Source: Gilliamella bombi
Lineage (GTDB): Bacteria > Pseudomonadota > Gammaproteobacteria > Enterobacterales > Orbaceae
NCBI RefSeq assembly: GCF_900103255.1
Contig: NZ_FMWS01000035.1
Coordinates: 1 to 59,081, forward strand
Length of the DNA: 59,081 nucleotides
Reading direction: 5' to 3'
The notes beneath the pieces are model-generated. The model was not told where the DNA came from, made no database searches, and saw only the letters and a program-made list of their open reading frames with translations. A program made the translations under genes and the position numbers. Of the stretch, positions 1 to 59,081 are shown piece by piece; positions within the stretch are counted from its first letter, which is position 1, and each line of letters begins with the position of its first letter.

Positions 1-206
1 CGGAAGCGACATTTAAAACAATTAAAACGGAATTTGTAAAAGGCCAACGTTTCAACTCAACGGCTGAGTTACAACGCGCTTTTTCGGCTTATGCCTATTG
101 GTATAATCATAAACGATTACATTCTTCGTTAGGCTACTTGCCTCCCGTTGAATTTAAAAAACACTTACCCCTTAATTTTTTTGTTTGAAAATGTGTTGCC
201 ATTCCA
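1..206 (+). mobile_element. Right end of an IS3-family insertion sequence
   Basis: The window opens inside an insertion sequence. The transposase C-terminus stops at 188. The element appears to end at about 206 with ...TTGCCATTCCA, which read inward begins TGGAATGGCAACAC and looks like an IS3-family terminal inverted repeat. The sequence after 206 resumes exactly within the integrase codons on the opposite strand, which fixes the junction. The left end, and so the other repeat and target duplication, lies outside the window. Confidence 0.8.
3..188 (+). CDS. IS3-family transposase OrfB, C-terminal fragment (partial at window edge)
   Basis: This is the last 61 codons of a DDE (rve-type) transposase, open from the window edge to TGA at 186-188. 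It contains the C-terminal signature of IS3-family OrfB proteins: the invariant Glu region at the start (EATFKTIKTE), then the block AYWYNHKRLHSSLGYLPP followed by VEF. OrfB catalyses strand transfer of the element, normally as an OrfAB frameshift fusion. The 5' part lies left of the window, so whether the copy is intact cannot be told. Its insertion has removed the catalytic half of the neighbouring integrase. Confidence 0.88.
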   Translation, partial: EATFKTIKTEFVKGQRFNSTAELQRAFSAYAYWYNHKRLHSSLGYLPPVEFKKHLPLNFFV

Positions 207-650
207 GATTGATTTATCACCAATATAAGGAAATAAATGTAACTCTAACGATTCCCACGTTCTTTTTAAGGTGCTTTCAGTTAGTCCTTTACCACTTTTA
301 ACTTTAAACCAATCAGCGGCTACCTTTTTAAAGGTGCTAGTAATTTCGTCATGTTTACGTTGTTCTTGTTCTGCTTTGTGCTCTTGAGGATCTACACCTT
401 GCTTTATTAATTCTCGCGCTTCATCTCGTTGTTTTCGCGCTTGCTGTAGTGAAACCTCAGGATAACTACCGAAGCTAATTAATGCGCCCTTTTTGGTATA
501 TGGACGCGTATACTTAAAACGCCAGATTTTAGAATTATTCGATTTAACTAAGAGATACATACCACCGCCATCAAATAAAGAGTAATCTTTATCTCTTGGT
601 TTGGCTGCTTTTATTTGGGTGTCTGTTAATGGATGTGTTTTCCTTGCCAT
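207..650 (-). pseudogene. P4-type tyrosine integrase, N-terminal half, truncated by IS insertion
   Basis: The translation from ATG at 650 begins MARKTHPLTDTQIKAAKPRD and continues as the DUF4102 arm-binding domain found in phage P4-like and island integrases (LFDGGGMYL, then FGSYPEVSLQQAR). It then enters the SAM-like core-binding domain and stops matching after PYIGDKSI, at the insertion-sequence junction near 207. An in-frame ATG at 680 exists, but homology favours 650. The family is normally about 400 residues with a C-terminal R-H-R-Y catalytic domain. Only about 148 residues remain, so recombination activity must be lost unless another copy supplies it. The gene points away from the tRNA-Ala 3' end about 185 bp away, the usual arrangement for an element integrated in a tRNA gene, so the element should lie to the left. 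Confidence 0.85.
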
Positions 651-658
651 AATTATTT

Positions 659-710
659 TAGGTATACGATATATAAGCATATTGCGTCTGTATACCTAAG
701 CATATACCTA
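659..710. repeat. Inverted TAGGTATAC/GTATACCTA repeats in front of the integrase
   Basis: TAGGTATAC (659-667) and GTATACCTA (690-698) form a perfect 9-bp inverted pair, and a near copy ATATACCTA lies at 702-710. They sit immediately upstream of the integrase ATG. They could be integrase arm-type or excisionase sites, or an operator controlling int. The sequence shows the repeats; the role is inferred. Confidence 0.6.
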
Positions 711-833
711 AAAATTATGGTTGTAAATGTACCTTACTGATACTTAATGGGCAACAAAATAGACTTTAAGGCTTGTTATTACTGGGTTTGGTGTACTTTG
801 TAGGGTTTAAAAGAATGTTACTGATTATTGAAT

Positions 834-909
834 TGGTGGAGCTAAGCGGGATCGAACCGCTGGCCTCCTGCGTGCAAGGCAGGCGCTCTCCCAGCTGAGC
901 TATAGCCCC
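834..909 (-). tRNA. tRNA-Ala (anticodon UGC)
   Basis: The reverse complement starts GGGGCTATAGCTCAGCTGGG, has the anticodon stem-loop CCTGCCTTGCACGCAGG with anticodon TGC, a T-loop GGTTCGATCC, and ends in TCCACCA, so CCA is encoded. It closely matches E. coli tRNA-Ala(UGC). It is not within an rRNA operon here. The 3' end faces the truncated integrase, so the T-arm/acceptor region is the probable integration site. No second attachment-site copy is visible in the window. Confidence 0.96.
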
Positions 910-1002
910 AAATGAAAAGGATAAAACTGTGGCTAATAATATGCAACTAAAAGATAAGTGTCAATTGATTTGATGTTATTTGTTTGAAAAACAGTCTACT
1001 AA

Positions 1003-1027
1003 AACTCTGCCAATTAATGGCAGAGTT
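1003..1027 (-). terminator. Hairpin downstream of secF
   Basis: AACTCTGCCA (1003-1012) pairs perfectly with TGGCAGAGTT (1018-1027) around a 5-nt loop, just beyond the secF stop. The U-tract in the secF direction is short (TTTT then AG), so it is a probable but not ideal intrinsic terminator of the yajC-secD-secF unit. Confidence 0.65.
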
Positions 1028-1034
1028 CACATAA

Positions 1035-2036
1035 TTAACGCAATATTGAAGGTTGATCTGCACCTTCAGCTTCAATTTTTGGTGGCATAAAGTGTTCACG
1101 TTTTACGCCTAATTTGAGTGACATATACGCAGCCACATAAATTGATGAGATTGTACCAAGCACAATACCAACGCCTAATGTTTCAGAGAAACCTTTTAAC
1201 ATTGAACCGCCAAAGATATACAAAATGATGACTACTGCAAGGGTTGTTCCTGATGTCATCAAAGTACGGTGCAATGTTTGTGTTAACGAGATGTTGATAA
1301 CATCATAAGGCTCTGCTCGTCGAATCTTTCTAAAATTCTCACGAATTCGGTCGAAAACTACAATGGTATCATTGAGCGAATAACCAATTATCGATAACAT
1401 TGCAGCAATGATAGTTAAATCTAATTCACGTTCAAATAACGATAGATAACCTGCGGTGATGATAACATCATGCGCTAAGGCAACAACGGCACCAGTACCA
1501 AATCGCCATTCAAAACGAAAGGCAATATAGATTAAAATACACACTAATGCGGCGCAGATTGCCAAAATACCATCTTGGGCAAGTTCAGAGCCTACTGTTG
1601 GTCCTACAAATTCAATACGTTTGATTTGAGCATCGGCATCAATATCTTTATGTATTAAATTGGAAATTTTTGTACCTAGTGCATTATCAATAGCAGATGA
1701 CGTACTGCCATCTTCTTGTTTAGCTGAAGGTAATCGAATAATGATATCTTTACTGCTACCATAATATTGTACTATCGGCTCATGATAGCCAGCGTCGCGT
1801 AAACTGTTACGAAGGTCATCAAGGTTAACCACTTTTGTTACTGTGAGTTCTACTGTCGTACCGCCAGTGAAGTCTTGTCCTAGATTAAATCCTTTAACAA
1901 AAATAACCACAAACGATGCAACTACCAATAACATTGAAATAACAAAAGCAATAAAGCCAAATTTTAAAAAGTCGAGGACTCTGCGACCATGATTTAAATC
2001 TCTAACATCATGATTTTCTTTTTTATTAATAACCAC
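1035..2036 (-). CDS. secF: Protein translocase subunit SecF
   Basis: SecF is an inner-membrane RND-type subunit that, with SecD, uses the proton gradient to finish export of proteins through SecYEG. The 333-residue product (E. coli about 323) has an N-terminal membrane segment at about 25-50, the family motif GQDFTGGTTVEL, a periplasmic P4 domain, and five further membrane segments including GYSLNDTIVVFDRIRENFR. It starts with GTG; GAGG lies just upstream. It follows secD after a 9-nt gap, in the conserved order yajC-secD-secF, and ends at a hairpin before tRNA-Ala. No anomalies are seen. Confidence 0.97.
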   Translation of the reverse strand: MVINKKENHDVRDLNHGRRVLDFLKFGFIAFVISMLLVVASFVVIFVKGFNLGQDFTGGTTVELTVTKVVNLDDLRNSLRDAGYHEPIVQYYGSSKDIIIRLPSAKQEDGSTSSAIDNALGTKISNLIHKDIDADAQIKRIEFVGPTVGSELAQDGILAICAALVCILIYIAFRFEWRFGTGAVVALAHDVIITAGYLSLFERELDLTIIAAMLSIIGYSLNDTIVVFDRIRENFRKIRRAEPYDVINISLTQTLHRTLMTSGTTLAVVIILYIFGGSMLKGFSETLGVGIVLGTISSIYVAAYMSLKLGVKREHFMPPKIEAEGADQPSILR

Positions 2037-2045
2037 AATAAACCT

Positions 2046-3902
2046 CTAAATTGATAACTTATTAACACGGCGTCCGCCATAAATAAGATTGGCTAATGCG
2101 CGAGTACCAACAATCGATGTAAACATTGATGTTACAATACCGATGCCTAATGTAATGGCAAAGCCTTTAATTGAGCCTGTACCAACAGCATAAAGAATAA
2201 CAGCTGTAATTAATGTTGTTAGGTTGGCGTCAAAAATACTGCTCCAAGCACCAGCATACCCTTCATTAATTGCATGCTGAACACTGCGTCCATTGCTAAG
2301 TTCTTCTTTTATTCTTTCATTAATCAGTACGTTGGCATCAACAGCCATGCCAACGGTTAACACAATACCCGCAATACCTGGCATGCTTAGCGTTGCCCCA
2401 GGAAGTAAAGACATTGCACCAACAATTAAAATTAAGTTAGCAACTAACGCAAGGCTAGCAAATACGCCAAACAGACGATACATCACTAACATAAAGATGA
2501 CTGAAATCGCTAAACCCCATGCGCAAGATTCTAACCCTTGAGTTATATTTTCTTGCCCCATTGATGGTCCAACAGTGCGCTCTTCAATAATTTGGATCGG
2601 AGCAATTAAAGCCCCTGCACGTAATAATAATGATAAATTTTTAGCTTCATCAATATTACCAATACCCCTTACTTGAAAACGGTCACTAAAAATACCATCA
2701 ATTGTTGCTACATTAATAACACGTTCTTGTTTTTCAAGAACTGGTTTGTCGTTTTCATCACGTTTACCTGTGTCTTTGTATTCAACAAACAATGTTGCCA
2801 TCGCTTTATGAAGATTTTTTTGGGTAAAATCAAACATTCTTTTACCCCCCGAGCCATCAAGAGTAATAGCAACTTCGGGTTGACCATATTGATTAGCACG
2901 ATATGAAGAATCAGTTATATGATCCCCTGTTAATACAATACGCTTATAAAGTAGTACTGGGCGACCGCTCTCCATATATTTAATTTCTGAGCCATAAGGA
3001 ACACGCATGTCACCATTTAGGATGGCAGGCAAGTTAGGGGTATTTTCTTCATTAACTTGTCTAAATTCAAGTGTTGCTGTTGCTCCTAAAATACGTTTAG
3101 CTAATGCTGTGTCTTGTATACCCGGTAATTCAACAACTATACGATCTGCACCTTGGCGTTGAACAATTGGTTCAGCAACACCTAACTGATTAACACGATT
3201 TCGTAAAATTGTAGTGTTTTGTTGTACAGCATCGCTTTTGGCTTGTTGTAACCGTTGCTCACTGACATTAATTACAATAGCATTAACACTTTGAGAAACA
3301 ACTTTGAAATCTTGTATACCGTTGATCTTAGTGATAGCTTTATTGCGATCTTCAGTATTGTCAAATTGTATTAAAATTTGCTGATTACTATCTTTACTGA
3401 TCGTTTTATAATTTAATTTGCTATTAGTAAATTCGGTTTTTATGTTTTCAATAGATTGTTCAGTGAGTTTACTTAATGCGGTTGTCATATCGACTTCCAT
3501 TAAAAAGTGAACACCACCACGCAAATCAAGACCCAGCTTCATTGGTTCTGCACCTAACACCGTAAGCCAAGTTGGGGTTGCTGGTGCTAAATTTAATGCA
3601 ACGATATACTGCTCACCTAATGCTTCGGATATAATTTCTTTTGCTTTAAGCTGCGTATCGTTATCACCAAGACGAATTAAAATGGACTTATTTTCGTAAA
3701 CCAGTGATTTTGGTTTGATATGATTATCAGTTAAAAGTTTTTTGATTTTATCTTGCGTAGCAACGTTAATTTCAGCTGTATCTGATCCTGAAATTTGTAT
3801 AGCAGGATCTTCACCATAAATATTTGGAAGTGCATAAAGAAGGCCGAGGCAAATTACGACGACCAACATAATGTACTTCCACAAAGGATAACGGTTTAAC
3901 AC
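2046..3902 (-). CDS. secD: Protein translocase subunit SecD
   Basis: SecD is the larger RND subunit assisting the SecYEG translocon on the periplasmic side. The 618-residue protein (E. coli 615) starts with GTG as in E. coli, with MLNRYPLWKY entering the first membrane helix, followed by a large periplasmic domain containing MKLGLDLRGGVHFLMEVD at about 120. The C-terminal membrane domain has the conserved GMAVDANVLINERIKEE. A charged C-terminal stretch (YGGRRVNKLSI) ends the protein. It is co-transcribed with yajC and secF. Confidence 0.97.
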   Translation of the reverse strand: MLNRYPLWKYIMLVVVICLGLLYALPNIYGEDPAIQISGSDTAEINVATQDKIKKLLTDNHIKPKSLVYENKSILIRLGDNDTQLKAKEIISEALGEQYIVALNLAPATPTWLTVLGAEPMKLGLDLRGGVHFLMEVDMTTALSKLTEQSIENIKTEFTNSKLNYKTISKDSNQQILIQFDNTEDRNKAITKINGIQDFKVVSQSVNAIVINVSEQRLQQAKSDAVQQNTTILRNRVNQLGVAEPIVQRQGADRIVVELPGIQDTALAKRILGATATLEFRQVNEENTPNLPAILNGDMRVPYGSEIKYMESGRPVLLYKRIVLTGDHITDSSYRANQYGQPEVAITLDGSGGKRMFDFTQKNLHKAMATLFVEYKDTGKRDENDKPVLEKQERVINVATIDGIFSDRFQVRGIGNIDEAKNLSLLLRAGALIAPIQIIEERTVGPSMGQENITQGLESCAWGLAISVIFMLVMYRLFGVFASLALVANLILIVGAMSLLPGATLSMPGIAGIVLTVGMAVDANVLINERIKEELSNGRSVQHAINEGYAGAWSSIFDANLTTLITAVILYAVGTGSIKGFAITLGIGIVTSMFTSIVGTRALANLIYGGRRVNKLSI

Positions 3903-3970
3903 GACATATTCTCTTGTGGTATTAGGTAATTAATACAATGAACAATAATAGCGAATAAATACTATTTCTA

Positions 3971-4303
3971 TTATAGTGATTTCATTGTCCCTTTTGGTAA
4001 GACTGATGTAATAAAGTCACGTTTGATCACAACTTCAGTCGTATCATTTAATTCTAACGCAATGTAACCATTTTCGTTAACTTTTGATACACGACCAATA
4101 AGTCCACCATTAGTTAACACTTCATCACCTTTTGAAATAGAAGCCATTAGATCACGATGAGCTTTGGCACGTTTTTGCTGAGGTCGCATAATCATAAAGT
4201 AGAAAAATAGCCCAAAAACTACTAACATGATTAGTAAAAAATAAGGATTGCTTTCAGTGGCTTGCCCATCAGTAGCATAAGCATTAGAGATTAAAAAGTC
4301 CAT
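3971..4303 (-). CDS. yajC: Sec translocon accessory protein YajC
   Basis: This 110-residue protein has a short N-terminus, one membrane helix (about 20-40), and the family motif MRPQQKRAKAHRDLMASI, then a cytoplasmic domain with KGDEVLTNGGLIGRV. YajC forms a holo-translocon with SecD, SecF and YidC. Its start is supported by an AGAGG-type ribosome site upstream. In E. coli it follows tgt; here the gene on the upstream side is nuoN, so the queA-tgt link is broken. Confidence 0.96.
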   Translation of the reverse strand: MDFLISNAYATDGQATESNPYFLLIMLVVFGLFFYFMIMRPQQKRAKAHRDLMASISKGDEVLTNGGLIGRVSKVNENGYIALELNDTTEVVIKRDFITSVLPKGTMKSL

Positions 4304-4384
4304 ATTGGTCCTCTTGATTAAAATAAATTTTAAAGGTCGGAATTATAACATAATAAATTAAGCTATTATTAACTATTTCTTGTC

Positions 4385-4421
4385 AAAAAGTTTCAGATAA
4401 CTATGCGTTCTAGTATAAAAA
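4385..4421 (+). repeat. Dispersed 37-bp intergenic element, copy 1
   Basis: An AAAAAG-TTTCAG block, a central ATAACTATG, then a second TTC(T)AG followed by TATAAAAA. It matches elements at 31211-31247 and, inverted, 56602-56638. This copy has diverged at a few positions (GCGTTCTAG instead of GTGTTTCAG). It lies between yajC and nuoN, both on the minus strand. Confidence 0.75.
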
Positions 4422-4489
4422 CAAAGCATTCAATACTACCTAGGTTGATATAATTCCACCAATAAAACGATGTGGCAGATAAATGTTAA

Positions 4490-6226
4490 TTAGGTTGCCA
4501 AATATTGCGCCATACTAACTAAATTAAATAGCCATTTAGGGTATATTCCACAAAGCATCGTCAATAAGGCACATAACACAATGATTAATTCACTTATTCT
4601 AATATCAGTCCATTTTAATTTAATTGAAGATTTGCTTGATATTAGATCATCACGACAAACAGGTCTTATATAAAGGTTTATAATTAAGCTAGCATAGAAG
4701 TAAAGACCTAATGCACTGCCAATAACAACGGCAGCGACTAACCACCATAATTCGGCGGTTACACCTAATAACACCAGTAAAAATCGTCCAACAAATCCCG
4801 CAGTTAAGGGAGTTCCCGCTAAAGATAAAAGTCCAACTCCCATGGCTAATGCTAGGATTGGCCTTCGCCAAAATAGTCCTGATAGGTCAATTTCGTTTTC
4901 ATGATCTTGAAGTTCATCAGAGTGTGAATCTAAACTGATCGCACCTAAAATACAGATATTAGCTAAAATATATCCAATTAGATAAACACCAATAGTTTCT
5001 AATGCTAATACTTGATATTGCACAGCTATTAATGCCGTTAATAAATATCCAAAATGTGCTATCGATGAATAAGCTAATAGTCGCTTTAAACTACTTTGCA
5101 TTAGCGCCAATAAGTTACCCCACAGAATAGAGCAAAACGCCATAATAACTAAAATAATACGAATAGTTTCATTGTTAACAATAGGTGCCAATAAAAAAAG
5201 TCTTGCGATAGCACAAAAAATTGCAACTTTTCCGACTGTTGATAACAATAAGGCAACTATTGTTGGTGCACCTTGATAAACATCTGGTAACCAAAGTTGA
5301 AATGGTACAAGAGATAATTTAAAACCGATGCCGACTAGCATTAAGCACACACCTATCAGTAATAATAGACTTGGATAAGACATTGTTGAGAGTTGATAAC
5401 TTAAACCACTAAAAGTAAGTTCTCCAGTAGTTGCATAATAAAAAGCAATCCCCATTAATAAAAACACGCTGGCGATAGCAGATAAAATCATGTATTTAAC
5501 TGCGGCTTCCAATGAATGGGTCTGCGTATATTGATAACCAATTAATCCAACAAATGGAATAGATAATAGTTCGATCCCAATAAAAAATGCAATTAAATGG
5601 CTTGCGTAAACAAGTGTTACACCACCTAATGCCATGAAAAGTAAAATTAAATAAAATAATCCATGATGATTCTGTTCTTGTTTAAACCAGCGATAAGCAA
5701 AACATGCAACTGAAATAGATATCATTAAAATCAAACTGGTGTAAAGTAGCCCATAGCCATCACAAGTAAAAAGAGCTGTGATATGGTGTGCTTTCCACTC
5801 GTCTGTTGACTCATCATCAATATTCGAATTATCCCCAAAATTAGAATTAGTATCGATATTTTTATTGTCAATGCTATTATCTTCGGTATTACTATCAATA
5901 TTTAAAGTTTTATCTTCATTAGATGATTCGGTCGTTTCTGTAGACACCGTATCAATTGCAATAGTTTCTTCACTCGATCGGATTTGTTCTTTAGCTGGCT
6001 CTGAAATCGATGCTGATATTTGCATATTATCACTGCTGATATCTGTAATAGCTTGAGTACTAAAAGAAATTTTATATCCAACCATCACAGAGCAAATTAA
6101 AGCACAGGTTAATCCGCATACCGTTAAAATAGCACATCCTTTGGTACTTAGCTTAAAAGCAAATAGTAAAGATAAAAAAACGATGATGGCTAGACTTAAT
6201 ACAAGAATGGGTGATAAAGCTATCAT
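4490..6226 (-). CDS. nuoN: NADH-quinone oxidoreductase subunit N with an acidic periplasmic insertion
   Basis: NuoN is one of the three antiporter-like membrane subunits of complex I. Most signatures are intact: the TM5 Glu in FFIGIELLSIP, Lys in SLEAAVKYMIL, the TM7 Lys in GFKLSLVPF and TM8 Lys in STVGKVAIF. Two changes stand out against E. coli: VPFHLW is VPFQLW, and the TM12 Lys in GFIGKF is Arg (GFVGRF). The protein has 578 residues against about 485 in E. coli. The excess is a low-complexity stretch at about residues 58-148, rich in Ser, Thr, Asp, Asn and Glu, between TM2 and TM3, on the periplasmic side by known topology. It is the last gene of nuoJKLMN, 6 nt after nuoM. Confidence 0.93.
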   Translation of the reverse strand: MIALSPILVLSLAIIVFLSLLFAFKLSTKGCAILTVCGLTCALICSVMVGYKISFSTQAITDISSDNMQISASISEPAKEQIRSSEETIAIDTVSTETTESSNEDKTLNIDSNTEDNSIDNKNIDTNSNFGDNSNIDDESTDEWKAHHITALFTCDGYGLLYTSLILMISISVACFAYRWFKQEQNHHGLFYLILLFMALGGVTLVYASHLIAFFIGIELLSIPFVGLIGYQYTQTHSLEAAVKYMILSAIASVFLLMGIAFYYATTGELTFSGLSYQLSTMSYPSLLLLIGVCLMLVGIGFKLSLVPFQLWLPDVYQGAPTIVALLLSTVGKVAIFCAIARLFLLAPIVNNETIRIILVIMAFCSILWGNLLALMQSSLKRLLAYSSIAHFGYLLTALIAVQYQVLALETIGVYLIGYILANICILGAISLDSHSDELQDHENEIDLSGLFWRRPILALAMGVGLLSLAGTPLTAGFVGRFLLVLLGVTAELWWLVAAVVIGSALGLYFYASLIINLYIRPVCRDDLISSKSSIKLKWTDIRISELIIVLCALLTMLCGIYPKWLFNLVSMAQYLAT

Positions 6227-6232
6227 AGTTTA

Positions 6233-7777
6233 TTACTCCCCTACCCGCTCTATGGTTATGTATTGCTGTGTTTGATTTACGACAGAATAAGACATATCTA
6301 AAACTACTTGAGGATATAAACCGATAAAAATAAGTACACTTAAAATACTTGATAATAATAAAAGATCTTTCTTACTAAGCTGGCATTTTGTTGCAGCTCC
6401 TTTATCAACTACACCATAAAAAATTGGCTGTATACGTACAATAAATGAAATGGACAGTAATAATAAACCAATTACTAGTAAAATTGTATAATAGGAAAAA
6501 GCATTATAACTACCAAGCAACATCATATAATTCCCAATAAAATTAGCCGTACCAGGAATGCCTAACACTGCCAATATAAAAAACAAAGTAAAAGAAGATA
6601 AATAAGGCACTCTTTCTTTAAGCCCAACAAATTGATTTATATTTCGCGTTGAATAACATTCAACTAATAATCCACTAATTATAAACATGCCGACGATTGC
6701 CAAATTAATGGCTATCATTTGAATAACCACACCTTGATAAGCAAGAACAGAACCACTATAGATTATTGCAGTTACAAATCCCATTAAAGCAATATGAATA
6801 TAAGCTATTAGCTTTTTAATATCAGTTTGGTTAAAAGCAAGTAAAGCAGCATAAACAACCGTAAGTAGTGCAAATGCTAACATTAACGGCATAATAATGA
6901 TTGATGCATTAGGAAATAATGGTATAACAAAACGCAATAAGCCAAATGCAGCTGTGTTAAGTAATAATCCACTAATCATCATTGAGCCAGTTGTTGAAGA
7001 TTCAATATGGGCTTCAATAAACCAACCATGAAATGGAACAAATGGTATACGAACAATAAAAGCAGCTAAAAATCCTAGCATAATTAAAAATTCAGTATAA
7101 CTTGAAATTGGCGTTTTGGTTAATTCTTGATAATCAAACGTCCAATGTCCTGTTAAATTCCAGTTAATCAAAGCTAATGAAACTATCGAAATTAGCATAA
7201 GTAAACTGCTCACTTGAGTATAAATCAGGAATTTACTTGCACCATTAAAACGCAATTGCGAACTTGAATCTCGTCGTCCCCATAAGGAGATTAAAAAATA
7301 GATGGGGATTGCTACAGCTTCCCAAAAGAAAAACATTAAAAATAAGTCAGTGATTACAAATAACATCATGATTGCCGATGTCATAAATAATAGACATAAG
7401 TAAAATAGACCAAGATTGTTTAAGCTTTCTTTACTAGAATAGATAATAGTCAATAATACAATAAATAAGGTTGAGGTAATAACAACCATAGATAAACCAT
7501 CTAAGACAAGATGAAAACGAATTCCTAATAGAGGGATCCATTCTAGATTAAATTCTTTTACCCAATTTCCCCCTTGATTTAATATATTTATAGCATCTAT
7601 CCATAATAATATCGACATCAATAATGTAAGAAAAATAGTAATAAAAGCTACAATTATTGGTAATTTTGACCAACGCATTTGTACATTGGCTGAAACAACG
7701 CCTCTTTGTAAACATACATGGCATAACCAACCAATAAATCCGCCTATTATAGGTAAAAAAACGAGCCATAATAACAT
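6233..7777 (-). CDS. nuoM: NADH-quinone oxidoreductase subunit M with substituted channel residues
   Basis: NuoM (514 residues; E. coli 509) is the central antiporter-like subunit of the complex I membrane arm. About 14 membrane segments are visible and homology runs end to end. The TM5 Glu (FFFWEAVAIP) and the Lys in GASKFLIYT are kept. By eye against E. coli, the TM7 Lys (AVKMPVVP, K234) is Arg here (IVRIPFVP), the TM8 Lys (LLKTAAYG, K265) is Asn (LLNTAAFG), the SHMGFV His is Ala (ALMGFV), MIAHGL is MIAINL, and the TM12 Glu (GEFMILFG, E407) is Asn (GNYMMLLG). These positions carry the proton path in the family, so pumping through this subunit is doubtful. The frame is fully open, which argues against a plain pseudogene. 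Confidence 0.93.
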   Translation of the reverse strand: MLLWLVFLPIIGGFIGWLCHVCLQRGVVSANVQMRWSKLPIIVAFITIFLTLLMSILLWIDAINILNQGGNWVKEFNLEWIPLLGIRFHLVLDGLSMVVITSTLFIVLLTIIYSSKESLNNLGLFYLCLLFMTSAIMMLFVITDLFLMFFFWEAVAIPIYFLISLWGRRDSSSQLRFNGASKFLIYTQVSSLLMLISIVSLALINWNLTGHWTFDYQELTKTPISSYTEFLIMLGFLAAFIVRIPFVPFHGWFIEAHIESSTTGSMMISGLLLNTAAFGLLRFVIPLFPNASIIIMPLMLAFALLTVVYAALLAFNQTDIKKLIAYIHIALMGFVTAIIYSGSVLAYQGVVIQMIAINLAIVGMFIISGLLVECYSTRNINQFVGLKERVPYLSSFTLFFILAVLGIPGTANFIGNYMMLLGSYNAFSYYTILLVIGLLLLSISFIVRIQPIFYGVVDKGAATKCQLSKKDLLLLSSILSVLIFIGLYPQVVLDMSYSVVNQTQQYITIERVGE

Positions 7778-7794
7778 GAATGATTACACCTTTA

Positions 7795-9642
7795 TTAAAT
7801 AAAAATCAGTAGCATTAATATGAAAATACTACCTATAACCATCGAAACCATATACCACCGAATTTGCCCATTTTCTAGATCAACGGTGAACGCGTTTACT
7901 TTTTTGATTCCCCTCATTATCCAATTATCCCAAAAAGCTAGTGGATCTTTTTTCAAAAAACGGGCTAAATAGACATAAGGTTTAACAAATAAAGTATGCA
8001 ATAAATAATCATAATGCCAATCACTATTACATAAACGTAAAAGGAATTTAACCATTGGCGTATTTAGAATTTCTTGTACTTCGCTATTTGGATGAGCATA
8101 TAAAATATAAGCAATCAAAAAACTCAATCCAGTTACAGCTACTAGAAGTAGTTGAAAAGGTAACTGCCCATTAGTATCTAACTCAGCTATCGGAATAATA
8201 CCTTGAGTTGGTAATGGGAAGTAGATAAATAAAGCTGTAGTAAATATTAATAAGATGAAAATTGGTAAATAACTTAACCACTTGGTTTTAGTAAAATCAT
8301 ACTGTTTTTGTTTACGATAAAAAACCATTGAAATTAAGCGCCAAATACCTAAACTAGAAAGTAAAATACCAAACAAACCAATGGTTCCTAATATCAATTT
8401 ATCTTGAGTCATTAAACCCAATATGATATCGCCTTTAATATAAAATGATGATGAAACCCAAGGCATAGCACTAAGTGATAGCATGATTAACAAAAATATC
8501 GCATATAACATCGGAAACGTTTTAAGTAAACCACCTAGTTTACTGATATCTCGTTCACCTTGACATTTCTTAATTAAAATAGATGAAGCTAAAATTAGCA
8601 ATGTGCTTGTTACGACATAATTAATTAAGCAATTAAGAGATAAACTCCAACTTTTTGTTGAAAAAGCATAAAATAAATAGCTAATTTGCGTTAAATTAAT
8701 ATATGTAACAATTCGTTTAATATCATACTGCACTAATGCAATGGTGCTAGCAAATAATATAGTCAATGATGAAATCATTGCTATAATAGCAAGAACATCG
8801 CTCGACATCATAAACAAATCACTAAGTCTTAAAACTAAATATACACCAGCTAAAATTACTGTTGAAGATTGCAATAAAGCCATCGCAGGCATTGGAGCTA
8901 ATGTTGTTTCAGCAAACCATGAATGCATAGGAAATAGTGCCGACTTGCCCATTGCCCCAAGGAATAGCATTAGAGTAATCCAAAATATGATATCAGAATC
9001 AACAGCCAAATTATCATGTGCTTGCGTCAAAACGTCACGGATATTTAATGTTTCTAGAGTTTGATACAGTAAAAATATACCAATAATTAGAAAAATATCA
9101 GTTAAATGCATAATCACAAATGCTCTAACTGCAGCATAACCATTACGAGGCTGTTTATAGTAAATACCAATGAGCAAGTATGCACTTATACTCAAACCTT
9201 CCCAACCCATTAGCATAACAAACAAATTATTGACCAATATTATAGTTAATATGCTAGCAATTAATAAATTACTGTAAGCATAAAAGGTGTAAATATCTTT
9301 TTTTGAAGTTAAATCACAAGCTGCAAAAAGATAGACCCAAAAACCAAAAAATGAAATCAACGCTAAAAAGGTTAATGATAATCCATCCAAGGTTAAGGAA
9401 ATAGGTACTGAAAAGTCACCTACCGAAAACCAATTCCACAGTGGTCGAGTATAAACTAAGGTCATATCAGGTACTGTATTTGAACTAAAATCGATACAAG
9501 AAAATACAGTAATTAATGCTATTATCAGCATAGTAGTAATACCAATAATTATCACATTAATTGATCTGATATGTCTTCCCAAGCTCACCAATACTAAAAA
9601 AGAAAATAAGGGAACAATAATAGTTAAATAAAGTAAATTCAT
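7795..9642 (-). CDS. nuoL: NADH-quinone oxidoreductase subunit L with altered central channel
   Basis: NuoL (615 residues; E. coli 613) is the distal antiporter-like subunit with the long lateral helix that clamps the membrane arm. The C-terminal part, including the segment before FVKPYVYLARFLKKDPL and the last membrane anchor, is present. TM5 Glu (MGWEGLSI), the Asp in HLTDIFL and TM7 Lys (GKSALFP) are conserved. By eye, the His of SALIHAAT is Gln (MALLQSST), and the E. coli cluster HLMTHAFFKALL (H334, H338, K342) is CLINYVVTSTLL with no His or Lys. FFSKDEIL is FYIKGDII. The start codon overlaps the nuoK stop (ATGA), indicating translational coupling. Confidence 0.93.
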   Translation of the reverse strand: MNLLYLTIIVPLFSFLVLVSLGRHIRSINVIIIGITTMLIIALITVFSCIDFSSNTVPDMTLVYTRPLWNWFSVGDFSVPISLTLDGLSLTFLALISFFGFWVYLFAACDLTSKKDIYTFYAYSNLLIASILTIILVNNLFVMLMGWEGLSISAYLLIGIYYKQPRNGYAAVRAFVIMHLTDIFLIIGIFLLYQTLETLNIRDVLTQAHDNLAVDSDIIFWITLMLFLGAMGKSALFPMHSWFAETTLAPMPAMALLQSSTVILAGVYLVLRLSDLFMMSSDVLAIIAMISSLTILFASTIALVQYDIKRIVTYINLTQISYLFYAFSTKSWSLSLNCLINYVVTSTLLILASSILIKKCQGERDISKLGGLLKTFPMLYAIFLLIMLSLSAMPWVSSSFYIKGDIILGLMTQDKLILGTIGLFGILLSSLGIWRLISMVFYRKQKQYDFTKTKWLSYLPIFILLIFTTALFIYFPLPTQGIIPIAELDTNGQLPFQLLLVAVTGLSFLIAYILYAHPNSEVQEILNTPMVKFLLRLCNSDWHYDYLLHTLFVKPYVYLARFLKKDPLAFWDNWIMRGIKKVNAFTVDLENGQIRWYMVSMVIGSIFILMLLIFI

Positions 9643-9941
9643 CCTTTCATTTCACTCAATGAGTCAATATTAAATGTTTTTCGACGGTAAAATAGTTTTA
9701 TCATCAATGCAAGACCGACACAAACTTCGGCTAAGGCAGTTATTACTGCTAATATAGCAAGTACTTGCCCATCAGATTGTTGCCAATAGCTACTTGCTGC
9801 AAACAACGCAACTATAACCCCATTATTCATAATAATAAGGCTAAGTAATAAAAAATAGAAATGGCGTCGAATCATTATTCCTAACAAACCAATCACAAAT
9901 AAAATAGAAGCAAGAATAAGACTATGTATGAGTGGAATCAT
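9639..9941 (-). CDS. nuoK: NADH-quinone oxidoreductase subunit K lacking the first essential Glu
   Basis: The start at 9941 gives exactly 100 residues beginning MIPLIHSLIL, like E. coli NuoK (MIPLQHGLIL), and has a GGAGA ribosome site; a start 14 codons upstream is disfavoured. There are three membrane helices and a C-terminus NIDSLSEMKG nearly identical to E. coli. The TM2 motif IGLEIMINA is LSLIIMNNG here, so the essential Glu36 is Ile. The TM3 Glu72 (TALAEVCVGL) is retained. Loss of Glu36 interrupts the proton-transfer axis by known E. coli mutant work. It sits 1 nt after the nuoJ stop and overlaps nuoL. Confidence 0.93.
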   Translation of the reverse strand: MIPLIHSLILASILFVIGLLGIMIRRHFYFLLLSLIIMNNGVIVALFAASSYWQQSDGQVLAILAVITALAEVCVGLALMIKLFYRRKTFNIDSLSEMKG

Positions 9942-9942
9942 A

Positions 9943-10434
9943 TTATTTCTCCAACATAAGCCGATGCATAAAATGATAAGCAATCACAACTGCGCCCAAT
10001 AGTAAAAACAGTGCCAATTCAGCTATCAAAATGTATGCATATTTAGACATTTCATGCATTAATTCATGAGACTCTTTCAGTTCTGAATAGTCAGTACTTA
10101 CTACACTATAAATTAGGGCGACTAATAATACAAATGCTAAGACAAGTGGACCTAACCAGATTTTAGGACTAATTCCTTGCTTGTGGTTTTCAACATTATC
10201 ATCTTTAATTTTCAAAATTGAAGCGACAAGTAAAAAAAGAGTTACCGATCCACCAATAAACAGTAAAATATATAAAATAGCTGAATAATATGTATTAAGT
10301 AGAATAAATATTAGTGCTGAAGCAAAAAGTGAAATAACAAGATATAAAATTGCTTTATCAACACGTAAACTACTAATTACTTTTATACTAGCAACGACAG
10401 CAATAATCGACGCGATATAAAAAACAGCAATCAT
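9943..10434 (-). CDS. nuoJ: NADH-quinone oxidoreductase subunit J, divergent TM3
   Basis: The ATG at 10434 gives 163 residues starting MIAVFYIASIIAVVA, which aligns with E. coli MEFAFYICGLIAILA; a TTG four codons upstream is less likely. NuoJ (E. coli 184 residues) contributes to the E-channel and the pi-bulge of TM3. The E. coli TM3 core ALEIIVYAGAIMVLF corresponds to AILYILLFIGGSVTLF, so Glu55 and probably Tyr59 are missing. It is the first gene of the operon; upstream lie only an intergenic region and divergent ppc. The peripheral-arm genes and nuoA/nuoH that normally precede it are not here. Confidence 0.88.
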   Translation of the reverse strand: MIAVFYIASIIAVVASIKVISSLRVDKAILYLVISLFASALIFILLNTYYSAILYILLFIGGSVTLFLLVASILKIKDDNVENHKQGISPKIWLGPLVLAFVLLVALIYSVVSTDYSELKESHELMHEMSKYAYILIAELALFLLLGAVVIAYHFMHRLMLEK

Positions 10435-10779
10435 TAAATAATCCAATGTGTATTCATAATATAGCTAGTATATACCCAAATGATATCAAGATACAGTTTA
10501 CCACTGTATTCATAAAAAATAATCCTGTTAAATAAGTTTTCTAATGAATATTTCTAATATCGAATAAACATTCGAAGTCTAATTTTTCATGATAGATATA
10601 ATTAAAACAACTATAACAAATAAAAACCATAAAATTTTATTATTTAAATTCAAAATCAAATTGTAATAAAGTATAACTTATGCACATTAATCAACATTAT
10701 ACCTATCCCATTAAATTGTCATTTTGATTCATACAGCTTAAAGGGGCTTAGGCATAATAAAATCGAAGACGAGAAAATC
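10435..10779. promoter_or_regulatory. Divergent intergenic region between nuoJ and ppc
   Basis: These 345 bp must hold the nuoJ and ppc promoters. TGTATTCATAA occurs twice in direct orientation at 10449-10459 and 10505-10515, the first copy 14 bp upstream of the nuoJ start. ATACAGT (10491-10497) pairs with ACTGTAT (10503-10509) around a 5-nt loop and overlaps the second copy, suggesting an operator. The rest is very AT-rich, with no convincing gene and no nuoI remnant that I can recognise. Confidence 0.55.
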
Positions 10780-13431
10780 ATGAATAACCAATACTCATCA
10801 ATGAGAAGTAATGTCAATATGTTAGGTACTCTACTAGGCAATGCAATCAAACGTGCTACTGGCAATGAAACATTTAATTTAGTTGAAATGATAAGACAAT
10901 TATCAAAATCAGCTCAACAAGGAGATACTCAAGCTCATAATGAGTTACTTAAATTAATTGAAAACCTTAATGATGACGATTTATTACATGTTGCACGGGC
11001 ATTCAATCAGTTTTTGAATTTGGTCAATACAGCCGCTGAGTATTATGGTATTTCACCCCATGGGGAAGCTTCTAGTAGTCCTAAAAAAATGACCGAATTA
11101 TTTAGCACACTAAAAAACCTTAATTTTTCAAATCAAACTATTACAAAAGCAATTAATGATTTGTCAATTGAATTAGTATTGACCGCACACCCGACCGAAA
11201 TCAATCGCCGAACGATGATTAATACTTATACAGCCATAAATAACTGTCTATCACAACTGGATCATGATGATTTAGCTGACTACGAAATTGAGCGCATTAT
11301 GCGACGTTTGAAGCAGTTAGTTTGTCAGGCTTGGTATACTGATGAAATACGTAAAAAACGCCCTACTCCTATTGATGAAGCGAAATGGGGATTCTCAGTC
11401 ATTGAAGATAGCTTATGGAATGGTGTACCTCTATTTTTACGTGAACTTAATGACCAATTAGTTGATGCGTTTGATGAACAATTATCGGTTGATCATGTCC
11501 CTATTAAATTCACCTCATGGATGGGGGGAGATCGTGATGGTAATCCAAATGTCACAGCAAAAATAACAGAAAAAGTCATGTTACAAGCCAGATTAAAGGC
11601 AATTGAGTTATTTTTAGCAGATATTCAAATACTTGTTCGTGAACTTTCAATGACGGAATGCAGTAATTCGGTCATTGAACTGTTAGATGAAAAAAACAAA
11701 AACGTTTCAGAGCCATATCGAGCTGTAATGAAGCAGTTACGAACACGTTTAATCAAAACTCACAACTATATTGAAGCTTTATTGAATAATGAACCTATAT
11801 TAGCGCCTTGCGATATTTTGATTAAAAATGAGCAGTTGTGGAATCCGCTTTATGTATGTTATGAATCGTTAATTGACAATGGAATGTCAACAATTGCTCA
11901 TGGACCATTGTTAGACACACTGCGTCGTATAAAAAGCTTTGGGTTACAATTAGTCAGATTAGATATCCGTCAAGACAGTTCAGTACATACAGAAGCACTC
12001 GACGCATTAACCAAAGAACTTAACTTAGGTAGCTATGCTCAATGGTCTGAAGAAGAAAAACAAGCATTTTTATTAACAGAGTTAAAATCAAATCGACCGT
12101 TATTACCTTACAGTTGGCAACCAGATCAAATGGTTCAAGAAGTATTAGACACTTGTCGTGTAATAAAAAAAGCAGGCGAAGAATCAATTGCTTCTTATGT
12201 AATTTCAATGGCTAAAGCACCTTCTGATATTTTAGCGGTTTATCTATTATTAAAAATCGTTGACTGCCAAAAACACATTCCCATAGTACCGTTATTTGAA
12301 ACTCTAGAAGACTTAAATAATGCTAAATCAGTCATGCAAAAACTATTGGATATCCCTTGGTATTACAATAAAATTCAAGGTAAACAGATGGTAATGATAG
12401 GTTATTCTGATTCGGCTAAAGATGCTGGCACTCTTGCCGCGTCTTGGGCACAATATCGGTCACAAGAGGAATTAGTTAACTTATTTGAAAAATATAATAT
12501 TAATTTGGTGTTATTCCATGGACGAGGAGGATCAATTGGTCGAGGGGGCGCACCAGCTCATGCCGCACTACTTTCGCAACCACCAGGATCATTAAAAGGA
12601 GGACTTAGAGTTACTGAACAAGGAGAAATGATCCGCTTTAAACTCGGCCTGCCAGAGGTTGCTCTCAGTAGTCTTATGCTTTATACCTCAGCTATTTTAC
12701 AAGCCAACTTATTACCACCTCCAGAACCTAAACAGGAATGGCGCAGTATCATGGACGAAATGTCAGAAATTTCATGTAATTGTTATCGTAGTTATGTACG
12801 AGAACGTTCTGAATTTGTTGATTATTTTAGAGCAGTAACACCAGAGGTTGAATTAGCCAGATTACCACTAGGCTCAAGACCACAAAAACGCCGAACAGGT
12901 GGAGGTATTGAAAGTTTACGTGCTATTCCTTGGATTTTTGCTTGGACACAAAACCGTTTAATGGTGCCATCTTGGCTCGGTGCAGGTAGTGCACTTAGAG
13001 CTGTTATTGGAGAAGGCAGACAAAACATTCTTAAAGAGATGTACCACAATTGGCCTTTCTTTAATGCCCGATTAGGTATGCTTGAAATGGTTTACGCAAA
13101 ATCTGCGCCAAATATTCACCAATATTACGAACAACGTTTAGTCGATCCTGCATTATGGCCATTAGGTGAAGAATTAAGAAATTTGCTAACCCAAGATATC
13201 AATACAGTATTAACTATCACTGATGATATTAGTTTAATGGCTGATTTACCTTGGATAGCCCAGTCGGTAGCATTACGTAATACTTACATTGAACCATTAA
13301 ACTTATTACAAGTAGAGTTACTAAGTCGCTCACGAAAAAACAACGATAATAATAATGAAAACATTATAGTTGAACAAGGGCTAATGATCACCATCTCAGG
13401 AATCGCAGCGGGTATGAGAAACTCTGGATAA
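10780..13431 (+). CDS. ppc: Phosphoenolpyruvate carboxylase
   Basis: The enzyme carboxylates phosphoenolpyruvate to oxaloacetate, replenishing C4 acids. The 883-residue length equals that of E. coli Ppc and similarity is continuous. Visible signatures are the catalytic His motif LTAHPTE at about 135, [16 protein letters not shown] at about 240, [10 protein letters not shown], the glycine-rich loop [12 protein letters not shown] at about 580, and the C-terminal MRNSG corresponding to MRNTG. An anaplerotic route to oxaloacetate suits a fermentative bacterium with an incomplete TCA cycle, but that is inference. It is transcribed away from the nuo operon and ends in a bidirectional terminator. 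Confidence 0.97.
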
Positions 13432-13460
13432 ATTAAAAAAGGCTAATGCCTTTTTTAATT
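13431..13460. terminator. Bidirectional terminator between ppc and the Sel1-repeat gene
   Basis: AATTAAAAAAGGC (13431-13443) pairs with GCCTTTTTTAATT (13448-13460) around TAAT. It has A-runs and T-runs on both sides of the GC core, so it can serve both convergent genes. The stop codons of both genes lie inside the palindrome. Confidence 0.88.
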
Positions 13461-14519
13461 TTCTGGTAATAATTGTTCTAAATAAGCTTTAGCGTCTTGA
13501 TCTCCTTGCTCGCTAGCTTTAGTAAACCAATAAATAGCACGATCTTGATCTCTATCCGTGCCTTCGCCTTCTAGATATTTAACACCTAAATTATATTGAG
13601 CATCAACACTGCCCTGCTCTGCAGCTTTTAGATACCATTCAACGGCTTTTTCCTCGTCTTTAGGCACTCCTCCACCTACATCATACATCACACCAATATT
13701 ATATTGAGCATCAGCATTACCAGCTTCAGCGGCTTTAGTGAACCAATATGCCGCTTGAGTATTGTCCGGTTTAGTTCCTGTACCTGTTGCATACATAATA
13801 GCTAAATTGTACATCGCTAATACATGGCCATGCTCTGCCGCTTGTGTATAAAAATAGCTAGCTGCCACATAATCTTGGGTTAAACCATCGCCATTTTCAG
13901 ACATTAATCCCAAATAATATTGCGCTTCTGGAATATTATCTTTAGCTGCTTTACTAAACCAATCAGCTGCCGTCATGCGATCTTCTTTTACACCATCACC
14001 AAAAAAATACATAATACCAAGATTTAGATAAGCGTCATAAATACCTTCATTACCAGCCTGTGTAAAATAATCAATCGCAGTCGGTATGTTTTTTTCTACT
14101 CCATTCCCTTCTTTGTACATTAAAGCTAAATTATATTTAGCTAATGCATAATTTTGATCTGCCGCTAATTTAAAATATTTAAATGCTTCATTTAAATCAG
14201 GTTTAGTACCTAAACCACTTTGGTACATAAATGCTAAATTATTTTGTGCTTTGGCAAGCCCTTGTTCAGCCGCTTTTTTATACCAGAAAAAAGCTCGAAC
14301 ATCACTAACCTCGACACCTAATCCTTGTTTATAAATATTTCCTAATGAGTACTGAGCTTCTGAGTTCCCTTTTTCTGCAGACAAACGTAAAGAAGGGAGC
14401 AATGAATCTGACGCTTTAAGCTTTAGTTGAGTATCATCTGATTGCGTCTTATAATTTGTAGCCATTGCACTATAAGAAATAGATAACAATAGTACTAACA
14501 ATATTTGAATTTTTTTCAT
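13455..14519 (-). CDS. Secreted Sel1-repeat (tetratricopeptide-like) protein
   Basis: The 354-residue product starts with a signal peptide (MKKIQILLVLLLSISYSAMA, cleavage after about residue 20). It then consists of eight 36-residue Sel1-like repeats of the form AAxxGxxxAQYxLGxMYxxGxGVxxDxxxAxxWFxK, with a short partial ninth. Such proteins form alpha-helical solenoids that mediate protein contacts in the periplasm or on the surface; a client cannot be deduced. It has its own promoter region and is convergent with ppc. The repeats are internally similar, so recombination could change their number. Confidence 0.9.
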   Translation of the reverse strand: MKKIQILLVLLLSISYSAMATNYKTQSDDTQLKLKASDSLLPSLRLSAEKGNSEAQYSLGNIYKQGLGVEVSDVRAFFWYKKAAEQGLAKAQNNLAFMYQSGLGTKPDLNEAFKYFKLAADQNYALAKYNLALMYKEGNGVEKNIPTAIDYFTQAGNEGIYDAYLNLGIMYFFGDGVKEDRMTAADWFSKAAKDNIPEAQYYLGLMSENGDGLTQDYVAASYFYTQAAEHGHVLAMYNLAIMYATGTGTKPDNTQAAYWFTKAAEAGNADAQYNIGVMYDVGGGVPKDEEKAVEWYLKAAEQGSVDAQYNLGVKYLEGEGTDRDQDRAIYWFTKASEQGDQDAKAYLEQLLPEN

Positions 14520-14640
14520 ATTTTTTAATTATTATAGCAATTTTAATAATTATACATAAATGCAATATAAGGGAATAGTTTTTGTTTAATTCTTATTTGG
14601 GCTATTTTATTTATACAATTAATATTGATTAAAGATAATT

Positions 14641-16104
14641 CTATAAACCTAACTCATCCCAAATTTCGTCAATATGGGCAATGACTTTTGGATCTTTCTT
14701 AATTATCTTTCCCCATTCACGATTTGTTTCACCTGTCCATTTATTGGTAGCATCTAAACCCATTTTAGAGCCTAATCCTGATACAGGTGAAGCAAAGTCC
14801 AAATAATCGATCGGTGTATTATCAATAAAAGTCGTATCCCGATGAGGATCCATACGTGTCGAAATAGCCCACATTACATCTTTCCAGTCACGTGCATTAA
14901 TATCATCATCACAGACAATTACAAATTTGGTATACATAAATTGCCTTAAATACGACCAAACTCCCATCATAACTCGTTTAGCATGACCTGGATATTGCTT
15001 TTTAATAGTAACAATCGCAATACGGTATGAACATCCTTCTGGCGGTAAATAAAAATCAACAATTTCAGGAAACTGCTTTTGTAAAATTGGAATAAAAACT
15101 TCATTCAAAGCAAGTCCCATGATTGCGGGTTCATCTGGTGGTCTACCTGTATAAGTTGAGTGATAAATCGCATCTTTCCGGCGAGTTAAGTGCGTTACGG
15201 TAAATACGGAAAATTGCTCAACTTCATTATAATAACCTGTGTGATCACCATACGGACCTTCTGATGCTAACTCATTAGGATCAATATAACCTTCAAGAAT
15301 TATCTCTGCACTAGCTGGAACTTCTAAATCATTCGATAACGATTTGACTACCTCTGTTCGGCTACCACGTAATAATCCAGAAAAAGCATATTCAGGTAGA
15401 GTATCTGGCACTGGTGTCACTGCACCTAAAATGGTGGCTGGATCAGCTCCAATAGCAATACTAACTGGAAATCTTTCGTTTGGGTGTGCTTGTTGCCATT
15501 CGGCAAAATCAAGTGCACCACCACGATGTGACAGCCAACGCATGATCAATTTATTTTTTCCTAAAAGTTGCAAGCGATAAATGCCCACATTTTGTCGATC
15601 TTTATAAGGACCTTTAGTAATAGTCAGTCCCCAAGATAACAGAGGTGCTACATCTTCGGGCCAGCAATGCATAATAGGTAAACGAGTCAAATCCACCTCA
15701 TCATCCTTAAAAATCACCTCTTGGCATGGTGCTGAAGAACGATGTTTGACTGGCATATTTAGTACTTGTTTATACTTAGGTAACACATTAAAAAATTGCC
15801 GTATGCCCTTAGGCGGTTCGGGTTCACGTAAAAATGCCAATAACTCACCAATTTCACGCAAAGCTGAAGTATCTTCACGCCCCATTCCCATTGCAACACG
15901 TTTAGCGGTGCCAAACAAATTACATAAAACAGGCATATCATAACCAATCGGATTTTCGAATAATAAAGCAGGGCCTCCATTACGTAAAACACGATCAGCA
16001 ATTTCGGTCATTTCGAGATAAGGATTAACAGGAAAAGTAATTTTTTTTAATTCACCTTGTTGTTCAAGATAATCTAAAAAATCTCTAAAATTTGAAAAAT
16101 TCAT
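14641..16104 (-). CDS. ubiD: 3-octaprenyl-4-hydroxybenzoate carboxy-lyase (prenyl-FMN dependent)
   Basis: UbiD decarboxylates 3-octaprenyl-4-hydroxybenzoate in ubiquinone synthesis, using prenylated FMN supplied by UbiX, which is not in this window. The product has 487 residues (E. coli 497) and matches from [18 protein letters not shown] to the C-terminus. Visible are the N-terminal [15 protein letters not shown] region and the active-site segment [16 protein letters not shown] at about 280, containing the acidic residues that coordinate metal and cofactor. A functional UbiD implies ubiquinone is still made, relevant to the odd nuo operon nearby. Confidence 0.96.
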
Positions 16105-16196
16105 TTATTACTACTCCCTGTTACTTAATAGTCTTGAGTTAACCAAATCCTAAAATCATTTTTAATACTTAATACTAATGTAGCTTTGATATTTAA

Positions 16197-16619
16197 CTAA
16201 TCTGCATCAAAGTTTTCACTATATATAGGTACTTGTTTATTTTGATTACACTCAACAATTTTAGGTAATAAGGCATCAAATTGTTTTTTATCGATTTCAA
16301 TAAATTTATCTTGATCAACTTGATAAAATAAAAATTGTTCAGATTGATCATCAAATAGAAACGAGGCTATCCAGTCATTTCGATCATCACTATTTTCATT
16401 AGCAAATATCTGAATAACACTATTTTCACGTTTTTCAGGTTGATCATGTAATTTATAATCAATTATCTTCTCTGATATTTTAACGTCATACTCATCGAAA
16501 ATAGTATAATCATTTTGATTAGGTTGGCACTTTTTTATATTTATATCGGCATTACAAGTTTGTACAAAAAAACATAAGCAGGACAACGCAACGGCATATA
16601 GGCTTAATTTCATTTTCAA
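16197..16619 (-). CDS. Small predicted secreted protein, function unknown
   Basis: I do not recognise this family. The 140-residue product has a Sec signal peptide (MKMKLSLYAVALSCLCFFVQTCNA, cleavage near residue 24), then a polar, acidic domain with no membrane segment. Two Cys remain after cleavage (about 31 and 123), which could form one disulfide. Aromatic and acidic residues dominate the middle (SFLFDDQSEQFLFYQVDQ). It lies between nudB and ubiD on the same strand, 5 nt after nudB, so it is probably read with aspS-nudB. Confidence 0.7.
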   Translation of the reverse strand: MKMKLSLYAVALSCLCFFVQTCNADINIKKCQPNQNDYTIFDEYDVKISEKIIDYKLHDQPEKRENSVIQIFANENSDDRNDWIASFLFDDQSEQFLFYQVDQDKFIEIDKKQFDALLPKIVECNQNKQVPIYSENFDAD

Positions 16620-16624
16620 ACCTC

Positions 16625-17080
16625 TTAATTAGATTTAATCAAATTGTGAATATTACCAATAGCTTTACTGTTATTTGGAGATAAAGTAAGATTGATTGCT
16701 TCATCAATTGTTAACCATTGATAATCTAAATGCTCAGTAAGTACTGGTATTATCTCATTAATAATAGGCAGATAAAACCAATGTTCTTTATTTAGCTTAA
16801 CTTCTGGTGCATATTTATGTCTAAATTGCGGGAAAATCTCAAATTCAACGGAATACTTTGCATCAATTAACTCAAGATTTTGCCCTATAATATCAATGCC
16901 TGTTTCTTCAAAAACCTCACGAATTGCTGTTTCTCGTGGTAGCTCATTATTTTCCATACTACCTGTTACTGATTGCCAAAAACAAGGGTCGTCTTGGCGC
17001 TGTAACATAAGGCAACGGTTTGTTGTCTGGCAGAAAATCACCACCAGAACAGATTCAGGTTTTTTGAATTTTCGCATCAA
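16625..17080 (-). CDS. nudB: Dihydroneopterin triphosphate diphosphatase (Nudix)
   Basis: NudB removes pyrophosphate from dihydroneopterin triphosphate, the second committed step of folate synthesis. The 151-residue product has the Nudix box GX5EX7REUXEEXGU as GSMENNELPRETAIREVFEE followed by TGI, at about residues 39-61. The N-terminus (FKKPESVLVVIFCQTTNRCLMLQR) matches E. coli NudB. It lies 6 nt downstream of aspS, as in E. coli, but the following yebC-ruvCAB genes are absent here. Confidence 0.92.
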   Translation of the reverse strand: MMRKFKKPESVLVVIFCQTTNRCLMLQRQDDPCFWQSVTGSMENNELPRETAIREVFEETGIDIIGQNLELIDAKYSVEFEIFPQFRHKYAPEVKLNKEHWFYLPIINEIIPVLTEHLDYQWLTIDEAINLTLSPNNSKAIGNIHNLIKSN

Positions 17081-17086
17081 ATATCA

Positions 17087-18844
17087 CTATCTTTTACTTA
17101 CTTCAATACCAAGTTCAGTCAATGCTGCAATATTGGCTGGGCTTGGAGCATCAGTAAGTAAACAAGTTGCTGCTGTAGTTTTAGGAAACGCTATCACATC
17201 GCGAATATTATCCGTTCCAGTTAATAACATACTTAATCGATCTAATCCAAATGCCAATCCTGCATGAGGAGGTGTACCATATTTTAATGCATCAAGTAAA
17301 AAGCCAAATTTCTCACGTTGATCATGTTCATTAATACCTAAAATTGAAAAGACGGCTTGTTGCATTTCGCTACGGTGAATACGAACTGATCCACCACCAA
17401 CCTCATAACCATTGATTACCATATCATAAGCATTTGCAACAGCATTTTCAGGATTATTCAGAAGTTCTTCTGGTGTATAATCTTTTGGTGACGTAAATGG
17501 ATGATGCATAGCACTTAAACCTTCATCTGTTTCTTCAAACATCGGGAAATCAATAACCCAAAGTACCGCCCATTTACTTTCATCGGTTAAACCTAAATCT
17601 TTACCAACTTTTAAACGTAATGCCCCTAACGCATCACTCACTACTTTATAGCTATCGGCACCAAATAATAAAATATCACCATCTTTAGCATTGGCACGAT
17701 TAAGCAGTGCTTCCATTTGCAATTCATTAAAGAATTTAGCAACTGGGCTTTGTACACCTTCTAACCCTTTGCAACGTTCATTAACTTTAATCCAAGCCAT
17801 ACCTTTTGCGCCGTAAACTGAAATGAATTGCGTATATTCATCAAGTTGTTTACGTGTTAATTGTGCACCGTTTGGAACACAAAGCAATGCAACGCGTCCT
17901 TTCGGATCGTTAGCTGGTGTTGAAAACACTTTAAAATCAACATCTTTAACCAAATCAGCCACATCAATAATTTCAAGCGGATTACGCAGATCAGGCTTAT
18001 CACTTCCAAAGCGACGCATCGCTTCAGCAAAAGTCATAATAGGAAACTTACCTAAATCCACATTTTTCACATGTAACCAAAGCTCACGAATCATCTTCTC
18101 CATAACATCACGCACTTGCTCTGCTGTCATAAATGAAGTTTCAACATCGATTTGCGTAAACTCAGGTTGACGATCGGCTCTTAAATCTTCATCGCGAAAA
18201 CATTTTACAATTTGATAATAACGGTCGAATCCTGACATCATTAGCAATTGTTTAAATAATTGTGGCGATTGTGGCAGCGCATAAAACTCACCTTTATGAA
18301 TTCGACTTGGAACCAAGTAATCTCGTGCGCCCTCTGGAGTTGCTTTGGTTAACATTGGCGTTTCGATATCTAAAAAACCATGTTCGTTCATAAACGAACG
18401 AACAAATGCGGTAATTTTAGCTCGCGTTTTAAAGATCGTTGCCATTTCAGGGCGACGCAAGTCAATATAACGATATTTTAGACGTTGCTCTTCACTGTTG
18501 TTTTGATTGAAATCAAGAGGCAATACATCGCTACGGTTAAATATTGTCAATTCAGTTGCCAAAATTTCAACCTCTCCGGTTGCCATATCTTTATTGATTT
18601 GACCTTCCGGACGAGCTCTTACTTTGCCTTTAATTTGGATACAAAATTCATTACGAAGTTCACCAGCAAGTTGATATGCTTGTTGATAATCAGGATCAAA
18701 AAAAACTTGTACAATACCTTCACGATCACGCATATCGATAAAAATCATACCGCCTAAGTCTCGGCGTTTATTGACCCAACCACATAATGTTACTTCTTGA
18801 TTAATATAACTTGCATTGAGTTGTCCGCAATAAATTGTTCTCAT
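17087..18844 (-). CDS. aspS: Aspartyl-tRNA synthetase
   Basis: AspRS charges tRNA-Asp. The ATG at 18844 with an AGGAT site gives 585 residues starting [20 protein letters not shown], equivalent to E. coli (590). An in-frame extension up to 18934 adds 30 unrelated hydrophobic residues and is rejected. The N-terminal OB fold (about 1-110), class II catalytic core with [12 protein letters not shown] and [20 protein letters not shown] type motifs, the bacterial GAD insertion, and motif 3 GLAFGLDRL near 530 are all visible. The bacterial type without a long C-terminal extension suggests a discriminating enzyme. Confidence 0.97.
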
Positions 18845-19129
18845 TAAAATATCCTGTGTACTATTAGCAATAATGATAATTATTATAGAGCAATTTATCA
18901 GGGTATAAAGACCATGATTTAAAATAATTTTCATTTAATTTATTTATAGTTAGTTTTTAATAATAAATTTACTTTATAAAAGTTTTTATAAAATAAATTA
19001 AATTCAAAAAGATACCAATTAGATCTTAATTTTATAAAAAACATAATCAAATTACTTATTGAAAATAACTTGTCATATCAAATATTTATTAATAAGCTTT
19101 AATATTATTTAATAGCCTATTTACTTGAT
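18845..19129. other. AT-rich divergent intergenic region upstream of aspS and the hydrolase gene
   Basis: These 285 bp separate divergent aspS and the nicotinamidase-like gene. A small AT-only hairpin (TTTATAAAA / TTTTATAAA around GT, near 18973-18992) is present. I see no coding potential and no clear consensus promoter that I would stake a call on. Confidence 0.4.
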
Positions 19130-19675
19130 ATGAAAGCGTTAATTTCAATTGATTATACAAATGATTTTGTTGCTGATAATGGAGCTTTAACTACAGGCCT
19201 AGCTGGTCAAAAAATTGAAGCGGAAATGCTAAACTTAGCAGAATCATTTATAAAAAATAATAATTTTATCGTTTTTGCTATCGATTCTCATGACCCTTCT
19301 GATAGATTTCACCCTGAATATTCTCTTTTTCCGCCTCATAATATAATTGGTACTTTAGGACAACAATTATTTGGTAGTTTAGATAACCTTTATCAAAAAT
19401 ATAAAAATACTAATCATATCTATTGGATAAATAAGCGCCACTATTCAGCTTTTTGTGGGACAGATCTTGATTTACGATTACGCGAAAGATGCATCAGTGA
19501 AATCCATTTGACAGGAGTTTGTACTGATATTTGCATATTGCACACAGCAGTAGATGCCTATAATTTAGGGTATAAAATATTTATTCATAAAAAGGCAGTA
19601 GCCAGCTTTGATCCAATCGGTCATCAATGGGCTTTAAATCATTTTAAAAATACATTAGGGGCAACGATACTTTAA
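19130..19675 (+). CDS. Cysteine hydrolase, nicotinamidase-like (isochorismatase superfamily)
   Basis: The 181-residue product has the catalytic triad of the family: Asp8 (SIDYTNDF), Lys102 (INKRHYSAF) and Cys135 (GVCTDICILH), plus metal-binding candidates Asp52 and His54 (IDSHD) and His70 (FPPH). From memory it is much closer to nicotinamidases of lactobacilli and streptococci, which share SIDYT-DFVAD, FPPHNI, KRHYSAF-GTDLD and LTGV-TDIC, than to E. coli PncA. Nicotinamide deamidation to nicotinate for NAD salvage is the likely reaction. It precedes the DUF3100/M20 genes by 29 nt on the same strand, so it may instead act on a related amide taken up by that system. Confidence 0.82.
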   Translation: MKALISIDYTNDFVADNGALTTGLAGQKIEAEMLNLAESFIKNNNFIVFAIDSHDPSDRFHPEYSLFPPHNIIGTLGQQLFGSLDNLYQKYKNTNHIYWINKRHYSAFCGTDLDLRLRERCISEIHLTGVCTDICILHTAVDAYNLGYKIFIHKKAVASFDPIGHQWALNHFKNTLGATIL

Positions 19676-19704
19676 AAATATTTTAAATAAATTAAGGAGT
19701 AATA

Positions 19705-20493
19705 ATGAAAGTTTTACGAGATTATAAAGTGCATTTACTTGCACTAGTCGTTGTTTTGGCATGTGAGTTTATCGGTAAGCAGTCTATTTGGATTATCGCT
19801 GTGTATCCGATGTTATACGCCATGATCATTGGTGGAATAATAAGTGTTCCCAAATTAAAAATATTAAAACTAAAAAATATGAATAATGCCAGCGCCATCA
19901 TGATTGTAACTTTGATGTTACTTATTGCCAAGCTTGGCGTTTCTGTCGGTCCTAAGATTGATATGATTCTAAAAGATGCTAAGTTAGCATTAATTTTTCA
20001 GGAATTAGGCCATTTTGCTGGTACGATTTTATTGGGTTTGCCACTAGCAATGATATTAGGCATGAAACGTGAAGCTGTAGGTGCAACTTATTCTGTTGCT
20101 CGCGAACCGAATATAGCAATTGTTGCAGATAAATATGGATTGGATTCCGCTGAAGGTCGAGGCGTTATGGCGATGTATGTTTGTGGCACACTTTATGGTG
20201 CTATTTGGATGAGTATACTAGCCAGTGCGATGGCAAAACTAGATATTCTCCATCCTTATGCTTTAGCCATGGGAGCTGGGGTTGGAAGTGGTAGTATGAT
20301 GGCGGCATCACTTGCTCCAATAAGTGACCTTTATCCAGAAATGGCTAGTGAAATCAAAGCCTATGCAACAACAGCAAACTTAATGTCGAGTGTTGTTGGT
20401 ATTTATATTTATACATTATTTTCACTACCGTTTGCCTCTTTCTTATATAACATCTTTTCCCGTTTACGACGTAATAAAGAAGGAGCGCTATAA
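19705..20493 (+). CDS. DUF3100 family membrane protein, large component
   Basis: A 262-residue integral membrane protein with about seven hydrophobic segments, matching the DUF3100 family as I remember it. Conserved-looking stretches are FQELGHFAGTILLGLPLAMILGM, broken here as FQELGHFAG and LGLPLAMILGM, then GATYSVAREPNIAIVADKYG and the small-residue run MGAGVGSGSMMAASLAPI, which could form a substrate path. No signal peptide or enzyme motif is present. AAGGAG precedes the ATG. The stop overlaps the start of the next gene (TAATG), so the two are translationally coupled and probably form one transporter. The substrate is not known. Confidence 0.72.
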   Translation: MKVLRDYKVHLLALVVVLACEFIGKQSIWIIAVYPMLYAMIIGGIISVPKLKILKLKNMNNASAIMIVTLMLLIAKLGVSVGPKIDMILKDAKLALIFQELGHFAGTILLGLPLAMILGMKREAVGATYSVAREPNIAIVADKYGLDSAEGRGVMAMYVCGTLYGAIWMSILASAMAKLDILHPYALAMGAGVGSGSMMAASLAPISDLYPEMASEIKAYATTANLMSSVVGIYIYTLFSLPFASFLYNIFSRLRRNKEGAL

Positions 20494-20942
20494 TGAAAAG
20501 TTTAGAAACAATATTTTTACTGATCTTAGTTGCCATTATTATGGCTGCTGGTAATACAGTAGGTTACAAAATTGATTTTATGCTGTCATTAGAAGCGTTA
20601 TCAATTTTAGTTGTTATATCAATTGTTGGTTATTTTGTTGGCAAAATTCCAGTATTAAACAAATTTCCAGTTATTTTATGGGTATCAGTTGTAGCCGCAG
20701 TGGCTTCATCACCTATTTTCCCTTTTCATGAACAAGTTGTTTCACTTACTGACAAGGTTTCTTTATTGGCGGTTTGTACCCCAGTGCTTGCTTATGCTGG
20801 ATTGGCTATTGGTAAAGATTTAGCATTATTTAAAAGTATCTCATGGCGAATTATTCCTGTTTCATTAGCGGTATTTTCAGGCACTTTTATTTTGGCAGCA
20901 ATCATTGCTCAAATCACCTTGCATTGGGAAGGTGTTATCTAA
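20493..20942 (+). CDS. Small membrane partner of the DUF3100 protein
   Basis: A 149-residue protein with four to five hydrophobic segments. The segment SLLAVCTPVLAYAGLAIGKDLALFK and its Gly/Pro-rich character, given here only in part, resemble permease halves. It overlaps the preceding gene by 1 nt and the M20 hydrolase gene follows after 20 nt. The pairing of a long and a short membrane protein suggests a two-subunit carrier. I do not know a named family for this short subunit. Confidence 0.65.
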   Translation: MKSLETIFLLILVAIIMAAGNTVGYKIDFMLSLEALSILVVISIVGYFVGKIPVLNKFPVILWVSVVAAVASSPIFPFHEQVVSLTDKVSLLAVCTPVLAYAGLAIGKDLALFKSISWRIIPVSLAVFSGTFILAAIIAQITLHWEGVI

Positions 20943-20962
20943 TTTGCACTAGGATTTAATTT

Positions 20963-22282
20963 ATGACAAAAGAAGAACTTAAAAAAAAGGTTTGTAGTGC
21001 AATTGCAAACCGTAAAGCCGATATTAAGGCGATTGCTGAATCAATTTGGGTAGAACCTGAACTTGGTTATAAAGAACACAAAACAGCTCAAAAAGTTGAG
21101 CAAACTTTTGAAAAACTAGGTATTCCATTTAAAAATAAATTAGCAATAACAGGAGTAAAAGGTCGCCTAAAAGGAGGAAAAGGTAGTAAATATAGCATTG
21201 CTGTTATCGGCGAGCTTGATGCTATTATTTGTGCAGATCACCCTGCTGCTGACGAAACATCTGGTGCTGCGCACTGCTGTGGACATAATGCTCAAATTGC
21301 AAATATGATGGCAGTAACGATGGGATTAATTGATTCAGGGGCTATGCAATTTTTAGCTGGCGATGTCGTACCATTTGCTGTTCCAGCTGAAGAATATGTT
21401 GAAATCACTTATCGAAATCGCTTAATAGAAGAAGGTAAAATTAAATATATTGGTGGCAAACCGGAGTTAATTTCACGTGGCGAGTTTGACGATATTGATA
21501 TGGCATTACAAATACATTTAACTAGTGTACCTAATGAACGTCAAAATGGTTTTATCGAAATATCAACAACTAGCAATGGTTTTATCGGTAAATTAATTAA
21601 ATACAAAGGCGAAGCATCACACGCGGCTGCTGCACCACACGCAGGTGTCAACGCCTTAAATGCCGCAATGATGGGAATGATGGGGGTGCATGCTATTCGT
21701 GAAACATTTCAAGAAAAAGACTACATTAGATTCCATCCAATTATTACCCAAGGTGGTGATTTAGTAAATGTAGTTCCAAGCGATGTCAGAATGGAAAGCT
21801 ATGTGCGCGCAGGCAATGTGCCTGCCATGATTGATGCCAATGAACGAATAAATCAAGCATTAAAAGCTGGAGCAATGGCTGTTGGGGCAACGTGTGAAAT
21901 TAAAGATCTACCAGGTTATTTACCTTTGCAAAACAATCCAACACTTAATGACTTTTTACAAAGTAATGCACAAGATCTAATTGGTGCTGATAATGTTTGG
22001 ATTGCACCTCATATGACAGGTAGTACGGATACTGGAGATTTATCTCACATTATGCCTGTTAGCCACCCATGGATTGGTTCAGTTCGAGGTGTTTTACATG
22101 GTAAAGATTATACGGTATTTGATGAAGAAATGGCTTACATCCGTCCTGCACAAATGATGGCATGTACAATTATTGATTTACTTTATGATGATGCCAAACC
22201 TGCACAGAAACTGATGTCAGAATATAAACCACTAATGACCAAAGAGGAATATTTAACCTTTCTATCTGGCTTTGACAAATAA
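20963..22282 (+). CDS. M20-family amidohydrolase / metallopeptidase
   Basis: This 439-residue protein belongs to the M20 zinc hydrolases related to aminoacylases and AbgA/AbgB. Metal-ligand motifs visible are GELDAI at about 91, CCGHNAQ at about 109 (classically CGHDAH, so Asp and the second His are Asn and Gln), PAEEYVE at about 140, and a C-terminal His in GVLHGKDYTVF. The dimerisation domain is present (GEASHAAAAPHAGVNA). It probably cleaves an amide bond in a substrate imported by the DUF3100 pair. It ends at a strong hairpin terminator. Confidence 0.82.
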   Translation: MTKEELKKKVCSAIANRKADIKAIAESIWVEPELGYKEHKTAQKVEQTFEKLGIPFKNKLAITGVKGRLKGGKGSKYSIAVIGELDAIICADHPAADETSGAAHCCGHNAQIANMMAVTMGLIDSGAMQFLAGDVVPFAVPAEEYVEITYRNRLIEEGKIKYIGGKPELISRGEFDDIDMALQIHLTSVPNERQNGFIEISTTSNGFIGKLIKYKGEASHAAAAPHAGVNALNAAMMGMMGVHAIRETFQEKDYIRFHPIITQGGDLVNVVPSDVRMESYVRAGNVPAMIDANERINQALKAGAMAVGATCEIKDLPGYLPLQNNPTLNDFLQSNAQDLIGADNVWIAPHMTGSTDTGDLSHIMPVSHPWIGSVRGVLHGKDYTVFDEEMAYIRPAQMMACTIIDLLYDDAKPAQKLMSEYKPLMTKEEYLTFLSGFDK

Positions 22283-22291
22283 TCTTAATAG

Positions 22292-22317
22292 CTTGGCACA
22301 TTGTTGTGCCAAGTTTC
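22292..22317 (+). terminator. Intrinsic terminator of the DUF3100-M20 unit
   Basis: CTTGGCACA (22292-22300) pairs with TGTGCCAAG (22305-22313) around TTGT and is followed by TTTCT, 9 nt after the M20 stop. Confidence 0.8.
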
Positions 22318-22326
22318 TGTTATAAT
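22318..22326 (+). promoter_or_regulatory. Extended -10 promoter element for moeB-dusC
   Basis: TGTTATAAT fits the extended -10 consensus (TGnTATAAT). It lies just after the preceding terminator and 37 bp before the moeB start. No good -35 at normal spacing is seen, which an extended -10 can tolerate. Confidence 0.5.
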
Positions 22327-22363
22327 GCTTCTTCATAATTAACCACAATAATAATCTTACAAT

Positions 22364-23137
22364 ATGCTAGAACTTACAGATCAAGAATTGTTTCGTTATG
22401 ATAGACAAATCACATTGCGTGATTTCGATATTGATAAACAGCAAATATTGAAAAACAGTTCAGCACTGATCATTGGTTTAGGCGGACTTGGTTGTGCTGC
22501 ATCACTCTATTTGGCGGCATCAGGTTTAGGAAAATTAATGTTAGTTGATTTTGACACCATATCAAAATCCAACTTAAATCGACAAATCTTATATACCGAA
22601 AGCTTTATTAATCAATACAAAGTCGAGGTGGCAAAAGAGGCCTTAACCAATATAAATGCCAATACGTTAATTGAAACAGTAAATCAGCGACTTGATGATA
22701 ATAAGCTTATTTCACTTATTAAACTACATGATATTGTCATAGACTGTACGGATAACCTAGTGACACGAGAGCAAATTAACCGCTGTTGCTTTCAAGTAAA
22801 AAAAACGTTAGTTTCTGGAGCGGCAATCCGTATGGAGGGGTTATTAAGTGTATTTACATACCAACCTAATGAACCCTGTTATCACTGTTTAAGTCGCTTA
22901 TTTGGTAAAGATCAACTCACTTGTGTTGAGACCGGCGTCATGGCTCCGCTTGTTGGAATGTTTGGTTCCATGCAAGCCTTAGAAGCGATAAAAGTGTTAA
23001 CTCAATATGGAAAACCATTAATTGGTCGTGTATTAATGACTGATACAATGACAATGGAGTTTAGCCAAGTTAAATTTACCAAACAACCTAATTGTCCCGT
23101 TTGTGGTAGTGGTAATACCAATCAGGTTTCTCAATGA
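22364..23137 (+). CDS. moeB: Molybdopterin-synthase adenylyltransferase (MoeB/ThiF family)
   Basis: MoeB adenylates the C-terminal Gly of MoaD before sulfur loading in molybdenum cofactor synthesis. The 257-residue product (E. coli 249) has the nucleotide-binding GLGGLGCAASLYLAASG at about 37, the Arg of NLNRQ at about 72, DCTDNLVTREQIN at about 127, and two zinc CxxC pairs (CYHC and CPVC). CVETGVMAPLVGMFGS matches E. coli MoeB closely. ThiF is the alternative but less similar. MoeA, normally adjacent, is absent; the gene overlaps dusC instead. Confidence 0.88.
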   Translation: MLELTDQELFRYDRQITLRDFDIDKQQILKNSSALIIGLGGLGCAASLYLAASGLGKLMLVDFDTISKSNLNRQILYTESFINQYKVEVAKEALTNINANTLIETVNQRLDDNKLISLIKLHDIVIDCTDNLVTREQINRCCFQVKKTLVSGAAIRMEGLLSVFTYQPNEPCYHCLSRLFGKDQLTCVETGVMAPLVGMFGSMQALEAIKVLTQYGKPLIGRVLMTDTMTMEFSQVKFTKQPNCPVCGSGNTNQVSQ

Positions 23138-24090
23138 AAATTAATCGAATTATTTTAGCTCCTATGGAGGGAGTACTTGATTATCAAGTCAGGCAACTTT
23201 TAACTGAAATTAACCAATTTGATTATTGTGTTACAGAATTTATCAGAGTGACCCATCACAAATTATCAAATAGGACTTTCTATCGCCTATGTCCTGAACT
23301 TTATAATAATGGAAAAACCGAATCTGGCACGCCAGTTCGTGTCCAAATTTTAGGACAGTCGCCAGAGTGGATGTCTGAAAATGCCGTTAAAGCTATCGAA
23401 TTAGGTTCTTATGGTATAGATATCAATTTTGGTTGCCCAGCCAAAACTGTAGTTGGCAGCCACGGTGGCGCTTATTTATTACAATATCCAGAGCAGATAT
23501 TTAATATTATCAGCCAAGTACGACAAGCTATAGGTGCAACAAATAAATTATCAGTCAAAATTCGCTTAGGTTGGGATAATAAATTGCATTGTCACGAAAT
23601 TGCCAACGCAATTGAACTTGCCGGAGCCAACGAAATAGCAATTCACGGAAGGACCAAAGAAGACGGCTATAAATCCGAAAAAATAGATTGGCAAACAATA
23701 GGCCAAATCAAACAGCACTTAAAAATTCCTGTTATTGCTAATGGTGAAATTTTCTCTATTGCAGATGCAAAAAATTGCATAAGCCAAAGCCAAACTAATG
23801 ACATTATGCTAGGGCGCGGTATTTTAACTATTCCAAACCTAGCTAATATGATACGAACTGAGCAATCAGCATTAAATTGGCAACAAGTGATGGAAATTTT
23901 AATTCACTATGCAACATCATCTATTGATAATGCTAAACCGCTTTATCACTCTGCTCGCATCAAACAATGGCTTGCTTACTTAAAACGGCACTATGTTCAA
24001 GCGTCAGAAGTATTACAAAACATTAGAACACTCAAATCACAACAAGAAATTTGTCAATTTTTAACAAATGACAATAAAAATAATACATAA
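23134..24090 (+). CDS. dusC: tRNA-dihydrouridine(16) synthase
   Basis: This FMN enzyme reduces uridine 16 in the tRNA D-loop. The 318-residue product begins with the family start APMEGVLDYQVRQLLTE, which in DusC reads MEGV-LD. The active-site Cys is in INFGCPAKTV at about 98. FMN-binding motifs KIRLGWDN, IHGRTKEDGY and VIANGEI are conserved. The region HSARIKQWLAYLKRHY matches the C-terminal tRNA-binding part of E. coli DusC, supporting C over A or B. The start overlaps the moeB stop by 4 nt (ATGA). Confidence 0.93.
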   Translation: MKINRIILAPMEGVLDYQVRQLLTEINQFDYCVTEFIRVTHHKLSNRTFYRLCPELYNNGKTESGTPVRVQILGQSPEWMSENAVKAIELGSYGIDINFGCPAKTVVGSHGGAYLLQYPEQIFNIISQVRQAIGATNKLSVKIRLGWDNKLHCHEIANAIELAGANEIAIHGRTKEDGYKSEKIDWQTIGQIKQHLKIPVIANGEIFSIADAKNCISQSQTNDIMLGRGILTIPNLANMIRTEQSALNWQQVMEILIHYATSSIDNAKPLYHSARIKQWLAYLKRHYVQASEVLQNIRTLKSQQEICQFLTNDNKNNT

Positions 24091-24400
24091 ATGTCGTGGC
24101 TATTTATCCAACAGCTAAATAAGGTACATTACATATTACCAATAAAATATAATCTATTTAGCTGATATTAAAAGATTAATTAATGTTAATCAGAAAAGGT
24201 TATATGTGGTTCTACTTTTCCATAAAAAACGTTCAGATAGGGCATTGATTTTATTTAATTTTTTATTTTTAAAGAAAAATCAATCATTTATTCAATATTA
24301 GACAGAGCCTGATTAGGCATTTCACAAGTATTGATAAAAAGTATAATATATAGCACTATTTAAATTATCGAAATATCAATTCAACCATAAAGATAACATC
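24091..24400. other. Intergenic region between dusC and glyQ
   Basis: These 310 bp contain no open frame I would call a gene. TATAAT at 24342-24347 with TTTCAC 16 bp upstream is a plausible glyQ promoter, giving a 5' leader of about 50 nt. The pair TATTTA / TAAATA around CCAACAGC near 24110-24130 could form a weak hairpin behind dusC. Nothing like a T-box leader is seen. Confidence 0.45.
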
Positions 24401-25333
24401 ATGCAAAAGTTTAATGTCAAAACCTTTCAGGGGTTAATTCTTACGTTACAAGACTACTGGGCTAATCAGGGATGCACTGTGATTCAGCCTTTGGATATGG
24501 AAGTCGGTGCGGGAACGTCTCACCCGATGACTTGCCTACGAGCGCTTGGGCCAGAACCTATTAATGCAGCTTATGTTCAACCATCTCGCCGCCCAACCGA
24601 TGGCCGCTATGGTGAGAATCCAAACAGGCTTCAGCATTATTATCAATTTCAAGTTATCTTAAAACCTTCTCCTGATAATATTCAAGAGCTTTATTTAGGT
24701 TCGTTAAAACAATTAGGTCTTGATCCAACTGTTAATGATATCCGTTTTGTTGAAGATAATTGGGAAAACCCAACCCTTGGTGCTTGGGGGCTTGGATGGG
24801 AAGTTTGGTTAAATGGTATGGAAGTAACCCAATTTACTTACTTTCAACAAGTTGGTGGGCTTGAATGTAAACCAGTTACTGGTGAAATCACTTATGGACT
24901 TGAACGCTTAGCAATGTATATTCAAGGCGTGGATAGTGTTTATGATTTGGTTTGGAGTGATGGTGCATTTGGTAAAACAACTTATGGCGATGTGTTTCAT
25001 CAAAACGAAGTTGAGCAGTCCACTTATAATTTTGAATATGCAAATGTTGAATTTTTATTTTATTGTTTTGAACAACACGAAAAAGAAGCCAAGTTTTTGC
25101 TTGAATTAGAAAAACCACTACCACTACCTGCTTATGAACGCATCTTAAAAGCGGCCCACTGTTTTAATTTACTTGATGCTCGTAAAGCGATTTCAGTAAC
25201 TGAGCGACAACGTTATATTTTACGCATCAGAACATTAACCAAAATGGTGGCGGAAGCCTATTACGCATCACGTGAAGCACTTGGCTTCCCCATGTGCCAA
25301 AATTCACAATCTAACGAAAGTGCATCAAAGTAG
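24401..25333 (+). CDS. glyQ: Glycyl-tRNA synthetase alpha subunit
   Basis: This is the catalytic alpha chain of the bacterial alpha2-beta2 glycyl-tRNA synthetase, a class II enzyme. The 310-residue product (E. coli 303) starts [20 protein letters not shown]. Active-site segments include [32 protein letters not shown] and [17 protein letters not shown], each as in E. coli. It is followed after 13 nt by glyS, so the two chains are made from one message. Confidence 0.97.
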
Positions 25334-25346
25334 GAATTAGAAGATT

Positions 25347-27416
25347 ATGCAAAAAACATTTTTAGTGGAAATTGGTACCGAAGAGTTACCACCCAAATCA
25401 CTCCGCACGTTAGCAGAAAGCTTTGCGGCTAATTTTATACAACAGCTTGATAATGCCAATTTGGAACATGGTGAGGTGCTTTGGTATGCATCGCCTCGCC
25501 GTTTAGCATTAAAAGTTTTAAATTTGAATGATACGCAACCCGATAGCCAAATTGTTAAACGTGGTCCTGCGGTCAGCGCAGCCTTTGATGCCAATGGCAA
25601 TGCAACTAAAGCTGCTGAAGGTTGGGCTCGTGGTTGTGGTATTACAGTTGATCAGGCTGAGCGTATACAAACTGATAAAGGTGAATGGCTTTCTTATACT
25701 CAAAATCAAAAAGGTCAGCCAGTTGTTAATTTGTTATGTGATATGGTTAAAACCGCATTAAGCAAATTACCTATCCCTAAACCAATGCGTTGGGCGGCTC
25801 GCCAAGTTGAATTTATTCGTCCATGTCATACTGTCACCATGTTGTATGGGGATGAACTTGTGCCCGGTACGATTTTAGAGATTAAATCAGATCGCATTAT
25901 TCGTGGCCATCGTTTTATGGGTGAACAAGAGTTCACTATTGATAATGCAGACCAGTATCCTGAAATTTTGGAACAACGTGGTAAGGTAATTGCTGACTAC
26001 GATAAACGTAAATCTATTATTAAACAACAAGCTGAAGAAGAAGCTGCAAAATTAAATGGTAAAGCAGATTTAACAGATAATTTGCTTGAAGAAGTTTCCT
26101 CTCTAGTTGAATGGCCTGTTGTGTTAACTGCTAAATTTGAGGAGCGATTTTTAGAGGTTCCTGCTGAATCATTGGTTTATACCATGAAAGGCGATCAAAA
26201 ATACTTTCCTGTTTATGATAAACAAGGCAAATTATTACCAAACTTTATTTTTGTGGCTAATATTGAGTCAAAAGATCCACAAGTTGTAATTTCGGGTAAT
26301 GAGAAAGTGGTTCGCCCTCGCCTTGCCGATGCTGAATTCTTTTATCAAACTGATTTAAAACAACGTTTAGAAGACCGTTTGCCTCGTCTTGAAACAGTTT
26401 TATTTCAACAACAGCTTGGAACAGTTAAGGATAAAGCAATTCGCATTGAATCGTTATCTGGCTTTATTGCCGATAAAATTGGGGCTGATGTTGAGCAAGC
26501 CAAACGAGCGGGCAAATTAACAAAATGCGATTTAGTGACTAATACTGTTTTTGAATTCCCTGAAACACAAGGTATTATGGGACGTTATTTGGCCCTTAAA
26601 GATGGCGAAAGTATTGAAGTTGCAACCGCCATTGAAGAACAATATAAACCGCGTTTTGCTGGTGATGAATTACCAAGTACTGCTGTTTCTTGTTCAGTTT
26701 CTATCGCTGAAAAATTGGATACTTTAGCTGGCATTTTTGGTATTGGTCAGCATCCTAAGGGTGATAAAGATCCTTTTGCATTGCGTCGCGCTGCTATTGG
26801 TGTTTTACGTATTATTGTTGAAAAGGCACTGCCTTTAGATCTAGTCGAATTAGCCAATTATGCCGCATCATTATATGGCGATAAGCTTAATAATAAAAAC
26901 GTAGTTGACGATATTGTTAATTTTATGCAGGGTCGTTTCCGAGCTTGGTATCAAGAACAAGGCTTTGCAATTGATACGATTCAAGCAGTTTTAGCACTTA
27001 ATCCAACTAAACCCGCTGATTTTGATGCACGCGTTAAGGCAGTCACTCACTTTAGAACCTTGCCCGAAGCCTCGTCATTAGCCGAAGCTAATAAGCGTGT
27101 GTCAAATATTTTATCTAAAATTGAGGTTACTATTCCTGAGCAGATCAATGCAGCCTTGCTAGAGACAGGCGCAGAAGGTGAATTAGCTAAAAAATTGGCA
27201 ATTTTAACCGATAAACTTTCACCGTATTTTAGTGAAAGCCGTTATCAAGATGCGTTAATTGAATTATCGTCATTAAAAGAGACGGTAAATACATTTTTTG
27301 ATTCAGTCATGGTTATGGTTGACAATGAAGTTATTAGACTTAATCGATTAGCGCTTTTGAAAAAGCTACAAAATTTATTCTTAAAAGTTGCGGATATTTC
27401 ATTATTGCAAGCTTAA
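25347..27416 (+). CDS. glyS: Glycyl-tRNA synthetase beta subunit
   Basis: The beta chain binds tRNA-Gly and is required for charging. Its 689 residues equal the E. coli length. The start [20 protein letters not shown], the HD-like domain segment and the C-terminal DALR-type anticodon-binding part ([22 protein letters not shown]) are recognisable. It follows glyQ directly and an inverted repeat lies 30 nt after the stop. Confidence 0.97.
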
Positions 27417-27445
27417 TTTACGAATTTAATCATTCAAAAATAATA

Positions 27446-27468
27446 GTGGTAACTAAATCAGTTACCAC
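27446..27468 (+). terminator. Hairpin after glyS
   Basis: GTGGTAAC (27446-27453) pairs with GTTACCAC (27461-27468) around a 7-nt loop. No U-tract follows, so it may slow degradation or termination may depend on Rho. Confidence 0.45.
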
Positions 27469-27489
27469 ATATAAGGAACTTACATAGAA

Positions 27490-28299
27490 ATGCAAAAAAA
27501 AATCTCTTTTTCTTTAATTTTTATACAAACATGCAATTTTATTCGTAATCGCATTACGCAATTTGTTCTTGTTAGTCTAACGCTAGCTTTAATTCATGCG
27601 TTTTTTAATTCTTTCTTTGACAAACAAAATCTAGCTGAACAAATCTATTTTTCACAAAATTTAACTAACTATGTTTTATTCGTGATGTTGACATTACTAA
27701 TTAGCATTATTTTAAAAGCAATTAGTATAGCAACTATTTCTAACCTTTATATCAGCGATAAACTTAATTTAAATCTATTACTATCTAAAGCGTTATCAAA
27801 TACATTAAAAATTATTCTTTTTTATCTTATCATTGGAGTCTTTATATTTTTAGTCTCATTTATGTTATCTATAGTACTTATTAGTTTAAATTTGCTTTTA
27901 CCTAAAGAACTTATTTTTATATTAATTTTTTTAGTACTACTGATTCCAATTCTAATTTTAATTATCTTTTGTAACTTCTTTTTTGCTTCGCTGGTTGAAC
28001 CTGGTCAAAACAATATTCTTGACTCACTTTCATTAAGCATTCAGTCATCAAAAACCCAGTGGCGCTCAGCTATTTTGATGGTATTAATCTTCCTAGCATT
28101 CGTGATGGTTTTTACTCAATTAGCTATTGCGTTCGATAGTGACAATTTTGTCCTTGATACCATCTTCTCTTTCTGTAGTATCTTTTTTGATATTTTTGTT
28201 ACTAGCTTTTTCTATCGTCTTTATACGCTAGCAAATAGTGCCTCTAACTCAGCAGCACCGTCTACTAGCAATGATGATAAAAATAAAGAAGACCACTAA
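27490..28299 (+). CDS. yciC: YciC-like (UPF0259) inner-membrane protein
   Basis: A 269-residue protein with six hydrophobic segments. The N-terminal FIQTCNFIRNRITQFVLVSL resembles YRDTGNFFRNQF in E. coli YciC, and the C-terminal pattern DSLSLSIQSSKTQWRS followed later by FYRLYTLA resembles its end. Function of the family is unknown; it is a multipass membrane protein. The tail after residue 250 is hydrophilic, rich in Ser, Asn and Lys, and absent from E. coli. Assignment is by motif memory only. Confidence 0.6.
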   Translation: MQKKISFSLIFIQTCNFIRNRITQFVLVSLTLALIHAFFNSFFDKQNLAEQIYFSQNLTNYVLFVMLTLLISIILKAISIATISNLYISDKLNLNLLLSKALSNTLKIILFYLIIGVFIFLVSFMLSIVLISLNLLLPKELIFILIFLVLLIPILILIIFCNFFFASLVEPGQNNILDSLSLSIQSSKTQWRSAILMVLIFLAFVMVFTQLAIAFDSDNFVLDTIFSFCSIFFDIFVTSFFYRLYTLANSASNSAAPSTSNDDKNKEDH

Positions 28300-28323
28300 T
28301 TAATTCTTTAATTGTTATTCATT

Positions 28324-28350
28324 TCCTTACCAACTCTATTTTGGTAAGGA
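28324..28350 (+). terminator. Hairpin after the YciC-like gene
   Basis: TCCTTACCAA (28324-28333) pairs with TTGGTAAGGA (28341-28350) around a 7-nt loop, 25 nt after the stop. The following bases (TATTAT) make only a poor U-tract. Confidence 0.55.
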
Positions 28351-28405
28351 TATTATCGCTTACCATATACTATTTTGATTTAACTAAATCTATTGGATAA
28401 AAGCT

Positions 28406-28891
28406 ATGACTCCAGCAATTGATTTACTTAAAAAGCTAAAAATCAAATTTAATATCCACCAATATAAACACGATCCCAACCAAACTAACTACGGGCAAGA
28501 AGCGGTTAATAAACTTGATCCCAGTTTGAATGTTACAGCTACACAGGTATTTAAAACCTTGATTGTAAGTTTAAACGGTAATAATAAGACGTTAGCGGTT
28601 TGTGTATTGCCCGTCGATAGACATTTGGATCTTAAAAAAGTCGCAAAAGCACTAAAATGTAAAAAAATAGATTTAGCTGATCCTAATTTAGCTCAAAAGG
28701 TAACAGGTTATTTGGTGGGAGGAATTAGTCCACTCGGTCAAAAACAACAACTACCCACACTCATTGATTTAAGTGCAAGTGAGCACACAACAATGTTTGT
28801 ATCAGGCGGGCGAAGAGGATTAGAAATTGAAATTGCGCCTCAAGATTTGATTGATATATTACAAGCGAAATGGGTTGAAATAACCACTTAA
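28406..28891 (+). CDS. ybaK: Cys-tRNA(Pro)/Cys-tRNA(Cys) deacylase YbaK
   Basis: YbaK hydrolyses Cys wrongly attached to tRNA-Pro, a trans-editing function complementing ProRS. The 161-residue product has the YbaK/ProX fold with the essential Lys in QVFKTLIV at about 50, [19 protein letters not shown], and the glycine loops [13 protein letters not shown] and [12 protein letters not shown]. All match E. coli YbaK (159 residues). It has its own upstream region and no operon partner. Confidence 0.93.
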
Positions 28892-28993
28892 AATTATTAG
28901 TAATATAATTTTAATTTGGTTCTAATACTACTTATAAACAAGAAAAAGCGAAAGCAATTTGCCTTAAAATAATGTATTTTTATTGAGTTGATA

Positions 28994-29020
28994 AGGTCAT
29001 AAGACTATACCCTATGACCT
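28994..29020. terminator. Inverted repeat between convergent ybaK and hupA
   Basis: AGGTCATA (28994-29001) pairs with TATGACCT (29013-29020) around an 11-nt loop. It sits between two convergent genes but lacks a T-run on either side, so termination is only a guess. Confidence 0.4.
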
Positions 29021-29060
29021 AATACTTCTATCAATCAAGTTGACAGTAAGAAAAAGCAAC

Positions 29061-29333
29061 TTATTTGATTGCCTCTTTTAAAGTTTTACCTGATACGAAT
29101 GCTGGTACTTTACTTGCTGCAATTTTAATTTCTTTACCAGTTTTTGGATTACGACCAGTACGAGCTTTACGAGAATTAACTTTAAATGTACCAAAACCAA
29201 CTAATTGAACTGGCTCACCAGCTTTCAATGATTCAGTAATAGCGGCTAATGTAGCTTCCAATGCCGTTTTTGCAGCTACTTTGGTAATATCAGCTTTGCT
29301 AGCAATAGCGTCGACAAGTTCTGTTTTATTCAT
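29061..29333 (-). CDS. hupA: DNA-binding protein HU-alpha
   Basis: HU bends and compacts DNA. The 90-residue product matches E. coli HupA closely: [18 protein letters not shown], the core VGFGTFKVN, and the DNA-binding arm [17 protein letters not shown] with the intercalating Pro. The C-terminus is [12 protein letters not shown]. It is downstream of yjaG and hemE as in E. coli, but with a 170-bp gap likely to hold its own promoter. Confidence 0.97.
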
Positions 29334-29506
29334 GGGTATATCCTTACATATTATTTTATTGTTAAAGTTAACATTATAAACGAAGCTAAAACTTAATATT
29401 TTAGCGTCGTTACTGTAAACGTTGCTTAGATTACATTGCTGTTAAATGTAGTCTATATTTGTCCAATATTAAAGAAAAATTTAATAAAAATTTTAAAAAT
29501 TACACT

Positions 29507-30109
29507 TTAAACGCCTTGATAGCTCAAAAAAACACCAATATTACTAGTTCCCGCTGCTCGAATTTCATCTTTCAAGCCTTTTATCAACTCATTCATTTCA
29601 TTATTTTCTTCGCGTAGCAATCGAAATATTTCCCACTGCAAATCGAATTCATCTGTAACACTAGGCAAAGTTTGTTGTTCATCTTCTGAAAGAGTAACAT
29701 TTGTTTTGGTCATTTCAAATTCAGCAACTGTAGTTGCTGATATACTACTGACTTTAGCTGTATGTTCAGCGATTTCACCACTCAAGTAAGAGTGTAAGAC
29801 CTCACCAAGTGCATGACAAGCATCGATGGCTGGATAAACCATATAAGGACTATCATCAGTTACAGTTGGAATAATGAGTTCTAATTTCTCAAGCTGTAAA
29901 TCAAAATTGATTTTTACATCTTCAACTAATAGTGATTCCCAAACTAAATCCAGTATTTTTTTATAATTTTTAGCATCATCTTCATGATGTTGTTGATGAC
30001 AATAAAAAACAAAGTTGGGATACATTCGTTCACATAAGCAGACCATAAATAGACGTTGTTTCCATTGTGGTAACTTTTCTAGCCTTAATTGAACAGGATT
30101 TTTAATCAT
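29507..30109 (-). CDS. yjaG: YjaG family protein (DUF416)
   Basis: A 200-residue cytoplasmic protein beginning [20 protein letters not shown], matching E. coli YjaG (MLQNPIHLRLERLESW). Other shared stretches are [36 protein letters not shown] and [19 protein letters not shown]. Its biochemical role is not known. The start at 30109 is chosen over one 12 codons upstream by homology; it overlaps the hemE stop by 8 nt, so it is coupled to hemE. The nfi gene found between them in E. coli is missing. Confidence 0.9.
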
Positions 30110-31175
30110 GATGAAACCTTTTTGATAGTCGATGTACCGCTTCAATCAAATACTGTACATTCTCTACAGGGATATCTTGGTGAATACCATGCCCTAAATT
30201 AAAAACATGCCCATTGTGATAGCCATATTCATTAAGAACGGCCTCTACGTTGGATTCAATTGTTTGCTTTCCTGCATATAAAACGGAAGGATCTAAATTC
30301 CCTTGTACTGCTATTTTCCCTTTTTGAGTAATCTGGCTTAAATTTACAGTCCAATCCACTCCCACCGCATCACAACCTGTATTAATAATACGATCAAGCC
30401 ATATTCCTCCTCCTTTAGTAAATAAAGTAACAGGAATGTACGAGGTTATATCTTGACTTTTTTTACCTTGTTTTAATTGCGATAAGATCTGTTGCATATA
30501 GTCAAGTGAAAATGTTTGATAGCTTTGATGACTTAATACGCCGCCCCAAGTATCAAAAATCATAATCGATTGTGCTCCCGCTTGAATTTGTGCATTTAAA
30601 TATAATGCGATACTGTTTGCTAGTTTTTCAAGTAGTTGATGCAACGCTTTGGGCTCACTATAAAGCATCTTTTTAATTTTGGTGAATGCTTTGCTACTGC
30701 CCCCTTCAATCATGTAGGTGGCTAGTGTCCATGGGCTTCCCGAAAAACCAATTAGTGGAACTTTACCATTGAGTTCTTTTTTTGTTAATCGAATCGCATC
30801 CATCACATATTTAAGTGATTGCTCTGGATCTGGGATGGGTAATTGTTCAATATCTGATATGCAAGATATCGATTTTTTAAATTTAGGGCCTTCACCCAAT
30901 TCAAAATATAAGCCAAGCCCCATAGCATCAGGGATTGTTAAAATATCAGAGAAAATAATAGCAGCATCAAGCTCAAATCGTTGTAATGGTTGTAAGGTGA
31001 CCTCACAAGCTAATTCTGGCGTTTGACACATCGTCATAAAATCACCCGCTTTTGATCTTAATTGACGATACTCAGGTAAATAACGACCTGCCTGTCGCAT
31101 CATCCAAACTGGTGTATAGTCTACAGGCAAACATAGTAAAGCTCGTAAATAACGATCATTTTTTAATTGGCTCAT
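30102..31175 (-). CDS. hemE: Uroporphyrinogen decarboxylase
   Basis: HemE converts uroporphyrinogen III to coproporphyrinogen III in heme synthesis. The 357-residue protein (E. coli 354) contains the signature [16 protein letters not shown] at about 23, the catalytic Asp region [17 protein letters not shown] at about 85, and [17 protein letters not shown] at about 145. [10 protein letters not shown] near the end is the C-terminal His motif. It heads hemE-yjaG-hupA. A dispersed 37-bp element sits about 36 bp upstream. Confidence 0.97.
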
Positions 31176-31210
31176 ATCTTCAGCTCTTTAAATATAGACT
31201 TTATTTTGTT

Positions 31211-31247
31211 AAAAAGTTTCAGGTAAGTATGTGTTTCAGTATAAAAA
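31211..31247 (+). repeat. Dispersed 37-bp intergenic element, copy 2
   Basis: Contains AAAAAGTTTCAGGTAA, then GTATGT, then GTTTCAGTATAAAAA. It differs from copy 3 at one position (AAGTAT for AACTAT). It lies between the argP stop and the hemE start, both minus strand. Confidence 0.85.
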
Positions 31248-31287
31248 TCACTTAATTTATCTATTATTTGTGATCTAAATCCTGAGG

Positions 31288-32175
31288 CTATGATAATGTT
31301 CGTTGTGCATAACGAATCAAGGTTTCAGAGATATTTTGCATTACACTACTTTCAGGAGCAAAACGATGCCAATATAGCATACGTCTTTGATATAACCCAT
31401 CAGTTAAGTTAATTAATTCACCATTTTTTAATTCTTGCTCAACTTGCAACTTTGGTAACATACAGCAGGCCGAACCTTGTTTAGCTAATTGCACAAAAGC
31501 TTCAGATGAACTAGTGATATGGCAAATTACACTACCTGGCGTAAGGTTAAAGTTTTCTTGTAAGAAGGCCTGATGCATATCATCTAAATGATCGAATGCA
31601 ACAGCAGGCGCTTTTAATAAAGATGATCGAGTTACCCCAGTTGGAAAGTACTTTTTAGCAAAATCAGGTGAAGCCACAAAAATATAGTCTAAAGCACCTA
31701 ATAAATCAGACAAGCAACCTGGTAAAGGATTAGCTTGAATGCTAATCGCACCAACTACTGTCCCTAAACGCAATAATTCTAACGTATGTTCTTCATCTTT
31801 GACTTGAATATCAAAACGTAAGATATTTTTATCTAAAACTGGTTTTAACGCAGGTAAAAACCAAGTTGCTAAAGAATCAGCATTAATCGCAATAGATAAC
31901 GACAACGGTGTGGCATTTTGCTCGTTATCACCTAACCATTGCTGTTCTAATAATTCAACTTGATGTAATAAGCCAAGCAGGTGCTCACCTTGTTTGGTTG
32001 CTTTCGGAGGAATGGTCCTAACTAGCAGTTGTTGACCAAAAAAGCTTTCTAATTGTTTGATACGTTGCGAAACCGCAGGTTGTGTAATACACAATTTATC
32101 AGCAGCTCTTTCAAATCCTCGTTCCTTTATCACCGCATCTAATGCTTGTAACGCTCTATAATCTGGACGCTTCAT
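31288..32175 (-). CDS. argP: LysR-family regulator ArgP
   Basis: ArgP senses lysine and arginine and controls genes such as argO, dapB and lysC in E. coli. The 295-residue product (E. coli 297) begins [20 protein letters not shown]. It has the LysR helix-turn-helix ([20 protein letters not shown], about 20-40) and the effector domain with [14 protein letters not shown] and ending [15 protein letters not shown]-like text. ATG at 32175 with an AGAG site is preferred over 32208. It is divergent from rpiA, as in E. coli. Confidence 0.95.
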
Positions 32176-32383
32176 AATCTCTTTATTAATGATTTGATCA
32201 TTGCTCAAATATTAAATCTACTTTAATATCGTAATAAGTTTTAAACATATCACAAAGTTGATTTAATTCTTAAAATCCTAATGATTTTTGCTTTCTAATT
32301 GGGTACTATGCCATATCTTCAACAATTTTGCTTTCAAAATTTTATTTTTTTAAGAAAAATTATCCTCAAAATAGGGGGTTCTT

Positions 32384-33040
32384 ATGACACAAGACGAGTT
32401 AAAAAAAGCCGTAGGCTGGTCAGCCTTAAAATTTATCAAACCCGATTCTTTTATTGGTGTAGGAACAGGCTCCACCGCATCCCATTTTATTGATGCATTA
32501 GCTACAATAAAAGATCAAATCAAAGGCACTGTATCTAGTTCGGAAGCATCCACCCAAAAATTAAAAAGCTATGGTATTCCTGTTCTCGATTGTAATGAAG
32601 TCGATTATTTGGATGTCTATGTCGATGGTGCAGATGAAATTAATCACCAGTTGCAAATGATTAAAGGTGGTGGCGCAGCTTTAACGCGCGAAAAAATTGT
32701 TTCAGCCATTGCTAAACAATTTATTTGTATTGTTGATGAATCAAAAGTTGTTGATGTATTAGGTAAATTCCCATTACCGGTTGAAGTGATCCCAATGGCA
32801 CGTTCCTATGTTGCTCGTGAGTTATATAAGCTGGGCGGTAAACCAATATATCGTCAAGGCGTTATAACTGATAATGGTAATGTGATTTTAGATGTTCATG
32901 ATCTTGTCATTACCAAACCAATGGAGCTTGAAAACCGAATTAATAGCATTTCAGGTGTGGTTACTGTTGGATTATTTGCCAATAAAGGCGCTGATATTGC
33001 GCTTGTTGGATGCAGTACGGGTGTAAAAGAGCTGAGATAA
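32384..33040 (+). CDS. rpiA: Ribose-5-phosphate isomerase A
   Basis: RpiA interconverts ribulose-5-phosphate and ribose-5-phosphate in the pentose phosphate pathway. The 218-residue product (E. coli 219) has the phosphate loop [13 protein letters not shown] at about 26, the catalytic region [20 protein letters not shown] then TREKI with the essential Glu at about 103, and [18 protein letters not shown] lies upstream of the ATG. rpiA followed by serA is the enterobacterial order. Confidence 0.96.
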
Positions 33041-33119
33041 AATCATTTACAACAATAAAGTTAATAATGGTATTTAATTATAAGTACCAATTTGTATGCT
33101 GAAGGAAAGAGAGGAAATA

Positions 33120-34361
33120 ATGGTTATTCAAACTTTAACCAAAGATGAAAATAAGTTTTTATTACTTGAGGGAGTTCATCCTAGCGCAATTGAAATATTA
33201 AAATCCGCCGGCTTTACCAATATTGAATATCATAAAAGCGCATTATCGCCTGAAGAACTTAAGCAAGCTCTGAAAGATGTCCGGTTTATTGGAATCCGGT
33301 CAAGAACACAATTAACTAAGGACATTATCGATTCTGCACCTAAACTTGCTGGCATTGGCTGTTTTTGTATAGGTACCAACCAAGTTGATCTTGATGCAGC
33401 GACAGTAAAAGGGATTCCTGTTTTTAATGCACCATTTTCAAATACGCGATCTGTAGCAGAACTAGTATTAGCCGAAGCAATATTATTACTTCGTCGAGTA
33501 CCAGATGCAAATGCTAAAGCACACCGAGGAAAATGGAATAAGATTGCGACAGGTTCACACGAAGCTCGTGGTAAAAATTTGGGTATTATTGGTTATGGGC
33601 ATATTGGTAGCCAACTAAGTATTTTGGCTGAATCGTTAGGGATGAATGTTTATTTTTATGATATTGAAACAAAACTACCTTTAGGTAATGCTAAACAAGT
33701 TTCAACAATGAAAGAATTACTAGCAATAAGCGATATTGTTTCAATGCATGTGCCAGAAAATCCAACAACCATCAAAATGATTAGTGATAACGAAATTGAT
33801 GCAATGAAACAAGACGCAATTTTAATCAATGCTTCACGCGGTAAAGTTATCGATCTTGAGGCTTTAACTAAAGCTTTGAAAGCCAATAAACTCAGTGGGG
33901 CAGCTATTGATGTTTTTCCAACAGAACCTGCTAGTAACAACGACCCTTTTGAATCTCCATTATGTCAATTTGATAATGTAATTATTACTCCGCATATCGG
34001 TGGTTCAACTAGCGAAGCACAAGAAAATATTGGGATTGAGGTCGCAAGTAAACTAGCTAAATATTCTGATACTGGTGCAACACTTTCAGCAGTTAATTTT
34101 CCTGAAGCCTCTTTACCTATTCCAGCTAAAGGCTCTAGTCGTTTTATTAATATTCATCGTAACCAACCTGGTGTTCTAACTGCTATCAATACGTTATTCG
34201 CTGAACAAGGGCTTAATATTTCAGCACAATATTTACAAACTGATCCTCAGATTGGTTATGTTGTTATTGATATCGATAGAGTTAAACAAAGTAAGGCTGA
34301 AGAGTTGTTATCTAAACTGAAAAACGTGCCAGGAACAATTCGTGCTAGATTGTTATTTTAA
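33120..34361 (+). CDS. serA: D-3-phosphoglycerate dehydrogenase
   Basis: SerA starts serine synthesis by oxidising 3-phosphoglycerate. The ATG at 33120, preceded by GAGG, gives 413 residues (E. coli 410). Visible are the NAD-binding GIIGYGHIGSQLS at about 157, the catalytic His-Glu pair (PHIGGSTSEAQENIG, about 290), and a C-terminal ACT domain (GVLTAINTLFAEQGLNISA) that gives serine feedback inhibition in this family. A start 8 codons upstream overlaps the ribosome site and is rejected. Confidence 0.96.
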   Translation: MVIQTLTKDENKFLLLEGVHPSAIEILKSAGFTNIEYHKSALSPEELKQALKDVRFIGIRSRTQLTKDIIDSAPKLAGIGCFCIGTNQVDLDAATVKGIPVFNAPFSNTRSVAELVLAEAILLLRRVPDANAKAHRGKWNKIATGSHEARGKNLGIIGYGHIGSQLSILAESLGMNVYFYDIETKLPLGNAKQVSTMKELLAISDIVSMHVPENPTTIKMISDNEIDAMKQDAILINASRGKVIDLEALTKALKANKLSGAAIDVFPTEPASNNDPFESPLCQFDNVIITPHIGGSTSEAQENIGIEVASKLAKYSDTGATLSAVNFPEASLPIPAKGSSRFINIHRNQPGVLTAINTLFAEQGLNISAQYLQTDPQIGYVVIDIDRVKQSKAEELLSKLKNVPGTIRARLLF

Positions 34362-34497
34362 GGTGATAAGTCGGTACGCTTGTTAGCCACTCAGCTTTAG
34401 CGGGTTTTTAATTTTGAGTAAATTAAATTTGTTTTGTTAATAATTTGCATCACTCAAATAGATTCCCGCTAATGCAACATTTAAACAATGCTATTTT

Positions 34498-35280
34498 TTA
34501 TTCTTTATCAATTACTTCTACTTTAATGACTTTGATGCCTCGTTGTATGAGTGCTTCATAATATTTGTCATCTAATTTATTGTCGGTGATGATGGTATCA
34601 ACAGCATTTAAGTCACACACAACATTAGGACTACGCCTGCCAAACTTGGTTGAGTCAGCTAATAATATTAATTTTGCCGCAGCTTTACTCATGGCAACAC
34701 TGCCGTGATAGCTTTCATTAAATGTTGTCACGCCCCCTACTAAATCAATCCCATCAGCCCCCATAAATAGTTTATCAAAAGTGTAAGATTCAAATATGGC
34801 CGCAGTTGATGCGCTGTTACTGTGAAAAGAGGCCGATTTACGGCGAAAAGTGCCACCTGATAAGATAATAGTATGATCATTATTATGTGCAACAAGTTCA
34901 TTTACAATGTGTAAGCTGTTGGTCATAATAGTCAAATTATTGAAACTTGTCAGTATAGGAATCATCTGAGCAACAGTACTTCCAGAATCAAAAATAATTG
35001 AGTCACCTTCTTGGATCAATTTAACTGCTTCGTATGCAATTGATTTTTTAGATCCAATGTTGATGTAGGTTTTATGATCAATAGCTCTATCACCAATTTC
35101 ACGGTTTAACATGGCACCGCCGTAGGTACGTAAAACTAGACCACTTTGGCTGAGTTGAGTAAGATCTTTACGAATTGTAGTTCCAGTCGTTTTGAAATGC
35201 TCAACTAATTCATCAATACTAACTTGCCCATTATTTTGCAGGTATTCTAAAATAGCTGTTTGTCGTTGCCTTACTTTCAT
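34498..35280 (-). CDS. srlR: Glucitol operon repressor (DeoR family)
   Basis: SrlR represses the glucitol operon in the absence of inducer. The 260-residue product (E. coli 257) has an N-terminal DeoR helix-turn-helix ([18 protein letters not shown], then [16 protein letters not shown]) and a C-terminal sugar-phosphate-binding domain with [30 protein letters not shown] and [18 protein letters not shown]. Similarity to E. coli SrlR is strong throughout. It is last in the srl cluster, downstream of srlM; gutQ is absent and serA follows. Confidence 0.95.
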
Positions 35281-35379
35281 ATTATGATTCCATCATTATT
35301 AGTATATAGGAAATTTTATTTTGCAAACCATTATACTTTATAATGAAAGAAATTACTTTTCAAAATAAAAAGATAATTA

Positions 35380-35739
35380 TTAATTTTTTGCTGTTAAGGC
35401 AACAATCAACGCACTTTGTGATATTACGTCGTTTGGAAATATTTCTTCAGGGATTATTTTTGATACAGATAAGCCATGGAGCTGGGAAATAGATTTAGGC
35501 AATGCAAATACCGTAATCCCTTTTATTATGATAGAATCAATCACAACTTTATTTTCATCTAATGAAATTGCGATTAATACTCTTGGTCTAAATCGTTTAC
35601 TTTTACTACGACCAACACCTAAGTAGCAACCTTTTTTTAAAGCTAGAAACGCTTTATTGAAACGACGAATTTGAAACCAACTAAAAATAATTTGAATACA
35701 CCAAGCAATAAGCGCTATAGCAATTAGAGTAGTCGTCAT
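35380..35739 (-). CDS. srlM: Glucitol operon activator SrlM (GutM)
   Basis: SrlM is a positive factor for the glucitol operon. The 119-residue product has one N-terminal membrane helix (TLIAIALIAWCIQIIFSW), then LRF-like text FNKAFLALKKGCYLGVGRSK that matches the GutM family, and a soluble C-terminal part. How it activates is not understood. It lies between srlD and srlR as in E. coli, but is separated from srlD by a strong hairpin. Confidence 0.9.
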   Translation of the reverse strand: MTTTLIAIALIAWCIQIIFSWFQIRRFNKAFLALKKGCYLGVGRSKSKRFRPRVLIAISLDENKVVIDSIIIKGITVFALPKSISQLHGLSVSKIIPEEIFPNDVISQSALIVALTAKN

Positions 35740-35774
35740 ATTTAATATTTTTCCATTTTTTTAAGCTAGAATAA

Positions 35775-35809
35775 AAAGTGCGATAAGTTTAAATTAACTT
35801 TCGCACTTT
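35775..35809 (-). terminator. Two-tier hairpin between srlD and srlM
   Basis: AAAGTGCGA (35775-35783) pairs with TCGCACTTT (35801-35809); inside, AAGTT (35785-35789) pairs with AACTT (35796-35800). In the operon direction the stem is followed by UUUAU, so it can act as a partial terminator limiting srlM-srlR expression. Confidence 0.7.
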
Positions 35810-35816
35810 ATTTTAA

Positions 35817-36596
35817 CTAGAACATCACTTGTCCACCAGTAATGTTGATTGATTGCCCTGTGCAATATGATGCTTTATCACTTGCATAAAATAGCAATAC
35901 GTCAAGTACATCTTGATAATCACAACCTCGTTTTAAGGGAACTTTATCAATATAAACTTGTTCCACTTGGTTTTCAGGAATACCTAATTTTTTAGCATAC
36001 TGTGGTATTAACGATTGGAACATAGGGGATTTTAATAAGTTACCTAACATTAATGAGTTTACAGTAATACCACAATCAGCAAGATCTAGGGCAAGTGATT
36101 GTGTTAACCCTACCCCACCAAATTTGGCTGCGCTGTATCCTGAATTATGTTTGCTACCCACTTTTCCAGATTTCGAATTGATTTGGATAATACGACCAGC
36201 GGTATTATGTTTTACCATTAATTTTGCAAATTCACGCGCACATAAGAAATAGCCAGTTAAGTTGACATCAACCGATAATTGAAAATCACTTAATGCAAAA
36301 CTGGTAATTGGAGCTGCACGTGCAATTCCTGCACTGTAGACTAATAAGTCAGCATGTTTAAATGTAGCTTCAACGTCTTGTGCTAACTTGATGACACTAT
36401 CTTCTTTGGTTGCATCAACAACAAAGCCTTTTGCCGTGCCAGCGCCATGTTTTTGATTTATTTCATCTGCAACTTTGTTTGCATTAGCGGCATTCAAATC
36501 TGCAACGGCAACTTTGTATCCAGCATCAGCGATACCTTTACATAAGAATTCACCAAGAGTTTGTCCGCCACCTATAACAACTGCTACTTGTTTCAT
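35817..36596 (-). CDS. srlD: Sorbitol-6-phosphate 2-dehydrogenase
   Basis: SrlD oxidises glucitol-6-phosphate to fructose-6-phosphate with NAD. The 259-residue short-chain dehydrogenase (same length as E. coli) has the nucleotide-binding loop GGGQTLGEFLCKGIADAGY at the N-terminus, the NNAG-equivalent VYSAGIARAAP, and the catalytic Ser and YSAAK at about 140-157. The C-terminus CTGQSINITGGQVMF is typical. It follows srlB after 12 nt. Confidence 0.96.
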   Translation of the reverse strand: MKQVAVVIGGGQTLGEFLCKGIADAGYKVAVADLNAANANKVADEINQKHGAGTAKGFVVDATKEDSVIKLAQDVEATFKHADLLVYSAGIARAAPITSFALSDFQLSVDVNLTGYFLCAREFAKLMVKHNTAGRIIQINSKSGKVGSKHNSGYSAAKFGGVGLTQSLALDLADCGITVNSLMLGNLLKSPMFQSLIPQYAKKLGIPENQVEQVYIDKVPLKRGCDYQDVLDVLLFYASDKASYCTGQSINITGGQVMF

Positions 36597-36608
36597 TTTT
36601 TATGTTCC

Positions 36609-36980
36609 TTAATCATTTACAATTCTAATTTCATCACCCACAAAAAGCTGACTTGGAGTTTCACCTTCTATATGAATGGTTCCTGGTAATTCGGCTTGAT
36701 TATTACTATCAAATTTTAATGTGATATGACCTAATTCACGGAAATTAACGCTAGCAACATCACCCACCGCGGTAATTTTGTAACTCTGTTTACCTAGATA
36801 AATGGTCTGCCCAACTTGTAAATCTTGTTTTAAATCATCATGACTATGCACAAAACAATAATCCGCTAAATCTGCTGGTGCTCCAGTTTTAAACAGGATT
36901 AACATACCATCAGTTAATGCATCTTGAGCAAACTCACCAATTTGACTAATTTTTGATTGATAGATAATATTTGACATCAT
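36609..36980 (-). CDS. srlB: PTS glucitol/sorbitol-specific EIIA
   Basis: SrlB accepts phosphate from HPr and passes it to the IIB domain. The 123-residue product (same length as E. coli) contains the active-site His in CFVHSHDDLKQDL at about 43-46. The rest (GELPGTIHIEGETPSQL-type beta segments) matches the EIIA-Gut family. It lies between srlE and srlD; a hairpin separates it from srlE. Confidence 0.95.
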   Translation of the reverse strand: MMSNIIYQSKISQIGEFAQDALTDGMLILFKTGAPADLADYCFVHSHDDLKQDLQVGQTIYLGKQSYKITAVGDVASVNFRELGHITLKFDSNNQAELPGTIHIEGETPSQLFVGDEIRIVND

Positions 36981-37038
36981 TAACCTTCTTATTTCTTGCT
37001 TTCACTTAATCCAAGCTTTTTATTTTTAACGTTAGTTT

Positions 37039-37064
37039 AAAATGGGATGGAACCATCCCATTTT
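37039..37064 (-). terminator. Hairpin between srlE and srlB
   Basis: AAAATGGGATGG (37039-37050) pairs with CCATCCCATTTT (37053-37064) with a minimal AA gap, just after the srlE stop. U- and A-runs flank it on both sides. It may terminate part of the transcripts or stabilise the srlAE message relative to srlBD. Confidence 0.7.
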
Positions 37065-37073
37065 TTAGACAAT

Positions 37074-38058
37074 CTATTGATAGATAAATAACGATACCGC
37101 CCATGCAACTAATACTGTTGGCGCACCGGTTAAAAAGCGGCTAACTAACACCGATGGTACCCCTACTCGAACTGTATCTTGTTTAGCTTCAGCAAGTGAT
37201 AAACCAACCGGAATAAAGTCGCATGCTGCTTGTGCATTAATGGCAAATAATGCTGGCAATGCTAAATGCGGTGGAATATTACCAAGTCCAATTTGAACAC
37301 CAACTAATGTCCCAATAACTTGAGCAATAACCGCACCAGGACCTAAGAATGGGGAAAGTAATGGAAATGAACAAATTAAGGCTAAAATAACCAATCCAAG
37401 CGGATTGTTTGCCAGTGGTACTAGCCCATGCGCAATAAAGTTACCCAATCCAGATGCAATGATGATACCAATTAGTGCCGATACAAACGCCATAAAGGGA
37501 AGTATTGTTTTCAGTACAGTGTCAATTGTATCTCGGCCAGCTTGGAAGAAGACAGCAACGCCAGAACCCATACCGATACCAATTCTTGCTAACAAACCAT
37601 CGCTTTGTTCAGTAATTTTTTTGCTGCTGTCATAATCTTTAAATTCAGACGATTTATTGTTTGTTGCTGGTTCGCTTACAACATTCCCTTCTTTTTCTAT
37701 TAGTTTGATATTGTGAGGTTTTACCGCAGAAACATAAATATCTTCAACAATATATTGAGCCAGAGGGCCTGATTTACCTGTGGCATGAATATTGATAGTT
37801 GGTATACGATTTTTTGGATAAATTCCACAACGTAATGTTCCTCCACAATCAATCACAGCAACGCCAATTTCATCTTTAGGCGGCTCACCATCTTTAAAAC
37901 CATCAATAGCTTCCCAACCTGTTAGATCAACTAAAGTGTCAACTATGGCTGGACGAGTCTGCTGCAATATAAACAATTTTTTTACCAGCAATAACTGGAA
38001 GTTCCAAAGGTCCACCCCAACCTGCTTCGCCTTTTTCAAGGTAGATAAATTTTGCCAT
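37074..38058 (-). pseudogene. srlE: PTS glucitol/sorbitol EIIBC, frameshifted near its 5' end
   Basis: Reading from ATG at 38058, the product starts [20 protein letters not shown] and reaches GKKIVYIAA, aligning with the E. coli SrlE N-terminus, but then runs into a stop at 37939-37941 (39 codons). The rest of the gene, from TRPAIVD to the end, is intact one frame over (+1 relative), including the phosphorylation-site region [15 protein letters not shown] and the whole IIC domain through [13 protein letters not shown]. So an indel lies at about 37957-37983, near a run of seven A. Causes could be a sequencing or assembly error, recent mutation, or slippage/recoding at the A-run. A TTG in the second frame at 38039 encodes a non-homologous N-terminus and is unlikely. 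Without repair, sorbitol uptake would fail. Confidence 0.85.
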
Positions 38059-38079
38059 TTTTTATATTCCTTATTTTTA

Positions 38080-38628
38080 TTATAGATGAACTTTTCTTTC
38101 TAACTTGATGCCCATTTTTCTTTCAAAAATGGCAGTACAAAAGTCAGTAATCCACCCCCTAAAGAAGTTAGCACCTAAACCGACAAGAAAATAACTCACA
38201 GCAAGAGGGCCTAAAGGTAAATTTAGGGTAGTTAAACCGGCCGCTATTCCCAAATAAACAAAAAGTTCACCAGGGTTAACGTGTGGAAAGAGTCCATTCA
38301 TTGAATGGCAACTATAAGATGAAGCTGCATAATAACTCGGTTTGTAAAACTCTGGCATAAAACGACCTAGGCTTAATGTCATTGGATTACAAAATACGAA
38401 AGTTCCGATAAGTGGTAATAATAGATATCGAGAAACAGGATTGCCCGCACAAGCTTGCGCTAAACGTTCAATACGTTCTTGCCCAATAAATTTAATCACT
38501 GCGTTCATCACAACGAGTAATGAAATTAATAATGGTAATATACTTGTTACCATACCCACAAATACCTTGCCGCCTTCTTGGAATAAACCAATAAACCATT
38601 CGGCACCAAATGAAATAGCATCAATCAT
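38080..38628 (-). CDS. srlA: PTS glucitol/sorbitol EIIC component (GutA)
   Basis: SrlA is the first half of the membrane channel for glucitol. The 182-residue product (E. coli 187) has about four membrane segments and family motifs [22 protein letters not shown], here in parts [15 protein letters not shown] and [26 protein letters not shown] precedes the ATG. It is the first gene of the operon, and upstream are TTTGAAATAT-type repeats. Confidence 0.96.
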
Positions 38629-38670
38629 ATTGTCTCCTATTGAGTTAAATTTCGCATTAATGCTATCAAC

Positions 38671-38745
38671 TTTGAAATATAAAAACTTTTAACTAAATCA
38701 CATTTTGAAATATTTTCTTTTATTTTGAAAGATATTATTTCAGAT
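38671..38745. promoter_or_regulatory. Direct TTTGAAATAT repeats upstream of srlA
   Basis: TTTGAAATAT occurs at 38671-38680 and 38704-38713, with a close copy TTTTGAAAGATAT at 38723-38735 and an inverted half TATTTCAGATA at about 38736-38746. The pattern fits binding sites for a DeoR-type repressor such as SrlR, encoded at the end of the operon. ATCACATTT (38697-38705) resembles half of a CRP site. Function is inferred from position only. Confidence 0.55.
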
Positions 38746-38902
38746 AAATAAAAACAAAAAAGAAGAAAGAGATAAAAAAACCATAGGTTACTGAAATAGC
38801 AATGATAGTAAAAAATTAACGTTTTTTATTGGACATTAACATTAAGTTGGCGTAATTTTGTCAATACGGGTATTTATTATTCAATTTAAAGGAGAATATA
38901 TC

Positions 38903-39439
38903 ATGGCTAAAAGTACGGCTTCTGCTAAAAAACTACAACAATCAGCTATTTTGTTTCCTACTGATTTAGGACAAAAGGCATCAAAAGATATTTCTGGAGC
39001 AATGAATTCTGTTTTAGCAGATGTATTTGCTTTATATTTAAAAACTAAAAACTTTCATTGGCATGTTAGTGGCCCTCATTTCCGTGATTACCACTTAATG
39101 CTAGATGATCAAGGTGAAGAGCTATTTGCAATGACAGATCCGATTGCGGAACGTGTCCGTAAGTTAGGTGGCACAACTCTACGCTCAATTGGTCACATTG
39201 CTAAATTACAGAGTATTTCTGATAATGATGCAGATTTCGTTGAACCATCAGATATGCTTGCCGAGCTATGCCAAGATAATGTAAAACTAACAGAACGTAT
39301 GCGTGTTGCACATGATATTTGTGATAAATACAATGATACGGCTACTGCCAGTTTAATTGAAGAGTGGATCGATCAAACAGAACAACGTGCATGGTTCTTG
39401 TTTGAAGCAGGACGAAAAGTCGACTCATCAGGACATTAA
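38903..39439 (+). CDS. dps: Dps ferritin-like DNA-protection protein
   Basis: Dps forms a 12-mer that oxidises ferrous iron with peroxide, stores iron and can bind DNA. ATG at 38903 with AAAGGAGA gives 178 residues, beginning with a Lys-rich tail (MAKSTASAKKLQQ). Ferroxidase residues lie in FHWHVSGPHFRDYHLMLDDQ (His at 52 and 54, then Asp68 and Glu72). An upstream ATG at 38858 is rejected because the ribosome site favours 38903. It is divergent from srlA and is a single gene. Confidence 0.94.
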   Translation: MAKSTASAKKLQQSAILFPTDLGQKASKDISGAMNSVLADVFALYLKTKNFHWHVSGPHFRDYHLMLDDQGEELFAMTDPIAERVRKLGGTTLRSIGHIAKLQSISDNDADFVEPSDMLAELCQDNVKLTERMRVAHDICDKYNDTATASLIEEWIDQTEQRAWFLFEAGRKVDSSGH

Positions 39440-39454
39440 CAAATACTATTAATT

Positions 39455-39479
39455 TAAGAGGTATTAAAAATACCTCTTA
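39455..39479 (+). terminator. Hairpin after dps
   Basis: TAAGAGGTATT (39455-39465) pairs with AATACCTCTTA (39469-39479) around AAA, 15 nt after dps. It is followed by T then A-run, not U, so its terminator role is uncertain; it also lies in the leader of the next gene. Confidence 0.5.
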
Positions 39480-39500
39480 TAAAAAAAGTGGAGATTTAAG

Positions 39501-40049
39501 ATGAGTAAAAAAATTGCTGTACTGGTAGGAAGTTTGCGCAAAGACTCTTATAACTTAAAAGTAGCAAAAGTTTTTCAAAAAATTGCACCACCATCACTTT
39601 CATTACAAATTATTCAAATTGGCGATTTACCTTTATATAATGAAGATATTGATAATGATACCCCTCCTGCCTCTTATACTCGTTTCCGCAAAGAAGTAGC
39701 CGATTGTCAGGGTGTTATTTTTGTGACACCAGAATATAATCGTGGAGTTCCTGCTGTTATCAAAAATGCAATAGATATTGGTTCTCGTCCTTATGGTAAG
39801 AGCATTTGGTCTAAAAAAGCCGCTGCAATTGTTTCCGTTTCACAAGGTGCAATTGGTGGATTTGGCGCTAACCATCAACTTCGTCAATCATTAGTATTTC
39901 TTGATATGCCGACATTACAACAGCCTGAAGCTTATATTGGTAATGTAGCTTCTGCTTTTGATGAAAGTGGTAATATTACTGAAAAAAGTAAAGAATTCTT
40001 AATCCTTATTATTAATAGCTATGCAAGTTGGGTTGAAAAGTTAAGCTAA
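39501..40049 (+). CDS. NAD(P)H-dependent FMN reductase (ChrR/YieF-like)
   Basis: The 182-residue flavodoxin-fold protein has the FMN phosphate loop GSLRKDSYNLKVAK at about 10-23, IGDLPLYNEDID, and TPEYNRGVPAVIKNAID at about 76-92, all family signatures. Such enzymes reduce quinones, chromate or flavins by two electrons and protect against oxidative stress. Which substrate matters here cannot be read from sequence. It sits next to dps, another stress gene, and has its own terminator. Confidence 0.85.
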   Translation: MSKKIAVLVGSLRKDSYNLKVAKVFQKIAPPSLSLQIIQIGDLPLYNEDIDNDTPPASYTRFRKEVADCQGVIFVTPEYNRGVPAVIKNAIDIGSRPYGKSIWSKKAAAIVSVSQGAIGGFGANHQLRQSLVFLDMPTLQQPEAYIGNVASAFDESGNITEKSKEFLILIINSYASWVEKLS

Positions 40050-40069
40050 TAACTCTTTATTTTAAGATT

Positions 40070-40099
40070 CACAGTCAATATAATTGACTGTGTTTTCTT
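40070..40099 (+). terminator. Intrinsic terminator after the FMN reductase gene
   Basis: CACAGTCAA (40070-40078) pairs with TTGACTGTG (40084-40092) around a 5-nt loop and is followed by TTTTCTT. Confidence 0.85.
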
Positions 40100-40124
40100 A
40101 ACAAGTAAGTTAACTATTTTTGCC

Positions 40125-40796
40125 ATGCCTATATTTTTTCCTAATAGTGAACAAGAATTATTGCAACGAGCTCAGTTAGCAGCAGGTTATACTTTTGGCG
40201 AGATAGCACAATACTTAAACATACCTATACCGAATAATCTAAATAAACAAAAGGGTTGGGTAGGCAATCTTATTGAAACTTTTTTAGGAGCCAATGCTGG
40301 TAGTAAAGCTGAGCAAGATTTTGCTAATCTTGGTATAGAGCTTAAAACTATTCCTGTTGATAAACACGGTAAACCACTTGAAACAACCTTCGTTAGTGTC
40401 ACACCATTAATGGCTAATCATGGTGTTATTTGGGAGACAAGCCATGTTAGATATAAACTTGCAAAAGTGCTTTGGATTCCGATAGAAGGTGAAAGAACGA
40501 TTCCTCTCGCAGATAGAAAAGTTGGAAAACCTATTATGTGGACACCAACTAAAGAACAAGAGCAACAGCTCAAACAAGACTGGGAAGAGTTAATGGATAT
40601 GATAGCACTAGGGCATATTGAAAAAATTACCGCCCGATATGGTACTTATTTACAAATTAGACCTAAAGCAGCCAATGGACAAGCTCTTACGGAAGCAATT
40701 GGTGAAAATGGTGATATTATTTTAACTCGACCACGTGGGTTTTACTTAAAAAAAACATTTACAATGCAAATTTTAAATACTGTTGTAACATACTAA
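40125..40796 (+). CDS. mutH: DNA mismatch repair endonuclease MutH
   Basis: MutH nicks the unmethylated strand at hemimethylated GATC after activation by MutL. The 223-residue product (E. coli 229) has the catalytic set Glu51 (NLIETFLG), Asp65 (KAEQDF), Glu72 and Lys74 (IELKTIP). [10 protein letters not shown] and [10 protein letters not shown]-like segments follow. MutH occurs only in Dam-methylating gammaproteobacteria, so a dam gene is expected elsewhere. No operon partner is visible. Confidence 0.95.
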
Positions 40797-40895
40797 TTCT
40801 AATTACTTTTTATAGCTGGCGTTAATATCCCATTATTTAATACCAGATTTATATATTAGAAATTTTAGTCGCTCCCAGATCTATTTAAATATAGT

Positions 40896-42224
40896 TCAAA
40901 GAATATCAAGCATTAAAATTTTAGAATTCCTTTGATAATTATAAAGTTTTTTCTTTTTAATCGGTAAATCATCAACTTCTGCTGGGTTAAAACCTTTTTC
41001 TCTAAACCAATGAATACTACGTGTAGTTAAAACAAATATTTTTTCGAGTCCTAGCTGGATTGCTTTTTCTGTTAACTTTTCAATTAAGTCATCTCCTCGA
41101 GATGAATTGCGATAATCAGGATGAATAGCTACACAGGCCATTTCTCCCATTTTTTCTTCAGGATATGGGTAAAGCGCTGCACAACCAATTGTCATATTAT
41201 CACGTTCAATAATGGTAAATTTATCGATCTCCATTTCTAACTGCTCACGTGAACGTTTAACCAAAATACCTTGTTCTTCAAGTGGGCGTATGAGTTCTAG
41301 AATTCCTCCAATATCGTTAATAGTTGCTAAACGCACTTGTTCAGAATGCTCCATCGCTACTTGTGTTCCAATCCCATCACGCGAAAATAATTCTTGTAAA
41401 ATTGAGCCATCAACCAAATAACTTACCAAATGGCTTCGTCTGACCCCACTACGGCATGCTTTAGATGCTGCACGTAAAAAACGTGCTTCACTAGATAAAG
41501 GCTTACCTTGCTGCTCTTTTTTATTGACATAATTATCCGCATCAACAGGATAAAGGTCGGTAATAACACGACCGTTTTCATCTAGTACTCCTTGTTCAGC
41601 GCAAAAACTGATTAATTTATCCGCTTTTAAGCGAATAGCAACTTCGGTTGCGACATCCTCAGACGCTAAATTGAAACTTTCACCAGTAACCGAAACGCCA
41701 ACAGGGCCTAGTAACACAATTGAGCCACGATCTAGTTGTTCAGCTATAGCCTCGTTGTTTATACGGCGGATTTTACCTGTATGACAATAATCAATCCCAT
41801 CATCTACCCCTAAAGGTTGTGCAATCACAAAATTACCACTTACAACACTGATATGAGCTCCTTGTAATGGAGTATTATTTAAACTCATTGATAAACTTGC
41901 GGTAATATTGAGTTGTAATGAACCAGTAACTTGTTTAATGATGTCCAGTGTTGTTGCATCGGTAATACGCGTATTTTTATAATATTTAGGTGTGATATTA
42001 TGATTTTTTAAAGATTCATCAATCTGATTGCGAGCACCATTAACAATAACAAGTTTAATACCAAGACTATAAAGTAAACCAATATCACTAATAATACTTG
42101 AATAATTATTACTTTTTAACACTGCGCCTGTGAGCAAAATTACAAATGTTTTACCATGATGTGCATTAATATAAGGTACTGAATGTCTTAAGCCATCAAC
42201 TAACTCAGTTGTACGTTCTTTCAT
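40896..42224 (-). CDS. argA: N-acetylglutamate synthase
   Basis: ArgA acetylates glutamate as the first step of arginine synthesis and is inhibited by arginine. ATG at 42224 follows GAGGTGG at good spacing and gives 442 residues (E. coli 443), starting [20 protein letters not shown]. It has an N-terminal kinase-like arginine-binding domain ([24 protein letters not shown]) and a C-terminal GNAT domain ([19 protein letters not shown]). A GTG four codons upstream is not needed. Confidence 0.96.
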
Positions 42225-42236
42225 TTTCACAACCAC

Positions 42237-42513
42237 CTCAAGCTGAATACTTATTCACTTTTTATGTATTTTTATTTATTTTTGGTTTTATGGCAAGCAA
42301 TATTTCAAGAATCTAATAAAAATCTTAAAATTTGCTATTAATAAAAGTTAATGGCTTAAGCTTAATGATTTTTGATTAAGTAATAATGGATTAACAAAAT
42401 ATTGAATTGTTAAATACGAAAATAAATTAAAATTTTTATGAGATGTTAATATCGAAAAAAAGCATGCCATATTGGCATGCCCTCTAACATTATTATTCTT
42501 AAAATATATAAAA
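42237..42513. other. AT-rich intergenic region between argA and the MFS gene
   Basis: These 277 bp hold the argA promoter region and the MFS terminator (42454-42480). No coding potential and no convincing ARG-box pair is seen by eye. Confidence 0.4.
42454..42480 (-). terminator. Intrinsic terminator of the MFS gene
   Basis: GCATGCCA (42462-42469) pairs with TGGCATGC (42473-42480) around TAT. On the minus strand it is followed by a seven-U run (the A-run at 42455-42461), 34 nt after the MFS stop. Confidence 0.85.
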
Positions 42514-43713
42514 TTATATTTTTGTTATATCAACTACCTTTTTAAAACGATAAAAGATAATTGAGCCAAGTATTACACTTGACATCGCAATAAAAAAGTC
42601 AATTAATATGGCATAACTTACATTGAACATAGCTAATTTTGGTACTATAAGCGGAATGATAACAAACGATAGACCGCTAAAAGTATACATACAACCTACA
42701 GCAAGACCTTTTCGTGTTGGGAACATTTGTTGCATAACAACCAAAGTTAATTGAAGTACCCCCCCTGCCGCAGTAAATCCCATTCCTATTGCGACGATAA
42801 CGCACATTGCAGGTGAAACATTAAAATAAAAAATGATTAATACCAACGCAGATAAGGCAGGCAAAATAATGATGCAAAAGATAGGTTTTAATAGATGTTT
42901 GACTACAAAAGCCGTAACAAATACAGAAATAATTGAGGCAGTACTATAATAACTAATCAGTTGATTAGCATCAGGTTCGCTCATATTAACAGCTCTGATA
43001 GCGATAGTTGGCAACCACTGCAAAACAATAACGAATGTTGCTGTTGTTGTAAATCCCATAATAATTAATAAAATACCTTCAAATCCAAAATTAGGTTTTC
43101 CAATAAAATAACTTTGTGAGCATTCATTACTTTTAATGGAGGTATCTATATGTGGAAACTGCTTAGGAAGTAAAAATAGTGTATTAACTATTAAATAAGC
43201 AACAAAACCATAAAAAATCCAACCATACCATATTTGGTATTGATGGCAAAAAACAACAATAAATGGAAGAACAAGAGATCCCATTGAAATGAAAGCCTTG
43301 ATCAATACGCTAGCTGTACCACATGAGTTTGGAAAACATTCTGTTAATGCTGGCATTGAACCAGTATCTAAAAAAGAATTTCCAGCCCCAATAGCAATAG
43401 CTAAACAAAAAGCAATATTTATATTAGTACAAAAAGGCATTCCTAGAAAAAAAATAGCATAGCAAGCCATACCTAGACAAATAAATAGTTTGCGACCAAA
43501 TTTATCTGACAATACACCACCAACAAACATTAATAATATTTTTCCAATTCCTATACCCGAAGCAATTTTACCAATGCCGATTAGATCAATGTTAAGTTGT
43601 TTCGATATATCATATGAAAATTGCATGATCACAATTAATGCAATACTTTGTATTATATAATTTGCATATATAGATCCTGCAATTCCATAAGAATTGACCT
43701 TTCGATTATCCAC
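42514..43713 (-). CDS. MFS transporter related to YdiM/YdiN
   Basis: A 399-residue major facilitator with 12 hydrophobic segments. The loop 2-3 motif GGVLSDKFGRK is the MFS signature. GIGIGKILLMFVGGVLSD, AIGAGNSFLDTGSMPALTEC and FTAAGGVLQL resemble E. coli YdiN (GRLISILFFGVISDKFGRR, ANSALDTGGYPALMEC, FSAAGGILQL). The substrate of those carriers is unknown; placement beside shikimate genes suggests a shikimate- or quinate-like aromatic acid. It is separated from aroL by a hairpin. Confidence 0.8.
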   Translation of the reverse strand: MDNRKVNSYGIAGSIYANYIIQSIALIVIMQFSYDISKQLNIDLIGIGKIASGIGIGKILLMFVGGVLSDKFGRKLFICLGMACYAIFFLGMPFCTNINIAFCLAIAIGAGNSFLDTGSMPALTECFPNSCGTASVLIKAFISMGSLVLPFIVVFCHQYQIWYGWIFYGFVAYLIVNTLFLLPKQFPHIDTSIKSNECSQSYFIGKPNFGFEGILLIIMGFTTTATFVIVLQWLPTIAIRAVNMSEPDANQLISYYSTASIISVFVTAFVVKHLLKPIFCIIILPALSALVLIIFYFNVSPAMCVIVAIGMGFTAAGGVLQLTLVVMQQMFPTRKGLAVGCMYTFSGLSFVIIPLIVPKLAMFNVSYAILIDFFIAMSSVILGSIIFYRFKKVVDITKI

Positions 43714-43906
43714 TTGTCATACTCCATATGTAAAACATAAAATTATAATTCTATTCAATATACAAGTATCAATATTAATCAGAAAGATAGTAAGTATAAA
43801 TTTGTTACTTAGCTTTCATTTGGTTCTAGAAAACAATAAAGTTTTATTCAAAAATTAAACTTATATAGAATCTTAATTAAATTTTAAAAATTTATTTTTT
43901 CTATTA

Positions 43907-43945
43907 TTAATAAAAATACCACTTTTTAATCGGTATTTTTATTAA
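43907..43945 (-). terminator. Hairpin between aroL and the MFS gene
   Basis: A 14-bp perfect stem (43907-43920 with 43932-43945; GC core ACC/GGT, rest A and T) around an 11-nt loop, just after the aroL stop. Its stem ends in U-rich sequence, consistent with a terminator, but no separate U-tract follows. Confidence 0.55.
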
Positions 43946-43956
43946 AAGAAGTTAAA

Positions 43957-44469
43957 TTAGCTTTGAAGTATTTCAAACATTTTTGCAAGAATCAAACTTT
44001 CATCTTGATCAACATTGATCACATGGTGTGCAGCATCATGATATAAAGGTAATCTTTCAGCCAATACCTTTTCCATTTCATCATAAATAGATAGGCCTGT
44101 TAGTGACGGTCTTTGAGCAATGTTAGGATCTTTCATTAAACGCGCAGCTAGTGTTGCCGCAGGTGCAGATAAAAAAATAACTATACCATTTTGTTTCATA
44201 AAATTCCGGTTATGCTCAGCTAATACCATACCGCCACCAGTTGCAATGACACAATTAGGTTTAGTTGTATCAATCAACACCTGGCTCTCTCTTGCTCTAA
44301 ATCCTTCCCAACCTTCTTTTTCAACAATTTCGGCTACCGTCTTTTGAGTAGTTTCGAGTAAATATCTATCGGTATCAATGAAAGAAAACGATAGCTTATT
44401 TGCTAACATCTTTCCCATCGTTGTTTTACCTGCAGCCCGTGCACCAACTAAAAAAATTGTTTTATTCAT
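43957..44469 (-). CDS. aroL: Shikimate kinase (AroL-like)
   Basis: The enzyme phosphorylates shikimate at O3. The product from ATG 44469 has 170 residues, with the P-loop GARAAGKTTMGKML at about 8, FIDTDRYLLE at about 31, FRARESQVL, the ATGGGMVL shikimate site at about 80, and the lid Arg segment IAQRPSLTG. GWEGFRARE and FMKQNGIVIFLSAP resemble AroL more than AroK. A start at 44511 adds 14 residues without homology; neither has a strong ribosome site. The lysine of the P-loop is present, so the enzyme should be active. Confidence 0.9.
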   Translation of the reverse strand: MNKTIFLVGARAAGKTTMGKMLANKLSFSFIDTDRYLLETTQKTVAEIVEKEGWEGFRARESQVLIDTTKPNCVIATGGGMVLAEHNRNFMKQNGIVIFLSAPAATLAARLMKDPNIAQRPSLTGLSIYDEMEKVLAERLPLYHDAAHHVINVDQDESLILAKMFEILQS

Positions 44470-44552
44470 ATTGGGTTTTATCTTTTCAGATTTATAGAAT
44501 ATATTAACCATGCTAGTGATTCGCTCTTATTTTTGCAACAAATTTTTTACAT

Positions 44553-44592
44553 ATTATATAAAAAATATATAACTATATATTTTTTATATAAT
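44553..44592. repeat. Perfect 19-bp AT-only inverted repeat (cruciform candidate)
   Basis: ATTATATAAAAAATATATA (44553-44571) is followed by AC and its exact reverse complement (44574-44592). The 40-bp palindrome has one non-AT base. It lies between ydiL and aroL on the minus strand, about 85 bp before the aroL start, and could extrude as a cruciform or terminate ydiL transcripts. Confidence 0.85.
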
Positions 44593-44685
44593 TAAAAATA
44601 ACCTATATAGAATATATCCGTAATGAAATGTTTACAATATTATAAGAAAGCTTTTAAAACCTAAAAGTCATCTTAATAAAGTTAA

Positions 44686-45039
44686 TTAACATAACTTTTC
44701 TAAACCACGGAAATAGAGCTCTGTTGCAATTGATTGATGTAATCGCCATTGAATCACATCAAGATCTAAATTTACCTTTTTGAACTCTTCGTATGTCATA
44801 AAATAGCGAATTGTATTACTACCAATACGATCATTAATACTATTTATAATAATATTTATTTTTTCGTTTCTGATTTTTTTTAGTTCTTGCATTGCTTTTC
44901 CGACAAACTCTGGGATCGGCTTTGTACCATTTTCCCAATCATGCCATGTATTAATATCTGTTTTGCCAATATATTCACTAGCTTCTGATACTTTTAGCAT
45001 AAGAAAACGACGATACGCTTGCAATTCTAAGTTAGTCAT
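44686..45039 (-). CDS. ydiL: YdiL-like protein (DUF1870)
   Basis: This 117-residue protein resembles E. coli YdiL (118 residues): ELQAYRRF against ELQALRHI, WHDWENGTKPIP against WRQWENGKCAIP, INDRIGSNTIRYF against INNRIGNNTMRFF, and the C-terminal YFRGLEKLC against YAHDLERLC. The N-terminal half looks like a helix-turn-helix of the Cro/C1 type, so a regulatory role is possible. The family has no known function. In E. coli it also lies near a shikimate dehydrogenase paralogue (ydiB) and ydiM/ydiN carriers. Confidence 0.85.
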   Translation of the reverse strand: MTNLELQAYRRFLMLKVSEASEYIGKTDINTWHDWENGTKPIPEFVGKAMQELKKIRNEKINIIINSINDRIGSNTIRYFMTYEEFKKVNLDLDVIQWRLHQSIATELYFRGLEKLC

Positions 45040-45193
45040 AAATGCTCCTTATTATAATGCGCTTGATCTATCCAATTAATATATTAACTTTGCCTATGCC
45101 AACGTAATATAGTTGGCAATAGCAGCTAATTATATAAACAGTAGAAAATACGATTAATTCCAATTTAACTAGATATGTTTGCCTGTTTGGTAA

Positions 45194-46024
45194 TTAATGT
45201 TTAGCTAAAGCATCAATTACAGCTTGTTTTGCTCGTTCAGAAAGATCTTTTCCTGTCCAAATCTTAAATTGAGCATTTGCTTGACCAATAAACATTTCAC
45301 GCCCTGAAATAGATTGCCAGCCAGCTTTTTCTGCTTCTTGCCTAAAACAAGTATTATATGGAGTATAAACAATATCGTAAGCCACTCCTTTACCTTTAAA
45401 CCAAGCTTGTTTATAAGGTGTTTGATTCTCAAATTTACCCGTCATACCTAATGGTGTTGAATTAATAACAATTTGAGCTTCAACTTTGCTACGGTCTTCC
45501 CATGAAATAGTTTTAAGGTTGAATTCACTAGCTAATGCCTGAGGTAAATCATCAGCAATATCCGTTACTGTAATATCGGTATAACCAAGTTCCTGTAATC
45601 CCACTACAGCTGCTCGTGCAGCACCTCCTGCTCCAAGTAATAACACTTTTTTGAATTCTGCTGGCAGTTTTTTATTTTGAAGTGGCTCCATGAATCCAAT
45701 AATATCTGTATTATCCCCACAAAGTTTATCCCCTTCCCAATACACCAAATTCGCCGCACCTGCTTTTTTTACATGATCTGTCACTTCATCTAAATAAGGG
45801 ATGATAGTCTGTTTATGTGGAATAGTGACACATAATCCACGGATATTTAGTAATCTTACTGATTTAAAAAGTGTCGGTATCTCTTCTGGTGGAGTAGGAA
45901 AAGGAACTAAAACTGCTGGGATCCCATAATCTTGAAATGACGTAGTATGAATAAGTGGACTCATACTGTGCCCTAAAGGATAACCGATAATGCCATATAT
46001 ACTATACGGCGTGAACTGGTTCAT
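45194..46024 (-). CDS. aroE: Shikimate dehydrogenase, atypical lineage
   Basis: AroE reduces 3-dehydroshikimate with NADPH. The 276-residue product has the substrate-binding Ser pair in GYPLGHSMSPLIH at about 15, the catalytic Lys in VTIPHKQTI at about 70, Asp in CGDNTDIIGF at about 105, and the nucleotide loop LLGAGGAARAA at about 127. Several stretches (GIPAVLVPFPTP, LNIRGLCVTIPHKQ, YDIVYTPYNTCF) recall the type found in Desulfovibrio-like bacteria rather than E. coli AroE or YdiB, which suggests transfer. A canonical aroE may exist elsewhere. Confidence 0.88.
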   Translation of the reverse strand: MNQFTPYSIYGIIGYPLGHSMSPLIHTTSFQDYGIPAVLVPFPTPPEEIPTLFKSVRLLNIRGLCVTIPHKQTIIPYLDEVTDHVKKAGAANLVYWEGDKLCGDNTDIIGFMEPLQNKKLPAEFKKVLLLGAGGAARAAVVGLQELGYTDITVTDIADDLPQALASEFNLKTISWEDRSKVEAQIVINSTPLGMTGKFENQTPYKQAWFKGKGVAYDIVYTPYNTCFRQEAEKAGWQSISGREMFIGQANAQFKIWTGKDLSERAKQAVIDALAKH

Positions 46025-46500
46025 ATAATCTCCTTATAAATTGGAAAATTAACACGATATAAATAAAAATCTTAATCAAGCTTATTAAAACATATTTATT
46101 ATTAAATTAAATCATTTTTTCTAAAATGATGTTAAAGACAGTATATTGTTTTATAATGAATTGTTCGTTATAAGAAAAAAGCAAGTGCTATTACAAAAAA
46201 TTTTTACAAAAATTTTATCTATCAGATTGATTCAAAATGGTTTTAGGAATTTTTTTTAACTAATAAAATAAATATTATATGAGTTATGCCATTGTAAACT
46301 AATTTTATGCATAGGTAAGATAATACTTGAGAATTTGCGCATAACAGCGTATACTTCGCTACCTCATTATTATGGGTGTAGTGTGAGAGGTTAAACTGCT
46401 TCTCAGATAGAACTGCAGTAAACTAAAAGCCTGACGAGGTCAATTCCATTAACATATTACGCCCAGGGCTTAAGCATAGAAATTTCGGAGAATTATTGAC
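46025..46500. other. Intergenic region between aroE and rpmB, including the rpmB leader
   Basis: The left part (46025-46320) is AT-rich, with the small hairpin ATCATTTT / AAAATGAT at 46111-46130 and tandem TTACAAAAAATTTT-like units near 46191-46218. The right part contains the rpmB promoter (46327-46355) and a 5' leader of about 138 nt with small inverted pairs (TGAC-GAG-GTCA near 46432, GCCC-AG-GGC near 46463). The length of the leader suggests post-transcriptional control by L28 or L33, but no known element is recognised. Confidence 0.5.
46327..46355 (+). promoter_or_regulatory. Sigma-70 promoter of rpmB-rpmG
   Basis: TTGAGA (46327-46332), 17-bp spacer, TATACT (46350-46355): near-consensus elements at ideal spacing. 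Transcription would start near 46362, leaving a leader of about 138 nt. Confidence 0.8.
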
Positions 46501-46737
46501 ATGTCACGAGTATGCCAAGTAACAGGAAAAGGTCCTTTAGTAGGAAATAATCGTTCTCATGCGATGAATGCTACTAAACGTCGTTTTCTACCAAACCTTC
46601 AAACTCACCGTTTCTGGGTTGAGAGCGAAAAACGTTTTGTAAAATTGCGTGTATCTGCTAAAGGTATGCGTACTATCGATAAAAAGGGTATTGATTCAGT
46701 TTTAGCTGAACTTCGTGCCCGTGGTGAAAAGTACTAA
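46501..46737 (+). CDS. rpmB: 50S ribosomal protein L28
   Basis: L28 is a large-subunit ribosomal protein. The 78-residue product (same as E. coli) starts [20 protein letters not shown] and ends [16 protein letters not shown] precedes the start at good spacing. It is followed after 15 nt by rpmG, the standard enterobacterial pair. The usual radC or dfp-dut neighbours are not in this window. Confidence 0.98.
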
Positions 46738-46752
46738 TAAGGAAACCATATC

Positions 46753-46920
46753 ATGGCTAAAGGTGTACGCGAAAAAATCAGATTAGTTTCTTCTGCTGGT
46801 ACAGGTCATTTTTATACCACTAGCAAAAATAAAAGAACTATGCCTGAAAAAATGGAGATCAAAAAATACGATCCTGTAGTTCGTCAGCATGTTATTTATA
46901 AAGAAGCTAAAATTAAATAG
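46753..46920 (+). CDS. rpmG: 50S ribosomal protein L33
   Basis: A 55-residue product, [20 protein letters not shown] through VIYKEAKIK, nearly identical to E. coli L33. It lacks the zinc-binding CxxC pairs, so it is the zinc-independent form. AAGGA lies upstream. It is directly followed by an intrinsic terminator. Confidence 0.98.
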
Positions 46921-46940
46921 TTATCTAATAAATACTGAAA

Positions 46941-46965
46941 AACCCAGCAAATGCTGGGTTTTTTT
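46941..46965 (+). terminator. Intrinsic terminator of rpmB-rpmG
   Basis: AACCCAGCA (46941-46949) pairs with TGCTGGGTT (46952-46960), followed by a T-run to 46965. Confidence 0.92.
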
Positions 46966-47351
46966 ATATCGATTTGTAGACAAAATTATCGCTATTTTCA
47001 ATAAAACAACATTAACCTATGGAAAATAACGAGTTGTTTATACTTCATAGTTAAATAATCTCTAAAAAATTAAGGTGTGTTCTAGAAATTACTTAAGCTT
47101 TGGTTTTCTATTTTTTGAATCGATAAATACTATATCAGGGTATGTAATTAATGAAATACCTAATTATGAAAATAGAGAGCATTGCGAAGTTGATTTCTTT
47201 CTGATTAGTGGTCACCGATGGTGAAAGAGTTGAATTTGACATGACAAAATATTTCTTATTCTTATCAATAATTAAATGGATATACTTTGCATAAAACTAC
47301 CTGATAAACAGGTAGTTTTTTGGGGATAAATTAATCTACATAATTATTTAA
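46966..47351. other. Intergenic region with a terminator and a protein-like remnant
   Basis: An open frame on the plus strand runs from 47066 to a TGA at 47222-47224 (possible GTG start 47075, 49 codons). Its translation is protein-like (INEIPNYENREHCEVDFFLI) but I recognise no family and see no good ribosome site. A rho-independent terminator pointing the same way follows at 47294-47320. The stretch may be the decayed end of a lost gene, or a small RNA. Confidence 0.35.
47294..47320 (+). terminator. Intrinsic terminator without an assigned upstream gene
   Basis: AAACTACCTG (47294-47303) pairs with CAGGTAGTTT (47309-47318) around ATAAA and ends in a six-T run. It lies convergent to gltP. On the plus strand no recognised gene precedes it since rpmG, which has its own terminator. 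Confidence 0.8.
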
Positions 47352-48674
47352 TCATTTTAAATATTGTTGTTCATAAGCTCTTGCTTTTTTGTCGTCAAAA
47401 GTATGTTCCCAACGCGCAATAACAATTGCTGCTAGTGCATTACCAACCACATTAACTACTGTTCTGCCCATATCTAAAATACGTTCTACCCCCATAATAT
47501 AACCAATCCCTTCAAGAGGAATACCGACACTACCTAGGGTTGCCGATAAAACAAGAATTGACGCACCAGGCACACCTGCAATCCCTTTAGATGCAATCAT
47601 TAAAGTGATGACAATAATAACCTGATCCAAAATAGTTAAATCTATGTGGAATAACTGTGCTAAAAAGATAACAGTAATACTTTGATAGAGTGTTGAACCA
47701 TCAAGATTAAATGAATAGCCTGTAGGTATAACAAAGCTAGTTATCGATTTTGGTGCTCCATAAGCTTCCATCTTTTCAATTATTTTAGGCAATGCAGTTT
47801 CAGAACTTGCGGTTGAAAATGCAATCACTAATTCTTCTTTCAAGATTTTTAATAATGTAAAAATATTAAATTTACAAATTTTACAAACCAGCCCTAATAC
47901 CACTAACGTAAAAATAATCATTGCCGAATAGACGGTTAAAATTAATTTAAGTAGTGGAAGTAAAGATTCAAATCCATATTTAGCAACCGTTACCGTGATA
48001 AGAGCAAATACACCAATAGGTGCATAACGCATTATCATATTAGTTACTTTAAACATAGTATCTGAAATTACTTTTAAAAATAAAAGAAAAGGTTCACGTT
48101 GTTTATCTGGCAAAGACATTAAGCCTAGACCAAAAAAGACACAAAAGAAAATCACAGGTAAAACAGCACCGTCCGTCATAGCTTTAAAGATATTAGCAGG
48201 AATCATATCTAATATCATAACAATTAAACCATGAGGTTTACCGCTTAATTCTTCAGCTGCTTGGGTATACTTACTAATGTCTGTCGTTGCAAGTGTTGAG
48301 GAGTCAATTCCCGAGCCAGGTGAAAAAATATTTCCCCAAGAAAGACCTAATAAAATAGCAATAGTTGTAATAATTTCAAAATAGAGAATTGTTTTAAAAC
48401 CTAAGGTCCCTAACCGTTTTGAACCACCAAGACCTGCAATACCTAGAGTTAAAGTACTCAGTATAATTGGCAACACAATCATTTTAATTAACCGAATGAA
48501 GATATCGCCTGCAGGCTGAAATATATTTACTATTGAAAATTGATAATATGAATGCAAAGGGTGGTTTGTAGCAGAGAGCTCAAATAAATAAGCACCTACG
48601 GCAATTCCTAGAATCAAAGCAATCAAAATTTGCCATGCAAGATTTGTTAATATTTTTTTTATTAAAAATGACAT
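47352..48674 (-). CDS. gltP: Glutamate/aspartate:proton symporter GltP
   Basis: GltP imports L-glutamate and L-aspartate with protons (DAACS family). The 440-residue product (E. coli 437) matches throughout: SLAWQIL-like start (LAWQILIALILG), GDIFIRLIKMIVLP, the Ser-rich loop AFSTASSETALPKIIEKMEA at about 280, the NMDGT-type motif as FNLDGSTLYQS, and GVERILDMGRTVVNVVGNA. It is monocistronic, with gyrA and its terminator upstream on the same strand. Confidence 0.95.
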   Translation of the reverse strand: MSFLIKKILTNLAWQILIALILGIAVGAYLFELSATNHPLHSYYQFSIVNIFQPAGDIFIRLIKMIVLPIILSTLTLGIAGLGGSKRLGTLGFKTILYFEIITTIAILLGLSWGNIFSPGSGIDSSTLATTDISKYTQAAEELSGKPHGLIVMILDMIPANIFKAMTDGAVLPVIFFCVFFGLGLMSLPDKQREPFLLFLKVISDTMFKVTNMIMRYAPIGVFALITVTVAKYGFESLLPLLKLILTVYSAMIIFTLVVLGLVCKICKFNIFTLLKILKEELVIAFSTASSETALPKIIEKMEAYGAPKSITSFVIPTGYSFNLDGSTLYQSITVIFLAQLFHIDLTILDQVIIVITLMIASKGIAGVPGASILVLSATLGSVGIPLEGIGYIMGVERILDMGRTVVNVVGNALAAIVIARWEHTFDDKKARAYEQQYLK

Positions 48675-48700
48675 CTAATACTATTCCTTTTTACGATTCT

Positions 48701-48736
48701 TTAAAATAAAAAAGGATTAGCAAAACTAATCCTTTT
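48701..48736 (-). terminator. Intrinsic terminator of gyrA
   Basis: AAAAGGATTAG (48710-48720) pairs with CTAATCCTTTT (48726-48736) around CAAAA. On the minus strand it is followed by a U-rich run (A-rich 48701-48710), 15 nt after gyrA. Confidence 0.85.
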
Positions 48737-48750
48737 AGATTATTAAATAA

Positions 48751-51450
48751 TTAATCCTCGGACACTTGAAGTGAATCGTGCCGTTCATTATTTTCCGATA
48801 CCTCCGATCCACTTGCGTCATCTTCTGTTTCGGCTATTCGTTGTAATCCCACAACTTTTTCGTTGTCAGCTGTTCGAATAAGCATGACACCTTGAGTGTT
48901 ACGACCAACAATACTTACCTCTGAAACACGAGTACGAACAAGTGTTCCTGCATCTGTGATTAGCATGATTTGATCGGTTTCATCAACTTGAACTGCGCCA
49001 ACAACAGTACCATTTCGCTCACTAACTTTGATAGAAATAACACCTTTAGTTGCCCTTGATTTGGTTGGATATAGTTCTTGCTGTGTGCGTTTACCATATC
49101 CATTTTGAGTTGCTGTTAAGATTGCGCCACTACCTCTAGGTACAATTAATGAAACCACTTTATCATCGCTATCAAGTTTTATGCCACGTACACCTGCGGC
49201 CGTTCTGCCCATACAACGAACTTTATTGGCTGGGAAACGAACAACTTTACCATTAGCAGAGAATAACATAATATCTTCAGTCGTTGAGATTTCACCAATC
49301 AGGTTATCATCTTCTGAGTCAATATCTTCAACAATGGCATCATCATTAAGTTCTTCATCATCTACAATAGCTGATGGATCATTGCTAGTTAAATCGACGC
49401 CAATTAATTCATCATCATCACGTAAATTAATCGCAATAATACCGCCACTTCGTGGACGACTAAATTCAATTAAAGATGTTTTCTTAACTGTACCTTGTGC
49501 TGTAGCCATAAATACACAATGTTCATCATCAAATTCTCGAACAGGTAAGATTGCTGTGATTCGTTCGTTTTCTTCAAGAGGTAACAAATTAATAATTGGA
49601 CGACCTCGAGAACCACGGCTGGCTTCAGGCAGTTGGTAAACTTTCATCCAATATAATCGACCACGGCTTGAGAAGCAAAGAATCGTATCATGGGTATTGG
49701 CAATTAATAGTTTTTCGACAAAGTCTTCTTCTTTAATTTTAGTGGCAGATTTACCTTTACCACCTCGACGTTGAGCTTCATAATCTGAAAGTGGTTGATA
49801 TTTTACATAACCTTGATGGGAAAGAGTAACGACCACATCTTCTTGAGCAATAAGATCTTCAATATTAATATCTGCACTGCTCGCTGTAATTTCTGTTCTT
49901 CTAGCATCTTGGAATTGGTCTCGAACGCTTTCTAATTCTTCACGAATCACTTCCATTAAACGTTCTGAGCTAGCTAAAATATGTAATAACTCACCAATTT
50001 GAACCAATAATTCTTTGTATTCATCAAGAATTTTTTCATGTTCAAGGCCGGTTAAGCGGTGTAAGCGGAGATCTAAAATCGCTTGAGCCTGTGCTTCTGA
50101 TAAATAATAATGTCCATCATGAATACCAAACTCTGGTGCTAAATCTTCTGGTCTAGCTGCATCATTACCTGCTTTTTCTAGCATGGCAGCAACATTTCCA
50201 AGTTGCCAAGCTTGGCTCAATAATTTAGTTTTTGCTTCACTAGGTGTTGCAGCAGCACGAATAAGCTCAATGATAGGATCAATATTGGCAAGTGCGATTG
50301 CTAAACCTTCTAATACATGAGCACGTTCGCGTGCTTTGCGTAATTCATAAATGGTTCGACGAGTTACAACTTCTCGTCTATGAAGCACAAAAGCCTCAAT
50401 CATTTCGCGTAAATTTAGGAGTTTTGGTTGGCCTTTATGTAAAGCCACCATATTGATACCAAATGAAACTTGTAATTGAGTCAAAGAGAAAAGGTTATTT
50501 AATACAACTTCACCAACAGCATCACGTTTGATTTCAATAACTATGCGCATACCGTCTTTATCTGATTCATCACGTAATGCCGAAATACCTTCTATTTTTT
50601 TATCTTTAACTAATTCTGCAATTTTTTCGATCAGTTTTTTCTTATTAACCTGATACGGAATCTCATTAACAATAATGGTTTCACGTCCACTATGATCATC
50701 AACTTCTATGGTAGCTTTAGAGCGAATATAGATAATACCACGACCTGTGCGATACGCATTTTCAATACCTTTTCGACCATTAATTAATGCTGCTGTTGGA
50801 AAATCTGGCCCATGGATATACTCCATTAAACCATCGACTGAAATATTTTCGTCTTCAATAAAAGCCAAGCAACCATTGATAACTTCAGAGAGATTATGAG
50901 GAGGAATGTTAGTCGCCATACCAACAGCAATCCCTGATGCGCCATTAATTAATAAGTTAGGAATTCGTGTTGGTAACACATCTGGGATCATTTCTGAACC
51001 ATCGTAATTAGGTGAAAAATCAACTGTCTCTTTATCTAGATCAGTTAATAATGCTCCCGCAAACTTTTGCATACGAATTTCAGTATAACGCATCGCAGCA
51101 GCTGAATCGCCATCAACAGAACCAAAGTTACCTTGACCATCAACCAACATATAACGTAATGAGAATGGTTGAGCCATACGTACAATTGTGTCATAAACTG
51201 CTGAATCACCATGTGGATGATATTTACCGATTACATCCCCAACAACACGAGCAGACTTCCTATAAGGTTTATTCCAATCATATCCAGCTTCATGCATAGC
51301 AAATAAAACGCGCCGGTGAACAGGTTTTAAACCGTCACGGACATCAGGTAAGGCACGCCCAACAATGACAGACATTGCATAGTCAAGATAAGAAGATTTT
51401 AATTCATCTTCTATATTAACGGGGGTTATTTCTTTGGCTAGTTCGGTCAT
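48751..51450 (-). CDS. gyrA: DNA gyrase subunit A with an acidic C-terminal-domain insertion
   Basis: GyrA cuts and rejoins DNA in the gyrase A2B2 complex that supercoils DNA. The 899-residue product (E. coli 875) has the catalytic Tyr122 (AAMRYTEIR), wild-type quinolone positions Ser83 and Asp87 (HGDSAVYD), and the GyrA box QRRGGKGKS at about 565. Within the C-terminal beta-pinwheel, between IGVDLTS and [11 protein letters not shown], an insertion of about 30 residues rich in Asp and Glu is present at about 688-723. E. coli has none there. The acidic C-terminal tail is also present. Confidence 0.97.
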
Positions 51451-51547
51451 AACACCATGTACTCTTATTAATTTAAGTCATCAAAATAGTTCACAATTAT
51501 AGCATAAAATCACTATTAATGCAGAATTAAACCGTCTTTATTTCAGC

Positions 51548-52135
51548 TTATTTACTGTGAATAAATAGTCTATTCTCGATTAATTGGCACAAGCAATTTA
51601 GAATCATAGCGTGCATTTCGTATGCCATCACTTTTTTGTAAGACGGAATTCTAATTTCAATATCGTTCTGGCCTAATAAGCCAATAACTTCACCACCATC
51701 AAAAGCAGTTAATGCGACAATTTTCATATCTTTAATTACCGCTTCTTGAACTGCACGAATGATAGATCTGCTATTCCCTTGGCAAGTTGCTATTATTAAA
51801 ACATCACTTTGTTGCCCTAATGCTTGAATTTGACGAGCATAAATCTCCTCATGATTAGCTATAGCACTTAATAAAACATTGTCTGATACTAAAGCCATTG
51901 CAGGAATACTTGGTCTTTCAATATTAATACTGGTGATTAAACGTGAAGTAAAGCTTTGTACATTAGCTGCTGATGAACCATTACCACAACTCATAATTTT
52001 GTTGCCATTAAGTAAACTATCGACAATAATATTCGCTGCCTTTTCAATAGAATAGCCAAGTGATTCTGCCATCACGATTTGAGTTTGAATACTTTCAGTG
52101 AAGTAATTTTTAATTAAATCTTGCACACTTTTCAC
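51548..52135 (-). CDS. diaA: DnaA initiator-associating protein DiaA
   Basis: DiaA is a tetrameric SIS-domain protein that helps DnaA assemble at oriC. The 195-residue product (E. coli 196) has the SIS loop SCGNGSSAANVQSFTSRLI at about 50, ALVSDNVLLSAIAN and CQGNSRSIIRAV. FTESIQTQIVMAE at the N-terminus matches DiaA rather than its GmhA relative (E. coli FTESIQTQIAAAE). It follows yraN, as in E. coli lpoA-yraN-diaA. Confidence 0.93.
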   Translation of the reverse strand: MKSVQDLIKNYFTESIQTQIVMAESLGYSIEKAANIIVDSLLNGNKIMSCGNGSSAANVQSFTSRLITSINIERPSIPAMALVSDNVLLSAIANHEEIYARQIQALGQQSDVLIIATCQGNSRSIIRAVQEAVIKDMKIVALTAFDGGEVIGLLGQNDIEIRIPSYKKVMAYEMHAMILNCLCQLIENRLFIHSK

Positions 52136-52141
52136 CTAAAA

Positions 52142-52513
52142 TTAAAATGCATTAATAATCCATTTTTTGCTGTTACCTGTAATAGCAAAAATATCAAACC
52201 TAAATTCTGTATCTTCAATATTTAAATTTTGCGCCATCATCCATTGTTGGGCAGCCTGCCTGATTTTATTTTGTTTATTTAGTGTAACTGTCATCTCCGC
52301 ATCACCAAAGTTAGCATTTTTTCGATAACGTACTTCAATAAAAACAAGACATTTATTATCAAGCATAATTAAATCCAGCTCTCCAAAGCGAAATTGGCTA
52401 TTATGTGCAAGAAGTATAAGCCCTTGCTTAAGTAAATATTTGCAAGCTATATTTTCATAATGCTCGCCAATTTGTTTTTTATTCGCTTTTTGAATCAGAT
52501 TTATCTTCACCAT
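52142..52513 (-). CDS. yraN: UPF0102 family protein YraN
   Basis: YraN has a restriction-endonuclease-like fold and unknown function. From ATG at 52513 it has 123 residues (E. coli 131) with the conserved GE...DLIMLDNKCLVFIEVRYRK core, which carries the E-D-ExK nuclease-like residues. A GTG at 52540 would add nine residues; the start is uncertain. The gene overlaps the 3' end of lpoA by about 35 bp and is followed by diaA after 6 nt. Confidence 0.85.
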   Translation of the reverse strand: MVKINLIQKANKKQIGEHYENIACKYLLKQGLILLAHNSQFRFGELDLIMLDNKCLVFIEVRYRKNANFGDAEMTVTLNKQNKIRQAAQQWMMAQNLNIEDTEFRFDIFAITGNSKKWIINAF

Positions 52514-54326
52514 AAATATATTGCTGCCAGGAGAGTGCACGTGTCACTTCGCATTGATCACTTGTTGATAATTTACCTGTCATACCATCTAAAAAATTAG
52601 GTTGATATGAATTAAGTTGATTAAAACGATTTGTTAGTCTCCACGCATCAATGCCCATTGCATACAGGCGAATTAATGAATAATCTTTCTGAATGTTGCT
52701 AGGTATATTTGTATTTACCTTATCCATTTGATTTATAACCATAGGGATATCTGCATATTCAGTTTTATTCATATCATAATTAAAGTCATTAGAAGCATTA
52801 GCTACATGACTTTTAGAACTTGAATAAAGTGTAACCGCAGATGAATTTCCAATAGTTTTATTTGCACCCATATCAAGCATTGGCTTTATCAACGTCAATT
52901 CATCATATGAAGAATAAACATAAATAGCATCAAATCCAGCAGATACCATTCCCCCTGATAGCGTTTCATCTATCAAAATAGGATTGCCAGCAAGACTAAT
53001 CCCTATGTTACGATTCATATTGGCGCTTAGTGTTTGAGTGTTACCAAAATATTGTACGTAAGCTTGTGAACTATTTGCTGACAATTGTGACCACTGTACA
53101 GCAAAACTTTGTGCAACACGTTTACCCAAATCATTTTGAGGGACTAACAGTAATGGTTTTATTTTATTTTGAGAATAAATATGGTCTGCCGCATCTTTTG
53201 CTTCATCTTCAGGAGATAAAGCAAAATAACAAATTTTATTTGCAGACGCAGTAGTGTTATCAACCTTATTCAAGGCTAAGACAGGAATAGCTGGCTCTAG
53301 TGATTTTAATTCAATAACTTCTTTCTTTAATAAAGGACCTACAATTAACTCAACATTTTGTTCCTGTGCTTGCTGGATTAAAGTATTCATTGGCGCACTA
53401 GTTGTATCAAGTATAATCACATTTTGTTGTGGTTCTTGTGGAAAAAACTTAATTCCATCCATGTAACCTTGACGAATTGTTTCACCAAATATACGTGAAG
53501 AGCTATTTAATGGTAACAATAATGCAACTTTTTTTGCATTAGCATCAACAGCAAGTGTTTGTTCTCCAGTTAATATCGAGATAATCTCTTTTGCGGGATG
53601 ATCTGGATATTGTATAGCCCAATTGTTAATAGCTTGTTTTAATAGCTGTTTTTGATTTTCGGATTTTGTAGCAATAATTTCTGGTGTATCATCATCTTGT
53701 GGAGTGGATGCTTTACTCGCATTTTGGTAAGCATAAGCTAAATCAACCCAACCTTGTAATATAGTTTCATTTTCATCAACTAAAATTTTGCGGATTTTAC
53801 CAGATTTTAATTTACGGAAAAAATTCCATGTATTATTTAATAATTGCCTTTTTTCTGTTTCTGATACATATTTTTCTAATTGAAGATAATCGTGGGCTTG
53901 AGCATTAATATCTTTACCATTTATATCTAAACCCAATTTAATAATGTAATAACGATACAGTTGTGAATTAGACAAATTTTCAATAGTGAATTGATTCAGA
54001 TCAAATGATTTCCTTTTTTTTACAGCGATTTGACCCTCTGATAATAACTTTTCTTTTTGTTGCTCATCATTAAGTTTGGGTGGTAAATTTGATAATAATG
54101 TAGTTGCTTGTGAAAATTTATTTTCTTTTATTAGTGCACGAATAGCTAATAATTGCCAATTAACTTTATCTATTCCAGAACTATTATCTGCTTGTGAAAG
54201 ATAATAACTAGAATTTTTGTTATCATCAAAGTTAAGAGATTTCTCTGAATTTCCTAAAGTACAACATACCAAAAATGTAAATAATGGTATTATTAATATA
54301 GCATAAAAGTAACGTTTCAAGTTCAT
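52479..54326 (-). CDS. lpoA: Penicillin-binding protein activator LpoA
   Basis: LpoA is an outer-membrane lipoprotein that activates PBP1A during wall synthesis. The 615-residue product is shorter than E. coli (678). It has a signal sequence with a Cys pair (FLVCCTLG) as a non-canonical lipobox, an N-terminal TPR-like helical domain (to about 230), and a C-terminal periplasmic-binding-like domain starting near KKVALLLPLNSSSRIFGETI. DAWRLTNRFNQL near the end is a family motif. It overlaps yraN at the 3' end. Confidence 0.92.
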   Translation of the reverse strand: MNLKRYFYAILIIPLFTFLVCCTLGNSEKSLNFDDNKNSSYYLSQADNSSGIDKVNWQLLAIRALIKENKFSQATTLLSNLPPKLNDEQQKEKLLSEGQIAVKKRKSFDLNQFTIENLSNSQLYRYYIIKLGLDINGKDINAQAHDYLQLEKYVSETEKRQLLNNTWNFFRKLKSGKIRKILVDENETILQGWVDLAYAYQNASKASTPQDDDTPEIIATKSENQKQLLKQAINNWAIQYPDHPAKEIISILTGEQTLAVDANAKKVALLLPLNSSSRIFGETIRQGYMDGIKFFPQEPQQNVIILDTTSAPMNTLIQQAQEQNVELIVGPLLKKEVIELKSLEPAIPVLALNKVDNTTASANKICYFALSPEDEAKDAADHIYSQNKIKPLLLVPQNDLGKRVAQSFAVQWSQLSANSSQAYVQYFGNTQTLSANMNRNIGISLAGNPILIDETLSGGMVSAGFDAIYVYSSYDELTLIKPMLDMGANKTIGNSSAVTLYSSSKSHVANASNDFNYDMNKTEYADIPMVINQMDKVNTNIPSNIQKDYSLIRLYAMGIDAWRLTNRFNQLNSYQPNFLDGMTGKLSTSDQCEVTRALSWQQYIYGEDKSDSKSE

Positions 54327-54347
54327 ACCTACTCTCTTATAATTTTG

Positions 54348-55430
54348 TTATCCCCAAATTCGTTGTACATGAACCGTAATTTCTTCTCGATCATGATAAA
54401 GCTGTTTTGCTTGAATTTGTACGTTGATTTTTTTATTATTTAACTCTTTATTTAACGAATATAGATTTTGTTTTACTTCTTCATAACGTTTTTTCATTGG
54501 TAATTTGAGGTTAAAAATAGCCTCTCTACACCAACCATTAATTAACCATTTGGCTATTAATTCTGTTACTTTAGCTGGTTTCTCAACCATATCACAAACC
54601 AACCAATAAATATTATGCTTTTTAGGTATAAATTTAAAGCCATCTTCCCGATAATGTTTAACTTGTCCAGTTTCCATCAATTTTTCATCCATAGGTCCAT
54701 TATCAATGGCATAAACCATCATACTTCTTTTAACCAGTTGATAAGTCCAACCTCCAGGACAAGCACCCAAATCAACAGCGTTTAAACCACCTTTTAATCG
54801 CTCCTCCCACTCATCATAAGGAATAAAAATATGGAAGGCTTCTTCTAATTTTAATGTAGAACGGCTTGGCGCATCAGAGGGAAATTTTAATCTTGGAATT
54901 CCCATATAAAAAGGCGAATTATTTTGACTTAGTGAATAACCAACATAACAACTGGTATTACTGATAAAAAATAAGTGGACAACGGGTCTTGATGGATTCT
55001 CAATTTTTAATAAAATACGTTTACTTCTTAATGCTTGACGAAAGGGCACGGTAAATTTACGACAAAAGCCAGAAAGCGCTTTACCTTCATTTGTATCAGC
55101 AACTTCAACACGTAGATCTCCAGCTTTGTCAATACATCCAGATAATGCATCAATGATTGGAGAAATACGGTTATCTGTAGGTAAATCAACTAATAGATCA
55201 CCTGCTACAAACATTTGCCTTGCAAAAATTAGTGTTCGAAAATCTAAATTTTTTATTAATAATTGTGCATCATCATCTTGATAGCATTCAAAAACAACAT
55301 AACCACTGTTTTCTTTAACTTTAGCAAAGCCATATACTTCTTTCTGAGCAGCTTTATCTGTAATTTCGTTAGCACACTCTTTTTCAAATCCACAACGGCA
55401 ATAAAGAATAATTTTGTTTAGTTTTTGCAT
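54348..55430 (-). CDS. rlmM: 23S rRNA (cytidine-2'-O)-methyltransferase RlmM
   Basis: RlmM methylates C2498 of 23S rRNA. The 360-residue product (E. coli 366) has an N-terminal THUMP-like domain and a C-terminal Rossmann domain with the SAM motif [20 protein letters not shown] at about 221 and the catalytic K-D-K-H type residues ([19 protein letters not shown]). [21 protein letters not shown], given here in part as [18 protein letters not shown], is a family signature. It precedes lpoA on the same strand. Confidence 0.93.
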
Positions 55431-55477
55431 ATTATAATTTTTTGCTCTTTCAACAGAAGCTATAAAAAATATTCATA

Positions 55478-56428
55478 TTAATCAGATTGAACATTATCAG
55501 TATATAAAGGTGCATCACCTTTTGGACGAGTTTTAAATCTTCGATGTAACCACATATATTGCTCAGGTGCTTTTAGAATTTCTTGTTCAATCGCTTTGTT
55601 CATAAAAGTAGCAGCAAGTACATCATCATCAATTGGATAATCTTCAAGCTCTGATGTTACATAAACAGTGTAACGACCATCTTTCTCACGCTTAGGAGTA
55701 AATGGTATAATAGCTGGCTGAGCTAATTTCACTAATATACGCGTGCCTACAGTTGTTGCAGCTTTTTTTACTGAAAATAGAGGCGCAAATACACTATTTT
55801 TAGGACCATAATCATGATCTGGTGCATACCAAAGTAATTCACCATTTTTTAGTGCGCGGATCATTCCTTTAGTATTATGTCGATCCAACATATATTTGTT
55901 TGATTTGAGCCGCCCTTTAAGCTGAACATAATCCATTACAGGATTATCATTTGGACGGTACACTCCGACTCCAGGATGGTTCATTCCTAAGATACGTGCA
56001 CCTAATTCTAATGTCAGAAAATGAATACCAATGAGCAAAACACCTTGACCTGATTGTTGAACTTTTGTGATATGAAAATCGTCTACAATAGAAACTTTTT
56101 TAGCAAGCCGTTTATCAGACCAAAACCATGCCATACCAGTTTCAAAAATTGCTAAACCTGTTGAAATAAAATTCTCACGCAACATCTGATCACGTTCAGA
56201 TTGTGTTTTTTCAGGAAAACAGAGTTTAAGATTTTGCCTAGCCGTTTCTTTACGTTTGCCGATTAATTTCATCGAAAGCAATCCTAACCCTTTTCCCAAT
56301 TGATAAATGATTGGATATGGCAATAAAACGATTAAATATAAAATACCAATACCAAGCCACGTTAACCAATAACGAGGATGTAATAAACTTTTAGTAAAAA
56401 TAGGGCGAATTTCTTGATTTTGACTCAT
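55478..56428 (-). CDS. lpxL: Lipid A biosynthesis lauroyltransferase
   Basis: LpxL adds the secondary laurate to Kdo2-lipid IVA at the inner membrane. The 316-residue product (E. coli 306) has an N-terminal membrane anchor (WLGIGILYLIVLLPYPIIYQ), the HX4E motif in GIHFLTLELG at about 136, GVYRPNDNPVMD, and MLDRHNTKGMIRALKNGELL. LpxM and LpxP are paralogues; the start LLHPRYWLTWLG favours LpxL. Confidence 0.92.
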   Translation of the reverse strand: MSQNQEIRPIFTKSLLHPRYWLTWLGIGILYLIVLLPYPIIYQLGKGLGLLSMKLIGKRKETARQNLKLCFPEKTQSERDQMLRENFISTGLAIFETGMAWFWSDKRLAKKVSIVDDFHITKVQQSGQGVLLIGIHFLTLELGARILGMNHPGVGVYRPNDNPVMDYVQLKGRLKSNKYMLDRHNTKGMIRALKNGELLWYAPDHDYGPKNSVFAPLFSVKKAATTVGTRILVKLAQPAIIPFTPKREKDGRYTVYVTSELEDYPIDDDVLAATFMNKAIEQEILKAPEQYMWLHRRFKTRPKGDAPLYTDNVQSD

Positions 56429-56601
56429 ATTAAGATCAAATTATTATTAATAATACAGTTGCTTATTATATCTTATTTTTCGGGAGCATAAAATAAACAA
56501 AGTCTAAGGACTTTATATCATTATTCTGTGACTAAATTTGTTATCAGTTTATATTTAAGTAGCTCACAGTTAAAACTATTAGCTATTCTTAAAATTATCT
56601 A

Positions 56602-56638
56602 TTTTTATACTGAAACACATAGTTACCTGAAACTTTTT
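56602..56638 (-). repeat. Dispersed 37-bp intergenic element, copy 3
   Basis: The minus strand reads AAAAAGTTTCAGGTAA, then CTATGT, then GTTTCAGTATAAAAA, one difference from copy 2. It lies 9 bp beyond the thyA stop, between thyA and lpxL. Confidence 0.85.
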
Positions 56639-56646
56639 AACGAAAA

Positions 56647-57441
56647 TCAAACAGCAACAGGCGCTTTGATTGCTGGATACGGTTCATAACCAACAATTTC
56701 AAAATCCTCAAACTCATAATCAAAAATTGTTGGAGGTTTACGTTTAATAACTAATTTTGGCAATACTCTTGGTTCACGACATAGTTGCAAATGAGCTTGT
56801 TCTATATGATTAGAATAAAGATGTGTATCACCACCAGTCCACACAAAATCACCTACTTGTAATTCGCATTGCTGTGCAATCATGTGTACCAACAAAGAAT
56901 AGCTGGCTATATTAAATGGTAATCCTAAAAATACATCACAAGAACGTTGATAAAGTTGACAAGATAGTTTGCCATTTGCAACATAAAATTGGAAGAAGGC
57001 ATGACACGGTGCTAATGCCATTTGATCTAATTCTCCAACATTCCAAGCAGAAACAATCATACGTCTAGAGTCAGGATCATTTTTAATTTGATCAATTAAC
57101 TGTGAAATCTGATCTATTTGACGACCATCAGCCGCTCCCCATGCCCGCCATTGTTTGCCATAAACAGGACCTAAATCACCATTTTCATCAGCCCATTCAT
57201 TCCAAATAGTTACCTTATTGTCCTGAAGATACTTAACATTTGTATCCCCCTTCAAAAACCAAAGCAATTCATGAATAATTGAACGTAAATGACACTTTTT
57301 AGTCGTAACAAGAGGAAAACCTTCTTGTAAATTAAACCGCATTTGATGCCCAAAAATAGATAGTGTTCCAATACCTGTTCGATCTGATTTAGGTGTACCT
57401 TCATCTAAAATTTTTTGCATTAACGTTAAATATTGTTTCAT
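56647..57441 (-). CDS. thyA: Thymidylate synthase
   Basis: ThyA methylates dUMP to dTMP with methylene-tetrahydrofolate. The 264-residue product equals E. coli in length. The catalytic Cys146 is in [12 protein letters not shown], and [38 protein letters not shown] and THLYSNH are conserved, given as separate stretches. It overlaps lgt by 4 nt (ATGA), as in enterobacteria. Confidence 0.97.
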
Positions 57442-58307
57442 TGTGTTTTTGCCTTATTATTAAATCTATATGCAAATAAAAGAATAAAAATACCACCAAT
57501 AATCATTGGTAAACATAATATTTGTCCCATACTGATAATATTTAAAAATAAGCCTAACTGCTCATCTGGTTGTCTAAAAAATTCTATAACAAATCTAAAT
57601 AAACCATAGCAAAATAAAAATAAGCCAGATACAGAGCCTGTAGGTCTTGGTTTTCGAATAAAAATATTTAAAATAATAAACAGTACTATTCCCTCAAACA
57701 CCATTTCATAAAGCTGTGAAGGATGCCTTGGTAAAATACCATTTAATTGGGAATAAAGTGAAAACCACTCTGGATGAGACTGAACAAACATAAAATCGGC
57801 ATGTGATGATGTTGGAAATAACATACCAATCGATGAATCAGTTACTCTCCCCCAAAGTTCTCCATTAATAAAATTACCAAATCGCCCAAACATCAAACCA
57901 ATCGGGACAAGAGGGGCAACAAAATCACCGACTTGCATAAAAGTTTTCTTTGTTCCCTTTGCAAAAAGGGCAATAACGCAAATCGCACCAATTAAACCAC
58001 CATGAAAAGACATACCGCCTTCCCAGACTTTAAATAAAATTATAGGATCTTTGATAAAAGCTTCTAAATTATAGAAGAAGACATAGCCTAAACGGCCTCC
58101 AATAAAAAGACCTAAAAACCCCCAAAATAATAAATTTTCAACCTGCTGTGACGTCCATTGACTATTTGGCTTATTTGCACGGCGCTTAGCCAAATAAAGT
58201 GCACCCAGCACTCCAAATAAATACATTGCACCATACCAATGAAGTGATACCGGACCAATGGAAAAGGCTATTGGATCGAAATTAGGGAATTGTAAATATT
58301 GATTCAT
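57438..58307 (-). CDS. lgt: Prolipoprotein diacylglyceryl transferase
   Basis: Lgt transfers diacylglycerol to the lipobox Cys of prolipoproteins. The 289-residue membrane protein (E. coli 291) has the H-x-G-L-x-G stretch ([10 protein letters not shown]) at about 103 and the Lgt signature [17 protein letters not shown] at about 143, with about seven membrane segments. It overlaps thyA downstream and rppH upstream (ATGA), forming rppH-lgt-thyA; ptsP and ygfB, between in E. coli, are absent here. Confidence 0.97.
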
Positions 58308-58876
58308 TTTTTATTACGCTTTTTGTTTTTCCGTTTATTAGCAAAGAAATTAAATCGTTTCTTTTTAGAAATATTAGTTACTGATGTCTCTATTTCAGAC
58401 TGTATAGCAAACACAGATAAAGAAAATTCCTTCATTGCCTTTCTATAGACATCTCGTTTAAATGCAATCACCTGTCGAATGGGATACCAATAACTAACCC
58501 ATTTCCAATCATCAAATTCAGGTGCTGAGGATGTATTGAGATTAATGACTGATACATCAGATATTAATTCTAATAAAAACCATTTTTGTTTTTGCCCAAT
58601 ACAAACTGGCTGATTTTCCCAACGGATCATCCTTTTGGGTAACTTATATCGTAACCAACCATTAGTAACGGATAAAATCTTCACATCTTTTGATGATAAA
58701 CCAACTTCTTCGTTTAATTCGCGAAACATTGCCTGCTCAGGCGTTTCGCTTTGTTTTATTCCGCCCTGAGGAAATTGCCAAGAATTTTGCCCATACCGAC
58801 GAGCCCAAAGTACTTGACCATACCTGTTACAAATAACTATTCCTACATTCGGACGGTAGCCATCATTATCGATCAC
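58304..58876 (-). CDS. rppH: RNA pyrophosphohydrolase RppH
   Basis: RppH removes pyrophosphate from mRNA 5' ends and starts RNase E decay. The 190-residue product (E. coli 176) uses GTG as in E. coli ([18 protein letters not shown]). The Nudix box is [20 protein letters not shown] followed by VGL, at about 38-60. The C-terminus is an unusually long Lys/Asn/Arg tail ([20 protein letters not shown]), which could bind RNA or the ribosome. It is the first gene of rppH-lgt-thyA. Confidence 0.96.
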
Positions 58877-59081
58877 TGACTACCTCAAAAAAATTTTCCT
58901 TGTATAGCTGAATTGTTTCATACATACAGCAAGAAATAAATAGAAAATAATTACAAAGTGACAAATACCTTCTTTTTTTGACTGTTTTTTATACTAATTA
59001 ATATTTGTTACTGCATTAATTAATTTTCAATAATCAAAATGATATTTAATAAATATTCCAAAAAGCAAAAAGCCCAGCATG
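58877..59081. other. Right-edge intergenic region with a partial hairpin
   Basis: AT-rich sequence upstream of rppH, expected to hold its promoter. The last 15 bases (AAAAAGCCCAGCATG at 59067-59081) look like the left arm of a GC hairpin with an A-run on its left, so a terminator of a minus-strand gene beyond the window is likely. The partner arm is not visible. Confidence 0.4.

Follow-up and report, generated by a model that had tools for sequence, protein, structure and literature searches.

A complex I membrane arm, nuoJKLMN, is retained under selection in Orbaceae and may form a redox-free membrane module

Insect-gut bacteria of the family Orbaceae carry the complex I membrane-arm genes nuoJKLMN as a stand-alone set. 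The module is present and intact in 42/42 loci, evolves under purifying selection, descends from Enterobacterales complex I and has relay sites replaced in 42/42 loci. Judging from sequence, we see about an even chance that these genes encode a selected, redox-free membrane module, probably one with NuoN at the centre of an ion path. The pump arm probably has a new job.

The window, i.e., the whole 59,081-nucleotide stretch that was analysed, is an entire contig (C28) of a Gilliamella bombi assembly of 2.62 Mb in 132 contigs, rated 100% complete. All five nuo frames are open on its minus strand, and a gap of 345 bp separates the nuoJ ATG from ppc. An earlier note on this DNA had described nuoJ as the first gene, preceded by a gap of this size and a divergent ppc, and its coordinates agree with ours (Table 1).

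Table 1. The nuoJKLMN module and neighbouring genes in the window
Feature	Coordinates	Strand	Remarks
nuoJ	9943..10446	(-)	first gene; start TTG 10446 or ATG 10434; Pfam and NCBIfam
nuoK	9639..9941	(-)	ORF extends to 9983; the ATG matching the E. coli NuoK start is at 9941
nuoL	7795..9642	(-)	full length; C-terminal lateral-helix region present
nuoM	6233..7777	(-)	Pfam, NCBIfam, structure model
nuoN	4490..6226	(-)	Pfam, NCBIfam
NuoN acidic insertion	5792..6058 (approximate, counted from the protein)	(-)	TM2-TM3 loop, about residues 57-145
yajC	3971..4303	(-)	187 bp past nuoN, same strand
secD	2046..3902	(-)	strand shared with the nuo genes
secF	1035..2036	(-)	strand shared with the nuo genes
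ppc	10780..13431	(+)	divergent neighbour of nuoJ

In Pfam, Proton_antipo_M was found in three of the proteins, alongside Oxidored_q2 and Oxidored_q3, all above cut-offs, and the top NCBIfam models for the five were NuoN, M, L, K and J. The curated NCBIfam cut-off was passed by NuoN, NuoM and NuoK; NuoL (397.7 vs 407.5 bits) and NuoJ (93.9 vs 157 bits) scored below it, which fits with the divergence of both. Structure models were built from alignments of 16 of the 42 loci. The AlphaFold model of NuoM (mean pLDDT 77.7) was used for the structure search and compared with the E. coli complex I membrane arm (PDB 3rko) at a TM-score of 0.89; that of NuoN (mean pLDDT 47.8) was too poor for use. Among solved structures, NuoM came closest to E. 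coli NuoM (411 bits), whereas the best Mrp chain scored 92 bits. By Pfam, NCBIfam, the 42 loci and structure, subunits J, K, L, M and N are homologous to and collinear with those of complex I, sharing the subunit order of 3rko.

NuoM was detected in 42/44 Orbaceae genomes, the two without it being only 59% and 74% complete, and in 39/39 genomes of at least 90% completeness. The resulting 42 loci comprise the window, L061-L084 without L080 (left out as it comes from the same genome as L088), L087-L098 and L102-L107; the most distant of them, L098, is 44-64% identical to the window. In a tree of 20 of these loci and nine complex I references, which include one long-branch insect symbiont (L085), Orbaceae formed one clade (support 100) grouped with Enterobacterales complex I (100) on a stem of 0.72 substitutions per site, and NuoL, NuoM and NuoN all grouped in this way. 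The genes would then be an ancestral enterobacterial complex I membrane arm that survived the loss of nuoA-I, a loss most simply placed before Orbaceae diversified.

Of note, the available text of PMC11325843 (2024) reports an orphan nuoJKLMN in 95 Gilliamella genomes, with reference to a previous paper on G. apicola, and interprets it as a possible remnant. These are the same genes as the module described here; selection, residue changes, the NuoN insertion and the sec linkage are absent from that account, as far as its available text goes. The suggestion of the earlier note that this could be "a new kind of orphan or rewired complex I" therefore holds for rewiring at the sequence level, in the form of fixed relay-site changes, and falls in part for novelty, the orphan set being already published.

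We considered the possibility of an ordinary complex I with a split operon, its nuoA-I encoded elsewhere in the genome. Genome-wide profile searches, each of which matched its E. coli positive control, found no NuoA, NuoD-type, NuoH or NuoF/RnfC-type protein in the window's genome, and only three PF00361 proteins there, all within the module. Across the family, NuoA and NuoF were each found in 0/44 genomes; NuoH occurred in 5/44 and NuoD-type proteins in three of the 36 genomes searched (missing in 33/36), in every case in hydrogenase-4-like loci. NuoB, NuoE, NuoG and NuoI were absent from the surrounding DNA examined at the 42 loci, to which that search was confined. An assembly gap is likewise excluded, since the arrangement recurs in 42/44 genomes, several of them single-contig. 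The split-operon reading, to which we give next to no credence, is thus ruled out. The earlier note had recognized nuoJ-N without nuoA-I and offered two options; the retention of a membrane module only is borne out family-wide, and the encoding of the other parts elsewhere is not, in searches of up to 44 genomes.

To compare relay residues, columns invariant in the nine complex I references were set against the 42 Orbaceae. In NuoM, 3 of 69 such columns were invariant but different in 42/42 Orbaceae (K234R, H322L and E407N), and all three are among the five relay residues named in the available part of PMC9271201. The chance of three out of three is 0.0002 with those five sites and 0.001 with our own list of eight, figures that serve as a guide only, the relay-site list having been fixed after the first residue comparison was seen. 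K265 is also replaced in 42/42 loci (K265N in the window, where E144 is kept), and the NuoM relay residues of TM7, TM8 and TM12 are replaced throughout. NuoJ Y59 (E. coli numbering) is F in 42/42 and NuoK E36 (E. coli) is M, I or V in 42/42 (I in the window, which keeps E72). NuoL of the window carries H254Q, H338Y and K342S and keeps E144, D178, K229 and K399; its TM8 relay residue is replaced in 39/42 loci.

NuoN has 0 invariant-but-different columns. Its E133, K158, K217, K247 and K295 are kept in 42/42 loci and H305 in 38/42, and the reference residue is still the commonest in 40/44 of its reference-invariant columns, compared with 51/69 in NuoM, 60/105 in NuoL, 8/12 in NuoJ and 6/11 in NuoK. 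Its TM12 relay residue, K395, is replaced in 42/42 (R in 41, including the window, and Q in one), and by this residue the usual exit site of NuoN is altered. Across L, M and N, the central-axis relay of complex I (TM5 Glu, TM7 Lys, TM8 Lys/His and TM12 Lys/Glu) is not intact.

All nuoJ-N ORFs are open (210/210, five genes in 42 loci), including the five that the earlier note had found intact and probably still selected. Median dN/dS for pairs with dS<1 was 0.158 for J, 0.095 for K, 0.098 for L, 0.076 for M and 0.105 for N, far below 1, and pooled dN/dS of NuoN minus its insertion was 0.064 (Nei-Gojobori estimates, rough where dS is above 1). Constraint on the nuo genes was weaker than on secD (0.064), secF (0.045) and ppc (0.038), with yajC at 0.102 (medians likewise for dS<1; full-length controls from 39, 38, 34 and 40 loci, respectively). 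These values across the clade are low, not the high dN/dS of simple decay, and no pseudogene signs (frameshifts, stops or dN/dS near 1) were seen across the 42 loci. The non-functional remnant of genome reduction proposed in the available text of PMC11325843 would account for catalytic subunits that our NuoA, D, F and H searches did not find, for the long stem branch and for the loss of several relay residues. However, replaced residues that then became invariant, along with open frames, low dN/dS and the absence of any near-complete genome without NuoM (0/39), contradict this printed suggestion for genes of a common bee-gut symbiont, and we hold it to be very improbable. As regards an ion path, a structural role would explain the purifying selection just as well.

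We propose that selection has maintained the module as a membrane complex that stands alone and is independent of redox chemistry. Without NuoH and NuoA, and with the replaced sites, the long-range proton relay would be unable to function, even with an electron-input arm in place. In NuoN, which would sit next to NuoK and NuoJ, the ionisable core stays strictly conserved, hence our proposal that ions move through NuoN without redox drive, either by H+/cation exchange or along a controlled proton path, the ion being a guess. NuoM and NuoL would act mainly as scaffold. The NuoN loop (23 D+E vs 6 K+R in the 119-residue stretch measured) may collect cations or dock a partner, which is again a guess. 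A route in which protons exit via NuoL alone, as in the complex I model presented in the available part of PMC10212512, looked attractive with K399 present in 41/42 loci but was rejected: four loci, belonging to two other genera, have changes at NuoL E144, K229 or K399 (R229/E399 in L092, V144/R229 in L095, Q144 in L090 and L091).

Compared with complex I, the module is without NuoA, H, D and F, has the NuoM relay, NuoK E36 and NuoJ Y59 replaced, bears the acidic NuoN loop and mostly lies beside yajC-secDF. It also resembles the Mrp antiporter, whose MrpA-N, D, C and A-C correspond to NuoL-, NuoN/M-, NuoK- and NuoJ-like subunits in the available text of PMC7419157, in combining MrpA/D/C-like subunits without redox subunits. 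Unlike Mrp, the module has an extra NuoM and is nearer in sequence to complex I (NCBIfam and the structure-relative search), and MrpB, E, F and G were not recognised among the genes beside it, which were looked over without profiles. The Mrp cation site described in that text, a carboxylate in place of NuoJ Y59 together with a His pair in the NuoK-like subunit, has not been regained: NuoJ 59 is F, not E, and NuoK 36 is M/I/V, each in 42/42 loci. In favour of an ion role for the module, NhaA and NhaB were found in 0/44 Orbaceae genomes. NqrA was likewise found in 0/44, its control exceeding the cut-off in only 2/14 genomes. PF00999, the CPA1-type Na+/H+ exchanger family, was present in 43/44 (the one protein checked was TIGR00831); the antiporter slot is therefore not empty, which weakens a slot-filling argument for the module.

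The surroundings of the module raise further alternatives. In 39/42 loci, yajC comes 111-338 bp after nuoN on the same strand, and secD and secF are each linked in 38/42, while genes beyond yajC-secD turn over between genera. The module might thus serve protein export, co-transcribed with yajC-secD-secF and supplying or regulating SecDF proton flux. Yet the module remains intact where this linkage breaks (in L075 and L087 yajC-secD lies beyond nuoJ on the opposite strand, and in L077 it is absent from the examined stretch), ppc adjacency is also kept in 34/42 loci, which makes linkage alone weak, and promoter-like and terminator-like sites showed no excess over shuffles; we regard an export role as distinctly unlikely. 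The divergent, bicarbonate-consuming ppc in those 34 loci also brings to mind a DAB-type inorganic-carbon pump (NuoL-like DabB with DabA). DAB has one NuoL-like subunit, not J-N, and this reading appears extremely unlikely. Also unlikely is a third arrangement, in which nuoJ-N anchors a new complex whose hydrophilic partner, a redox enzyme or regulator unrelated to NuoA-I, is encoded elsewhere. NuoJ and NuoK, the would-be exposed end, are under selection while E-channel residues are replaced, and FrdC, a second quinone-enzyme anchor, is also present in 43/44 genomes, with frdCD kept without frdAB according to the available text of PMC11325843. Against such an anchor, no conserved candidate partner adjoins the module except yajC-secDF and ppc, and frdC is far from nuoM in other genera with both on one contig.

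In the usual view of its origin, complex I arose when a redox-free antiporter was joined to a hydrogenase-like engine. Orbaceae seem to reverse that assembly, the engine being lost and the pump arm still selected. Tentatively, and at somewhat less than even odds, the five subunits would constitute a new ion-translocating complex, a complex I stripped of its engine in which the NuoN path is alive and the NuoM path shut. If so, a redox pump has turned back into a redox-free transporter, and Orbaceae would offer a natural mutant in which to ask what antiporter-like subunits and exits are required by complex I. The sites fixed differently (in NuoM, NuoK E36 and NuoJ Y59) and those kept (in NuoN) bear on the debate over the proton route in the arm.

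The five module genes lie in the window, itself one entire contig of a 2.62-Mb assembly. All of them yielded proteins above Pfam cut-offs; their best NCBIfam models were NuoN, M, L, K and J, of which NuoL and NuoJ fell short of the curated cut-offs. Upstream lies a divergent ppc, and the 345-bp gap before nuoJ described in the earlier note was reproduced when measured from the nuoJ ATG, while yajC (187 bp past nuoN), secD and secF follow downstream on the strand of nuoN. The nearest named relatives were Gilliamella, of the Orbaceae (NuoM identity up to 92%).

Positions of the module and associated features in G. bombi
Feature	Position	Strand	Remark
nuoJ, nuoK, nuoL, nuoM, nuoN	10446 (or ATG 10434) to 4490	minus	close-packed, five open frames
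Insertion in nuoN	~5792-6058		acidic loop
tRNA-Ala	834-909		
tRNA-Ala with integrase piece	165-909		tyrosine integrase fragment (N-terminal, 171 residues) with Arm-DNA-bind_3 and part of Phage_int_M
frdC	G000:C81:7416-7742		another contig of the same genome

The tRNA-Ala and integrase piece look like an integration site directly after secF; ORFs resembling this piece occurred in 14 of 42 distinct Orbaceae loci. Across these loci, yajC lay 111-338 bp past nuoN on the same strand in 39 and secD followed in 38 (in L078 secD was missing at the contig end); two loci, L075 and L087, carried yajC-secD beyond nuoJ on the opposite strand, and in L077 the pair was not seen in the stretch examined. Since the module-sec linkage is kept in most loci, with exceptions, it is old yet dispensable. 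A divergent ppc was found upstream in 34/42 loci, and the remaining neighbours differed between genera.

Gene calls together with genome and family profile searches confirmed the earlier note's claim of a complete nuoJKLMN lacking nuoA-I, the complex I "engine" (the electron-input arm with NuoH and NuoA). In the bacterium's own genome, PF00361 matched only NuoL, NuoM and NuoN of the module. The stretches examined around the module in the 42 Orbaceae loci contained no nuoA, B, C, E, F, G, H or I; all eight were seen around the module genes in three Enterobacterales references (L099-L101). Profile searches for PF00361, NuoA, NuoF, NuoH and NuoD, all positive in E. coli, detected neither NuoA (PF00507) nor the NuoF/RnfC type (PF01512) in any of 44 Orbaceae genomes, and NuoD (PF00346) was absent from 33 of the 36 searched for it. 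NuoH (PF00146) was matched in 5/44 (G003, G015, G023, G064 and G065), and in each of these genomes additional NuoM-like proteins were encoded no more than a few kb away; among the five, the NuoD search covered G003, G015 and G023, and in all three a NuoD-like protein lay nearby. Because of these nearby proteins, we read the five loci as hydrogenase-4-like. NuoM was present in 42/44 genomes, the two without it being assemblies of 59% and 74% completeness. Among 24 genomes, one from each of other families of the order, NuoM at ≥31% identity was found in 8, and as all 8 also carried NuoD, this small sample held no second engine-less case outside Orbaceae.

The existence of the orphan module is already known for Gilliamella. 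Excerpts of a published study (PMC11325843) report nuoJKLMN in all 95 Gilliamella genomes studied, in agreement with an earlier G. apicola paper, describe nuoJKLMN and frdCD as conserved across Orbaceae and maybe remnants of genome reduction, and cite the absence of nuo genes from Ca. Schmidhempelia. Among the matches listed, no paper was found on the selection, residues or function of the orphan nuoJKLMN. The same excerpts state that frdCD is kept in all Orbaceae and frdAB lost outside Zophobihabitans; we detected FrdC (PF02300), the fumarate reductase membrane anchor, in 43/44 Orbaceae genomes, and it is a second quinone-enzyme anchor retained without its catalytic part.

The printed remnant reading is contradicted by the state of the genes. 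When the five proteins were extracted from each of the 42 loci, all 210 ORFs were open, extending to the family the intact frames previously noted in the window; NuoL and NuoM kept to a narrow length range, and NuoJ, NuoK and NuoN had variable ends or loops. Median pairwise dN/dS, taken only from pairs with dS < 1, was 0.158 for nuoJ (208 pairs), 0.095 for nuoK (154), 0.098 for nuoL (63), 0.076 for nuoM (73) and 0.105 for nuoN (71), compared with 0.102 for yajC, 0.064 for secD, 0.045 for secF and 0.038 for ppc. These low medians show that the module is under purifying selection, as the earlier note had thought probable, though this selection is weaker than that on secD, secF and ppc; the high dN/dS expected of simple decay was not seen across Orbaceae, the top single nuo value among those pairs being 0.423 (nuoK).

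A NuoL+M+N tree of 29 sequences (LG+F+R4) placed the Orbaceae in one clade (support 100), which joined Enterobacterales complex I and an insect symbiont (L085) with support 100; the stem of the Orbaceae clade measured 0.72 substitutions per site. The symbiont's place beside Orbaceae (support 79, very long branch) is taken as attraction. The closest solved structure to NuoM was E. coli NuoM at 411 bits, compared with 92 bits for the top-scoring Mrp chain. This grouping and similarity show that the module was inherited from an enterobacterial-type complex I, was much changed in the Orbaceae stem and then settled.

We aligned nine complex I references with the 42 Orbaceae (E. coli numbering). Of 69 reference-invariant NuoM columns, exactly three were fixed to another residue in all Orbaceae, K234R, H322L and E407N; moreover, K265 was replaced by N, T, S or G and H348 by I, V or M in 42/42, and E144, H241 and K312 were always retained. 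In complex I, according to excerpts of PMC9271201, NuoM K265 hands its proton through H322 to E407, and E144/K234 form a pair; Orbaceae NuoM has kept only E144 of the five. The chance of all three columns hitting the five is 0.0002, or 0.001 for our own eight-site list, figures that serve only as a guide, the list having been set after a first look at the residues and the columns sharing descent. NuoJ had a single such column (Y59F) and NuoK none, with E36 replaced by M, I or V in 42/42 and E72 present as E in 25 loci and Q in 17; the Q72 loci fall in two genera, which suggests repeated independent loss. NuoL had four (M88F, F123L, G245A, H338Y), and its H254 was replaced in 39/42 (retained in L096-L098). 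Other NuoL sites were uneven (Q144 in L090 and L091, V144 and R229 in L095, R229 and E399 in L092), which speaks against a simple picture. NuoN had no reference-invariant column fixed to another residue; E133, K158, K217, K247 and K295 were retained in 42/42, and K395 became R in 41 and Q in one.

All 42 NuoN carried an insertion in the loop joining TM helices 2 and 3, following E. coli residue 58, so that the stretch matching E. coli residues 45-71 (27 residues) spanned 86-234 residues with a net charge of -4 to -27. By the positive-inside rule, given basic residues in the TM1-TM2 loop, this loop would be periplasmic. In 47 close pairs pooled, dN/dS was 0.064 for the NuoN core and 0.354 for the loop. 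The opening part of the otherwise variable loop carries a well-retained ITDISSDNMQ-like motif, possibly a docking site, in the majority of loci from the window's genus.

The nearest redox-free parallel is Mrp, for which excerpts of PMC7419157 equate NuoL with MrpA-N, NuoN/M with MrpD, NuoK with MrpC and NuoJ with MrpA-C. However, the Mrp cation-site residues were not regained in Orbaceae, so the module may work like Mrp in part at most, and we do not class it as Mrp. Profile searches found NhaA and NhaB in 0/44 Orbaceae genomes and PF00999 exchangers in 43/44 (the one protein examined was of CPA1 type). The NuoM model (mean pLDDT 77.7, pTM 0.83) had a TM-score of 0.89 to E. coli NuoM (3rko), so the predicted NuoM fold is intact despite the residue swaps; the comparison covers NuoM alone, the NuoN model being too poor.

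Taken together, the data give good support to a membrane arm that has lost its engine, been re-tuned and stayed under selection. Without NuoH/A, the NuoM relay and the E-channel residues, the proton relay described along the complex I arm (excerpts of PMC10212512) would be unable to run. Since conservation within the module is strictest in NuoN, adjacent to NuoK and NuoJ, we propose that an ion path without redox drive may persist in NuoN, with NuoM and NuoL serving as a scaffold.
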